Made by a program: the position numbers and the translations under genes | Part shown: positions 1-64,000 of the stretch, piece by piece | How positions within the stretch are numbered: position 1 is the stretch's first letter | How the letters are laid out: the number at the start of each line of letters is the position of its first letter | Notes under the pieces: model-generated | The model's input: the letters and a program-made list of their open reading frames with translations, nothing else | Database searches by the model: none | Told to the model about the DNA's origin: nothing | Assembly: GCA_028283725.1 (NCBI GenBank) | Contig: JAPWKC010000004.1 | Coordinates: 1,612,001-1,676,000, forward strand | Length of the DNA: 64,000 nucleotides | Origin: Neorhizobium sp. | GTDB lineage: Bacteria > Pseudomonadota > Alphaproteobacteria > Rhizobiales > Rhizobiaceae | Direction: 5' to 3'

Positions 1-1
1 G

Positions 2-184
2 GGTGCCGACATGATCGTCGCCAACGATGTCTCGCCGGAAACCGGGATCATGGGCGGCGTGCGCAACAGTGTGAAGATCATCAGCGCCGACGGCGTCGAC
101 GCATGGCCGGATCTCGACAAGGACGAGGTGGCGACGCGGCTTGCAGCGCTGATTGCGGAGAGACTGGCGGCGAAGACGGCCTGA
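2..184 (+). CDS. coaBC: Partial C-terminus of phosphopantothenoylcysteine decarboxylase/ligase (CoaBC)
   Basis: Frame 2 translation GADMIVANDVSPETGIMGG..NSVKIIS..AALIAERLAAKTA* resembles the CoaB domain end; 5' truncated by window edge. Confidence 0.8.
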   Translation, partial: GADMIVANDVSPETGIMGGVRNSVKIISADGVDAWPDLDKDEVATRLAALIAERLAAKTA

Positions 185-312
185 GGCAATCACACGGACG
201 CTGCACACCCGGCTTTCGGCCATGAAACGTAGGTGGGGACAGATGCTCGTGACAAGCCCGCGCATGACGAAGACAAGACGATCAGCATGGCGACAGCCAC
301 CTGCCTGCCGTC

Positions 313-336
313 ATCCTCGGGTTCGGCCCCGAGGAT
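313..336. repeat. Short intergenic palindrome
   Basis: ATCCTCGGG-TTCGGC-CCCGAGGAT. Confidence 0.7.
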
Positions 337-396
337 CTAACGCTTCAATGATAAGGAAAAATTCCGCACAGGCCCGTCTTTTGACGCTCACGCCGC

Positions 397-1203
397 TCAC
401 GCCGCCTCGGCTATCCGCGCCGGCTGGAAGAGCGAGGCGTGCAGGCCATCGGCATTGACCTTTACGGCGCTGCCGTCAGGGATTTCCACCCAGGTATCGG
501 CCTCGTCGTTGAGCGGTTCGGAGACGAGGCAATGGCCGGTCTTTTCGCCGCGCGGACCGGTCATCGGCGCCGCATAAAGCGTCGGCGGCCTGTGATCGGT
601 GGCGTAACGCACGGCGTAGAGATCGCGGCCATCGGAAAAGGCGGCGGTGAAGCGCACCAGCGCCTCGCCGGAGCGCTCGATCGAGAGCTGTTCGATCGTG
701 GCGATCGCCTTTTCCATCGCGCCGAGCGGATCTCTCTCGAGGCCGAACTGGATGGCGAGCAGGAACAGCATCTCGGAATCGGTCGTGCCCATGCGGGCGG
801 AAAACAGCTCGTCGGAGAGAAGCGCTTCCATGCCGCGGCGAATGCGATCGAAATTGGCGATCTGGCCGTTATGCATGAAGGACCAGCGGCCATGGACAAA
901 CGGATGACAGTTGTCGCGGCGGGTGGCGCCATTGGTGGCGGCGCGGACATGGGCGAGAAACAGCGGAGAGCGGATCTGCCGCGCCAGGCTCTTCAGGTTA
1001 CAGTCGGACCATGCGGGAAGAATGTCGCGGTAGCGGCCGGGTTCCGGTCTGTCGCCATACCAGGCGACACCGAAGCCATCGCCATTGGTGGCTGTCTTGG
1101 CGCGCGTGGCGCAATGCGACTGTTCGATCAGGGAATGCGCCGGGGAGGTCACGAGTTCTTCAAGGAAAAGCGGTTCGCCCCGATAGGCTGCCCAACGGCA
1201 CAT
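397..1203 (-). CDS. Class II glutamine amidotransferase (YafJ-like)
   Basis: Starts MCRWAAYRGEP with catalytic Cys2, then NGDGFGVAWYG and HVRAAT motifs; start set at 1203 so Cys is residue 2. Confidence 0.85.
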   Translation of the reverse strand: MCRWAAYRGEPLFLEELVTSPAHSLIEQSHCATRAKTATNGDGFGVAWYGDRPEPGRYRDILPAWSDCNLKSLARQIRSPLFLAHVRAATNGATRRDNCHPFVHGRWSFMHNGQIANFDRIRRGMEALLSDELFSARMGTTDSEMLFLLAIQFGLERDPLGAMEKAIATIEQLSIERSGEALVRFTAAFSDGRDLYAVRYATDHRPPTLYAAPMTGPRGEKTGHCLVSEPLNDEADTWVEIPDGSAVKVNADGLHASLFQPARIAEAA

Positions 1204-1394
1204 GGATCTGTTCACCCTTATGATGCCGCTTCGACGCGGCTTGAAATCAGTCTCTAGAGTTTCAGCGAATTGATTAACGAGACATGAATTGCCTTGCTTT
1301 ATGACAGATTTCCGACAGATCTCCGATCACTTTTTGCAACGCAATATTGCCTCGCGTGGTTGCCGGATCGGCTTTGTGGCCTAAATCTGTTCTC

Positions 1395-2210
1395 ATGTCG
1401 CATCAGGATCAAAAGAATGGGCCGTCGCATGCCGGTCCATCCGGCGAGACCATTCTCAGCCATGTCGCCGCCCAACCCGAAGGCTGGGCCCTGTTTCTCG
1501 ATATCGACGGCACGCTGATCGATCTGGCGGAAACGCCTGACGGGATTGTCGTCCCGGACGGTCTTGCCGGCAACCTGCAAAGCCTGTCCGATCATCTCGG
1601 CGGCGCGCTGGCGCTCGTCACCGGCCGGGCGCTCCCCTATGCCGACCGGCTGTTTGCGCCGCACCGCTTTCCGATCGCCGGCCTGCATGGCGCCGAACGG
1701 CGTGATGCGGCCGGAACCATCAGCCGCTTCGAGCCGGATGCCGCATTCGAGATCCTGAAGGCGGAGATGGTGACGGAAGCCGGGCGATGGCCGGGCGTCC
1801 TCATCGAGGACAAGGGCGCTGCGGTTGCCGCCCATTACCGCCGGGCGCCGGAGGCGAAGGACGAGGTCGAGGCGATGATGCAGCGGGCGCTTGCAAGTGC
1901 CGGCGCCGATTTTGCCCTGCAATTCGGCAAGATGGTGATCGAGATCCGTCCGGCCGTGGCAAGCAAGGGGCGCGCGCTGGAAGCCTTCCTCGGCGAGGCT
2001 CCATTTGCGGGCCGCCGGCCGATCGCGATCGGCGACGACGTGACGGACGAGGCGATGTTTCGCACCGTCAACGCCATGGGCGGTCACTCCATCCGCATCA
2101 CCGACGACCCGACACAGCCGACCGAGGCGCAGGCCGTGATCGCGTCCGCCGAAGACCTTCGCCGGCAGATCGCGCTGCTCGCCGGTCCGCGCACCGTTTT
2201 CATGAAGTGA
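1395..2210 (+). CDS. otsB: Trehalose-6-phosphate phosphatase
   Basis: HAD motif FLDIDGTLIDLA, GDDVTDEAMF; upstream of otsA. Confidence 0.9.
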   Translation: MSHQDQKNGPSHAGPSGETILSHVAAQPEGWALFLDIDGTLIDLAETPDGIVVPDGLAGNLQSLSDHLGGALALVTGRALPYADRLFAPHRFPIAGLHGAERRDAAGTISRFEPDAAFEILKAEMVTEAGRWPGVLIEDKGAAVAAHYRRAPEAKDEVEAMMQRALASAGADFALQFGKMVIEIRPAVASKGRALEAFLGEAPFAGRRPIAIGDDVTDEAMFRTVNAMGGHSIRITDDPTQPTEAQAVIASAEDLRRQIALLAGPRTVFMK

Positions 2211-2252
2211 CCCATCGCTTCATCACGTGAATTGAGTTCGAAAGGAATTATC

Positions 2253-3629
2253 TTGAGCCGTCTCGTCGTCGTTTCAAACCGCGTCAGCGTTCCGCAGAAA
2301 GCGGGCGATGCGCCTGCCGGCGGGCTTGCCGTCGCACTCCAGGCCGCACTCGAAGAGCGCGGCGGGATCTGGATGGGCTGGTCGGGAAATTCCAGCGGCG
2401 AACGCGAGCCGGAACGGCTCGAAATCCGCGAACACGGCAACATCACCTACGCGCTGACCGACCTCACCGATACCGATGTCGATGAATATTATCACGGCTT
2501 TGCCAACCGGGTGCTCTGGCCTATCTGCCACTACCGGCTGGATCTGGCCGAATACGGCCGCAAGGAGATGGCCGGCTATTTCCGCGTCAACCGCTTCTTC
2601 GCCCACAAGCTGGCGCCGCTCCTCAAAGACGATGACGTCATCTGGGTGCATGACTATCATCTGATCCCGCTTGCAGCCGAGCTTCGCCAGATGGGCGTGA
2701 AGAACAAGATCGGCTTCTTTTTGCATATTCCCTGGCCGCCGGCCGACGTTCTGTTTGCCATGCCGGTTCACGAACAGATCATGCGCGGCCTGTCGCAATA
2801 CGACCTCGTCGGCTTCCAGACGGATTTCGATCTCGACAATTTCGGTGGCGGGCTGGTGCGCGAAGGCATTGGCGAGCGGCTGGACGGCGGCAAGTTTTCT
2901 ACATACGGCCGCGAGTTCAAGGGCGGCGCCTATTCGATCTCGATCGAGACCAAGACGTTTGCCGAATTTGCGGTTAAGGCATCCCGCAATGCGATGGTGC
3001 GCAAGGCCAAGCAAAGCATCGAAGGACGCGACCTGATCATCGGGGTCGACCGGCTCGACTATTCCAAGGGCATCACCCAGCGGCTCGATGCCTTCGAGCG
3101 GTTCATCACCACCAATCCGGGGCACCAGAACAAGGTGACCTATCTGCAGATCACCCCGAAATCACGCTCGGAAGTGCCGGAATACGAGCAGATGCAGCGC
3201 ACGGTGGCCGAACAGGCCGGGCGGGTGAACGGTGCGCTCGGCACGGTGGACTGGGTGCCGATCCGCTATATCAACCGCTCCGTGGCGCGGCCGCTTTTGG
3301 CCGGGCTCTACCGGCTTGCCAAGATCGGCCTCGTCACGCCGCTGCGCGACGGCATGAACCTGGTTGCCAAGGAATATGTGGCCGCACAGGACCCCGAAGA
3401 TCCCGGCGTTCTGGTTCTGTCGCGGTTTGCCGGTGCGGCCCGCGAGATGAAGGGCGCGCTTCTGGTCAACCCCTATGACATCGAGGGCACGGCGCATGCG
3501 ATCGCGCGCGGGCTCAACATGCCGCTCGAAGAGCGCAAGCAGCGCTGGCAGATGATGATGGACCGGCTTCTCGAATATGACATCAACCGCTGGTGCGACG
3601 ATTTTCTCACCGACCTCACCGCGGACTGA
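2253..3629 (+). CDS. otsA: Alpha,alpha-trehalose-phosphate synthase (GT20)
   Basis: [55 protein letters not shown] start preceded by AAAGGA. Confidence 0.95.
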
Positions 3630-3711
3630 GCGATACGGCAATATGGGACAGACAGCTTGGCACGGCCTTTCGTTGCGCTAAGCTGTTTCTCCAACCAACG
3701 AGGACATCATC

Positions 3712-3921
3712 ATGAAAATCAGCGCGCGCAACCGGCTCAAGGGCAAGGTCGTCTCCGTCACCAAGGGCGCGACGACGGCGCATGTGAAGATCGATATCGG
3801 CAACGGCATCGTCATCACCTCTTCGATCACCAATGATGCGGTGGACGAGCTTGGCCTTGCCGTCGGCGGCGATGCCTATGCCGTGGTGAAGGCGTCCGAC
3901 GTGATGGTGGCAGTGGACTGA
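3712..3921 (+). CDS. Stand-alone TOBE/Mop-domain molybdate-binding protein (molbindin-like)
   Basis: 69 aa, MKISARNRLKGKVVSVTKGATTAHVKIDIG... Confidence 0.85.
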   Translation: MKISARNRLKGKVVSVTKGATTAHVKIDIGNGIVITSSITNDAVDELGLAVGGDAYAVVKASDVMVAVD

Positions 3922-3953
3922 GCCTGCCAGATCGCAGGGGAAATGACGACGAT

Positions 3954-3982
3954 GATGCCGGCACGCGCCTTGCGCCGGCATC
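3954..3982. terminator. Stem-loop between convergent genes
   Basis: GATGCCGGC-(11 nt)-GCCGGCATC perfect 9-bp arms. Confidence 0.5.
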
Positions 3983-4001
3983 CCCGATACGGCCGTGACC
4001 G

Positions 4002-4289
4002 TTATGCGTAGACCTTGAGATTGTAGAGTTTTAGCGGCTCCGCCAGGATTTCACCGTGAAGCTCGACAAGCGCCTGCAGATAGGGCTCGGCGAAATGCGC
4101 ATCGAGGGCCGCCTGATCCTTCCATGTCTCGCGGATGAAGAAGGTGCCGGGGGCCTCGCTATCTTCCAGAACGACGAACTGTATGCAGCCTTCCTCGCCG
4201 CGGGTGGGCTCGACGATGGCAAGGGTTGCCTCGCGCAGCTGGTCTTCCTTGCCGGGCTTGGCCCGGAACGCGGCAATGACTTCGATCAT
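4002..4289 (-). CDS. Putative quinol monooxygenase (ABM domain)
   Basis: MIEVIAAFRAKPGKEDQLREA...FFIRETWKDQAALDAHF. Confidence 0.8.
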   Translation of the reverse strand: MIEVIAAFRAKPGKEDQLREATLAIVEPTRGEEGCIQFVVLEDSEAPGTFFIRETWKDQAALDAHFAEPYLQALVELHGEILAEPLKLYNLKVYA

Positions 4290-4557
4290 GAAATTGCTCC
4301 TAAACGATAAAACAAAAGCCGGCCGCAAGCAGCCGGCCCGTCAGGACTACCCGCCCGGCACCGGTAGGCCAACCCCCAAACCATCGCGCACCGGCTCACG
4401 AGTGCGCCAGCAGGATGAGGCATCCTGAACCGCGCATCAGGAAAGGCATATGCGCCGGCCCTGTCGCCTTTGAGGCTTTTCCTCGGCCGGCGAAGCGGAT
4501 AGCCATAAAGCGACAATTCACGCGGGCATCCGCCCAAGACGTCGGACAGAGGTTTTC

Positions 4558-5499
4558 ATGTTGCACGATAGCGTCACCCCCGAGCGCATTGCCGAGGCCG
4601 AGGGTCTGATCCGCCCGCATATTCGCCGCACGCCGGTGATGAACGTCGATCTTTCCGATTTCGGCGGCCCGGCTTTGCCCGTGGCGCTGAAACTCGAACT
4701 TCTGCAGCATTCCGGCTCGTTCAAGGCGCGCGGCGCCTTTACCAATCTCGTGACGCGCGACGTGCCCAAGGCCGGCGTGGTGGCGGCCTCGGGCGGCAAC
4801 CATGGCGCCGCCGTCGCCTATGCGGCGATGCGCCTTGGCGTGCCGGCGCATATATTCGTGCCGAGCGTTGCATCGAAGGCGAAGATCGATCTCATCCGCT
4901 CCTATGGCGCCGAACTGGTGGTGGGTGGCGATCGCTATCAGGATGCGCTCATCGCAAGCGAAACCTATGTGGAAACGAGCGGCGCGATGGCAATCCACGC
5001 CTTCGACCAGCCGGAAACGCTGATCGGCCAGGGCACGCTTGGCAAGGAGATCGAAGAGGACGTGGCCGGCATGACCACGCTTCTGGTCGCCGTCGGCGGC
5101 GGCGGGCTGATCGGCGGGATCGCCGCATGGCTGCGCGGCCGGGTGAAGATCGTCTCAGTGGAGCCCGATGGCGCGCCGACGCTTCATGATGCGTTCAGGG
5201 CCGGCCATCCGGTGGATGCGGCGGCGGGCAGCATTGCAGCGGATTCGCTTGCGCCGAAACGGGTGGGCGAACTGATGTTCCCGTTTGCCAGGAGCTATGT
5301 CGAGCCGCCGGTGCTCGTCACCGACGGGGAAATCCGCGCCGCGCAAAAGGCGCTCTGGGCCGGCGCACGGCTGGTGGCCGAGCCGGGCGGGGCTGCGGCC
5401 TTCGCGGCGCTTCTTTCCGGCAAATACGTGGCTGCAGCGGGCGAAAAGGTCTGCGTGCTGGTCTGCGGCTCCAACACGACGGCGGTGGATTTCGGCTGA
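4558..5499 (+). CDS. PLP-dependent threonine/serine dehydratase family protein
   Basis: SGSFKARGAFTNL, ASGGNHGAAVAYAA, VGGGGLIGGIAAW. Confidence 0.85.
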   Translation: MLHDSVTPERIAEAEGLIRPHIRRTPVMNVDLSDFGGPALPVALKLELLQHSGSFKARGAFTNLVTRDVPKAGVVAASGGNHGAAVAYAAMRLGVPAHIFVPSVASKAKIDLIRSYGAELVVGGDRYQDALIASETYVETSGAMAIHAFDQPETLIGQGTLGKEIEEDVAGMTTLLVAVGGGGLIGGIAAWLRGRVKIVSVEPDGAPTLHDAFRAGHPVDAAAGSIAADSLAPKRVGELMFPFARSYVEPPVLVTDGEIRAAQKALWAGARLVAEPGGAAAFAALLSGKYVAAAGEKVCVLVCGSNTTAVDFG

Positions 5500-5548
5500 G
5501 GCGGCGGCAGCGCTTTTCTTTCCATCGGCCAAGCCTTATGGCTTGGCG

Positions 5549-6133
5549 ATGTTCGAGCTAAAGCAACGGGCCACTTTCGAGCAGGTCATCAAGAAAAGCC
5601 GCTTTCTTGCCCTCGCCCTTCCCGTTTCTTGCGACGAGGAAGCGAAGGCGGCGCTTGCCGCGCATTCCGACGCCGATGCCAATCACAATTGCTGGGCATG
5701 GCGGATCGGCCCTGCCTACCGCTTTTTCGACGACGGCGAGCCAAGCGGCACGGCGGGCAAGCCGATCCTTGCCGCACTCGACGGACAGCGGATCGACAAG
5801 GTGCTCGTCATCGTCACCCGCTGGTTCGGCGGCATTCTGCTCGGGAGCGGCGGCTTGGTGCGCGCCTATGGCGGCACAGCGGCCGCCTGCCTGCGCTCGG
5901 CCAGCCTTATCGAGGTCAAGCCGACGATCAAGGCCATGGTGAGCCTCGACTTTTCCGATCTGGCGCGGGTGAAGGCACGGCTCGAGTCCGTGCCGGATCT
6001 CACGATCGCGCAGGAGCAGTTTACCGCGACCGGCGCCGATCTGGTGCTGCGCCTGCCGGAGGCGGCGGCACAGAGCGTGGCGCAGATGGTGGCGGATCTC
6101 ACCAGCGGGCGCGCAGAGCTCACGGTGGAATGA
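5549..6133 (+). CDS. YigZ/IMPACT family protein
   Basis: KKSRFLALALPVSCDEEAKAALA..H.CWAWRIG, DDGEPSGTAGKPIL, VTRWFGGILLGSGGLVRAYG. Confidence 0.9.
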   Translation: MFELKQRATFEQVIKKSRFLALALPVSCDEEAKAALAAHSDADANHNCWAWRIGPAYRFFDDGEPSGTAGKPILAALDGQRIDKVLVIVTRWFGGILLGSGGLVRAYGGTAAACLRSASLIEVKPTIKAMVSLDFSDLARVKARLESVPDLTIAQEQFTATGADLVLRLPEAAAQSVAQMVADLTSGRAELTVE

Positions 6134-6327
6134 GGGCGCAGAACACCGCCCTGCCCGGATGCCGCATATTTCGGTGATCTTGCTCGACACCTTTGCCGAA
6201 GAACTGCCGATGACGGAGAGGCAATAGGGTCAGATCTTAAGGACAAGCCCGAGGACGACGGATGCGGGGTGAGGCCGAAGGGCAGTCAACCAGCACAGAT
6301 CGTATGCTTGACCTGGGATTTATCCGC

Positions 6328-6431
6328 CTGGAGCAATTCGAGCAAAAGTCGGAGCCGTTTTTTCGTCCCGAATTGCTGAGAGACAGGGAGATGGAGCCGT
6401 TTCGCGTTTCGGAGAAAGGCGGAAATGCTCT
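6328..6431. repeat. RIME1-like Rhizobium intergenic mosaic element
   Basis: GGAGCAATTCGAGCAAAAGTCGGAGCCGTTTTTTCGTCCCGAATTGCTGAGAGACAGGGAGATGGAGCCGTTTCGCGTTTCGGAGAAAGGCGGAAATGCTCT; two consecutive imperfect palindromes in an intergenic region. Confidence 0.75.
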
Positions 6432-6559
6432 CAACGCCGGCAGAACTTGCTGGCCGTCACCCACATCTTCGTATCGGCGATCTGTTCACGCCTGCCCTGC
6501 CGGTGAGATCGCTCCTGCCCCGGAACCACGGGGCAGGACTACGCCAATGGCGCAGACTA

Positions 6560-8143
6560 TCACGCCGCCTTGGCGACGTGATATTCCTTGATGGCAGCCA
6601 TCTTGATCGACGGGTAGCGTTCGGACTCGTAGCGCAGCGAGAAGGTATCCTGCGCCAGGAAGACGGGATCTCCATCGAGATCGCGGGCGATATCGCCGCG
6701 CTTGACGGTGAGGAATTTTTCCAGATCGATCTTGTTGTCGCAGGTGATCCAGCGGCAGACCGAGAAGCGCGACATTTCGAACGAGACGGGCAGCGTATAT
6801 TCCGCCGACAGCCGCTCCTTCAAAACATCGAGCTGCAGCGCGCCGACGACGCCGACGATGGCGGGCGAACCGTCTTCCGGCGAGAAGAGCTGCACGACGC
6901 CCTCTTCGGCCATCTGCTGCAGGGCTTCCTTCAGCTTCTTGGCCTTCATCGCATCTTCCAGACGCACGCGGCGCAGGATTTCCGGCGAGAAGTTCGGGAC
7001 ACCCTGGAAGACAAGCGCCTCGCCCTCGGTCAGCGTATCGCCGATCCTGAGCGTGCCGTGGTTGGGGATGCCGACGACATCGCCGGCATAGGCCGTGTCG
7101 GCCAGCTGGCGCTGCGAGGCGAAGAAGAATTGCGGCGCCGTCAGCCCCAGCTGCTTGCCGGTGCGCGCCAGCCGCGCCTTCATGCCACGCTCCAGCTTGC
7201 CGGAGCAGACGCGGGCAAAGGCGATACGGTCGCGGTGGTTCGGATCCATATTGGCCTGGATCTTGAAGACGAAGGCCGTCATCCTGTCTTCCGCGGCGTG
7301 GACCTTGCGGATATCGGCCACCTGGTCGCGCGGCGGCGGGGCGAAATCGCCGAGCGCATCGATGAGATCGCGGACACCGAAATTCCTCAGCGCCGAGCCG
7401 AAGAAGACCGGCGTCATGTGACCTTCGAGAAAGGCCTCGCGATCGAACGGGCGGCAGGCTTCGATGGCAAGCTCGGTTTCCTCGATGAAGGCAGCGCGCT
7501 CGTTTTCCGGCAGGCGGTCGGCGACGGCCTGCGGACCGTTGACCTTGGTGGGGGTGACTTCCGTATCGGCAGCACGCACCGTGTTATCAGCGATATTGTA
7601 GGAGCCGCAGAAGGTCTTCGAACGGCCGATCGGCCAGGTGACAGGCGCGCAATCGAGGGCCAGCTTTTCCTCGACCTCGTCCAAAATCTCGAAGGGATCG
7701 CGGCTTTCGCGGTCCATCTTGTTGATGAAGGTGATGATCGGGATGTCGCGCATGCGGCAGACCTCGAACAGTTTCAGCGTCCGCGGCTCGATGCCCTTGG
7801 CCGCATCGATGACCATGACGGCCGCATCCACCGCCGTCAGCGTGCGGTAGGTATCGTCGGCGAAGTCTTCGTGGCCGGGCGTGTCGAGAATGTTGAAGAC
7901 ATTGCCGTCATATTCGAAGGTCATCACCGAGGTGACGACCGAAATGCCGCGTTCGCGCTCGATCTTCATCCAGTCGGACCGCGTCTGGATGCGATCCTTC
8001 TTGGCCTTGACCTCGCCGGCAAGCTGAATGGCGCCACCGAACAGCAGCAGCTTTTCGGTGAGCGTCGTCTTTCCGGCATCCGGGTGGGCGATGATCGCGA
8101 ATGTGCGGCGGCGGGCAACCGCTTCGGCAATGGTTTCAGGCAT
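6560..8143 (-). CDS. prfC: Peptide chain release factor 3
   Basis: GTPase motifs AHPDAGKTTLTEKLL, DTPGHEDF, NKMDRE; full-length RF3. Confidence 0.95.
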   Translation of the reverse strand: MPETIAEAVARRRTFAIIAHPDAGKTTLTEKLLLFGGAIQLAGEVKAKKDRIQTRSDWMKIERERGISVVTSVMTFEYDGNVFNILDTPGHEDFADDTYRTLTAVDAAVMVIDAAKGIEPRTLKLFEVCRMRDIPIITFINKMDRESRDPFEILDEVEEKLALDCAPVTWPIGRSKTFCGSYNIADNTVRAADTEVTPTKVNGPQAVADRLPENERAAFIEETELAIEACRPFDREAFLEGHMTPVFFGSALRNFGVRDLIDALGDFAPPPRDQVADIRKVHAAEDRMTAFVFKIQANMDPNHRDRIAFARVCSGKLERGMKARLARTGKQLGLTAPQFFFASQRQLADTAYAGDVVGIPNHGTLRIGDTLTEGEALVFQGVPNFSPEILRRVRLEDAMKAKKLKEALQQMAEEGVVQLFSPEDGSPAIVGVVGALQLDVLKERLSAEYTLPVSFEMSRFSVCRWITCDNKIDLEKFLTVKRGDIARDLDGDPVFLAQDTFSLRYESERYPSIKMAAIKEYHVAKAA

Positions 8144-8227
8144 GCGGCAAAATCCTTCGAACGTGCCGCGTATCTAGCGTTTCCGGTCCCGATATGCAAT
8201 TGACCGGCGTAACGAAGGAGATCCCCC

Positions 8228-8704
8228 ATGCAGGATACTGTTCAGGACATCATCGGCCCGAGCGTCAATCTGGTGCGGCTCGCCCATGCAGACGGGCTGG
8301 AATTGCCCGCCTACGAGACCGCAGGCTCGGCAGGCATGGACCTGCGCGCCGCCATGTCCGAGGGCGAGAGCATGACGATCGCGCCGGGCCACCGCGCACT
8401 GGTGCCGACCGGGCTCGTCTTCGAACTGCCGTGCGGCTTCGAGGCGCAGATCCGTCCGCGCTCCGGCCTGGCCTTCAAACATGGCATCACCTGCCTCAAC
8501 ACGCCCGGCACGATCGACAGCGACTATCGCGGCGAGGTGAAAGTGCTTTTGATCAATCTCGGCACCGAGGATTTCGTCATCACCCGCGGTATGCGGATCG
8601 CCCAGATGGTGGTGGCGCCGGTCACGCAGGTGACGCTCTGCGAGATCACCGAGGCCGGGGCAACCGGCCGCGGCGCCGGCGGCTTCGGCTCAACCGGGGT
8701 TTAA
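8228..8704 (+). CDS. dut: dUTP diphosphatase
   Basis: [51 protein letters not shown]. Confidence 0.95.
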
Positions 8705-9022
8705 ACCCGCAAACCAACCATCGATTTGCCGTGGCCGTCGCTTCTCCCCGGCGACCGTTGTTCCCGCGCGGCCACCCGACCCTGCGAGCGCTTCCGGTGC
8801 TACTCTGGTGCAGCTGAACTCCCGCCTCGCCGGGGCAGATGCCCGTCTTGCTCGACGTGTTTTCCGCGGCCCCTCCACCCGGTCTTCGGCCTTTCATCCG
8901 GCGCCTGGTGCTTGCGCCCCCGATGACCGTTTGACCTCATCGCCGCGTTGGTGTTTTCGGCTTGCGCCCATGGTGCGGCCGGTGCATTTTCGACTATCAT
9001 GCATGGGCATGGGCCTTTCTCC

Positions 9023-9745
9023 TCACCCTTTTACACCGGGGCAGGTGTCGCTCTGGCCGTCCAGACCTTCCACCCGATGCTCGAATGTCAACTGCCCAGC
9101 GGCGCCGCGTCTCAGGACGAAAAGACTGTCGAAATCCTCGCCCTTCCACTTCGGCACCTGATCCGGATCGCCGCCGGCTCCCTTCACCATCGCCCGCACC
9201 AGCTTGACGATCTCTTTGTGTTCCCAGGCAACCACGATCAGGTGGGGAGCGGACGCGTCCTCGAGCGCCTTCTGCAACTTGCCGATCTGCTCGAAACCCA
9301 TCGACGTGTCCACCGGCAGGCCGGCTGCGATCGCCGTTGGTTCGATCGTCGCCAGCGGGCGGATATAGGCGTAGTCCGTCCCGTCATCCTCCTTGAGCTT
9401 CGACGGGTCGGGCGCAAAGATCATGTCGGGCCGGCCGAACGACGTCATCAGCACCGGCGGCAGGGCAAGTGCGCGGTTAAGGCCCTTGCAGCTCAGCTGG
9501 CCGAGACCGGCTTTCGGTTTTTCGCCGTGACGCAGGAAGACGATGACCTGGCCCGCTTCGGCCTTGCCGGGAGCGGATGCGGCCATCTGGGATGCCTGTT
9601 GCGGCACAGACGACGCTGGCGCAGCCATGACCGGCGCGCTCACGCCAAAGGTGGCCGCGCCGAGAACCGCCGTTGCGAGGGCGGCAGACCGCAAGGCCAA
9701 AGCCCCGCGGGCATCCGCGCGAAGGATGAGGGGACGATGCGGCAT
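9023..9745 (-). CDS. Exported histidine phosphatase family protein
   Basis: Signal peptide then [26 protein letters not shown]. Confidence 0.75.
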
Positions 9746-9862
9746 TGTCGGACACTCCTGATCTCTCTCAACGGCGTATCGCCGCAATTGATCGACAGCA
9801 AGGCGACAGAAGCGTGTTTTCGGCCTAAAATGCATCACCATTTCAGTGAGGGAGAAAACACC

Positions 9863-10861
<999 letters not shown>

Positions 10862-11004
10862 GCGGCCTCTTTGCGCGAGCTGGAACCAGACGAACGCGAG
10901 AGCGGCAAACCGGATGCGAGCGGCGAGTGTCGTCGCCCGCATCGCAACCATCGCTCCAACTGTTCGCGCCACTCCCAAATGTGTCTGCAGGCGTTTCATG
11001 TCGC

Positions 11005-12585
11005 TCATGCGGGCACCGCCAGCCGCTCGCCAACCATGCGATAGGAGATGGCTTCGGCGAGATGGATGCGGCCGACGCGCTCTTCTCCATTAAGATCGGC
11101 CAGCGTGCGGGCAACCTTCAGCACCCGGTGGTAGCCGCGGGCGGAGAATTTCATCGTTTCGGCCGCCTCCTGCAAGAGCGCAAGGCCGGCGTGATCCGGC
11201 TCGGCACAGGCCTCGATCAGGGCGGTCGGGCATTGTGCGTTGGTGTGGATATCCGGATGGCCGAGGCTCTCATAGCGCCGGCTCTGACGTTGACGGGCGG
11301 CTGCGACGCGGGCTGCTATCTCGGCGCTGTTTCCCGCCGGCGCCGGGCGAATGAGGTCGGCGGCCGAGACGGCCGGCACGTCGATGCGGATATCGATCCT
11401 GTCCATCAGCGGCGCGGAAATGCGCGCCTGATAATCGGCTGCACAGCGCGGACCGCGGGCGCAGGCGTGGCCCGGCTCGCCCGCCATGCCGCAGCGGCAG
11501 GGGTTCATGGCCGCCACAAGCTGGATCGCCGCCGGGTAGGCCACCCGGTGATTGGCGCGGGCGATGACACATTCGCCGGTTTCCAGCGGCTGGCGCAGCG
11601 CATCGAGAACCTGTGGCGAGAATTCCGGAAACTCGTCCAGAAACAGGATGCCGTGATGGGCGAGCGACGCCTCGCCCGGCCTTGCCTTATAGCCCCCGCC
11701 GACAAGCGCTGCCATGGTGGCGGAATGATGCGGGGTGCGGAACGGCCTGCGATCGGAAAGCTTGCCACCGGAGAGCTTTCCGGCGATCGAATGGATCATC
11801 GAGACTTCCAGAAGTTCCATCGCCGAGAGCGGCGGCAGGATGGAGGGGAGACGCGCGGCGAGCATGGATTTTCCCGAACCGGGCGGTCCGACCATCAACA
11901 GGTTGTGGCCGCCGGCTGCTGCCACTTCCAGCGCCCGCTTGGCGCTTTCCTGTCCCTTGATATCGGCCAGATCCGGCAGGCCGGCCGCGGGCGCACGGAT
12001 GGCGGGCTGCGGCCTCGATATCACCTGCGTGCCGCGAAAGTGGTTGGCGAGCGCGATCAGGCTGCGCGGCGCGATGATGTCGATCCCGGCCCCTGCCCAG
12101 GCGGCTTCCGCGCCGCTATCTGCCGGGCAGATCAGGCCCTTGCCCATGGCATTGGCGCCGACGGCGGCGGGGAGCGCCCCGGCAACGGCTGCCAGCGTTC
12201 CATCGAGATTGAGCTCGCCGATCACCACATGATCGGCGATCGCATCTGCCGGAATGGCGCCGAGGGCCGCCATCAGCCCGAGCGCGATCGGCAGATCGAA
12301 ATGCGAGCCCTCCTTCGGCAGATCGGCCGGCGCCAGATTGACGGTGATTTTCTTCGGCGGCATGGCGAGACCGGAGGCATGGAGCGCCGCCTGCACCCGC
12401 TCCCGGCTCTCGGCCACCGCCTTGTCCGGCAGGCCGACGATGTGCATGCCCATCTTGCCCGGCCCGACCATGACCTGCACATCGACGGGCACGCCCTCGA
12501 TGCCCTGGAATGCCACCGTTGCCACGCGTGCGACCATGCCTGCCATCCCCGCAACCGGAATACCGCGCCGACTGGACATTGTCAC
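11005..12585 (-). CDS. comM: YifB/ComM family Mg-chelatase-like AAA ATPase
   Basis: NLLMVGPPGSGKSMLAARLPSILPPL, FLDEFPEF, full-length ComM architecture. Confidence 0.93.
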   Translation of the reverse strand: MTMSSRRGIPVAGMAGMVARVATVAFQGIEGVPVDVQVMVGPGKMGMHIVGLPDKAVAESRERVQAALHASGLAMPPKKITVNLAPADLPKEGSHFDLPIALGLMAALGAIPADAIADHVVIGELNLDGTLAAVAGALPAAVGANAMGKGLICPADSGAEAAWAGAGIDIIAPRSLIALANHFRGTQVISRPQPAIRAPAAGLPDLADIKGQESAKRALEVAAAGGHNLLMVGPPGSGKSMLAARLPSILPPLSAMELLEVSMIHSIAGKLSGGKLSDRRPFRTPHHSATMAALVGGGYKARPGEASLAHHGILFLDEFPEFSPQVLDALRQPLETGECVIARANHRVAYPAAIQLVAAMNPCRCGMAGEPGHACARGPRCAADYQARISAPLMDRIDIRIDVPAVSAADLIRPAPAGNSAEIAARVAAARQRQSRRYESLGHPDIHTNAQCPTALIEACAEPDHAGLALLQEAAETMKFSARGYHRVLKVARTLADLNGEERVGRIHLAEAISYRMVGERLAVPA

Positions 12586-12665
12586 GGGACGCCAGATCGG
12601 CGGCCTTCATGCCGGCAACGACAAGCTGACAGATGATCACGAAATTGGCAAGAACATTTAAAGAA

Positions 12666-12696
12666 CAAAAACCCGCCTGCGATGCAGGCGGGTTGC
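12666..12696 (-). terminator. Rho-independent terminator downstream of gshB
   Basis: On the minus strand AACCCGCCTGCATCGCAGGCGGGTTTTTGTT: GC-rich stem followed by T-run. Confidence 0.8.
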
Positions 12697-12764
12697 AAGA
12701 GGTTGCAATGACGGAACGGATGCGAACGGGCAGGACCATGCCCACCCGGCACGACCATCAGATA

Positions 12765-13715
12765 TCAGGTGCGCTTGGCCTCGACCGCATCCCACATCAG
12801 GCTTGCGACATCGGCGCCGCCGAACTTCTTGACTTCACGGATGCCGGTCGGCGACGTGACGTTGATTTCGGTCATGTAATCGCCGATCACGTCGATGCCG
12901 ACGAAGATGAAACCGCGCTCACGCAGGGCCGGCCCGATGCGGGCGCAGATTTCCTTTTCGCGCACCGTCAGTTCGGTTGGTTCGGCGCGGCCGCCGACAT
13001 GCATGTTGGAGCGGCTGTCGGTTTCCGCCGGAACGCGGTTGATGGCGCCCACCGGCTCGCCATCGACGAGAAGGATGCGCTTGTCGCCCTTGCGCACCGC
13101 AGGCAGATAGGCCTGGGCGATATAGGGCTCGCCGCGATACATCTGGCCGAACATTTCCAGAAGCGAGGTGAAATTGCGGTCATCGCGGGTGGAATGGAAG
13201 ACGCCGGCGCCGCCATTGCCGTAGAGCGGCTTCAGAATGATGTCGCCAAGTTCCTGGCGGAAAGCGGCAATCTCGGTCGGATCGCGCGAAATCAGCGTCG
13301 GCGGCATCAGGTCTGCAAATTCGGTGACGAAGATCTTTTCCGGCGAATTGCGTACCCAGGCCGGGTCGTTGACGACGAGCGTCTTCGGGTGGATGCGCTC
13401 CAGAAGATGGGTCGAGGTGATGTAGCCCATGTCGAAGGGCGGGTCCTGGCGCAGGAGGACGACATCCATTTCGGACAGGTCCATCCGCTCCTTTTCACCG
13501 AGCGTATAGTGATCGCCCTTGATATCGCGGACCTGAAGGCGCTCGACGGCGGCGAAAATCCGGCCGTCGCGCTGGCTCAGGCGGTCGGGTGTGAAGTGGT
13601 AGAGTTCGTAACCACGCGACTGCGCTTCGAGCGCCATGGCGAAGGTGCTATCCCCGGCAATGTTGATGCCGGAAATGTGGTCCATCTGGAATGCGACTTT
13701 GCGGATCTTCGCCAT
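12765..13715 (-). CDS. gshB: Glutathione synthetase
   Basis: [47 protein letters not shown]. Confidence 0.95.
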
Positions 13716-13812
13716 GAATTCGGCCCCTTTGGCATTGGTGCGCCTGATTTAGGATGGCCGAAACGGAAAGGCAACCGCGAAGGGCCTTTTGGCGCAGATG
13801 CCGACCCGCCGA

Positions 13813-14316
13813 TCAACCGGCGAGGCCGACTTTCGGGCGCGGGCGGAAGGCGGCGCGCAGCTGGTAGAGCATGGCGATCGGCTTCGGATAGGGCTTGCGC
13901 AGGAAGGCGACCTTCTTGACATAGTCGTCCACCTGCCAGGTGGCCCAGGTGCCGGCCTTGAAATAGCCGACATCGCCGGCTGCCAGAAGCCGGGCCGTGC
14001 CATCCTCGGCGGTGATGTGGACAGAGCCCTCAAGGATGACGACGGTCTCGTCCCAGCCGAAATACCAGCGGAAACTGCCGGCCGTGCAATCCCAGACACC
14101 GGTCGCGGCAAGCCCATCCTCGCCCTTGGAGTGGGCGGCGGCGCGCGCCTGCGGATTGCCGGTCAAAACCCAAGAGGGCTCGATCGGCAGCGGCTGCATC
14201 TCCAGCGCATGGGGGCTGGCACCGACGAATGGTTTCGCCCGTGCCGGCTCATCGCCGGATGGCTTGTAGCGGATCGCGATCGCGGCGGCGGCGGCCGCAA
14301 TGACGTGCCAACTCAT
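13813..14316 (-). CDS. Cupin domain protein
   Basis: FRWYFGWDETVVILEGSVHITAEDGTARLLAAGDVGYFKAGTWATWQV. Confidence 0.75.
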   Translation of the reverse strand: MSWHVIAAAAAAIAIRYKPSGDEPARAKPFVGASPHALEMQPLPIEPSWVLTGNPQARAAAHSKGEDGLAATGVWDCTAGSFRWYFGWDETVVILEGSVHITAEDGTARLLAAGDVGYFKAGTWATWQVDDYVKKVAFLRKPYPKPIAMLYQLRAAFRPRPKVGLAG

Positions 14317-14380
14317 GTCTATCCCCTCATGATTACCCTTAACCGCGAGGATTGGTATCAAACAAAGATGAGCGGCCGGT

Positions 14381-14414
14381 TCAGCGCTTCGCTAAAATTG
14401 TAGCGAAGCGCTGA
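14381..14414. repeat. Perfect 14-bp inverted repeat
   Basis: TCAGCGCTTCGCTA-AAATTG-TAGCGAAGCGCTGA. Confidence 0.85.
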
Positions 14415-14457
14415 TCGCAGGTTGCATTTTCGATCTTTTGCGGACTTCGCGCCCGTG

Positions 14458-15558
14458 TCAGGCGACCGGCTGGGCGGCGCTCGATATGGCGCCGACAATG
14501 GCACCGCCGGCCAGGCGTTTGCCCGTCTCGGCGGAGAAGAAATGCAGTTTGGCCGGGTCGATGACGATGCGCATGTCCTGCGAAAGTTCGGTTGCGGCCG
14601 ACAGCGCGATGGTGAGCGACTGATCGCCGAGCGAGCCGTGGACAAGACGCTGGGCGCCGAGTTCCTCGGTGTAATCGACGCGGAAGGGCAACGCCTCCTC
14701 GCCTTCCGAAGCAAGGCGCAGGTCTTCGGCGCGCAGGCCGACAGTCACGGCGCCGGATGTCGGCGCATAGCCGTTGAGATCGATCACCGATGGGCCGATC
14801 GCGAGCTTGTCGCCATGGAGCTCGCCCTTGACCAGGTTCATGGCCGGCGAACCGATGAAGCTTGCGACGAAGGTCGAGGCCGGCGTGTGGTAGACGTCGA
14901 GTGGCGAACCGACCTGCTCGATCCGGCCGCCGTTCAGCACGACGAGGCGGTCTGCCAGCGTCATCGCTTCCAGCTGATCGTGGGTGACATAGATCGAAGT
15001 CGTGCCCAGGCGGCGCTGCAGGCGCTTGATCTCGCCGCGCATGGAGACGCGCAGTTTGGCATCGAGGTTCGACAGCGGTTCGTCGAAGAGGAAGACGGCC
15101 GGCTTGCGGACGATGGCGCGGCCCATGGCGACGCGCTGGCGCTGGCCGCCGGACAGCGCCTTCGGCTTGCGCTCCAGATACTGGCCGATTTCCAGCATGC
15201 GCGCGGCTTCCGTCACACGTGCCTCGATTTCGGCCTTCGGGGTGCGGCGGTTCTTCAATCCATATTCGAGGTTCTGCTTCACCGTCATATGCGGGTAGAG
15301 CGCATAGTTCTGGAAAACCATGGCGATGTCGCGGTCGGCCGGCTCGACGTCGTTGACGACGCGCGGGCCGATCTTGACCTGACCTTCGGAAATGGTCTCA
15401 AGGCCGGCGATCATGCGCAGAAGCGTGGACTTGCCGCAGCCGGACGGGCCGACGAGCACGATGAACTCGCCATCGGCAATGTTGAGCCTGATGTCGGAGA
15501 CGGCCCGAACGCCGCCGGTGTAGATCTTGCCGACATTTTCGACGTCGATGGAAGCCAT
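14458..15558 (-). CDS. ugpC: sn-glycerol-3-phosphate ABC transporter ATP-binding protein
   Basis: [35 protein letters not shown], UgpC/MalK-type C-terminus; adjacent to ugpEAB. Confidence 0.9.
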
Positions 15559-15560
15559 TG

Positions 15561-16409
15561 TTATTTCTCCGTCTCAACCAGGCCTTTGACGAACAGGCGC
15601 TGCATGAAGATGATGACCAGGACCGGGGGGAGCGCCGCCAGGATGACGCCCGCCATGACGAGGTTCCATTGCGTATCGCCGTCGAGCACGGCGGCCAGCC
15701 GCTTGATGCCCATGACCACGGTGTAATAATGCGGTTCGGTGGTGATCAGCATCGGCCAGAGATACTGGTTCCAGCCGAAGATGAACATGATGATGAAGAG
15801 CGCCGCGATATTGGTGCGCGACAGCGGCAGAAGGATATCCCAGAAAAATTTCAACGGTCCGGCACCATCGACGCGGGCGGCCTCCATCGTTTCTTCCGGA
15901 ATGGTCAAAAAGAACTGGCGGAAGAGGAATGTGGCGGTGGCAGACGCGATGACCGGAATGACGAGGCCGGAAAAGGAATTCAGCATGCCGAGATCGGCGA
16001 TCACCTTGTAGGTCGGCAGAATGCGTACCTCGATCGGCAGCATCAGCGTCATGAAGATGATCCAGAAGGCGATGACGCGGCCGGGAAAGCGGAAATAGAC
16101 GACCGCGAAGGCCGACAGGATCGAGATCGCGATCTTGCCGAAGGCCACCAGCAGCGCCATGATCAGGCTGTTGCCGAGCATCAGCAGGAAGGGCGGCGCG
16201 CCGGCTTCCGTCGATCCGGCGCCTAGGAGCGCGCCATAATTCGCCCAGGTCTGGTCGCCCGGCGTCAGCGGCACGACGCCGGTCATGAAATCGGCAGGGC
16301 CGCGGGTCGAAGCGATGAAGGCGAGATAAACGGGAAAGACCACCGTTGCGACGCCGAGGATCAGCACGAGATGGGTGAGAAAATTCAGAAACGGGCGGTT
16401 CTCGACCAT
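15561..16409 (-). CDS. ugpE: sn-glycerol-3-phosphate ABC transporter permease
   Basis: MalG-type permease, EAA loop [21 protein letters not shown]. Confidence 0.88.
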
Positions 16410-16423
16410 GACCGAGGCTCCTA

Positions 16424-17308
16424 TCAGTATTGTACTTTGCGCTCGATCCAGCGGAACTGGACGATCGTCAGGAGGACCACGATCAGCATCAGGACCACGG
16501 ACTGGGCTGCGGACGGGCCGAGATTGAGGCCGATGAAGCCATCGGCATAGACCTTGTAGACGAGGATATTCGTCGACTGGGCCGGGCCGCCGGATGTGGT
16601 GGAATCGATGATCGGGAAGGTGTCGAACATCGCGTAGGTGATGTTGATGACGGCGAGGAAGAAGGTGGTCGGCGACAGAAGCGGAAAGACGATCGTCCAG
16701 AAGCGCTTCACCGGGCCGGCGCCATCGATCGCGGCAGCCTCCGTCAGCGAATGCGGCACGGATTGCAGGCCGGCGACGAAGAACAGGAAATTGTAGGAAA
16801 TCTGCTTCCAGGCGGCGGCGATGATGACGAGGATCATCGCGTCGTTCGGATTGAGCCGGAAATTCCAGTTATAGCCGAGATAATTCAGGCCATAGGGAAT
16901 GATGCCGACGCTGGGGTTGAACATGAACCACCAGAGCAGACCGGATGCTGCGGGCGCCACGGCATAGGGCCAGACGAGGAGCGTCGTGTAGAATCGCTGC
17001 GAGCGGATGACGCGATTGACGCAGACGGCCAGAAGCAGCGATGCGCCCATCGACAACGCAGTCACGCCGATCGAAAAGACGACGGTCACGCCGAGCGCGT
17101 TCATATAATCGGCATCGCCCAGCAGGCGCGTATAGTTCGCGAACCAGATGAAGGTGTCCTTCATGCCGAACGGGTCCTGGCGCAAGAAAGACTGCCAGAT
17201 CGCCTGGCCGGCCGGCCATACGAAAAAGATCAGCGTGATGATGAGCTGCGGTGCCAGAAGGAGATAAGGCAGGAGGCGGCTTTTGAAGACGGTGCGCTTG
17301 GTCTGCAT
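16424..17308 (-). CDS. ugpA: sn-glycerol-3-phosphate ABC transporter permease
   Basis: MalF-type permease, EAAAIDGAGPVKRFWTIVFPLLSP. Confidence 0.88.
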   Translation of the reverse strand: MQTKRTVFKSRLLPYLLLAPQLIITLIFFVWPAGQAIWQSFLRQDPFGMKDTFIWFANYTRLLGDADYMNALGVTVVFSIGVTALSMGASLLLAVCVNRVIRSQRFYTTLLVWPYAVAPAASGLLWWFMFNPSVGIIPYGLNYLGYNWNFRLNPNDAMILVIIAAAWKQISYNFLFFVAGLQSVPHSLTEAAAIDGAGPVKRFWTIVFPLLSPTTFFLAVINITYAMFDTFPIIDSTTSGGPAQSTNILVYKVYADGFIGLNLGPSAAQSVVLMLIVVLLTIVQFRWIERKVQY

Positions 17309-17385
17309 GGCGGGTTCCCGGAACGGTTTCCGTAGGCAGGGCGTATCGGCGTTTCTTCACGCGCGAGAGGCCCTTCAAGGAAAAG

Positions 17386-17414
17386 GCCCTCCCCGGCTGA
17401 AAACCGGGAAGGGC
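17386..17414 (-). terminator. Intercistronic stem-loop between ugpB and ugpA
   Basis: Minus strand GCCCTTCCCGG-TTTTCAG-CCGGGGAGGGC followed by CCTTTTCC. Confidence 0.6.
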
Positions 17415-17433
17415 ACATGAAAAGGAGTGATCC

Positions 17434-18759
17434 TTAGTTGGAATTCGCGGCCTGGAAGTCGGTCAGGATGGCATTGCCCTGCTTGGCACCATCATCGAGA
17501 GCCTGCTGGCCGGTCTTCTTGCCGGCGAGAACGGCTTCCAGCTGCTGGTCGAGCGCATCGCGGATCTGGCTGAGGTTGCCGAAGCGAACGCCCTTGGAGT
17601 TATCGTCCGGGGTGCCGCGGGTGATCTGCTTGATGGCAATGTCGGAGCCCGGATTCTTGGCGTAATAGCCCTGCTTCTGACCAAGCTCGTAGGCAGCGTT
17701 GGTGATCGGCAGGTAGCCGGTGAACTGGTGCCAGTCGGCCTGGATGTCCGGCTGCGACAGATAGGTGAAGAACTTGGCAGCGCCCTTGTAGACTTCCTTG
17801 TTCTTCTGGCCGTTCAGAACCCATAGCGTCGCGCCGCCGATGATCGAGTTCTTCGGGTCCTTGGTGACCTTGTCGTCATAAGGCATCGGCGCGAAGCCGA
17901 CGTTGAACTTCGAGTTGGCGATGACGTCTGCGCGCGAAGCCGACGAGTTCATGTAGACGGCGCATTGCTGCGAGTAGAAGGCCGGTGCCGCATCGGCGCC
18001 GCCGCTCGGGCCGCCATACTTGTAGGAACCGTCGTCATGCCACTTCTTCAGCTGATCCCAGAAGGCAGCCTGATGCGGGCCGTTGAAGGTGAGGCGTGCA
18101 TCCATGCCGCCGAAGCCGTTCTGCTTCGTGCCGTAGGGCAGGTCCTGGATGGCCGAGTAGTTTTCGAGGCCGACCCAGCTTGCGCCGTAGGACATGGTGA
18201 AGCCGCACTTGGCTGCGCCGGACGAGACGATCTTCTTGCTCATCTCGCCGAGTTCAGCCCAGGTCTTGGGGGCGACGTCAGGGTTGAGGCCAGCCTTCTG
18301 GAAGACGTCCTTGTTGTAATACAGGATCGGCGTCGAGGAGTTGAACGGCATGGACAGGATGTTGCCCTGCGGATCGGTGTAATAACCGGTGACGGGAGCC
18401 AGGAACTTCGAGGGATCCCAAGGCTCTCCCGCGTCCTTCATCAGCTGGTAGACCGGGTAGACGGCGCCCTTGGCGGCCATCATCGTGCCGGTACCGACTT
18501 CGAAGACCTGAACGATGGCAGGCTGCTGGCCGGCGCGGAAAGCGGCGATCGCGGCAGTGAGGGTTTCCGGGTAGGTGCCCTTGTAGACCGGAACGATCTT
18601 GTACTCGCTCTGGCTCTCGTTGAACTTCTTGGCAACGTCTTCGAGCTTCTGGCCGAGCTTGCCGCCCATGGCGTGCCACCAGGTGACTTCGGTAGCGGCC
18701 ATCGACGACGTCGCCGACAGCGCGATCGCTGCTGCGGCGATCGAAAGTTTCTTGAACAT
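17434..18759 (-). CDS. ugpB: sn-glycerol-3-phosphate ABC transporter substrate-binding protein
   Basis: Signal peptide MFKKLSIAAAAIALSATSSMAATEVTWWHAMGG, SBP type 1; heads the ugpBAEC order. Confidence 0.9.
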   Translation of the reverse strand: MFKKLSIAAAAIALSATSSMAATEVTWWHAMGGKLGQKLEDVAKKFNESQSEYKIVPVYKGTYPETLTAAIAAFRAGQQPAIVQVFEVGTGTMMAAKGAVYPVYQLMKDAGEPWDPSKFLAPVTGYYTDPQGNILSMPFNSSTPILYYNKDVFQKAGLNPDVAPKTWAELGEMSKKIVSSGAAKCGFTMSYGASWVGLENYSAIQDLPYGTKQNGFGGMDARLTFNGPHQAAFWDQLKKWHDDGSYKYGGPSGGADAAPAFYSQQCAVYMNSSASRADVIANSKFNVGFAPMPYDDKVTKDPKNSIIGGATLWVLNGQKNKEVYKGAAKFFTYLSQPDIQADWHQFTGYLPITNAAYELGQKQGYYAKNPGSDIAIKQITRGTPDDNSKGVRFGNLSQIRDALDQQLEAVLAGKKTGQQALDDGAKQGNAILTDFQAANSN

Positions 18760-18809
18760 GGTCGTCCTCTCCACCGTGATTGGGGTGAGGATCGCAATAG
18801 GGCCGGCCC

Positions 18810-18849
18810 GTGACAGGACCTTAACAGTTTTGTTTCAGATTTATGACAG
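18810..18849 (-). promoter_or_regulatory. PHO-box array (PhoB binding) upstream of ugpB
   Basis: Minus strand CTGTCAT-AAAT-CTGAAAC-AAAA-CTGTTAA-GGTC-CTGTCAC: four half-sites with exact 11-bp periodicity. Confidence 0.85.
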
Positions 18850-18880
18850 TGCACGGCTTTGCAATAAATTCATCCGGCCG

Positions 18881-19315
18881 TCAAAAAACCTCCACAAAAT
18901 GGCGGGGCAGGCGCCAGGGGCGAACGACGATCACATCATAGCGGCAGGAGAGGCGCGCATGATCGGGCCGGCGTGACAGCCAGATATCGCCCGTGGCGCG
19001 GATGCGCTGTTGCGCGCGATAACCGACGGCGTCGAGCGCCGCACTCTCCACGCGCCGCGCCTTGACCTCGACGAAGGCGATCAAATCGCCTTTCCTCGCC
19101 ACAAGATCCACTTCGCCGGCGCGGGTGCGGTAGCGTATCGCCAGAATGCGGTAGCCCCTGGCGATCAGGAAGGCGGCAGCGACATATTCCGACAGGCGAC
19201 CCCGCCTCTCGGCCCTCTTGCGCTTCAGACCGAGATGATCGCCCTTGCCCATCCCCGTCGCTCCCCACCCTTGCCCTTGCCTACCCTTGCCCTTGCCTAT
19301 CCCCGTCCGTGCCAA
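18881..19315 (-). CDS. YraN family (UPF0102) endonuclease-like protein
   Basis: AAAFLIARGYRILAIRYRTRAGEVDLVARKGDLIAFVEVKAR; alternative start ATG at 19252. Confidence 0.88.
   Translation of the reverse strand: MARTGIGKGKGRQGQGWGATGMGKGDHLGLKRKRAERRGRLSEYVAAAFLIARGYRILAIRYRTRAGEVDLVARKGDLIAFVEVKARRVESAALDAVGYRAQQRIRATGDIWLSRRPDHARLSCRYDVIVVRPWRLPRHFVEVF
19267..19298. repeat. 16-bp tandem duplication
   Basis: ACCCTTGCCCTTGCCT x2 at 19267-19282 and 19283-19298. Confidence 0.9.
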
Positions 19316-19323
19316 TGGGCCCG

Positions 19324-20226
<903 letters not shown>

Positions 20227-20569
20227 GTCATCGATCGTTTCACTGGTCGCTTCGTCTCGTAACCGGCATGTCGGCGGGAAACGGCAAGGCTTTGATTGTG
20301 TATGGCCCGTTATGGGCGAGGCGGCCGGGTTCGGCAAGCCGGGGCTGCGCCAGAGTGACATCGTTGCTGAAACGGCCGGCATATCGGACAAGATTTCTGT
20401 GTGGATGACTTGCGCCAAGACCGAATCATCACAGCCAAACCCTTATCGCCTCTTGCATTCCCTGTCGGTTGTCTGCCATTTTGCCCGTCCACATGTCCGG
20501 CCTTGATCCAAGGCCGAAGGAATATCAGACCCGATAGACAGGGTCTTACGGTCGAAAGCGATAGCGTCA

Positions 20570-21688
20570 ATGCGTATTACTCTTGAGCGGTCAAACCTCC
20601 TGAAATCGCTGAACCACGTGCACCGGGTGGTCGAGCGTCGGAACACGATCCCGATCCTTTCCAACGTGCTGATGCGCGCATCCGGCAACAATCTCGATCT
20701 GAAGGCGACCGACCTCGATCTCGAGATCACCGAGGCGACGCCGGCAATGGTGGAAACCGCAGGCGCCACGACGGTGCCGGCACATCTGCTCTACGAAATC
20801 GTCCGCAAACTGCCGGATGGATCGGAAGTGCTGCTTGCCACCAATCCGGACGGCGGCTCGATGACGGTGCAATCCGGCCGCTCGAAATTCACGCTGCAAT
20901 GCCTGCCGGAAACGGATTTTCCCGACCTGACGGCCGGCAGCTTCACCCACACCTTCGATCTGAAGGCGACCGATCTGAAGATGCTGATCGACCGCACGCA
21001 GTTCGCGATCTCGACGGAAGAAACCCGCTATTACCTGAACGGCATCTTCTTCCATACGGTCGAAGCCGGCGGCGACCTGAAGCTGCGCGCCGTCGCAACC
21101 GACGGCCACCGTCTGGCGCGCGCCGACGTGGTGGCGCCTTCCGGTTCGGAAGGCATGCCGGGCATCATCATCCCGCGCAAGACGGTCGGCGAATTGCAGA
21201 AGCTGGTCGACGATCCGGAAATGGTGGTGAAGGCCGAGGTGTCCGACGCCAAGATCCGCCTGACGATCGGCTCGATCGTGCTGACCTCGAAGCTGATCGA
21301 CGGTACTTTCCCCGATTACCAGCGCGTCATCCCGACCGGCAACGACAAGGAAATGCGCGTCGATTGCCAGAGTTTCGCCAAGGCCGTCGACCGCGTGTCG
21401 ACGATTTCGTCGGAACGCGGCCGCGCCGTGAAACTGTCGATCATCGAGGGCCAGCTGACGCTCACCGTCAACAACCCCGATTCGGGCAGCGCGACGGAAG
21501 AAGTGGCTGTCGGCTACGACAATGATGCGATGGAAATCGGCTTCAACGCCAAATATCTTCTCGATATCACCGCACAGCTTTCCGGCGAGGATGCGATCTT
21601 CATGCTGGCCGATGCGGGTTCACCGACGCTGGTCAGAGATACGGCCGGCGACGACGCGCTTTACGTGTTGATGCCGATGCGCGTTTAA
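20570..21688 (+). CDS. dnaN: DNA polymerase III beta subunit (sliding clamp)
   Basis: MRITLERSNLLKSLNHVHRVVERRNTIPILSNVLM...VLMPMRV*. Confidence 0.97.
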   Translation: MRITLERSNLLKSLNHVHRVVERRNTIPILSNVLMRASGNNLDLKATDLDLEITEATPAMVETAGATTVPAHLLYEIVRKLPDGSEVLLATNPDGGSMTVQSGRSKFTLQCLPETDFPDLTAGSFTHTFDLKATDLKMLIDRTQFAISTEETRYYLNGIFFHTVEAGGDLKLRAVATDGHRLARADVVAPSGSEGMPGIIIPRKTVGELQKLVDDPEMVVKAEVSDAKIRLTIGSIVLTSKLIDGTFPDYQRVIPTGNDKEMRVDCQSFAKAVDRVSTISSERGRAVKLSIIEGQLTLTVNNPDSGSATEEVAVGYDNDAMEIGFNAKYLLDITAQLSGEDAIFMLADAGSPTLVRDTAGDDALYVLMPMRV

Positions 21689-21692
21689 ACCT

Positions 21693-21725
21693 AAGGCGGC
21701 TGGTGAGAATCAGCCGCCTTTTTTA
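21693..21725 (+). terminator. Rho-independent terminator of dnaN
   Basis: AAGGCGGCTG-GTGAGAAT-CAGCCGCCTTTTTTATT. Confidence 0.9.
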
Positions 21726-21808
21726 TTGATGTTTTCTCGGTGCGACATTTTCTCTTGCTTTTGCGCCGTCGGAAACCAGATAGCGTCAGCAGGGAGAGGA
21801 AAGTCCTC

Positions 21809-22402
21809 ATGGAATTGCGCCTGAAAGAGCGGCTCGGCCGGAAGTTCGACGAAGAAATCCGCTTCATCAAGGGCTGGATGGACGGACCGAAGCAGGTGGG
21901 CGCGATCCTTCCGACCTCGTCGATCACCGCCCGGCGCATGGCCAGTGTCGTCAATCCGACATCGGGGCTTCCGGTTCTCGAACTGGGGCCCGGCACCGGC
22001 ATCATCACCAAGGCGATCCTGAAGCTCGGCGTCCAGCCGCAGGATCTCGTGTCGATCGAATATTCGACCGATTTCTACCAGCACCTCGTGCGCACCGTGC
22101 CCGGCGTCAACTTCATCAATGGCGATGCCTTCGACCTCGACCGCACGCTCGGCGCATTCAAGGACAGGACGTTCGACAGCGTCATCTCCGCCATTCCGCT
22201 GTTGAGCTTTCCGATGGAGAGCCGCATCGCGCTTCTGGAAAGCCTGCTCGACCGCATTCCGGCAGGCAGGCCGGTGATGCAGATCACCTATGGCCCCGTT
22301 TCGCCGATCATCGCCAAGCCCGAGCGCTACCGGATCAAGCATTACGATTTCGTCGTGCGCAACATCCCGCCGGCACAGCTGTGGACTTACACGCGCGCCT
22401 GA
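21809..22402 (+). CDS. pmtA: Phosphatidylethanolamine N-methyltransferase, PmtA type
   Basis: MELRLKERLGRKFDEEIRFIKGWMDGPKQVGAILPTSS, SAM motif VLELGPGTGIITKAIL; matches the rhizobial PmtA pattern. Confidence 0.85.
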   Translation: MELRLKERLGRKFDEEIRFIKGWMDGPKQVGAILPTSSITARRMASVVNPTSGLPVLELGPGTGIITKAILKLGVQPQDLVSIEYSTDFYQHLVRTVPGVNFINGDAFDLDRTLGAFKDRTFDSVISAIPLLSFPMESRIALLESLLDRIPAGRPVMQITYGPVSPIIAKPERYRIKHYDFVVRNIPPAQLWTYTRA

Positions 22403-22430
22403 CGATTTTGCCCGGAAGGCTAAGGGTACG

Positions 22431-23012
22431 ATGAGCTTCGGCCTCTATATCACCCATCCCCAGGTCCGGATCGATCGCGCCGTGCCGGTGCCGCGCTGGG
22501 GCCTGTCGGATATCGGCCGGGCCCGCGCCGCACAGGCTGCGGCTGCGCCATGGGCGAAGCGGTTGGGGCGGGTCGTCTCCAGCGACGAGACGAAGGCCAT
22601 CGAGACGGCCGAAATATTGGCGGCATCTGCCGGAGTATCGGTGGAAATCATCGCCGGTGCTCAGGAGAACGACCGTTCGGCGACCGGCTTCCTGCCGCCG
22701 CCGGAGTTCGAGAAAGCGGCCGACCGGTTCTTTGCCCATCCGCGGGAAAGCTTCAACGGCTGGGAGCGGGCGATCGATGCGCAAACACGGATCGTCGCTG
22801 CCATCGACCGGGTTCTGGCCGACCATGATCCGACGGTGCCGATCGCCTTTATCGGCCATGGCGGCGTCGGCACGCTGCTGAAATGCCATCTTCAGCGCCG
22901 GGCGATCGGCCGCGACGGCGATCAGCCTGATGGTGGCGGCAATCTCTTCCGCTTCACTCTTGCAGATCGCGCCGTCTCATGCGACTGGACGCCCATCGAG
23001 ACATATCAATGA
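22431..23012 (+). CDS. Histidine phosphatase family protein
   Basis: [43 protein letters not shown]. Confidence 0.75.
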
Positions 23013-23056
23013 CCGGACTGAAAAGCCGGACTGACCGGGGCAAGGAGTTTGAACCG

Positions 23057-23749
23057 ATGAACGCACGCGACCGCCTGATCGTCGGCCTCGACATCCCGAC
23101 CATCGCTGAAGCCGAAGCGATGGTAAAAGCCCTCGGCGACAGCGTTTCCTTCTACAAGGTCGGCTACCAGCTGGTGTTTGCCGGCGGGCTGGAATTTGCC
23201 CGCGACCTCGTCAAGGACGGCAAGCAGGTGTTTCTCGACATGAAGCTGCTCGACATCGACAATACGGTGGCAAAGGGCGTCGAGAACATCGCCAAGATGG
23301 GCATGACCATGCTCACCCTGCACGCCTATCCGAAGGCAATGCGTGCGGCCGTTGAAGCCGCCAGGGGTTCCGACCTCTGCCTGCTCGGCGTCACCGTGCT
23401 CACCTCGATGGATGCGCAAGACCTGATCGATGCCGGTTATCACCAGACGCCGGGCGAACTCGTTGCGCGCCGCGCCGAACAGGCCAAGGCGGCCGGCATG
23501 GGCGGCATTGTCTGCTCGGCGGAAGAATCGGCCGTCGTGCGTGCCATTCTCGGGCCCGACATGGCCGTCGTCACCCCCGGCATCCGACCGGCCGGTGCGG
23601 ACGCGGGCGACCAGAAGCGGGTCGTCACCCCCGGCGATGCGCTGAAGGCCGGCTCCAGCCATCTCGTCGTCGGCCGCCCGATCGTCAAGGCGGGCGATCC
23701 CAAGAGTGCTGCCGAGGCCATTCTGGCCGAAATGCGCGACGCGCTCTGA
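23057..23749 (+). CDS. pyrF: Orotidine 5'-phosphate decarboxylase
   Basis: [49 protein letters not shown]. Confidence 0.95.
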
Positions 23750-23771
23750 TCGAGCCGGTGGCAGGCAATCC

Positions 23772-24863
23772 TCAGCGATTGTCCGCCACGACATTGTTGC
23801 GATCGTTATCGACGATCAGCCTTCCGGCACCGCCCGGCAGGTGATTTCCGCTCACTGTATTATGCTCGGCATGATCGAGCGCGCTGAGGCTGCTGCCGAA
23901 CGGCCTGTCGGGCCGGAAGAGGCAATAGGGACTGATGCCCTGGCGGCTGCCGATCCAGACAGCCGGCCGGCCCACCAGAAAATTCGCATAGTGAAACGTG
24001 TTGCCGGTGATGACGTTTCGCTGCGGCTCCTGATGGCGGATCGTGCCGCCCTCACCGCAGTTGCGATAAAGAAAGATGCCGCCCTTCCAGGGATTTTCAA
24101 AGAGGTTGTTGTCGATCCTGTTATCCGCCGAACCATCGACGGCGATCATCTCGCGCCATTTCGTATGGATCTCGAAACGGTTGCCGATGATGCGGTTACG
24201 GGCGGATTCGGCATCCATGTAGAGTGCCACCGACACCGTCTCGCCGCGAAATGTCGAATGGCTGACAGTGACCCCCGTCGCACCCGGCGAGATATAGAGC
24301 GGGATGCCGCCCTCCGCGGTGAACGTGTCGTGGTCGAAGGTGATCCGCGTGGGTGCGGCGGCCTGCGCCCGCTCCGTATGCCCGGCCGTCAGAGACGAGA
24401 GCCGCACCTCTTCGGCCTCGCCATTGCGGCCCAGGCCCTCGATGCGCACGTCGCCGACGATGTTGCAGTCGCGCACGAGAATATCGTGCGGCCGGTCCCA
24501 GGATCCGTTCGCCATTTTCAGCGAGCGGACCCAAAGTGCCCGGATACCGGGTGCCGCACCGGATAGCGTGGCGCCATGACAATCGAGCGTCAGGCCGGAG
24601 GCGCGGCTGCCGGAATAGGCGATCGGTACCGAGACTGTATCGGTGGGCTGAAGCGCAAGGTCGCAGTCGATCTCCACAGGCGTGCCGCCGGGCGCACGCT
24701 TTGCCGTGACAGCCTCACGGATATCCGCCGCACAGACAGCCGCCTGCGCCTTCGGCGCCAGGCCCGTGACGGCTGCCACGATCAGCAGAAGGCAAACAAA
24801 CACTGCAACGCAACCGGCCGGTGGACGCAGCGGGAGGCGGATCGATGGAGGATGCGGCTGCAA
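23772..24863 (-). CDS. Exported right-handed beta-helix repeat protein
   Basis: Signal peptide plus repeated N-RIIGNRF / NRIDNNLFENP / NVITGNTFHY / NTVSGNHL rungs. Confidence 0.7.
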   Translation of the reverse strand: MQPHPPSIRLPLRPPAGCVAVFVCLLLIVAAVTGLAPKAQAAVCAADIREAVTAKRAPGGTPVEIDCDLALQPTDTVSVPIAYSGSRASGLTLDCHGATLSGAAPGIRALWVRSLKMANGSWDRPHDILVRDCNIVGDVRIEGLGRNGEAEEVRLSSLTAGHTERAQAAAPTRITFDHDTFTAEGGIPLYISPGATGVTVSHSTFRGETVSVALYMDAESARNRIIGNRFEIHTKWREMIAVDGSADNRIDNNLFENPWKGGIFLYRNCGEGGTIRHQEPQRNVITGNTFHYANFLVGRPAVWIGSRQGISPYCLFRPDRPFGSSLSALDHAEHNTVSGNHLPGGAGRLIVDNDRNNVVADNR

Positions 24864-24928
24864 TATTGACTCTCTTCCTGTTTTGCCGGAAGCCGGAAGG
24901 CAGACACGATCATCGGGAGGATGGGATC

Positions 24929-25216
24929 ATGGCCAAGGGATACTGGATCGCGCGCGTCGATGTGCGGGATGCCGAACGCTACAAGGATTATGTCGCCGCT
25001 GCCAAGCCCGCCTTCGAGAAATACGGAGCGCATTTTCTGGCGCGCGGCGGGCCGCTGACGGAACTCGAAGGCAAGGCCCGCAGCCGCAACGTCGTAATCG
25101 AGTTCCCCTCGATGCAGGCGGCCGTGGATTGCTACAACTCACCGGAATACCAGATCGCCGCAAAAATCCGCCAGGACGTCGCCGATGCCGAAATGGTGGT
25201 CGTCGAGGGCGTGTGA
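24929..25216 (+). CDS. DUF1330 family protein
   Basis: MAKGYWIARVDVRDAERYKDYVAAAKPAFEKYGAHFLARGG. Confidence 0.85.
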   Translation: MAKGYWIARVDVRDAERYKDYVAAAKPAFEKYGAHFLARGGPLTELEGKARSRNVVIEFPSMQAAVDCYNSPEYQIAAKIRQDVADAEMVVVEGV

Positions 25217-25400
25217 CGACACTTTGACAGCGCCTCGGCCGTCCGCCCTTCGACGTACAGAACCGAGACGGCTGATCTGCGTCAATGTGAAGCGTTGCGG
25301 ACGCGAACAGACTTTCGCAGCCGCAGCGATTCGGCTAAACAAATCCAGAGTTTCCCGCGCTCAACGTCCCGAGCCCAATTTCCACAGATCGAGGCATGCC

Positions 25401-26381
25401 ATGACAACCATGAACCTTCCGCCGCTCGTCACCGTCTTTGGAGGATCGGGCTTCATCGGCAGGCATGTGGTGCGGGTTCTGGCGGAACGCGGATACCGGG
25501 TGCGGGTCGCGGTGCGCCGGCCCGATCTCGCAGGCTTCCTTCTTCCGGCCGGCTATGTCGGCCAGATCGCGCTGTTGCAGGCCAACCTGCGCAACCGCGC
25601 CTCGATCGATCGCGCCGTCGAGGGCTCGTCGCATGTGATCAACTGCGTCGGCCTTCTGTTCGAGACCGGCGCCAATACGTTCAATTCGGTGCAGGATGCC
25701 GGCGCACGATCGGTTGCAGAAGCCGCCAAGGCCGCCGGCGCCAAGCTCACCCATATTTCGGCAATCGGCGCCGACGCCAAGTCGCCGTCGGCCTATGGCC
25801 GCAGCAAGGCCGCCGCGGAAGCAGCGATCCGCTCGCTTCTTCCCGATGCGGTCATCCTGCGCCCGTCGATCGTGTTCGGCCCGGAAGACGGGTTCTTCAA
25901 CAAGTTTGCCGGCATGGCGAAGATGCTGCCCTTCCTGCCCTTGATCGGGGGCGGCAAGACGAAGCTGCAGCCCGTCTATGTGATGGACGTCGCCGAAACA
26001 GTCGGCCGCTCCGTCGATGGCAAGATCGCGCCCGGCAAGACCTATGAACTCGGCGGCAGCGAAGTGATGACCTTCCGCCAGTGTCTCGAGCTTGTTCTGA
26101 AGGCGACCGATCGCCGCCGGCCGCTGATTTCGCTTCCCTTCGGGCTTGCCTCCTTCATCGGCAGCGTCGCCTCGCTGGTGCCGCTTATCGCACCGCCGAT
26201 CACACCGGATCAGGTGGACATGCTGAAGAGCGACAATATCGTTTCCGACAGCGCGAAGGCCGAGGAGCGCACTCTTGCCGGCATCGGCATTCGACCGACC
26301 GTGCCGGCCTCCGTCGTCGGCGATTACCTGGTGCATTTCAAGCCGCATGGCCAGTTTACCAATTCCGGTAAAGCCGCTTAA
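25401..26381 (+). CDS. Complex I NDUFA9-type NAD(P)-binding protein
   Basis: VTVFGGSGFIGRHVVRVLAERGYRVRVAVRRPDLA. Confidence 0.85.
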   Translation: MTTMNLPPLVTVFGGSGFIGRHVVRVLAERGYRVRVAVRRPDLAGFLLPAGYVGQIALLQANLRNRASIDRAVEGSSHVINCVGLLFETGANTFNSVQDAGARSVAEAAKAAGAKLTHISAIGADAKSPSAYGRSKAAAEAAIRSLLPDAVILRPSIVFGPEDGFFNKFAGMAKMLPFLPLIGGGKTKLQPVYVMDVAETVGRSVDGKIAPGKTYELGGSEVMTFRQCLELVLKATDRRRPLISLPFGLASFIGSVASLVPLIAPPITPDQVDMLKSDNIVSDSAKAEERTLAGIGIRPTVPASVVGDYLVHFKPHGQFTNSGKAA

Positions 26382-26629
26382 TAAAATGCGACATATTCTT
26401 GGCCGCTTTCCGGCGGGACTGCGGCCACCCACAACCACATCCAAGATACTGATTTCATTGAAAAATCAGCATTTCATGTGGCACAAAGGTCGCACCCTTG
26501 AGAGCGTTTCGCGTTAACGGGGAATTTAGCAAAAACCTTTATTGAATTCAGAGGCAGCGGCCAATAAACCGACTGTTGAAATTCTTCATTGGCCGTCAGT
26601 CATATTTTCCTTGGAAAGGCATTCCTTCA

Positions 26630-26781
26630 TGGGCAAGCCCATCGCCCTTTTTTTCGCGTGCGCAGCATTGGTGATCCTGGCCGGCTCGTTTGCCGCTCCC
26701 CGTACCGGCACCGCCGGCAAGCTCGATTGCGCACCGGCCTATGGCGTCGATCCGTGCAGCACGGGCTCGATCAACCGCTGA
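26630..26781 (+). CDS. Small exported/membrane protein (50 aa)
   Basis: MGKPIALFFACAALVILAGSFAAPRTGTAGKLDCAPAYGVDPCSTGSINR; followed by a terminator. Confidence 0.55.
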
Positions 26782-26837
26782 TCAGATCCTGATCTTATCT
26801 GCCCCTGGAGCGCCGTCTGGCTGATCCAGTGCCCATT

Positions 26838-26866
26838 AAAAAAGCCGGCTTAAAGCCGGCTTTTTT
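26838..26866. terminator. Bidirectional Rho-independent terminator
   Basis: AAAAAAGCCGGCTTTAAGCCGGCTTTTTT-type near-perfect palindrome between convergent genes. Confidence 0.9.
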
Positions 26867-26884
26867 CGTTTCCGTGATTACCCT

Positions 26885-27736
26885 TTACTGCGTCACCGCC
26901 GGGCGAAGCGGCGCGGCAGCCGGATCATCCACCTGCTCGTTCGGCATCATATTCATGGCGACCATGCCGAGCAGCACGATACCGATGACGATGCGGTAGA
27001 TCGCAAAGACCGTGAAGCGGTTGGTCTGGATGAAGGACAGAAGCCATTTGACCGAGACGAAGGCAACGATGGTGGAAACGACGAAGGCGATGCCGAGCGC
27101 GCCCCAATCCTCGTTGGCGACACCGCCGTCCTTGACCGTCTTCAAGAGTTCGTAGCCGCTCGCTGCATACATGGTCGGGATGCCGACGAGGAAGGCGAAT
27201 TCGGTTGCCGCGGCACGGCTGCCGGTGCCGGCCAGCATGGCGACGAAGATCGTGGTACCGGAGCGCGACAGGCCGGGAAAGACGCCTGCCACGACCTGTG
27301 CGATACCGACGAGGATCGCAACAAGCCAGGTGATCGAGGTATAGGGCGGTTTCTTGGCCGCCAGCCATTCGGCGACGATCATCCAGATGCCGCCGATCAC
27401 CAGCGCCCAGGCGATGGGAGTGGCGTTGTCCGGCAGTTCGAAACCGAGCTTCTTGACGAGAAGGCCGAGAACGGCGGTGATCAGGAAGGCGACGATCAGC
27501 TTTGCTGCATAGCGGCGGTTCTTCGGCTCTCTCCAGCCAAGAACCAGATCCAGAAGGCGCCGCCAGTAGATGAAGGTGACGGCAAGGATGGCGCCGGCCT
27601 GAATGACGATGTTGAACATATCCGAACGGCGGCCGAGCCATTGTTCCGCAATGATCAGATGTCCGGTACTCGAGATCGGCAGAAACTCGGTAATGCCCTC
27701 GATGACACCCAAAAGCGCAGCATTGATATAATCCAT
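26885..27736 (-). CDS. uppP: Undecaprenyl-diphosphate phosphatase
   Basis: GVIEGITEFLPISSTGHLII, GVFPGLSRSGTTI. Confidence 0.95.
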   Translation of the reverse strand: MDYINAALLGVIEGITEFLPISSTGHLIIAEQWLGRRSDMFNIVIQAGAILAVTFIYWRRLLDLVLGWREPKNRRYAAKLIVAFLITAVLGLLVKKLGFELPDNATPIAWALVIGGIWMIVAEWLAAKKPPYTSITWLVAILVGIAQVVAGVFPGLSRSGTTIFVAMLAGTGSRAAATEFAFLVGIPTMYAASGYELLKTVKDGGVANEDWGALGIAFVVSTIVAFVSVKWLLSFIQTNRFTVFAIYRIVIGIVLLGMVAMNMMPNEQVDDPAAAPLRPAVTQ

Positions 27737-28008
27737 ATACGATCTCCGGTTTCAAACTCTTGGCGGCGACGGGCAGCGCTCACGGCCCCGTGAAGCTTCT
27801 TTGACCACGGATGTGGCGAAAAAAGTCCCGATCGCTCGGAATGTCATGAAAAATCCACGATTGGCGGAGGGTTAGAAGAGTGCCCAGATCCAGATTCGCG
27901 ATTGAGGCGACGTTGCAATCCTATATCTTTCTTAAGCTCCGGTTGTTAGGAGTTCTCCTTGAAGATATCACGTCGCTGAGACGCCAACAGGCGGACCCTT
28001 AAAAAATA

Positions 28009-28681
28009 ATGCCTACGCTCTATCACCATCCCATGTCGACTTCGTCACGATTCGTCAGACTTATTCTGGCTGAATATGGCTTTCAGACGGATCTGGTCGA
28101 GGAACAGCCCTGGGCGAAGCGCCGCGAGTTTCTGAACCTCAATCCGGCAGCGACGCTGCCCGTCTATGTGGATGACAGCATGCGGGTGCTTTGCGGCCCA
28201 GCCGTGCTGATGGAGTTTCTCGACGAGACCCATGGCGTATTGAAGCGCGACCGGCGGCTCTTGGCCGAAGATCCCTGGCAGCGCGCCGAAATCCGCCGGC
28301 TGACCGAATGGTTCCTACAGAAGATGGAGCAGGACGTGACGAGGCCGCTGACCCGCGAGCGCGTCTACAAGCTGCAGATGACGCCAGCGCAGGGCGGCGG
28401 GGCGCCCGATTCGAAAGTGCTGCGCACCTCGCGCGCCAATATCCGCCAGCATATGAAATATCTCACCTGGCTTGCCGGCTCGCGCAAATGGCTCGCCGGC
28501 GACCGGCTGACCTATGCGGACCTTGCCGCCGCATCCTCGGTCTCGATCCTCGACTATATGGGCGAGATCGACTGGTCGGAAACACCGCTTGCCAAGGACT
28601 GGTACCAGCGGATCAAGTCCCGCCCCTCCTTCCGGCCGCTGCTTGCCGAGCGCATTCGCGGCCTGACACCGGTCTCGCATT

Positions 28682-28701
<20 letters not shown>
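28009..28701 (+). CDS. Glutathione S-transferase family protein
   Basis: Thioredoxin-fold N-terminus [32 protein letters not shown] and GST C-terminal domain. Confidence 0.85.
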
Positions 28702-29905
<1,204 letters not shown>

Positions 29906-31301
29906 CGATTTTCGGCTGCGGCTATTCGGGCCGGGCGATCGCAAGAGCGTTTCTTGGTGATGGTGCAAGCGTTACCGGCACGGCGCGGACAGCGGAGAAG
30001 GCGGCGGAACTGGAAAAGGCCATCAATCCCGGCGTGGCGGGCGAGAGCGCGGTCGATCCGAAGCAGACCATCGATCGACTTGGGTCTGCCGGGATGGCGG
30101 GCGAGCAGGAACTCGCCACCCATGGTGGCCATGCCTTGGCCGGCACCACGCAACCGGGCGGCGCGAAGGCTTATGGACAGGGCCTCATCTTCGATGGAAG
30201 CGGCTTCAGCCCCGATCTTCTGGAGGCGCTCTCCAGGACCACGCATCTCGTCCAATCGATCCCGCCCGGACGCGAGGGAGATCCGCTCCTGCCGCTCCTT
30301 GCCGGCAGGCTCCACGTGCTCGCGCCGAAATTGCAATGGATCGGCTATCTGTCGACCGTCGGCGTCTATGGCGATCACGGCGGCGGCTGGGTGACGGAGG
30401 AGACGCCGGGCAGCCCGACGCTTGGCCGCTCCATCGACCGGGTCGGCGCCGAAGATCTCTTTATGGCGGAAGGTGACGCCGCCGGCGTGCCGGTGGCCGC
30501 GCTGCGGCTTTCGGGCATTTACGGGCCGGGCCGCAATGCCTTCGTCAACCTCTCCCGCGGTACGGCGCGGCGCATCGTCAAGACGGGCCAGGTGTTCAAC
30601 CGGATCCGCGTCGAGGATATCGCGGGAGCCACCCGGCATCTGTCGGCACACCGGCTTTCGGGCATCTATAATGTCACGGATGACGAGCCCGGCCCGCCGC
30701 AGGACGTGATTGCAGAAGCGGCCCGGATGATGGGTCTAACACCGCCGCCGGAACAGGATTTCGACACGGCCGACATGACGCCGATGGCGCGTTCCTTCTA
30801 CGGCTCAAACAAGCGTGTCTCGAACGCCAAGTTGAAGGCGACCGGCTTCGTGTTTCGCTTCCCGAATTACCGCCTTTCCCTGAAGCAAATGTGGTCGGAG
30901 GGGAGTTGGGAAGGATAAAATTCCCAGATCAAAAGGGTCTGAAATTCCATTCCTAGCAATATTCATGGTTAATCTGTCTTAATATCTGCGGCACTTGGCC
31001 ACAAAATTTCACTAAATAGGGCAAAGACTCCCGATCAGAGCAAAATTTTTTTCTTACTTTTCGTGATCGCGATTCCGTGAACGTGTACGCTGGAATGAAT
31101 TTGCGCCGGGCGACTGATTCTAAAGGTTTTATTCCGAAAGAATTTAGCTGGCTTCGTAAAAAGGATAGACTGCAATCTAATCACATATGTTACAGACTGT
31201 AACGTTCCGTGATATCGAATCCCACGTTTTCGCCACTTTTGCCCCGGCGTAAGCCCGCCGCACACCTTGTGCAGGGACCTAAAACGACGGGGACGATCGA
31301 T

Positions 31302-31688
31302 TTGACAACAATTCGACGCGCAACTTTCGCCGCGGCCGCTATAGCTGCATTTATTCTCAACGGGTCGGGACAGGCATTCGCCGCCGGCTGCGGAGGCGCC
31401 TCCTGGTATGCCCTCCATTCGAAGACGGCCTCGGGTGAACGCATGAACCCGACGCAACTGACAGCCGCCCACCGCTCGCTGCCCTTCGGCACAAAGGTGC
31501 TGGTCACCAACAAGCGCAATGGCCGCAGCGTCATCGTGCGCATCAACGATCGCGGCCCGTTCATTCGCGGCCGGGTTCTGGACGTCTCGCGCGCCGCCGC
31601 CGCCGATATCGGCATGATCGGGTCGGGCACCGCCAACGTCTGTTATCAGATCGTCACGGCAAACCGTGGCAGCGCACCCGACGCCTGA
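31302..31688 (+). CDS. Septal ring lytic transglycosylase RlpA family (DPBB only)
   Basis: GGASWYALHSKTASGERMNPTQLTAAHRSLPFGTKVLVTNKRNGRSVIVRINDRGPFIRGRVLDVSRAAA; TTG start. Confidence 0.85.
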   Translation: MTTIRRATFAAAAIAAFILNGSGQAFAAGCGGASWYALHSKTASGERMNPTQLTAAHRSLPFGTKVLVTNKRNGRSVIVRINDRGPFIRGRVLDVSRAAAADIGMIGSGTANVCYQIVTANRGSAPDA

Positions 31689-31849
31689 CGCAGACCACCT
31701 TTGGCAACAGATTTGAACGCCGAAGCGACGAGCTGACACGAAGCGGCCGCCACACGGCCGAGAGCCGGGAACTTGCCCAGGGTCTTGCCCTGATCGTCAT
31801 TCGCGGTTACGACCCGATCAAGACGGGTGCAACCGATACGGAGAACGAC

Positions 31850-33139
31850 ATGCGACTGGGCGGACGAGTGGCCGGAGCCATAGAGGTACTGGCCGATATC
31901 GAGGCGCGCAGACGCCCGGTGGCCGATGCCCTCAAGGATTGGGGTCTTTCCCATCGTTTCGCCGGATCGGGCGATCGTGCCGCAATCGGCAACATCGTCT
32001 ATGATGCGCTGCGCATGCGCCTGTCGCATGCCTTCATGATGGACGACGACAGCCCGAACGCACTCGCCTATGCCGTTCTTATCCGCCAGTGGGGCGTTGC
32101 GATCGAAGCGCTCGACGCCGATTTCACCGACGACCGTTTCGCGCCGCAAGCACTGACGGACGCCAATCGCGCCGCGCTCTCGACACGCGACCTCAAAGAT
32201 GCGCCGCTCAATGTCCAGGGCGACATTCCCGACTGGATCCAGCCGTCATTCGAAGTCAATTTCGGCGCGGACTGGCTCAACGAAGCCAAGGCGCTTGCCG
32301 CCCGCCCGACACTCGACCTCCGCGCCAACACGCTGAAGGCCTCGCAGGACAAGGTCGTCAAGGCGCTCGATCGTGCCGGAGCCACTGCCGCACGCGTGGC
32401 CCGCAACGGCATCCGGATTGCCGCCGGCGAAGGCCCTTCCCGTCTGCCCAACGTCACGGCCGAGCTTTCGTTCCAGAAAGGCTGGTTCGAAGTGCAGGAC
32501 GAGGGCTCGCAGATCGTCGCCGATCTCGTCGAGCCGGGCGAACACGACCAGGTGCTCGACTATTGCGCCGGTGGTGGCGGCAAGACGCTCGCCATGTCGG
32601 CCTCCATGCACAACAAGGGGCAGATCCACGCCTATGACGCCGACCGCAAGCGGCTGGCACCGATCATCGAGCGGCTGCGCCGCGCCGGCACCCGCAATGT
32701 GCAGGTGCACGACAATCCGCGCCAGCTCGACCCGATGAGAGGAAAGCTGGACGCCGTGCTGGTCGATGCGCCCTGCACCGGCACCGGAACTTGGCGCCGC
32801 CGCCCCGACACCAAATGGCGGCTGACGCAGAAGAACCTGGACGAGCGTACAAGCCAGCAGCAGGAGGCGCTGACCGAGGCCTCCGCTTTCGTCAAACCGG
32901 GCGGCGCGCTGATCTACGTCACCTGTTCGATCCTTCCTGACGAAAACGACCGGCAGGTGGAGCGCTTCTGCGCCGAGAACCCGGAATATGCGATCGTCTC
33001 GACCGAGAGCCGCTGGTCAGCCGTTTTCGGCAAGGACGCGCCGAAGCCGCGCAGCGGCGAGACCGGGACGATCACCCTGACCCCCGCCAGCACCGATACG
33101 GACGGTTTTTTCTTCTGCCGCATGCAGCGCAAGGCCTGA
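31850..33139 (+). CDS. RsmB/NOP family rRNA methyltransferase
   Basis: VLDYCAGGGGKTLAMSA, VDAPCTGTGTWRRRPD, YVTCSILPDEND. Confidence 0.9.
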   Translation: MRLGGRVAGAIEVLADIEARRRPVADALKDWGLSHRFAGSGDRAAIGNIVYDALRMRLSHAFMMDDDSPNALAYAVLIRQWGVAIEALDADFTDDRFAPQALTDANRAALSTRDLKDAPLNVQGDIPDWIQPSFEVNFGADWLNEAKALAARPTLDLRANTLKASQDKVVKALDRAGATAARVARNGIRIAAGEGPSRLPNVTAELSFQKGWFEVQDEGSQIVADLVEPGEHDQVLDYCAGGGGKTLAMSASMHNKGQIHAYDADRKRLAPIIERLRRAGTRNVQVHDNPRQLDPMRGKLDAVLVDAPCTGTGTWRRRPDTKWRLTQKNLDERTSQQQEALTEASAFVKPGGALIYVTCSILPDENDRQVERFCAENPEYAIVSTESRWSAVFGKDAPKPRSGETGTITLTPASTDTDGFFFCRMQRKA

Positions 33140-33325
33140 GGCAGGAACGACCGGCCTTCGTCCCGGCCTCGGCTTGAACTGAGGCCCGCCTTCAATTATC
33201 GCCCCCCCGGATGCCGGGTGGGCCTATCGTCGCCATCGCTGCCGTTTCAGGCGATGAGCCGCAGCGTAGCGGTCGTATCCGCCGATCCCTTGTCCGTTTT
33301 TCGCTGCCGCCCTATCTGGCCCGGC

Positions 33326-33778
33326 ATGCAGAAAATCGTGGTCTTCATCCTGTTCATCGCCGTGTCCGTCGCCCTCGGGGCACTGAGCGGCGTCAGCAAC
33401 CTGCCCGGCGAATGGTATCAATCGCTGGCAAAGCCGTTCTTCAACCCGCCAAGCGCGATCTTCGCACCGGTCTGGACCGTGCTCTATGCCATGATCGGGG
33501 CAGCCCTTGCGGCCACATGGTACAGCCGCGACAATGGCAGGCGTCTGGCGATCTTCGTGGTGCAGGCCGTGCTCAATCTTGCATGGTCGCCGGTGTTTTT
33601 CGGGCTGCACAGCCCGATCCTCGGGCTTGTGGTCATCGTGCCGCTGCTGGTGTCGATCGTCATCTTCATCGTCGCCAGCTGGACGCCCTGCCGGGTGGCT
33701 GCCCTCCTGTTCATTCCCTATGCGGCCTGGGTGGCGTTTGCGACGCTGCTCAACCTGGCGATCGTCGCTCTCAACTGA
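33326..33778 (+). CDS. tspO: TspO/MBR family protein
   Basis: LPGEWYQSLAKPFFNPPSAIFAPVWTVLYAMIGAA, VLNLAWSPVFFG. Confidence 0.9.
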   Translation: MQKIVVFILFIAVSVALGALSGVSNLPGEWYQSLAKPFFNPPSAIFAPVWTVLYAMIGAALAATWYSRDNGRRLAIFVVQAVLNLAWSPVFFGLHSPILGLVVIVPLLVSIVIFIVASWTPCRVAALLFIPYAAWVAFATLLNLAIVALN

Positions 33779-33870
33779 GCCCTGCCGCAATTCCGCTGCT
33801 GGTCCGCCTTGCCCTTGCCCGCCGCACATGCGACTTTCACCGACAGAATGGCGATGACGGCGGGCATGGA

Positions 33871-34380
33871 ATGACGTTTACCGATACGGGCAGCAATTCG
33901 GGCATGGACGACGGTACGGGCTCAACCCCGGCCGGCGCGACCGATGCCGGCGATTTCGATCTCCGCATTCGCCGCAGCTTCGAGCAGCAGGGCGCGATGA
34001 GCCTCATCGGCGCAGAGCTGACGCGCGTGCAGCCGGCCATGGTGGAAATCGAGTTCCCCTTTGATCCGAAGCTCACCCAGCAGCACGGGTTCCTGCATGC
34101 CGGGATGATTTCGGCAGCGCTTGAAACCGCCTGTACCTATGCCGCCTATTCGGTGATCGCGCCTGACGTGTCGATCCTGACGATCGAGTTCAAGGTCAAT
34201 CTCCTGTCGCCCGGCCGTGGGGAACGGTTCCTGTTTCGCGGCGAGATCACCAAGCCGGGTTCGACGATCATCGTTGCCGACGGTCGCGCCTACGCGATCG
34301 GCGACGGGCCGGCCAAGCTGATCGCCTCGATGACCTCCTCGATGATGGTGATCCGTGGCCGGGAGGATGTCGTCGGATGA
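33871..34380 (+). CDS. PaaI family hotdog thioesterase
   Basis: QQHGFLHAGMISAALETACTYAA; LLSPGRGERFLFRGEI. Confidence 0.85.
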   Translation: MTFTDTGSNSGMDDGTGSTPAGATDAGDFDLRIRRSFEQQGAMSLIGAELTRVQPAMVEIEFPFDPKLTQQHGFLHAGMISAALETACTYAAYSVIAPDVSILTIEFKVNLLSPGRGERFLFRGEITKPGSTIIVADGRAYAIGDGPAKLIASMTSSMMVIRGREDVVG

Positions 34381-35030
34381 TTTCCCCGATCTCGATGGGC
34401 GAACCGAAACAGGTCGGCGACCGGACTATCCTCTACGTGATGGCCGTCGATGCCGAATACGGCCCGCATCTCAAATCCCGCATCACGCCATTGATGACCG
34501 GCGTCGGCCCGGTCGAGGCGGCAATCGTGCTGACCCGCGCGCTGACCTCGATGGTTCTTGAGGGCCGGCGGCCTGATCTCGTCGTCTCACTCGGCTCGGC
34601 CGGCTCGCGGGTGCTGGAGCAGACGGAGGTCTATCAGGCTACCTCCGTCGCCTATCGCGACATGGACGCCTCGCCACTCGGCTTCGAGAAGGGCCGCACG
34701 CCGTTTCTCGATCATCCGGCCGCCATGCCGCTGCCGTTCAGCATTCCGGGCATTGCCTCGGCAAGACTTTCCACCGGCGCCAACATCGTCTCCGGGTCTG
34801 CCTATGACATGATCGAGGCAGAGATGGTGGATATGGAGACCTTTGCAGTGATGCGATCATGCCAGATGTTCGGCCTGCCGCTGATCGGGCTGCGCGGCAT
34901 ATCCGACGGGAAAGAAGAGCTGAAGCATGTCGACAACTGGACGGAATATCTGCATGTGATCGACGAGAAGCTGGCCGCGACCGTCGATCGGCTGGAAAAG
35001 GCCATCGAAAGCGGCGTTTTGGCACTCTGA
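34377..35030 (+). CDS. 5'-methylthioadenosine/S-adenosylhomocysteine nucleosidase-like
   Basis: MTGVGPVEAAIVLTRAL, VSLGSAGSR, YDMIEAEMVDMETFAVMRSC; ATGA overlap with upstream gene. Confidence 0.85.
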   Translation: MISPISMGEPKQVGDRTILYVMAVDAEYGPHLKSRITPLMTGVGPVEAAIVLTRALTSMVLEGRRPDLVVSLGSAGSRVLEQTEVYQATSVAYRDMDASPLGFEKGRTPFLDHPAAMPLPFSIPGIASARLSTGANIVSGSAYDMIEAEMVDMETFAVMRSCQMFGLPLIGLRGISDGKEELKHVDNWTEYLHVIDEKLAATVDRLEKAIESGVLAL

Positions 35031-35070
35031 CGCAGTTGCCAAAATTGCAACTTTTCTCTAAAGGCTCGCC

Positions 35071-36648
35071 ATGACCCAGATAGCTCATCCCGACAGCATT
35101 CTCATCATCGATTTCGGCAGCCAGGTGACGCAGCTGATTGCGCGCCGCGTGCGCGAAGCCGGCGTCTATTGCGAAATCCACCCGTTCCAGAGTGCCGCAG
35201 AGGCCTTCGAGACGCTTTCGCCCAAGGGCGTGATCTTTTCCGGCGGCCCGGCTTCGGTGACGACGGAAGGTAGTCCGCGCGCACCGCAGGCGGTGTTCGA
35301 CAGCGGCGTGCCGATCCTCGGCATCTGCTACGGCCAGCAGACGCTCTGCACCCAGCTCGGCGGCGTCGTCGAGGGTGGTCATGCGGCGGAATTCGGCCGT
35401 GCGGACGTGGAAGTCAAAAAGGCGAGCCCGCTGTTCGACGGCTTCTGGGAACAGGGCGGACGCTATCCTGTCTGGATGAGCCACGGCGACCGCGTCACCA
35501 AGCTTCCCGAGGGTTTCGAGGTGATCGCCACCTCCGAGAACGCACCGTTTGCGATCGCCGCCGACGAGAGCCGCCACTACTATACGACGATGTTCCACCC
35601 GGAAGTGGTGCACACGCCCGACGGCGCCAAGCTGCTGTCGAACTTCGTCCATAAGATCGTCGGCCTGAAGTCGGACTGGACGATGTCCGCCTACCGCGCC
35701 GAGATGATCCGCAAGATCAAGGATCAGGTCGGTTCGAAACGCGTCATCTGCGGCCTTTCCGGCGGCGTCGACTCATCCGTTGCGGCCATCCTCATCCATG
35801 AGGCGATCGGCGACCAGCTGACCTGCATCTATGTCGATCACGGACTGATGCGTCAGGGCGAGACCGAACAGGTCGTCGGCATGTTCCGCGACCACTACAA
35901 TATTCCGCTCGTCGCGGTCGATGCGTCCGACCTCTTCCTCGGTCAGCTCGAAGGCGTGACCGACCCGGAAGTGAAGCGCAAGACGATTGGCCGCCTGTTC
36001 ATCGAAGTGTTCGAGGCGGAAGCCGCAAAGATCGCAGCTGACGGCAAGGGCGCTCCCCGCTTCCTGGCGCAGGGCACGCTCTATCCCGATGTGATCGAAA
36101 GCGTTTCCTTCTCCGGCGGTCCTTCCGTCACGATCAAGAGCCACCACAATGTCGGCGGCCTGCCTGAGCGCATGAACATGCAGCTCGTCGAGCCACTCCG
36201 CGAACTCTTCAAGGACGAAGTCCGCGCGCTTGGCCGCGAACTCGGCCTGCCGGAGAGCTTTATCGGCCGCCATCCCTTCCCCGGTCCGGGTCTTGCGATC
36301 CGCTGCCCGGGCGGCATCACCCGCGAAAAGCTCGATATCCTGCGCAAGGCGGATGCGATCTATCTCGATGAGATCCGCAAGGCCGGCCTCTACGACACGA
36401 TCTGGCAGGCGTTTGCCGTTCTGCTTCCGGTGCAGACCGTCGGCGTGATGGGCGATTACCGCACTTACGACTTCGTCTGCGCGCTGCGCGCCGTCACCTC
36501 GGTCGACGGCATGACGGCGGATTTCTATCCCTATGACATGAACTTCCTCGGCCGCGCTGCCACCCGCATCATCAACGAGGTGCGCGGCATCAACCGCGTC
36601 GTCTACGACGTGACGAGCAAGCCGCCCGGCACGATCGAGTGGGAATGA
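35071..36648 (+). CDS. guaA: GMP synthase (glutamine-hydrolysing)
   Basis: [55 protein letters not shown]. Confidence 0.97.
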
Positions 36649-36671
36649 CGGTTTTACACCGCTGAACTGAC

Positions 36672-36711
36672 GCAGAGGCCCGGATATCCACCGCGATATC
36701 CGGGCCTCTGC
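36672..36711 (+). terminator. Strong stem-loop downstream of guaA
   Basis: 17-bp perfect arms GCAGAGGCCCGGATATC / GATATCCGGGCCTCTGC, 6-nt loop; no clear T-tract. Confidence 0.65.
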
Positions 36712-36785
36712 CGTATTATCGGCCGCCTTGTGGGCCATGACGGTATCCACTATCCTTCCTTGCATGTTCACCTGGGGGCGCTGCC

Positions 36786-37067
36786 ATGACTGACGACGTC
36801 ATCGCGAGAATTTCCGACAAGGGCGAAATCACGCTTCCAGAAGCCGTGCTCGAACGGCAGCACTGGGATGCGGGCACCAATCTCGTCGTGGAAGAGACGC
36901 CGGATGGGGTTTTGCTGAAGAAACGACCGATCTTTAAGCCGACCGCGCAGGGTGCAGCTTTCGGCATGCTCAAATACAAGGGCAAGCCAAAGACGATCGA
37001 AGAAATGAATGAAGGCATCCTCGAAGAGGCCAAGCGCAGCTTCCTCAGGAGCGTTGATCCCGATTGA
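36786..37067 (+). CDS. AbrB/MazE-type antitoxin
   Basis: VIARISDKGEITLPEAVLERQHWDAGTNLVVEETPDGVLLKKR swapped-hairpin domain. Confidence 0.8.
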   Translation: MTDDVIARISDKGEITLPEAVLERQHWDAGTNLVVEETPDGVLLKKRPIFKPTAQGAAFGMLKYKGKPKTIEEMNEGILEEAKRSFLRSVDPD

Positions 37068-37456
37068 TGATCGCCGTCGACACCAACATCATCGTCCGAT
37101 ATTTCGTTGATGACCACCCTGCCCAGACCGAGCGGGCGAGAGGCATTATCGACGGACAACAGGTGTTCGTATCGATCACCGTAGTGATCGAAGTCGAGTG
37201 GGTGCTTCGCAGTATCTATCGCTTCGGCAGGGCCGAGATCATCGATACCTTCCTGACATTTGCCGGCATGCCGAGCGTGACGATCGAAGACGCCGCAATC
37301 GTCGCCGAGGCTCTTGACCTCTTTGCCCAAGGCATGGATTTTGCCGACGCGCTGCATCTTCTGAAAGCGCACCATTGCGAAAGATTTGTCACTTTCGATC
37401 GAAAATTCATAAAGGCGGCCAAAGCTGCCGGTCACGAAATGGTACGGGAAGCCTGA
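37064..37456 (+). CDS. PIN-domain (VapC-like) ribonuclease toxin
   Basis: IAVDTNIIVRYFVDD, MDFADALHL, FVTFDRKF acidic residues; overlaps the antitoxin stop. Confidence 0.85.
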   Translation: MMIAVDTNIIVRYFVDDHPAQTERARGIIDGQQVFVSITVVIEVEWVLRSIYRFGRAEIIDTFLTFAGMPSVTIEDAAIVAEALDLFAQGMDFADALHLLKAHHCERFVTFDRKFIKAAKAAGHEMVREA

Positions 37457-37460
37457 ACAT

Positions 37461-38051
37461 ATGCTGCGCAGACTCTATGACTGGACCATGGCGCTCAGCG
37501 CCCGTAAATCGGCGGAAATCTGGCTTGCCGTGATCGCCTTTGTCGAAAGCTCGGTGTTTCTCGTGCCGGCCGACGTGCTGTTTCTGCCGATGTCGCTGGC
37601 CAAGCCGGAAAAGGCCTGGCGCTATGCACTGGTGGCAACGATCTTTTCCGTGCTCGGTGGCATTGCGGGCTGGTGGATCGGCTATTTCGCCTTCGATGCG
37701 ATCGCGGCGCCCATTCTGGAATTCTACGGCAAGCTCGATACGTTCAATCAGCTGAAATCCGGCATCACCTTCGAGACGATCGTGCTGATGCTGGTGACGT
37801 CGGGATTTGCGCATCTGCCACCAATCAAGGTGGTGACGATCCTATCGGGCGTCGTGCATGTGGATATCTGGCTGTTCATCGTCTCGGCTGCGATCACCCG
37901 CGGGGCGCGCTTCTTCCTGCTCGCATGGCTTTTGCGCCGCTATGGCGAGGAAATCCGCGATTTCATCGAAAAACGCCTCGGCCAGATCGCCATGGCCGTC
38001 GCAGCCGTCGTGATCCTTGGCTATATCGCCTACAAGCTTCTGGCGCATTGA
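37461..38051 (+). CDS. YqaA/DedA-like membrane protein
   Basis: FVESSVFLVPADVLFLPMSLAKPEKAWRYALVATIFSVLGGIAGWWIGYFAF. Confidence 0.8.
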   Translation: MLRRLYDWTMALSARKSAEIWLAVIAFVESSVFLVPADVLFLPMSLAKPEKAWRYALVATIFSVLGGIAGWWIGYFAFDAIAAPILEFYGKLDTFNQLKSGITFETIVLMLVTSGFAHLPPIKVVTILSGVVHVDIWLFIVSAAITRGARFFLLAWLLRRYGEEIRDFIEKRLGQIAMAVAAVVILGYIAYKLLAH

Positions 38052-38067
38052 GAACTGCGCGGCAGCG

Positions 38068-38700
38068 TTAAAACAGCGATTGCTGCGCCGGCTCGGCCAC
38101 GGCCATCACCACGCCCTCGAGTTCCAGCATGCGGGCTTTCGAAACTGACCCTCCGGGCGCCGAAAATCCGCCGATCTTATTGCCGGCAGCCAGAACCCGG
38201 TGGCAGGGAATGATGAGCGGGATCGGATTTTTCGCCATGGCCTGACCAACGTCGCGGGCTTTTTCCGGCCCGGCACCGAGCGCCCTTGCAAGCGCGCCAT
38301 AGGTCGTCGTCACGCCCCAGGGAAGGCGCAGCACCTGTGCATAGATCTGCCGGAAGACATCGTCCTGGCTCGAGAGATCGACGGCGACCGCGCTGAAATC
38401 GATTTTCGCGCCGCCGAAATAGCGCCTGATATCATCGATCAATATTGCAATGGACGCGCCGCCGGCCGAAGCGTCCTGATCGGCAAGGCCACTCACCGCG
38501 TGACGTTGCAGCGGCAGGCCGTCGAGCCGCTTCATGACCAGCCGTTCGGTCGAGGCGGCAGTGGCGGACGCGAGCTGGAAGCGCGTGACGACGGGCAAAC
38601 CCGTCGGATCGACCACCCAGGCAATGCCGCAGAAGCCGAAGACGGTTTCGAAGATGCAGTAATGATGGATGGGTTTACGAGTGGACATGGCGACCTTCAA
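38068..38700 (-). CDS. ogt: Methylated-DNA-[protein]-cysteine S-methyltransferase
   Basis: Active site IIPCHRVLAAGNKIGGFS. Confidence 0.92.
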   Translation of the reverse strand: MKVAMSTRKPIHHYCIFETVFGFCGIAWVVDPTGLPVVTRFQLASATAASTERLVMKRLDGLPLQRHAVSGLADQDASAGGASIAILIDDIRRYFGGAKIDFSAVAVDLSSQDDVFRQIYAQVLRLPWGVTTTYGALARALGAGPEKARDVGQAMAKNPIPLIIPCHRVLAAGNKIGGFSAPGGSVSKARMLELEGVVMAVAEPAQQSLF

Positions 38701-38905
38701 GGATCTTGCGCGGCATCTTCGAAGATGCCCGCTCGACAGTCAGTCCTTGATAGATCGCGCCATGGGCGCGAAATGTCCACCCGATTCATGCGGCAAAGCG
38801 CGGTTGCCGCGGGGTCACACCAGCCCCAAGGCATGGCGCCCGGGCTGGCTATCTGTCATGCGTCATCGGTCATCCGGCCGCGAAGGCCGCAACCGAAACG
38901 CGATA

Positions 38906-39070
38906 TTACTTCAGGTGCTCGAAGGACTTGGCATCCATGCCGAGAGCGTCGAGGTGACGCTTTTCCGGGCGGCGATGGTTCTGGATTGCAGCCGTTGCGG
39001 CGATTGCAGCGCCGAAAACTTCGAAAGCGCGGCCAAAGGCATTGCGGCGGGTCTTGTTCGTGCTGGTCAT
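38906..39070 (-). CDS. Small hypothetical protein (54 aa)
   Basis: MTSTNKTRRNAFGRAFEVFGAAIAATAAIQNHRRPEKRHLDALGMDAKSFEHLK; RBS-like GGAGAG upstream. Confidence 0.6.
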   Translation of the reverse strand: MTSTNKTRRNAFGRAFEVFGAAIAATAAIQNHRRPEKRHLDALGMDAKSFEHLK

Positions 39071-39272
39071 CTGAACTCTCCTATTCGTTGCATAAGCATA
39101 TGCGCCGGGAGACCGATTTTCACAACGCACACGCAAGCAGGAAAGCCATGCTTCAGAAGCATAGCAAGGCAGGTTTGCGGCAGATGCAAGCCTGCAAAAC
39201 AGGCAGACTTGCAGAACAGGTCGATGCGCTGTTATCGCTTGCTGAAACGTGAGGACGGCAGAGTTAGGCGAC

Positions 39273-39620
39273 ATGGCAACGACGATCTACGGCATCAAGA
39301 ACTGCGACACGATGAAGAAGGCCCGCACATGGCTCGATGACAAGGGCATCGCCTATGGCTTCCACGACTACAAGGCTTCCGGGATCGACAGGTCTCACTT
39401 AGAAAAATGGGTGGCTGAAAAAGGCTGGGAGACGGTGCTGAACCGTGCCGGCACGACCTTCAAGAAACTCGATGATGCCGAGAAATCCGATCTGACGGCG
39501 GAGAAGGCGATCACGCTGATGCTGGCCCAGCCATCGATGATCAAGCGGCCCGTGCTCGAAGCCGGCGGCAAACTGGTGATCGGCTTCAAGCCGGAGATCT
39601 ACGCCGCGGAATTGGGTTGA
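39273..39620 (+). CDS. ArsC/Spx-like reductase family protein (YffB-type)
   Basis: TIYGIKNCDTMKKARTWLDDKGIAYGFHDYKASGI. Confidence 0.9.
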   Translation: MATTIYGIKNCDTMKKARTWLDDKGIAYGFHDYKASGIDRSHLEKWVAEKGWETVLNRAGTTFKKLDDAEKSDLTAEKAITLMLAQPSMIKRPVLEAGGKLVIGFKPEIYAAELG

Positions 39621-39624
39621 ACCG

Positions 39625-40098
39625 ATGTCCAAGACCACCCGCGCCACGCAGATGCTGACCAAGGCCGGCGTCGCCTTTACCACGGTCATCTATGACTACG
39701 ACCCCAATGCGGACCGGATCGGGCTGCAGGCGGCCGAGGCGATCGGGGAAGAGCCGCATCGCGTGTTGAAGACGCTGATGGCTGAAGTGGATGGCAAGGC
39801 CGTCTGCGTCGTCGTCCCCTCCGACCACGAGGTGTCGATGAAGAAGCTCGCGGCGGCCTTCGGCGGCAAATCGGCCAATATGATGAAACCTGGCGATGCG
39901 GAGCGCGCCACGGGCTACCATGTCGGCGGCATCAGCCCGTTCGGGCAGAAGAAGCTGGTGCCGACGGCCATCGAGATCACAGCACTCGACGAGCCGCTCG
40001 TCTATATGAATGGCGGCCAGCGCGGGCTGCAGGTCAGGCTCGACCCGAAGGCCGCGCTTGCGGCGTTGAAAGCGATTGCGGCACCGCTCGTCGCCTGA
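39625..40098 (+). CDS. ybaK: Cys-tRNA(Pro)/Cys deacylase YbaK
   Basis: TRATQMLTKAGVAFTTVIYDYDP; GGISPFGQKKLVPTAIE. Confidence 0.9.
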   Translation: MSKTTRATQMLTKAGVAFTTVIYDYDPNADRIGLQAAEAIGEEPHRVLKTLMAEVDGKAVCVVVPSDHEVSMKKLAAAFGGKSANMMKPGDAERATGYHVGGISPFGQKKLVPTAIEITALDEPLVYMNGGQRGLQVRLDPKAALAALKAIAAPLVA

Positions 40099-40248
40099 TC
40101 TCGACGTTACACCGTGCCTATCGCTCCGATACCATGCTCTCTCCCGACGGTGGAACGCGGGCAGCCGATAATGACGGGTGAAGCTCTTCAATTTTGTCCC
40201 GAACCTCTCTAAATCTCAGGGTCAGAACAGATAACGAGAGGGTAAGCC

Positions 40249-41505
40249 ATGACCATCGCGCCGAATTTCCAGACCGCGGCCATCGATCCGAAGAAGCTCG
40301 ATAAGCTGGCCGCGGTTGCCGTCAAGGTGGGGCTCGGGCTCGAGCAGGGCCAGGATCTGGTGATCACCGCGCCGATTGCGGCGCTGCCGCTTGTCCGGCT
40401 CATCACCAAACATGCCTATATGGCCGGCGCCGGCATCGTTTCGACCTTTTACGCAGACGAAGAGGCAACGCTTGCCCGCTACGAGCATGCGCCGGATGCA
40501 AGCTTCGACAAGGCGGCCGGCTGGCTCTACGAGGGGATGGCGAAAGCCTATGAGAACGGTGCCGCCCGGCTGGCGATCGCCGGTGACAACCCGATGATGC
40601 TGTCCGGGCAGGATCCGGCCAAAGTGGCGCGCGCCAACAAGGCCAATTCGATGGCCTACAAGCCGGCCCTCGAAAAGATCGCCAATTTCGACATCAACTG
40701 GAACATCGTTTCCTATCCCAACCCGTCCTGGGCCAGACAGGTGTTTCCGGATCTTTCGGAAGACGCTGCCGTCGCCAAGCTTGCGGATGCGATTTTTGCC
40801 GCCTCGCGGGTCGATCTCGACGATCCGATCGCTGCATGGGCGCTGCATAACGCCAATCTCAACACGCGTTCGACATGGCTCAACGGCGAGCGTTTTTCGG
40901 CGCTGCATTTCACCGGTCCGGGTACCGATCTGACCGTCGGCCTGGCAGATGATCACGAATGGCATGGCGGCGCCTCGACGGCGAAGAACGGCATTACCTG
41001 CAACCCGAATATCCCGACCGAGGAAGTGTTCACCACCCCGCATGCGCTGAAGGTGGAGGGCACTGTCTCCAGCACCAAGCCGTTGTCGCATCAGGGCACG
41101 CTGATCGACGATATCCAGGTGCGGTTCGAGGGCGGGCGGATCGTGGAGGCAAAGGCCTCCAAGGGCGAAGAGGTGCTGAGCAAGGTTCTCGATACGGATG
41201 AAGGCGCACGCCGGCTGGGCGAAGTGGCGCTGGTGCCGCATTCCTCGCCGATCTCCAAGAGCGGCATCCTGTTCTACAACACGTTGTTCGACGAAAACGC
41301 CTCGTGCCATATCGCGCTCGGCCAGTGCTACTCGAAATGCTTCCTCGACGGCGCCTCGCTGACCCAGGACGAGATCAAGGCCAAGGGCGGCAATGCCTCG
41401 CTGATCCATATCGACTGGATGATCGGCTCCGACAAGGTGGATATCGACGGCATCAAGCCTGATGGCAGCAGGGTGCCGGTCATGCGCAAGGGCGAATGGG
41501 CCTGA
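40249..41505 (+). CDS. M29-family aminopeptidase
   Basis: GLEQGQDLVITAPIAALPLVRLI; GTDLTVGLADDHEWHGG; FYNTLFDENASCHIALGQ. Confidence 0.9.
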   Translation: MTIAPNFQTAAIDPKKLDKLAAVAVKVGLGLEQGQDLVITAPIAALPLVRLITKHAYMAGAGIVSTFYADEEATLARYEHAPDASFDKAAGWLYEGMAKAYENGAARLAIAGDNPMMLSGQDPAKVARANKANSMAYKPALEKIANFDINWNIVSYPNPSWARQVFPDLSEDAAVAKLADAIFAASRVDLDDPIAAWALHNANLNTRSTWLNGERFSALHFTGPGTDLTVGLADDHEWHGGASTAKNGITCNPNIPTEEVFTTPHALKVEGTVSSTKPLSHQGTLIDDIQVRFEGGRIVEAKASKGEEVLSKVLDTDEGARRLGEVALVPHSSPISKSGILFYNTLFDENASCHIALGQCYSKCFLDGASLTQDEIKAKGGNASLIHIDWMIGSDKVDIDGIKPDGSRVPVMRKGEWA

Positions 41506-41617
41506 AGCCGGGTCGCGATCGAGCCTGACGGCGCTTGGCGCCGCCGGCCTCCTGAGATCATCGGCGCTTGCAAGAAGGCCGCCCGATGCGGCGGCCTGAA
41601 CGCTTCACGCGAAAAGG

Positions 41618-41658
41618 ATTCCAGACGCGAGAGCGGTTTCCGCTTTCGCGTCTGGAAT
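41618..41658. terminator. Long stem-loop between convergent genes
   Basis: ATTCCAGACGCGAGAGCGG-TTT-CCGCTTTCGCGTCTGGAAT, 19-bp arms with one G/T wobble. Confidence 0.7.
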
Positions 41659-41662
41659 TTCT

Positions 41663-42025
41663 CTATCGATAATAAAGCACATGCCCGCCGTTGAGGGCGG
41701 TCTCGACCTTGACGACATTGTGGAGCGCGATGCCGCGATCGGCTATCGCCTGGCGCAGATGGGCGCTCGAGCCGACCGTGCGCTGCGCCGACCGCATCGT
41801 GTTCGGCGTCGCGTAGACGACCGAGATCGGCAGGTCGCCGTCATGGCGCGTCTGCGATGTGACCTGGATCGCCGTGACCCCGTCATTATACGCCTTGCCG
41901 AAAATGATCTGCGACAGCCGCGACTGCGCCGCAAGCGCGGGCGTCTGCGAGGCGAAAGCGGTGATGACGCCAATCACGGCGGCGCCTGCCAAAGTGACAA
42001 TCTTGTTCTTCATCTCATTCTCCAT
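41663..42025 (-). CDS. Exported hypothetical protein
   Basis: MKNKIVTLAGAAVIGVITAFASQTPALAAQ signal peptide. Confidence 0.6.
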   Translation of the reverse strand: MENEMKNKIVTLAGAAVIGVITAFASQTPALAAQSRLSQIIFGKAYNDGVTAIQVTSQTRHDGDLPISVVYATPNTMRSAQRTVGSSAHLRQAIADRGIALHNVVKVETALNGGHVLYYR

Positions 42026-42213
42026 CAGGCGGCGGCCGATCTCCAGACGATCGCAACGACCGTCCTACCGGCCTCCTGTCCTTAGATAGGCATGTCCTGT
42101 AGCGATTGAAATGCGGCAGTCGGCCGTTGGCTGCATCACAAGCGCGTCACAGATGCTGGTCAGCCGGTCAGCCGGTACTGTCAGCGGCGGAGACGAGCCC
42201 AAGACCGCGGCGA

Positions 42214-43884
42214 TCAGAACAGGCTACCCTGTTTCGGCGGCGCGTCCGTTTCACCCGGTCCGCCTGTTGCATCCGCCGATTGGGCTTTCGATGCGCGCTT
42301 CCGCTGCGAAGGCTCGCTGCGACCAGGGGCACCCTCTGCCGCAGGAGGCGACATCGCGCCGCCGGGCGGCTCCTGTCCCTCGCCCTCGGCGCGGGCGGCA
42401 ATGCGACCGTCGGCAAACTGGATGGTGATCCCCTGCCCTTCGCCGAGACCGGAAGCACGGGTCAAGGGCCGGTCGCTTTCGTCGCGGATCACCGCAAAAC
42501 CGCGATTCAGCACATTGGTGTATGACAGCGATTGCAGAACCCGATCCTGCGCCGTGACTTCGGCACGGCGTTTCGACACCGCATGCGTGACGGCCGTATC
42601 ACCCTGACGGGAGAGCGACGTCAGGTGCTGGCGCTCGCGCTGCAACTGTCCGGCAAGCCTTGCGGGCAAAGCGGCAAGCGCTGCTTCCGCACGGTCCACT
42701 CTCCCCTTGCCGCGCAGGACCTGCCGTTCCAGCTGACGCTCGGCGCGCAGAATATTTTCAGAAAGCTTCTGCCTCTGCTGCTGGATACGGCTAACGAGAA
42801 GATCGACGCGAAGGCCCGATGCGGCCCGCTCGAACTGCCGGCGCTTGACGATGGTGGTGCGTTCCAGACCGCGCCCAAGCCCGGCCGCCGCCTCATCGAA
42901 CCGACGGCGCGGCAGCGCCAGCAGTTGATCGAGCGAGGGAAGCGCCCGAACGAGGGCCCGCACCGACTGGCGGCGCTGATCCATGTGGCGCAGCGCGCTG
43001 CCACGCAGGCGGGCCGTCAGGGTCGCGACCTGCGCCTCCAGATCGGCCTTCACCGGAACGGCCATTTCGGCAGCGCCCGTCGGCGTCGGGGCGCGGATGT
43101 CTGCGGCATGATCGATCAGCGTCCAGTCGGTCTCGTGGCCGACGGCGGAGATGAGCGGGATGGCGCTTTCGGCTGCGGCGCGTACCACCGCCTCATCGTT
43201 GAAACTCCAGAGATCTTCAAGGCTGCCGCCGCCGCGCGCAACGATCAGCACGTCGGGGCGGGGAAAGTGGCCACCCGGCTCCACCGCGTTGAAGCCACGG
43301 ATGGCGGCCGCCACCTCGTCTCCAGACCCCTCACCCTGGACCTTGACCGGCCAGACGACGACATGGACGGGAAAGCGATCGGCAATACGGTGCAGGATAT
43401 CGCGGATGACGGCGCCTGTCGGAGATGTCACGACGCCGATGACACGCGGCAGGAAGGGCAAAAGCTGCTTGCGCTCGCGATCGAACAGGCCTTCGGCGGC
43501 GAGCTTGCGTCGACGCTCTTCCAGCAGCGCCATCAGCGCGCCGGCACCGGCGGGCTCGAGGCTTTCAATGACGATCTGGTATTTGGAGGAACCGGGAAAG
43601 GTCGTGATCTTGCCGGTGGCGATGACTTCCATGCCCTCTTCCGGGCGGAAGCGGAGCTTGGAAAACGTACCCTTCCAGACCACGGCATCAATGCGGGCAC
43701 GATCGTCCTTCAGCGAGAAATACGCGTGGCCGGACGAATGCGGGCCACGATAACCGGATATTTCGCCGCGAACCCGGACGTGGTCGAAGGCGTTTTCCAC
43801 GGTGCGCTTGATCGAACCGGAGAGTTCCGAGACGGAAAACTCGGCAAGGTTGGAGGGCGAATCGCTGGCGAAAAAGCTGCTCAT
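42214..43884 (-). CDS. xseA: Exodeoxyribonuclease VII large subunit
   Basis: [63 protein letters not shown]. Confidence 0.95.
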
Positions 43885-44192
43885 GGCTCTTGTCTATCGG
43901 AAGCGCTGGGGAATTTCACCAGCGTTTGCCGGCTTTGCCGTGAATGACGGGGGATGAGGGGCCGGCCTTTCGGCAGATCACGGCCCATCGAAGGGCGGGA
44001 AGCGATCCTGACGCAAGGACATGAGCGGAGCGCAAACCATTGGCCGCAGGGCTCTTTTCTTTTCTCACGCGCGAGCCATGTCAGAACAAGGGCGGTCGAG
44101 ACGGATTTCTTCGCCATCGGATCATTCGCTTTCGTCCCCCGGATCGCCGCAGGCCGCAGAATGGCGCGACGATCGACAAGGAGACATCGACC

Positions 44193-44456
44193 ATGACAGA
44201 CCGTTTCGCCCATACGCAATCCTCGCTTTCCGGCCCGGCCTCTTCGGGCTTTGCCGTGATGCCCAGCGACAATGCGGCGCTCACCGAGACGACGCGGGCG
44301 CTTTATATCGGCACGGGCGGCGACCTGACGGTGCGCATGCTGTCGGGCGCGGTGCTGACGTTGCAAAACGTACCGACCGGCGCGATCCTGCCGCTTCGCA
44401 CCACTGCCGTCTTTGCCACCGGAACGACGGCTGGCGCGATCGCGGCTTTGGTGTGA
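44193..44456 (+). CDS. Spike base protein, Rcc01079-like (gene-transfer-agent family)
   Basis: MTDRFAHTQSSLSGPASSGFAVMPSDNAALTETTRALYIGTGGDLTVRMLSGAVLTLQNVPTGAILPLRTTAVFATGTTAGAIAALV. Confidence 0.7.
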   Translation: MTDRFAHTQSSLSGPASSGFAVMPSDNAALTETTRALYIGTGGDLTVRMLSGAVLTLQNVPTGAILPLRTTAVFATGTTAGAIAALV

Positions 44457-44470
44457 CGCCCAGGCCCACA

Positions 44471-44782
44471 ATGCCGGAGATCCACGCCATGGGCGAAGAG
44501 CCGCTGCTTTTGCGTTTCGACAGCCGGGATGAGGCCCTCAGCGTGCTTGCCGGGGCAGGCATTCCGCTTGTCGAGACGATCGGCAACGGGGGCATTCCAC
44601 ACGGCACCGCCATTGCCGTCGGCTACGCTTTCGATGCCGCGGCAACCCGCCCGAGCCGTCGCGGCGAGATGGTGGAGTTCGAGGGAGAACCCGTCGAACT
44701 GAAAGCGCTCGCGCAAGCATTTCACGTTCTTCTGACATGGAAGGGGGAACCACCGGCTGTAATATCGCGTTACATCACGTGA
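44471..44782 (+). CDS. Hypothetical, possibly phage/GTA-associated
   Basis: ORF follows the spike-base gene by 14 bp; no recognised motif. Confidence 0.5.
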   Translation: MPEIHAMGEEPLLLRFDSRDEALSVLAGAGIPLVETIGNGGIPHGTAIAVGYAFDAAATRPSRRGEMVEFEGEPVELKALAQAFHVLLTWKGEPPAVISRYIT

Positions 44783-44873
44783 TCACCCTCGTCGGAGGAA
44801 GGCTGAAACGGGCGAATGCGTCCTGAAACAGCGCATATTCCGATGATAAATGTCCGATGTTCGGACTTTGGTA

Positions 44874-44919
44874 GGGCAAGTCGGCAAGCAATTATTAGCT
44901 TGTCGATGCTAGCTTGCCC
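44874..44919. promoter_or_regulatory. Complex hairpin in the 5' region of a small membrane-protein gene
   Basis: GGGCAAG-TCGGCAAGC-AATTATTA-GCTTGTCGA-TGCTAG-CTTGCCC. Confidence 0.5.
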
Positions 44920-44942
44920 TCACGAAGAGAAGGAGTGACAAC

Positions 44943-45173
44943 GTGCTTTTCCTGACCGCTACAGGCATCGGCTTTGCCGCGGGCATGATGCGGTCGGCGT
45001 TTTGCATAGCGCTGACCGGAGTGCTGATCGTTGCAGCTTTCGCGCTGGCGACGCTGATGAGCGTTGGGCCTGCGCACTACTTCCACCTGTTATACGCCAT
45101 ATTGGGCTATAATTTCGGCATCGTGATGCTTGTTGCAAGCTATGCCCTGTTCAGCCGGCACCGTACGGCCTGA
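44943..45173 (+). CDS. Small membrane protein (76 aa)
   Basis: Two hydrophobic segments, GGAG RBS upstream. Confidence 0.55.
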   Translation: MLFLTATGIGFAAGMMRSAFCIALTGVLIVAAFALATLMSVGPAHYFHLLYAILGYNFGIVMLVASYALFSRHRTA

Positions 45174-45287
45174 GCCTTTTCGGCCACAATTTCCCACATG
45201 ATCCGAAGGCGGCGCCCGCAGGGGATGCCGCCTTTTTGACGTTCTGGTGGTTTTCAGGCTTTGCCGATCCGGCTTGCCGCGAGGCGG

Positions 45288-47099
45288 TCAGGGTGCCGGC
45301 GGGATGACCTTGAAGATGCGAAAGCCATCCACAACGCCACCCACGGGTTCGAGATAGCCCGGCACATTGCCCTTGTTCAGCGCCGCATAGAGGCTTTCCG
45401 GCTTCAGTCTGATGATGGATTCCGTCTGCGGGTCGCTGTTGCAGAAAGCCAGGATCGTCGCGCCCGACTGGCGGATGGTCGCGACGGCATCTTCTGGCCT
45501 TGCCATTCCCACATGAAGCTCGGCAAGCATGCCCGCCTGATTGCGATGGTAGGGGCCGGTGAGCACGCGCTGACCGGTATAACGCAAGATCCCGGCGCCG
45601 GAATTGGAAGGCGCAAGGACCGTGCCTGCGGGAAGTTCGTTCAGTGCCTTCATCATGGCGGGGCCACCGCAAACGACCTCCTGCGCACCACCCGCCGTGC
45701 CGAGGACGGTGATGTCGAGTTTTCCCACACCTTCCTTGACCAGAACGCCCGCAACGCCCCAGACGACCGGGACGGAGGCCAGAACCGTCAGGATATACGC
45801 GGCGGCGATGCTCGGGTTTTCGGGGTCCCGGCCGCTCACCTTGCGCAGATCCGCGATCAGCAAAGACAGCGGCAGGATGCTCAGCAGGCTGGCGAAGAAG
45901 GAATTGCGCACCTGAATGAGCGAGACGCCCCATTCGGCTGCGACGAGCATGAACAGGAGCAGATGCAGGCCCGCATCGCGCCGCATCCACATGCGGCTGG
46001 CGCAGACGGCGAGCGCGAAGAAACCGACGATGTAATAACCACCGAAAGTTTCCGGCGCGACGACGATCTCTTTCCAGGCGGGCCGAGCTTCCGAGACGCC
46101 GTTCAGCCACATGGTGACGAGAAGCGGATCGAGATTGCCGAGCGGATCGCCAAGGCATTGCGGTGCGACAAGCTTTGCGGTTGCCAGAACGATGATGCCG
46201 AGGCCGGCGGTCGACAGGAGGCGGCCGAGCCGGCCTATGCTTGCCGGCAGGCAGGCGATGATGAAGAAACCCGCTCCGCCGATTGCCGTCAGCGAGAAGA
46301 AGCCGAGCGAAAGGTTGTCGCAGGTGACAGCCGAGTAGGCCGATGGCGGCACCGTTACAAAGAAGGCGGCAGCGATGGAAAGCGCCAGCGTGAGACCGAA
46401 GGCGCGGCCGGCCGAGGCGAAATCGGCGCCCTGCCATACCCAGCGGATGACGACGCAGATACAGGCAACAGCGACGAAAGGCACCGTTTCGGCACCGATT
46501 GCGATGGCAAGGGCTGCGGCAAGACCGGCCACGGCATGCGACCATGCGCGCGCCCGCGGATCGACCAGCATGGCAACGACCCACAGGGTCAGAACCATCT
46601 GGACATTGTGATGATCAATGGCGCCCGGTTTGAACTTGGCGCAGGTGACGACGAAGAGGACGCCAAAGCCGAGCGCGATATGCATGGTGGCGATGCCGCC
46701 GATCCAGCGGGCTGCAAGCGCCAGCGGCCAGAGAAGCGGGCCGACAAGCAGAAGCGGCCAGGCGACGGCCGCCGCCCCTTCCGCCATGTCTCGGCTATCG
46801 AAGAAGAGCGAGAAGAAGCGGATCAGGAGCGAAATCGGCAGATCGATGAAACGCGACCAGTGCATCAGCGTGCCGGGCGCAATGCCGAGCCTGTACTGCA
46901 TCAGATCGAACCAGCCCTGGCCGTTCAGGAAATCACGGACTTCCACGAGGCGCATCGCATCGTCATTGTCGGGGCCGATCAGGTCCTTGGCGTTCGGCAG
47001 CGTGAGGGCAAGGGCAACGATCACTGCCACCAGCCAGTAAAGCAGGACGGAGGGCGCCAACCGGTGAAGCAAAGACGCGTGGTTGCGCGCGCTCTTCAT
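45288..47099 (-). CDS. Polytopic membrane protein, glycosyltransferase GT39/ArnT-like
   Basis: GPDNDDAMRLVEVRDFLNGQGWFDLMQYRLGI followed by multiple TM segments. Confidence 0.65.
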   Translation of the reverse strand: MKSARNHASLLHRLAPSVLLYWLVAVIVALALTLPNAKDLIGPDNDDAMRLVEVRDFLNGQGWFDLMQYRLGIAPGTLMHWSRFIDLPISLLIRFFSLFFDSRDMAEGAAAVAWPLLLVGPLLWPLALAARWIGGIATMHIALGFGVLFVVTCAKFKPGAIDHHNVQMVLTLWVVAMLVDPRARAWSHAVAGLAAALAIAIGAETVPFVAVACICVVIRWVWQGADFASAGRAFGLTLALSIAAAFFVTVPPSAYSAVTCDNLSLGFFSLTAIGGAGFFIIACLPASIGRLGRLLSTAGLGIIVLATAKLVAPQCLGDPLGNLDPLLVTMWLNGVSEARPAWKEIVVAPETFGGYYIVGFFALAVCASRMWMRRDAGLHLLLFMLVAAEWGVSLIQVRNSFFASLLSILPLSLLIADLRKVSGRDPENPSIAAAYILTVLASVPVVWGVAGVLVKEGVGKLDITVLGTAGGAQEVVCGGPAMMKALNELPAGTVLAPSNSGAGILRYTGQRVLTGPYHRNQAGMLAELHVGMARPEDAVATIRQSGATILAFCNSDPQTESIIRLKPESLYAALNKGNVPGYLEPVGGVVDGFRIFKVIPPAP

Positions 47100-47339
47100 C
47101 GACAAACCATCATTCGCCAGGCCTTCTGCCATCGATAAGCACTTCCTATGCTTCAAAGAATGGCCGGACCTTAAGCACAAGGACATTACCAACTGGGAAA
47201 CGGAATTGGCCGCGCCGATCAACTCTGCGCCATTTTTTGCCGGCCGTCCGTGGTTTCAACCGGACCTTAACCTCCCCTCGCCGATAGTGGGGCAAGATGC
47301 GGGAAAAGATCCCGGATCGCGGTTTTCTTTAGTATCCGA

Positions 47340-48369
47340 GTGAAAATCATGACCGATGTGCCTGCCGGCGACCTCGATATCGCCGTCCTCCTGCCCTGCT
47401 ACAACGAAGCGGCGACGATCGAGGCGGTCGTCAAGGGATTTGCCGAGGCGCTGCCGGGCGCGCGCATCTATGTCTACGACAACAATTCCACCGACGGCAC
47501 GGCGCTGAAGGCGATGCTGGCCGGCGCGCATGTGATGCGCGAGCGCCGCCAGGGCAAGGGCCATGTGGTGCGCCGGATGTTTGCCGATATCGATGCCGAC
47601 ATCTACATCATGGCCGATGGCGACGGGACCTATTCTCCAAAGGATGCCGAAGACCTGATCCGCACGCTCGTCACCGAGCGTGCCGACATGGTTGTCGGCA
47701 CGCGCCGCGGCGTGCATGACGATGCCGGACGACAGGGCCACGCCGCCGGCAACCGGATCTTCAACGTGCTCTACCGGTCGATCTTCGGCCGTGATTTCAC
47801 CGATATCTTTTCCGGCTACCGGGTGTTTTCGCGCCGCTTCGTGAAGAGCTTTCCGGCCGTCTCCGGCGGGTTCGAGATCGAGACGGAAATGTCGGTGCAT
47901 GCCTCACGGCTGAAATTGCCGGTCTACGAGACTCGAGCTCGATTACGGCCGCCGGCCGGAGGGCTCGCATTCGAAGCTCTCGACCTTCCGCGACGGATTC
48001 AAGATCCTCTTCATGTTCGCCATGCTGATGAAGGAAACGCGGCCCTTCGCCTTTTTCGGCACGATCAGTGCCGCATTGATGCTTTCGAGCCTTGCCTTCA
48101 TGGCGCCGGTGCTGATCGCCTATTTCGAGACGGGCCTCGTCGACCGTATGCCGACCTGGGTGTTCTCGCTGGTGCTGATGATGAGCTCGCTTCTGGTGCT
48201 GACCGCCGGGCTGATCCTCGATTCCGTGTCGCGCGCACGCGCCGAGGTGCTGCGCATCCACTACATGTCGCTGCCGCACCGGAGTGAAATGCCTTTGGGC
48301 GAAAAGCCGGCAACGACGATGAAGCCGAAAGGCAATCAGCGGCGGCGGAGCGAAAAGAGCGCCGCATGA
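47340..48369 (+). pseudogene. GT2 family (DPM1-like) glycosyltransferase with apparent 1-nt frameshift at about 47931-47936
   Basis: Frame A: AVLLPCYNEAATIEAVVKGF...FEIETEMSVHASRLKLPVYE; frame B resumes ELDYGRRPEGSHSKLSTFRDGFKILFMFAMLMKETRPFAFFG. Confidence 0.85.
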
Positions 48370-48740
48370 AGCGCATCCTCTGGTTTCTTCTGGCGGGTGG
48401 CGGCGGCTTCATCATCGATGCGGGCCTGACGCATGTTCTGATCACGGCGGCGCATGTCAGCCCGTTTCATGCGCGCATTCCGGCGATCCTCTGCGCCATG
48501 GCCTTTACATGGTTCGTCAACCGCAGCCGCACGTTCGAGCCTTCGCGCCATTCGCTGGCCGTCGAGGGATTTCGCTACTGGGCCGTCGGCATCACCTCGG
48601 CGCTTTTGAACTATGCCGTCTATTCGGCACTGATCTATCACCTGCCGATGCTGCAGCCGATCGCCGCCGTGGTCCTGTCTTCGGCCTCGGCGACGCTCTA
48701 CAGCTTTTTCGGCTATTCCCGCTTCGTGTTTCGCCAGTAA
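48366..48740 (+). CDS. GtrA family protein
   Basis: GGGGFIIDAGLTHVLI...FTWFVNRSRTFEP...GYSRFVFRQ; ATGA overlap with upstream GT2. Confidence 0.85.
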   Translation: MKRILWFLLAGGGGFIIDAGLTHVLITAAHVSPFHARIPAILCAMAFTWFVNRSRTFEPSRHSLAVEGFRYWAVGITSALLNYAVYSALIYHLPMLQPIAAVVLSSASATLYSFFGYSRFVFRQ

Positions 48741-48762
48741 GGCCGGCGGACAGGCGCAGTGA

Positions 48763-49749
48763 TCAGACGGTCTCCCAGCCTTCCTTTTCGGATGCGCGGT
48801 AGATGGCGTCTATGAAGCGCTGGTTGGCGTGGGAGCTTTCGAGCGGCAGAACGGCCGAGATCTCGCCCGCGGCCGCCTTTGCGAAGGCTTCGACCTGGCG
48901 CTTGTACTGGCGGCTGTCGGGGAAGCGAAAGATCTGCGCCTGCTGGTGGTTCTGGTTCGACAACTCGATTTCTTCGGCACCGTAACGATTGGCATTGAAG
49001 GGCGATTTCACCTCGATAAACCCCTCGGTGCCATGGAAGACCATGACCTGGCGGGCAGCCATCTGGGTCGCGACATAGAATGTCATGTCGAACGTGCCGA
49101 AATCTGCCTTCACATTGGCGTAGATATCCGTGCCGAAATCCGCATCGCGCTCGATGGTCGATTTGACGCGCAGAGGCTCGGCACCTGTGGCAAAACGGGT
49201 GGCGATGGTTGGGTAGACGCCGATATCGGGAAGCGCGCCGCCGCCGAGTTCGGGAATGTTGCGCATGTTGCCCGGATCGCGGTTGAAATAGCTGAAGGCA
49301 CCCTGAACATGACGCAGGCGTCCGATGGCGCCTTCAGCAAGAAGCGCCTTCACCTTGGCCCAGACCGGCGCATAGGTGACCATGAAGGCTTCCGAGATGA
49401 CGACGCCGGTGCGGTCGCGTACGGCGATCAGGTCCTTGATCTCTTGCGCCTTGAGGGCAAGCGGCTTTTCGACCAGAACATGCTTTCCGGCTTCGGCTGC
49501 CTTTTTCGACCATTCCACATGCTGGCTGGTGGGCAGCGGAATATAGACGGCATCGATGACATCGGACGACAGCATCTCCTCATAGGACCCGAAGGCATGC
49601 GGGGCGCCGAACCGCGCGGCCAGATCCTTCGCCTTTTGCAGATCGCGGCTGGCAAAAGCCGAGATGACGCAGTTTTCCGCATCCTGAATAGCCGGTGCGA
49701 CGAGTTCGCGACCGATCTTGGCCGTCGACAGAATTCCGAAGCGCAGCAT
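48763..49749 (-). CDS. Gfo/Idh/MocA family oxidoreductase
   Basis: [48 protein letters not shown]. Confidence 0.9.
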
Positions 49750-49980
49750 CTGGCTTCTCCCCTTCACTGTTTCTCAAGGCCAGCATAGGGGCGATGCCAC
49801 CCTCTCGGCAACCAGCCCAATGTGGCGGACGTCATTGAAGCACGATGCGCCAAGCTCGGGTAAAAAATCGATGACATGCAAACTTCAGGGGTTTTTCCGC
49901 CGACAACATCCGCTAGTTTCCTCGGGATCGACTTTCCTTTGCCAATCCCCTGAAGATTTTAAAAACACCTGGAGATCACC

Positions 49981-50928
49981 ATGGAGCTTCGCCCGCTCGG
50001 CCGCACCGGCCTTTCCATTTCCCCCGTCGTCTTCGGCGGCAACGTGTTCGGCTGGACCGCCGACGAAAAGACTTCGTTCGACCTGCTAGACCAGTTCTTC
50101 GGCGCAGGCTTCAACACGATCGATACGGCCGACGTCTATTCCAAATGGGTGCCGGGCCATGCCGGCGGCGAGAGCGAGACAGTGATCGGCAACTGGCTGA
50201 AACGTGGCACGGTTGCCCGCGACAAGGCCGTGATCGTCACCAAGGTCGGCCATCCCTCGATGAACGACGACAGGCTGAAGGCTCGCTGGATCGTCAAGGC
50301 GGCGGAGGATTCTCTCACCCGTTTGAACACCGACTATATCGACCTCTATCTGTCGCATTTTCCCGACGACAGCACGCCGCATGAGGAAACGCTGGGCGCC
50401 TACCAGAAACTCAAGGATGAGGGCAAGATCCGCGCCGTCGGTTGCTCCAACTACAGCGCCGAGCAGCTGAAGGCCGCGCTGGAGGCCTCGGAAAAGAACG
50501 GCCTGCCGCGCTACGACGTGCTGCAGCCGGAATATAATCTCTATACCCGCAACACGTTCGAAGGGCCAATTGCCGATCTCTGCATTGCCGAAGATATCGG
50601 CGTGATCAGCTATTACGCGCTGGCCGCCGGCTTCCTCACCGGCAAGTATCGCAAGCCCGAGGATGCCGAGGGCAAGGCGCGCGGATACCGCATTCCCGAC
50701 TATATCAACGAGCGCGGCCTGAAGATCCTGGCGGCACTTGACGATGTTGCCGCCGAAACCGGCGCCGGCCTTGCCTCGATCGCGATCGCCTGGGTGGCGG
50801 CACGGCCGGGCATCACCGCCCCGATCGCCAGCGCCACCAGCCCGCGGCAGCTCGAAGCGCTGATCGCCGCCGGAAACCTGACCCTGACCGACGCGCAGAT
50901 CGCCAAGCTGACTGCCGCCGGCGCCTGA
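49981..50928 (+). CDS. Aldo/keto reductase
   Basis: LRPLGRTGLSISPVVFGGNVFGW; NTIDTADVYS; DYIDLYLSHFPD. Confidence 0.92.
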   Translation: MELRPLGRTGLSISPVVFGGNVFGWTADEKTSFDLLDQFFGAGFNTIDTADVYSKWVPGHAGGESETVIGNWLKRGTVARDKAVIVTKVGHPSMNDDRLKARWIVKAAEDSLTRLNTDYIDLYLSHFPDDSTPHEETLGAYQKLKDEGKIRAVGCSNYSAEQLKAALEASEKNGLPRYDVLQPEYNLYTRNTFEGPIADLCIAEDIGVISYYALAAGFLTGKYRKPEDAEGKARGYRIPDYINERGLKILAALDDVAAETGAGLASIAIAWVAARPGITAPIASATSPRQLEALIAAGNLTLTDAQIAKLTAAGA

Positions 50929-50966
50929 TACGACAAAGCGCTCTTGTGCCGCCTACGCGCCATCGT

Positions 50967-52993
<2,027 letters not shown>

Positions 52994-53120
52994 AGGCGTC
53001 AGGCTTTGCGATGGGGTATGCGGCTGTGCCGTGTGCCCCATTCTCCCCGAGAGATCGCCAAACCTGCTTCTGCCCTCCCCGCCATCGTGCTAAAATACGA
53101 GCGAAACCGGAGGAGACGGC

Positions 53121-53480
53121 ATGTCGGAGGATCAGGCAGTCGAGGCGGTCGTGCATCTTTATGTGGAGGGCATGGCCTTTGCGCATGAGGGGGCGCTGCG
53201 AAAGGCGTTTCACCCGCGCGCATCGATCATCGGCAATTACGAAGGTGCCGTCGAATGGCTGTCGCTCGACGAGTTCGTCGCGGCGGTCATTTCCGAAGGT
53301 GCTGCGCCGGCAGGCACGCAGCCGGTGATCCAGATCGAGACGCTCGACGTCACCGGCGATACGGCTTGCGTGAAGGTCGTCGATCACTTCGCCGGGATGC
53401 GGTTTTCCGACTATCTCTCGCTCTTGAAGATCGACGGGCGCTGGATGATCGTGGGAAAGCTTTATCACCTGCATTCGTAA
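53121..53480 (+). CDS. NTF2-like (putative lumazine-binding/SnoaL-type) protein
   Basis: YVEGMAFAHEGALRKAFHPRASIIG...DYLSLLKIDGRWMIVGKLYH. Confidence 0.85.
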   Translation: MSEDQAVEAVVHLYVEGMAFAHEGALRKAFHPRASIIGNYEGAVEWLSLDEFVAAVISEGAAPAGTQPVIQIETLDVTGDTACVKVVDHFAGMRFSDYLSLLKIDGRWMIVGKLYHLHS

Positions 53481-53491
53481 CGGGCGAAGGG

Positions 53492-53517
53492 CAGGCTCCG
53501 GGTAGAGGGAGCCTTTT
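53492..53517 (+). terminator. Terminator-like hairpin downstream of the NTF2-like gene
   Basis: AGGCTCC-GGGTAGAG-GGAGCCTTTT. Confidence 0.6.
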
Positions 53518-53531
53518 GCAGGGCCCGGCGA

Positions 53532-54164
53532 TCATCCCGCCGCCAGCGCCGGAAAACCGTCGTACCATTGTGCATGGCTGCCGTCATGGTTTGCCATGCC
53601 GGGCCTGGTCAGGATGCCGCGCGGCTCGGCATAGCTCGAGATGATCCGTTTCGGGCGCTCGTGCCACTGGATGTTGAAAGCCCAGAGTTTGGGGAAGAAT
53701 TCCATCGCCGCATAGGGCAGATGATCATGCACCCACCAGGCAATCCGCCGCCAGTCGCCGTTCTCCTGATGACGATCCCAGACGAAGGGGATGACGATGC
53801 AGGCGGTGGCGCCCATGAAGCCGTCCGCGTCGCGCCTGTCCCAGATGTGATGGGCGAAATTGCTGTCGTTGGAGGCGCAATTCAGACCGTTGGCATTGCC
53901 GAAACCGTTGACCTCGGCCGAGCGATAGGCGGATCGGATATGCAGGCGCCCGAATGTAGCCTGCAATGGCTCCAGCAGGTCCTCGCAAAGGCGGCTGCCG
54001 GCCGCGATCGCCAGATCCGGATCGTCGGGCACGTTGGACAAGCCATTGAGTGCGGCGATCTCGGAATAAAGAAAATCGCGCAGGAAGAAGTTTTCGGAAA
54101 GCCGCGCCCGACCGACTTCTTCAAGTCCTCGCATCGATCCCGGTTTGCGCATGCCTGTCTCCAC
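53532..54164 (-). CDS. Hypothetical protein with peptidase M15-like features
   Basis: LSENFFLRDFLYSEIAALNG...LLEPLQATFGRLHIRSAYRSAEVN pattern. Confidence 0.55.
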   Translation of the reverse strand: METGMRKPGSMRGLEEVGRARLSENFFLRDFLYSEIAALNGLSNVPDDPDLAIAAGSRLCEDLLEPLQATFGRLHIRSAYRSAEVNGFGNANGLNCASNDSNFAHHIWDRRDADGFMGATACIVIPFVWDRHQENGDWRRIAWWVHDHLPYAAMEFFPKLWAFNIQWHERPKRIISSYAEPRGILTRPGMANHDGSHAQWYDGFPALAAG

Positions 54165-54201
54165 TTGTCGGTAGGGGCGGTGCGGTCTTGCGCCTCACAC
54201 G

Positions 54202-54231
54202 AAAAAGCCTGCCCCGATGAGGGAGCAGGCT
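54202..54231 (-). terminator. Rho-independent terminator of pheST
   Basis: Minus strand AGCCTGC-TCCCTCATCGGG-GCAGGCTTTTTC. Confidence 0.8.
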
Positions 54232-54279
54232 AATCTCTGGTTTACGGCTATGCCACCCGTTTTGCGGGCGCCCCGGCAA

Positions 54280-56718
54280 TCAGGCGCGCAGCACGCCGCC
54301 GGTCGCCTTCACCACGTTGGCAACGATCTTGCCGGTCAGCGCCTCGAAATCCTCGTCCGTCAGGGTCTTGTCGACCGGCTGGATCTGCACTTCGATGGCA
54401 ACCGACTTCCTGCCTTCGCCAACGGACGCACCTTCGAAAATATCGAAGACGGTGACGGCGGTGATCAGCTTGCGGTCGGCGCTGGTGGCCGCCTTGACGA
54501 TGGCGCCGGCCTCGACGCCCGTCTCGACGACGAAGGCGAAGTCGCGCTTCACCGCCTGAAAGGGCGAAAGCTCCAGCGGCGGCTTGGTGCGGGTGGCCTT
54601 CTTCTTCGGCTCCTGCATGGCATCGAGATAGACCTCGAAGCCGCAGAGCGCGCCGGAGACATCAAGCGCCGACAGCGTCTTCGGATGGAATTCGCCAAAC
54701 GTGCCGAGGATCACTTTCGGCCCCATCTTGATCGTGCCGGAACGGCCCGGATGGTACCAGGAAGGACCACCCTGCTCGATCTGGACATTGGCCATGGGCA
54801 GGCCGCAGGCTTCCAGAACTGCCAGCGCATCGGCCTTGGCATCGAAGACATCGACCGGCTTGCCGCCGCCCTTGTCCTTGTTCGACCACAGCCGGCCGGC
54901 GCCGTTGATCGAGGCCGTGCCGCGGCGGATGCCGCCTGCAACGCGGCGCTGACCTTCCGGCGTGTCATTCTCGTAAGTGCCCGAGACTTCGAAAATCGCC
55001 ACGTCGCCAAAGCCCTTGTCGGCATTGCGCTGGGCGGCCGACAGAAGGCCCGGCAGAAGCGAGGGACGCATGTCCGACATGTCGGCTGCAATCGGATTGG
55101 CGAGCTTCAGCGCGGCAGAACCGCCGCCGAAGAGCTTTGCCTGATCTTCCGGGATGAAGGACCAAGTGACGGCTTCCAGCATGCCGCGCGCGGCAAGGGC
55201 GCGGCGCGCCGTGCGGGTGCGGATCTGCAGCGTCGTCAGGATGCGGCCGTTCACCGCCCCATGGCTTTCGAGCGGCTCCGGCTTGATCTTGTCGACGCCA
55301 TGCATGCGCATGACTTCCTCGACCAGATCGGCCTTGCCATCGACATCCGGGCGCCAGGACGGAACCTTGACCGACACGCGCTCGTCGGAAGAGCCTTCGA
55401 CGGTAAAGCCGAGGCGGGTGAGGATTTCGCGGCTCTCCGTCGTCGAGACGTCGAGGCCGGTCAGGCGCTTGACCTCGGAGAAGGGGAAATCGACGGTTTT
55501 CGCGTCAAAGCCCTTGTAGCCGATGATCTTTTCCTTCGTCGGCGTGCCGCCGCAGAGGTCGAGAACCAGCTGCGTGGTGCGATCGAGGCCGGGGATCATG
55601 TATTCGGGATCGATGCCACGCTCGAAACGGTAGCGGGCATCGGTGATGATGCCGAGCGCGCGGCCGGATTTGGCAATGTTGATCGGGTCCCACAGCGCCG
55701 ATTCGATCAGCACGTCGACGGTGTTCTCGTCGCAGCCGGAATGTTCGCCGCCCATGATGCCGCCGATCGATTCCACGCCATTGTCATCGGCGATGACGAC
55801 ATTGTTGGGGCCGAGCTTGTATTCGCGGGTATCGAGTGCCAGCACAGTCTCGCCGTCTTTCGCACGGCGGACGGTGAGATCGCCCTTCACCTTGGCAGCG
55901 TCGAAGACGTGCATCGGGCGGCCCTGGTCGAAGGTCATGTAATTGGTGATATCGACCAGCGCGTTGATCGGGCGAAGGCCGATCGCCTTGAGGCGGGTCT
56001 GCATCCAGGCCGGGCTCGGGCCGTTCTTCACACCGCGCACGAGGCGCAGGCCGAAGCCGGGGCAAAGCTTTTCGTCGTCGAGATCGATGGAAAGACCAAC
56101 CGTCGTGTCGCCTTCGAGCTTGAGCGCCGGTTTTGCGGAGACCTTCAGCGTGCCGAGGCCGGAGGCCGCCAGATCGCGGGCGATGCCGTAGATCGAGGTG
56201 CAGTCCGGGCGGTTGGGCGTGAGGTTGATCTCGATGACAGGATCGTCAATGCCGGCATAGGTCGCGAAAGAGGTGCCGACGGGCGCGTCTTCTGCAAGAT
56301 CGATGATGCCGTTATGATCTTCCGACATGTTGAGCTCTTTTTCCGAGCACATCATGCCGTGGCTTTCGACGCCGCGGATCTTTCCGACGCCAAGCGTCAC
56401 GTCGAGGCCCGGTACGTAATCGCCGGGGCGCGCGAGCGCACCGACCAGACCGGCGCGGGCATTCGGCGCGCCGCAGACGATCTGCAGCGGCTTGCCGCCG
56501 TTCACGTCAGGGCCGGCATCGACGGAAAGGACCTTCAGCCGGTCGGCTTCCGGATGCTGCACAGCCGTCAGGATTTTGGCGATGACGAAGGGCTTGTAGG
56601 CCGCCTTGTCATCGATATCCTCGACTTCGAGACCGATCGCCGTCAGGCGTTCGCAGATCTGATCGAGCGTGGCATCGGTCTCAAGATGATCCTTGAGCCA
56701 GGAAAGCGTGAATTTCAT
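54280..56718 (-). CDS. pheT: Phenylalanyl-tRNA synthetase beta subunit
   Basis: [35 protein letters not shown]... Confidence 0.97.
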
Positions 56719-56733
56719 GATCTTATCCCTCCC

Positions 56734-57819
56734 TTACTGGCTCAAACCGCCGAACAGCGTCGGCATGTCGAGCGGGCGGAAGCCGTAATGGTTCATCCAG
56801 CGGACGTCGGCATTGAAGAAGTCGCGCAGGTCCGGCATGCCGTATTTCAGCATGGCGATACGGTCGAGACCCATGCCCCAGGCAAAGCCCTGATACTCGT
56901 CCGGATCGAGACCGCCGGAGCGCAGGACATTCGGGTGGACCATGCCGCAGCCCAGAATTTCCATCCAGTCGGTGCCCTCGCCGAATTTGACGATCGGGCC
57001 GGAGCGGTCGCACTGGATGTCGACCTCGAAGGACGGCTCGGTGAACGGGAAGAAGGACGGGCGGAAGCGCATCGTCACCGACGGCACTTCGAAGAAGGTC
57101 TTGCAAAACTCCTCCAGAACCCAGCGCATGTTGCCGACATTCGACTTCCTGTCGATGACGAGGCCCTCGACCTGATGGAACATCGGCGAATGGGTGGCGT
57201 CACTGTCCTGACGGTAGGTCTTGCCCGGAATGACGATGCGGATCGGCGGGTCCTGCGCTTCCATGGTGCGGACCTGGACCGGCGATGTGTGGGTGCGCAG
57301 AACCTTGCGCTCGCCCTTTTCGTCGGCCTGGAAGAAGAACGTGTCGTGCATCTCGCGCGCCGGGTGGCCTTCAGGGAAGTTCAGCGCGGTGAAATTATAA
57401 TAGTCGGTCTCGACATCGGGGCCTTCGGCAATCGAAAAGCCCATGTCGGCGAAGACGGCGGTGATCTCGTCGATGATCTGGCTGATCGGGTGGATACGGC
57501 CACGCTCGGCCGGGGACGAGCGCACCGGCAGCGAGACATCCACCGTCTCGGCCTTCAGGCGCGCATCGATCGCGGCATCCTTCAGAAGCGTCTTGCGCGC
57601 CGTGATCGCATCGGTGATCTCGGTCTTGAGAGCGTTGATCGCCGCACCGCGGGTCTGGCGCTCTTCCGGCGTCATCGTGCCGAGCATCTTCAGGAGTTCG
57701 GAGACCGAGCCCTTCTTGCCGAGTGCCGAAACGCGGACCTGTTCGATGGCCGCTTCGTCTTCCGCGCCTGCGACTTCCGCCAGCAGGGCGGCCTTCAATG
57801 TATCGATTTCCGTCATCAT
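56734..57819 (-). CDS. pheS: Phenylalanyl-tRNA synthetase alpha subunit
   Basis: [51 protein letters not shown]. Confidence 0.97.
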
Positions 57820-58655
57820 CTTCCTGCTTCGGCGTCGCGGCCGTTCAAGGTCGTTTCGAGATAGGCCGTGGCCTCTATGAACTGCCGCAGATCTCTACCC
57901 ATGTGCACCCGCCCGATCAACCTAGCAAGCCATAAAAACCCGCCCAGAAAGCCGGTGAGGCCGGCCAATTGCTTCAACGCGGCGGGTGGCGCGAGATCGG
58001 CCCAGGCGCGGTAGGCACGATCATGCGTGTTGCGGCCGAGCTTTGCCCGGCTTGCCACCTGCAGGAAGAGCAGCCAGATGTCGCGTGCCTGCGCCACCTC
58101 CATCGGCATCACGGCCTCCGGTTCTTCCTCGAAATCCATGAAGCCGATGCGGCCGTCACGGGTGAACATGTCACGCGGAAACGGCCTACCATGGCACAGG
58201 CCCCTGCCGTGCAGCCGACCGAGCTCGGCGCAGCAGAAGACCAGCATGTCGTCATGCAATTTCGGATCGGCGATCCTCGACAGCTGTTTTTGCACCGTCG
58301 GCCCGACATCGGTCAGAACCACGGCGCTGCCGGAGGAATAGACCACATCGGCCGTCGGAACGCCGTGATCGCGAAAGAGCGCCATGCGGCGCAGGTCGCG
58401 ACCGGCGAAATTGCCATCTTTCGGCCGGGGCGAAGGGCGCAGGAACGGCATGCGCAGGAGCGCTGCCAATGCCTGCTGAAGCGCCGCCGTCTTCGGCCGC
58501 CCCTTGGTGTCGTGCCGCTTGATCCAGACGGCGCCAGACGACAGCTCGATCCGTTCCACCCGGTTAGAGCGTTTCACGAGAGCCGCAAGCAGGATTGCCA
58601 CATCATCGGGCGCAAGCGCCGGAATATCACTGATTTCAGTGAGATCGCCCCGCAA
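57816..58655 (-). CDS. Lipopolysaccharide kinase/RIO-like (WaaP/KdkA-type) protein
   Basis: [36 protein letters not shown] catalytic-loop-like motif; overlaps pheS start. Confidence 0.65.
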
Positions 58656-58727
58656 GCGACGTCTCCTTTCAGTCGATCGAATAGTCTTTGATGGAGATAT
58701 AGCGCCATCACAGCAAAGAGCAAAAAC

Positions 58728-58766
58728 GAAAGAACCCGCGCGGGGCTGGCCAGCGCGGGTTCTTTC
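58728..58766 (-). terminator. Terminator of rplT
   Basis: GAAAGAACCCGCGC...GCGCGGGTTCTTTC perfect 14-bp arms. Confidence 0.8.
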
Positions 58767-58793
58767 AAAGAGATAAGTCTCTTAAGCGCCGAC

Positions 58794-59198
58794 TTACTTG
58801 ACGGTGCTTTCGAACTCGTTCTTCGTGCCGGCGTCCTTGAGGTAGGAAAGCGCCTTCTTGGATGCTTCGACGAGAAGGCCGAAGGCAGCCGGCTCATGGA
58901 TTGCCATGTCGGACAGAACCTTGCGGTCGACTTCGATGCCAGCCTTGTTCAGGCCGTCGATGAAGCGGCCGTAGGTGAGGCCTGTTTCGCGGACGGCAGC
59001 GTTGATACGCTGGATCCACAGAGCGCGGAAGTTGCGCTTCTTGACGCGACGGTCGCGCGTTGCGAACTGACGCGAACGATCGACAGCGGCCTTGGCGGCG
59101 CGAATGGTATTCTTGCGGCGGCCGTAGAAGCCCTTGGCTGCCTTGAGGGTCTTGGTGTGCTTGGCGCGGGATGTTACGCCACGTTTTACGCGTGCCAT
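58794..59198 (-). CDS. rplT: 50S ribosomal protein L20
   Basis: [42 protein letters not shown]. Confidence 0.98.
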
Positions 59199-59237
59199 GT
59201 CATGATCTCCTTAAATGATCCAAAAAGCAGAAAAGTC

Positions 59238-59441
59238 TCAGAGACCGTTCGGCAGGTAGTTCTTGATGACCTTCTTGCCATCCGGCTCAGCGAGGATCAT
59301 CGTACCGCGTGCATCGCGGATGAACTTGTTGGACCGCTTGATCATGCCGTGGCGCTTGCCAGCAGCTGCTGCGACGACCTTGCCGGTCGCCGTGACCTTG
59401 AACCGCTTCTTTGCAGCGGACTTCGTCTTCATCTTGGGCAT
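59238..59441 (-). CDS. rpmI: 50S ribosomal protein L35
   Basis: [33 protein letters not shown]. Confidence 0.97.
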
Positions 59442-59658
59442 TTTGCTACTCCGTTTTTGTATCGGACCCACAGACGAGGTGGATCCAAGCATTTTGAACG
59501 GCCTCGGCATGCCCTGCCGGACCGTTCGGACGCGCGCTTATACTCGCAGACCGAGAAAAGCGCAATGGGCTAAAGAGAAAGCTGGCGGAATGCGCCCGAA
59601 CGGCGCAAACCCACCGGAAGCCCGTCAGGCACATTCCTGCGGGCGGGTGATGCGGCGC

Positions 59659-60195
59659 TTATTTCGGCGCCAGCACCATCATCATCTGACGTCCCTCGAG
59701 CTTGGGCTCGGCTTCGACCTTGGCAATCTCGAGCGTGTCGTCCTTGACCTGCAGGAGAAGCTTCATGCCGAGTTCCTGGTGGGCCATTTCGCGGCCGCGG
59801 AACTTCAGGGTCACCTTGACCTTGTCGCCTTCTTCAAAGAAGCGGTTCATCGCCTTCATCTTCACCTCATAGTCATGGGTGTCGATGTTCGGGCGCATCT
59901 TGATTTCTTTGACTTCGACGACCTTCTGCTTCTTGCGAGCTTCGGAAGCCTTCTTCTGGTTCGCATATTTCAGCTTGCCGAGGTCGAGGATCTTGCATAC
60001 CGGCGGATCGTTGTTCGGCGAGATTTCGACGAGATCAAGTCCCGCTTCCTCGGCCATCTTCAGAGCCTGATCCGTGGCGACTACGCCAAGATTCTGGCCT
60101 TCGGCATCGATGAGCTGGACCTTGGGAATACGAATTTCCCGGTTGGAGCGCGGCCCTTCCTTAACGGGGGCATCGGCTTTGAATGGTCTGCGAAT
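59659..60195 (-). CDS. infC: Translation initiation factor IF-3 (AUU start)
   Basis: (I/M)[60 protein letters not shown]...; ATT codon at 60195 preceded by TAGGAGAACACGACC. Confidence 0.93.
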
Positions 60196-60381
60196 GGTCG
60201 TGTTCTCCTAGACTATTTCGGTGCCCGGCGACGGCTGAGCCGCGCCGGTCCGTAGACGCGCGGGCAATGTCGTGATCGCCGAGAGGATGTCAATAGCATA
60301 ACGGCATAGAAAAATCACCTGCTGTTCCTGCCATCGAATGTGATTTATGGACCCTGAAGCGCGCAGATAACGGAGACTTCC

Positions 60382-61194
60382 ATGACCAACGCAGATCACC
60401 CCCAGGATGCACCTACCGCAAACGCCATCACCGTCGGCGCCGGAGAGGCAGCCCGCACGATCGCCATCAAGGCGCGGCCTGCCCGCGATGGCGGGCCGAA
60501 GGCGGCACTGGTCTGGCTTGGGGGATACCGTTCCGACATGGAAGGCACGAAGGCAATTGCGCTCGATGCGCTCGCTGCCGACCTCAAGGCCGGAGCGATC
60601 CGTTTCGATTATTCCGGACATGGGGTTTCCGGCGGCGCCTTTCAAGACGGCACGATCTCGCGATGGCTCGAAGAGACACTGGCCGTCATCGACGCTCAAA
60701 ATGTCGATGAGGTCATCCTGGTCGGGTCTTCGATGGGCGGATGGATTGCGCTGCGCGCCGTTCAGGAGCTGCGGAAACGGACAAACGGTCCCGTCGTCAA
60801 AGGCATGGTGCTGATCGCGCCGGCACCGGATTTCACCTCCGAACTCATAGAGCCGATGCTTTCGGAGACGGAAAAGACCTCGCTTGCCGAACGCGGCTAT
60901 TTCGAGGAGCCGTCCGACTACAGCCCGGAGCCCTATATCTATACGCGCGCGCTGATGGAGGATGGACGCGCCAACCGGGTGATGACCGGCATCATCGAGA
61001 CCGGCTGCCCGGTGACGATCCTGCAGGGCATGGCCGATCCCGACGTACCCTATGCCCATGCGCTGAAGCTTGTGGAATTTCTTCCCGCCGACGACGTGGT
61101 TCTGACGCTGATCCGCGACGGCGACCACCGGCTTTCGCGGCCGCAGGATCTCGACAAGCTGCGCGACGCCGTGGTTGCATTCTTCCCTTCCTGA
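60382..61194 (+). CDS. Alpha/beta hydrolase
   Basis: IRFDYSGHGVSGG, LVGSSMGGWIALRA, RDGDHRLS. Confidence 0.88.
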   Translation: MTNADHPQDAPTANAITVGAGEAARTIAIKARPARDGGPKAALVWLGGYRSDMEGTKAIALDALAADLKAGAIRFDYSGHGVSGGAFQDGTISRWLEETLAVIDAQNVDEVILVGSSMGGWIALRAVQELRKRTNGPVVKGMVLIAPAPDFTSELIEPMLSETEKTSLAERGYFEEPSDYSPEPYIYTRALMEDGRANRVMTGIIETGCPVTILQGMADPDVPYAHALKLVEFLPADDVVLTLIRDGDHRLSRPQDLDKLRDAVVAFFPS

Positions 61195-61228
61195 TGAAAT
61201 TTCAGGCTGAGACAGAAATGCCGCTCCG

Positions 61229-61311
61229 TTAACCATATTCGCGCATGCCGCGGGTTAACAAATCCTGAACGATTGACTAACGGCCCCCGAACCCTTTTAA
61301 CCTTTTGTTAG
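61229..61311. promoter_or_regulatory. Cluster of CtrA-like half-sites
   Basis: TTAACCAT at 61229, TTAAC at 61255, TTAA-N7-TTAG at 61297-61311. Confidence 0.55.
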
Positions 61312-61330
61312 GAATTTAAGGGACGGGCAG

Positions 61331-61948
61331 ATGATGAGAGCCTTGCTGGCACGGCGTGTAGCCGTGATCCTGTTGAGTTTTCTGGTGCCGGCGAGCGCAG
61401 CCCTGCCGGCATCGCAGCCGGTGGAAGCAGCGATGGTCACGGGCAGCGTGACTTCTCAGCCGATCGGCCATTACGACTTCTGTCAGCGCTTCGTCGACGA
61501 ATGCAACATTCGCAGCAAGCCCGGCCCGGCGCCGGTTCTGACGGCCAAGGGCTGGGAAATCGCCCGCGAGATCAATATCGCCGTCAACGCGCGCTATGTG
61601 CCGAAGACCGACATGGAGATCTACGGCAAGGAAGAATACTGGAACTATCCGACCGTTGCCGCCGACTGCGAGGACTATGCGCTCGAAAAGCAGAAGGAAC
61701 TCGTCGCCGCCGGCTTCGATCATTCCGACCTTCTGATCACCGTCGTGCGCAAGCAGGATGGCGAAGGCCACGCGGTTCTGACGCTGCGCACCTCGGACGG
61801 CGACTTTATCCTCGACAATCTCGACGACCAGATCCAGCCCTGGTACGCCAAGCCCTACACGTTTCTCAAGCGCCAGGCGGCGTTCAACACCGGCAAGTGG
61901 GTGACGATCGAAAACGGCCGCGACCTGCTGGTGGGCGCGCTGCACTGA
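61331..61948 (+). CDS. Transglutaminase-like cysteine peptidase (BTLCP)
   Basis: Signal peptide; YWNYPTVAADCEDYALEKQKELVAAGF; GHAVLTLRTSDGDFILDNLDD. Confidence 0.9.
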   Translation: MMRALLARRVAVILLSFLVPASAALPASQPVEAAMVTGSVTSQPIGHYDFCQRFVDECNIRSKPGPAPVLTAKGWEIAREINIAVNARYVPKTDMEIYGKEEYWNYPTVAADCEDYALEKQKELVAAGFDHSDLLITVVRKQDGEGHAVLTLRTSDGDFILDNLDDQIQPWYAKPYTFLKRQAAFNTGKWVTIENGRDLLVGALH

Positions 61949-62224
61949 GAGTGCGATCCGAGCAGAATGACATAAGGCCCGCGCGGGGTACCGCTGCGGG
62001 CCTTTTCGTTCTGGTAACTGGTCGGCGTGCGGGACAGCGGGCGGCGTTGGTCGCGTTCCGGTTTCGCAAGCCGGCAGGCGCATATGGCCTGACCGAGAGC
62101 CCTCTCCATTTCGCCCGCAGCGCGCGCGAATGATGTCGGGGATGAGGCATCAGGGGGCCGCCTTGCACCGGAGATCTGGCGCTGCGCCCGCCGGCCCTTC
62201 GCTTTGGCTCGGGCGCTCGAGGCT

Positions 62225-62249
62225 CAAAACGCTCCACCGGAGCGTTTTG
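62225..62249. repeat. Palindromic intergenic element
   Basis: CAAAACGCTCC-ACC-GGAGCGTTTTG. Confidence 0.8.
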
Positions 62250-62269
62250 CCGGCTGACGCCGCCTGATC

Positions 62270-63250
62270 TCACCCATTGCCAATCAGGATGCCGGCTGCC
62301 AGCACCAGCGAACCGCCAAACACGACCTGGAAGACTGCCTTCAGGAACGGCGTTTCCATATAGCGGTTCTGGATGAAGGCGATTGCCCAGAGTTCGAAGA
62401 ACACGACCACGGCGGCAACGGCGGTGGCGGTCCAGAAATGCGGGATGAGATAGGGCAGCGCATGGCCGAGACCGCCCAGCGCCGTCATGATGCCCGATGC
62501 CAGGCCGCGCTTGATGGGCGAGCCGCGGCCGGAGATCTTGCCGTCGTCATGCGCTGCCTCTGTGAAGCCCATGGAAATGCCGGCGCCGACTGCCGCCGAC
62601 AGGCCGATCAGGAAAGTGGACCAGGTGTTCTGGGTGGCAAAGGCAGCCGCGAAGATCGGCGCCAGCGTCGAGACCGAACCATCCATCAGGCCGGCAAGGC
62701 CCGGCTGGACATAGGTGAGAATGAACTGGCGGCGGGCGCCTTCATCCTCCTCCGCCTTGGCATCGGCCGAAACATGCTTGCCCTCCAGCATGCGGGCAAT
62801 ATCCTCGTGGCCCTCTTCCGCGAGCGCGAGATCGCCCAGCAGTTTGCGCGTCGAGGCATCGGAGACGCGCTTTGCCGCCTCGCGGTAGAAACGTGCGGCC
62901 TGGCGTTCCATCGCCTCGCCTTCCTCGCGCATCCTGTCGAGCGTGAGTGTCTTGCGCAGCCAATCGGGCTTGCGCTCGTAAAAGCCGCGGACATGCTCGC
63001 GCCGGATCAGCGGAATGCGCTCGCCGAACCGCGCACGGAACATCTCGATGAGCATGTTCTTGTGGGTCTGCTCCACCTCCGCCATGTCGTCGAAGACCTG
63101 TGCCGAGGCCGGTGCGTGCGGCCGTAAAATATCGGCATAGGACATGTAGATGCGCGCATCATCTTCCTCCGAGGCAATGGCAAGCGCGAGGATTTCCTGT
63201 TCGCTCAACGTGTCGAAGGATCGCTTGGAGGTGGAGAAGAGGCGCAGCAT
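62270..63250 (-). CDS. mbfA: Membrane-bound ferritin (MbfA-like; erythrin-VIT1 fusion)
   Basis: Rubrerythrin-like N-terminus (ASEEDDARIYMSYAD, EVEQTHKNMLIEMF) fused to a VIT/CCC1 membrane domain (GLAGLMDGSVSTLAPIFAAAF). Confidence 0.85.
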   Translation of the reverse strand: MLRLFSTSKRSFDTLSEQEILALAIASEEDDARIYMSYADILRPHAPASAQVFDDMAEVEQTHKNMLIEMFRARFGERIPLIRREHVRGFYERKPDWLRKTLTLDRMREEGEAMERQAARFYREAAKRVSDASTRKLLGDLALAEEGHEDIARMLEGKHVSADAKAEEDEGARRQFILTYVQPGLAGLMDGSVSTLAPIFAAAFATQNTWSTFLIGLSAAVGAGISMGFTEAAHDDGKISGRGSPIKRGLASGIMTALGGLGHALPYLIPHFWTATAVAAVVVFFELWAIAFIQNRYMETPFLKAVFQVVFGGSLVLAAGILIGNG

Positions 63251-63264
63251 GACGGAATTCCCTG

Positions 63265-63281
63265 TTTAGAATTATTCTAAT
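63265..63281. promoter_or_regulatory. Irr/ICE-type iron control element
   Basis: TTTAGAATTATTCTAAT 15 bp upstream of the mbfA start. Confidence 0.75.
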
Positions 63282-63494
63282 TATAAACTTGTCTGGAAAA
63301 AGCAAGGGGCTTCCATCGTCGCACCGCATTGGCCGCCCATAACGGCCCCTGCGGTATCGGCATACATGCAGAGACCATACAGCCTGGCGGCGGTCTTGAA
63401 ATTTTCACTTGCCGAGATTGCCGGAAACGGATGGATAAACGGATGGCGGATACCAGATTGCATTCGCCGGACAGAGGCAGCAGGGGACAATCAG

Positions 63495-64000
63495 ATGAAG
63501 CGCAGAGATTTCTTCCGCAAGACGGCAACCAACAGTGCCGGCGCGGTTGCGGCGACCGCCCTTGTTAGCCCGCTGGTCGCCCCGTTGATCCCCCCTTTCG
63601 CCACGCCCGCCCTTGCCCAGTCGAGCCCCAGGATCAGCTGGCGGATGGCATCCTCCTTTACCAAGACGACGGATATCCTGTTTGCCGGCGCAACCGATAT
63701 TGCGACAAGCGTTTCCGAAGCGACGGACGGCAATTTCACTATCGAGACCCTGGCCGCAGGCGAGGTCGTGCCGGGACTGCAGGCGACCGATGCGGTCGCC
63801 AACGGCACCGTCGAGATGGCGCATACATCGAGCTACTATTCCGTCGCCAAGGACCCGACCTTCGCTCTCGCCACCGCCATTCCTTTCGGCCTCAATGCCC
63901 GGATGACCAATGCCTGGCTGACGATCGGCGGCGGCAACGAGCTCTTCAACGAATTCCTCGCACCGTCCAATCTCTATGCGCTGCCGGCCGGCAATACCGG
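63495..64000 (+). CDS. TRAP transporter substrate-binding protein (DctP family), partial, Tat signal
   Basis: MKRRDFFRKTATNSAGAVAATALVSPLVAPLIPP...ISWRMASSFTKTTDILFAGATDIATSVSEATDGNFTIETLAAGEVVPGLQ. Confidence 0.85.
   Translation, partial: MKRRDFFRKTATNSAGAVAATALVSPLVAPLIPPFATPALAQSSPRISWRMASSFTKTTDILFAGATDIATSVSEATDGNFTIETLAAGEVVPGLQATDAVANGTVEMAHTSSYYSVAKDPTFALATAIPFGLNARMTNAWLTIGGGNELFNEFLAPSNLYALPAGNT

Follow-up and report, generated by a model that had tools for sequence, protein, structure and literature searches.

A conserved four-unit PHO-box array predicts PhoB control of the ugpBAEC operon in Neorhizobium

Results and Discussion

A four-unit array precedes ugpBAEC

The window, a 64,000-nucleotide stretch of a Neorhizobium sp. 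contig, carries a ugpBAEC operon on its minus strand (Table 1). The products UgpB, UgpA, UgpE and UgpC all scored above the NCBIfam cut-offs for the glycerol-3-phosphate system, and the genes stand in the order BAEC. Upstream lies yraN, on the same strand as ugpB, and downstream of ugpC lies a Cupin_3 (EutQ-like) gene, which may or may not be co-transcribed with ugpBAEC. The ATG of ugpB is at 18759; an in-frame GTG upstream, at 18774, is a possible start, but it would precede the likely ribosome site.

The original prediction described four minus-strand 7-mers at exact 11-bp spacing, forming two tandem 18-bp PHO boxes 51-90 bp upstream of ugpB, and direct reading of the window bore out the sequence, the geometry and the placement. 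From 18849 to 18810 the minus strand reads CTGTCATaaatCTGAAACaaaaCTGTTAAggtcCTGTCAC. All three start-to-start steps between units are 11 bp, with 7-bp repeats and 4-bp linkers, and the four units are in phase and make up two 18-bp boxes with 4 bp between them. The units are close to CTGTCAT, with 7, 5, 5 and 7 of 7 positions matching. Against CTGTCAY the array scored 24/28 in total, between the 26/28 of E. coli pstS and the 23/28 of the E. coli ugpB array. PHO unit 4 stands where a −35 element would lie, and 10 nt past it begins a predicted −10 hexamer, TATTGC (spacer 18809-18800). A scan with the sigma-70 consensus found no promoter on the coding strand at this place and a single one on the opposite strand, and a generic sigma-70 promoter for ugpB was rejected. 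The missing consensus fits an activator-dependent promoter, though it proves nothing.

Table 1. Positions of the promoter elements and genes at the ugpBAEC locus of the window
Feature	Description	Positions	Strand	Basis
PHO unit 1	CTGTCAT, 7/7	18843..18849	(-)	direct reading; CTGTCAY score
PHO unit 2	CTGAAAC, 5/7	18832..18838	(-)	direct reading; CTGTCAY score
PHO unit 3	CTGTTAA, 5/7; weakest unit across relatives	18821..18827	(-)	reading, score, alignment
PHO unit 4	CTGTCAC, 7/7; best conserved across relatives	18810..18816	(-)	reading, score, alignment
Probable −10	TATTGC	18794..18799	(-)	conserved in Rhizobiaceae; E. coli pstS spacing
Probable Shine-Dalgarno	GGAGAGG	18766..18772	(-)	sequence
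ugpB	periplasmic binding protein, 441 aa	17434..18759	(-)	NF008211, 527 bits (cut-off 411)
ugpA	permease	16424..17308	(-)	NF007852, 394 bits (cut-off 335)
ugpE	permease	15561..16409	(-)	NF008210, 380 bits (cut-off 297)
ugpC	ATPase	14458..15558	(-)	NF008653, 532 bits (cut-off 432)
Cupin_3 gene	EutQ-like protein, downstream of ugpC	13813..14361	(-)	PF05899; synteny
yraN		18881..19315	(-)	NF009151; synteny

The four units together exceed chance expectation

A pattern of four CTGNNA motifs at 11-bp steps, with two mismatches allowed, is expected 0.01 times per window, and its only matches in the window were the ugpB array and that array offset by one unit. The score of 24/28 was the highest of any four-unit site in the window, where the next independent site reached 18, and the maximum over 400 simulated windows (dinucleotide model) was 22. 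In pattern searches of the 4.08-Mb genome, the ugpB array was the sole site with a similar four-unit pattern at one mismatch or fewer. Either 18-bp box by itself (12/14 each) is not significant, with 10 matches in the window against 5.6 expected at up to three mismatches; the significance of the array thus comes from having four units in phase, not from the single boxes. On the simulation and the conservation described below, we rejected a chance origin of the array as a whole.

The same window scan for boxes returned an 18-bp PHO-like match, CTGTCGGaaatCTGTCAT, at 1301-1318 (-). This match precedes a gene for a class-II glutamine amidotransferase by approximately 100 bp and falls inside the chance expectation.

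The array and its −10 hexamer are conserved in Rhizobiaceae

An array stands 48-55 bp before ugpB in all 37 Rhizobiaceae loci compared that share the gene order rsmI-yraN-ugpBAEC (that of the window and 36 others). It was searched for at 45-58 bp, and an unrestricted 300-bp scan gave identical sites. The gene order rsmI-yraN-ugpBAEC is kept in Rhizobiaceae, including Shinella, Neorhizobium, Rhizobium, Xaviernesmea, Pseudorhizobium and others. The Cupin_3 gene and then gshB usually follow ugpC in this family, whereas the E. coli operon closes with ugpQ at that place. Three GDPD-family genes lie elsewhere in the Neorhizobium genome, apart from the ugp operon.

Among 23 non-redundant sequences, information content was 1.39 bits per base in the 7-mers (somewhat inflated, because the array served to register the sequences), 0.82 in the linkers and 1.37 in the −10 hexamer, which played no part in the registration; the 40 bp preceding the array carried 0.30. 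Unit 4 is the best kept across relatives, at 6.3 of 7 positions, and unit 3 the worst, at 4.7.

Similar arrays were also found before ugpB in relatives from Pleomorphomonas, Devosia and Halomonas/Vreelandella, some of them at differing distances. That such an array is universal before ugpB-like genes was mostly rejected, as a clear array was present in only two (L174 and L178) of the upstream regions of 20 other UgpB-like genes, whose products are mostly 42-55% identical, with one at 63%. Several of these 20 genes follow another coding region, and their control could lie further upstream.

The genome carries a Pho system

Profile searches of the genome identified phoB (345 bits, cut-off 296) and phoR (355 bits, cut-off 334), and reading the locus directly placed pstSCAB-phoU between the two. 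A three-unit array, CTGTCATaaatGTTTCACtgaaCTGACAT, precedes pstS; the pstS profile TIGR02136 gave only a sub-cut-off match on the genome. Genome-wide pattern searches counted 60 two-unit PHO boxes against 15 for the reversed-pattern control, an approximately fourfold difference. The genome also encodes more than 12 full-length PhoB relatives, with many full-length TIGR02154-like regulators scoring below the cut-off.

Several other PHO-type sites were noted. A PHO-like box, CTTTCACcattCTGTCAT, lies at L146:8099-8082 (-), where phoR is flanked by the divergently oriented ppk2, which encodes a polyphosphate kinase 2; the box stands between the two genes. Three-unit PHO-type arrays occur at L148:2196-2157 (-) and L147:2117-2145 (+) (Neorhizobium genome, C4:1076156 and C4:486116); downstream of them are a gene for an EAL-GGDEF-CBS protein and a small ORF, behind which lies an ORF with a PilZ domain. 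These neighboring genes may link phosphate to cyclic di-GMP.

The array resembles characterized PhoB promoters

The four-part PhoB operator-promoter is well known as a class. The E. coli pstS promoter likewise has four 7-mers at 11-bp spacing, a weakest third unit and a perfect fourth unit, CTGTCAC; its units match at 7, 7, 5 and 7 positions and are followed by 10 nt and then TATTTT. It differs in serving pst, in its distance from the start codon (66 bp, against 50 here), and in its inner unit 2, which is perfect there but 5/7 here. The orthologous E. coli operon, ugpBAECQ, also has a four-unit array upstream of ugpB, but it lies 107 bp ahead of the ATG and extends over more units. That ugpB is a PhoB target in E. 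coli, and is activated by PhoB, has been proven with ChIP (PMC3465305; PMC10294691, the latter by ChIP and RNA-seq), so that the binding and activation predicted here are proven there. The rhizobial PHO box has been described as two CTGTCAT repeats with a 4-nt spacer (PMC3131613), features that the window array shares. A lone PHO box is no proof of regulation, because the R. leguminosarum rosR gene carries a PHO-like box of good consensus without a phosphate role (PMC3131613).

PhoB very likely activates ugpBAEC

That PhoB controls ugpBAEC, as the original prediction proposed, is strongly supported, because the geometry of the array, the conserved −10, the conservation across Rhizobiaceae, the phoB, phoR and pst genes with their own PHO-type boxes and the proven control of E. 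coli ugp all point the same way. With high confidence, we read the 40-bp array as a PhoB operator and, at the same time, as the activator-dependent core promoter of ugpBAEC. The layout that it shares with E. coli pstS fits replacement of the −35 element by PhoB, which is established for E. coli PhoB. Yuan et al. in 2006 reportedly predicted PhoB promoters in Sinorhizobium meliloti and other proteobacteria (cited in PMC4415409). Activation of ugpBAEC by PhoB, a known kind of control, is thus very likely on the sequence evidence, and places the operon in the phosphate-starvation regulon with good confidence, with its predicted promoter mapped to the base. PhoB control of a glycerol-phosphate uptake operon is ordinary. 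Against this reading, the inner units 2 and 3 match at only 5 of 7 positions, some relatives keep unit 3 poorly, and the binding pocket of UgpB departs at one key position from the glycerol-3-phosphate type.

Under phosphate scarcity, PhoR would phosphorylate PhoB. By analogy with E. coli, two PhoB dimers would occupy the four 11-bp units head to tail, the dimer on units 3 and 4 would substitute for the −35 element, and PhoB would recruit RNA polymerase to TATTGC 10 nt downstream. Induction of ugpBAEC would then allow scavenging of organic phosphate of the glycerol-phosphate type. In this scheme we saw directly the array with its geometry and conservation, as well as the phoB, phoR and pst genes; binding, occupancy, polymerase recruitment, induction and substrate are carried over from E. 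coli. PMC4415409 cites a structure of tandem PhoB bound to 11-bp repeats.

A second, carbon-responsive promoter could act in addition to the PhoB promoter, an arrangement that is compatible with PhoB activation but that we consider unlikely. In E. coli, PhoB and CRP act on ugp through separate promoters, and the operon also answers to cAMP-CRP (PMC4415409); the 31 bp that separate the end of yraN from unit 1, however, leave little space for another promoter outside the yraN coding region. Binding of the array by a different member of the OmpR/PhoB family, one that recognizes comparable 11-bp direct repeats, is very improbable: the many PhoB relatives in the genome provide candidates, but the units follow the PhoB consensus CTGTCAT, the operon belongs to the classic Pho members and the −10 is placed as in E. 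coli pstS. We give hardly any credence to a chance or degenerate motif with ugpB read through from an rsmI-yraN promoter independently of PhoB, since, although each box alone is no better than chance and the nearby same-strand end of yraN makes some read-through plausible, the four in-phase units were unmatched in simulation, unique in the genome and conserved together with their −10.

The binding pocket of UgpB departs from E. coli at one clamp residue

Pho promoters serve several transporters, in E. coli pst, phn and ugp, and a PHO array predicts regulation, not substrate. The original prediction also took the array as support for assigning the transporter to glycerol-3-phosphate. That assignment held in part: the four Ugp family matches and most of the ligand contacts favor it, but the residue corresponding to E. 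coli Trp169 is changed, and the step from array to substrate is weak.

The closest solved relatives of the window UgpB are those of Phaeobacter and E. coli. Nine residues touch glycerol phosphate in Phaeobacter UgpB (PMC12718374), and in our alignment 8 of the 9 are kept in the window protein. These include all seven phosphate- and hydroxyl-contacting residues, Tyr64, Glu88, Ser143, Ser266, Gly303, Tyr342 and Arg393 (Phaeobacter numbers). The two-Trp clamp (Phaeobacter Trp188/Trp191; E. coli Trp169/Trp172) is incomplete. Its second Trp is kept as Trp195, and the first, Phaeobacter Trp188 or E. coli Trp169, aligns with Tyr191 (codon 18189-18187), after which comes a one-residue insertion that leaves a gap in the alignment beside it.

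E. coli Trp169 has been described as essential for glycerol-3-phosphate binding, and in the glycerophosphocholine-specific UgpB of Mycobacterium tuberculosis Leu replaces it (PMC7034087). The window protein likewise departs from E. coli at this residue, but by Tyr and an insertion instead of Leu, and the mycobacterial protein is a distant homologue whose substrate is not transferable to it. Glycerol-3-phosphate and a glycerophosphodiester are both candidate substrates of the window UgpB.

The Tyr form was present in 20 of 80 fetched UgpB relatives (L062-L079, L082 and L088), all of them belonging to Rhizobiaceae or unclassified Rhizobiales and keeping the gene order described above. It looks derived, because the other 60 have Trp.

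Two diverged ugp versions share one promoter

Neorhizobium loci with near-identical flanks and a near-identical PHO promoter diverge sharply over a segment of approximately 2.8 kb that reaches from the middle of ugpB into the early part of ugpC. Between Neorhizobium galegae DS1978 (Tyr) and N. galegae bv. officinalis (Trp), identity is 95-96% for rsmI, yraN, cupin and gshB, but only 66% for UgpA and 70% for UgpE. At the DNA level, the two remain approximately 90% or more identical across the promoter and the first part of ugpB; identity falls near +450-480 and recovers near +3300, inside ugpC. Three Neorhizobium pairs (L088/L080, L077/L083 and L073/L095) have the same limits of divergence. One promoter therefore stands over two versions of the transporter, which are distinguished by a residue that in E. 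coli is reported to be essential for binding glycerol-3-phosphate, and the array cannot tell the substrate because it is common to both.

This pattern looks like either repeated allelic exchange or alternative alleles kept for a long time, and its simplest reading would be that homologous recombination exchanged the segment and spared the PHO promoter. As a tentative and rather doubtful extension, rhizobia may exchange a cassette of approximately 2.8 kb, comprising the 3' two thirds of ugpB, ugpA, ugpE and the start of ugpC, that lies under one conserved PhoB promoter and changes what the Pho-controlled importer recognizes; the window would then carry the derived Tyr version, with the clamp residue Trp169 replaced, perhaps favoring a glycerophosphodiester such as glycerophosphocholine over glycerol-3-phosphate. 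In the UgpB and UgpA trees the Tyr and Trp forms each make up one clade (100/100), and on the tree of the flanking rsmI six changes between Tyr and Trp are needed, at least four of them forced by well supported branches.
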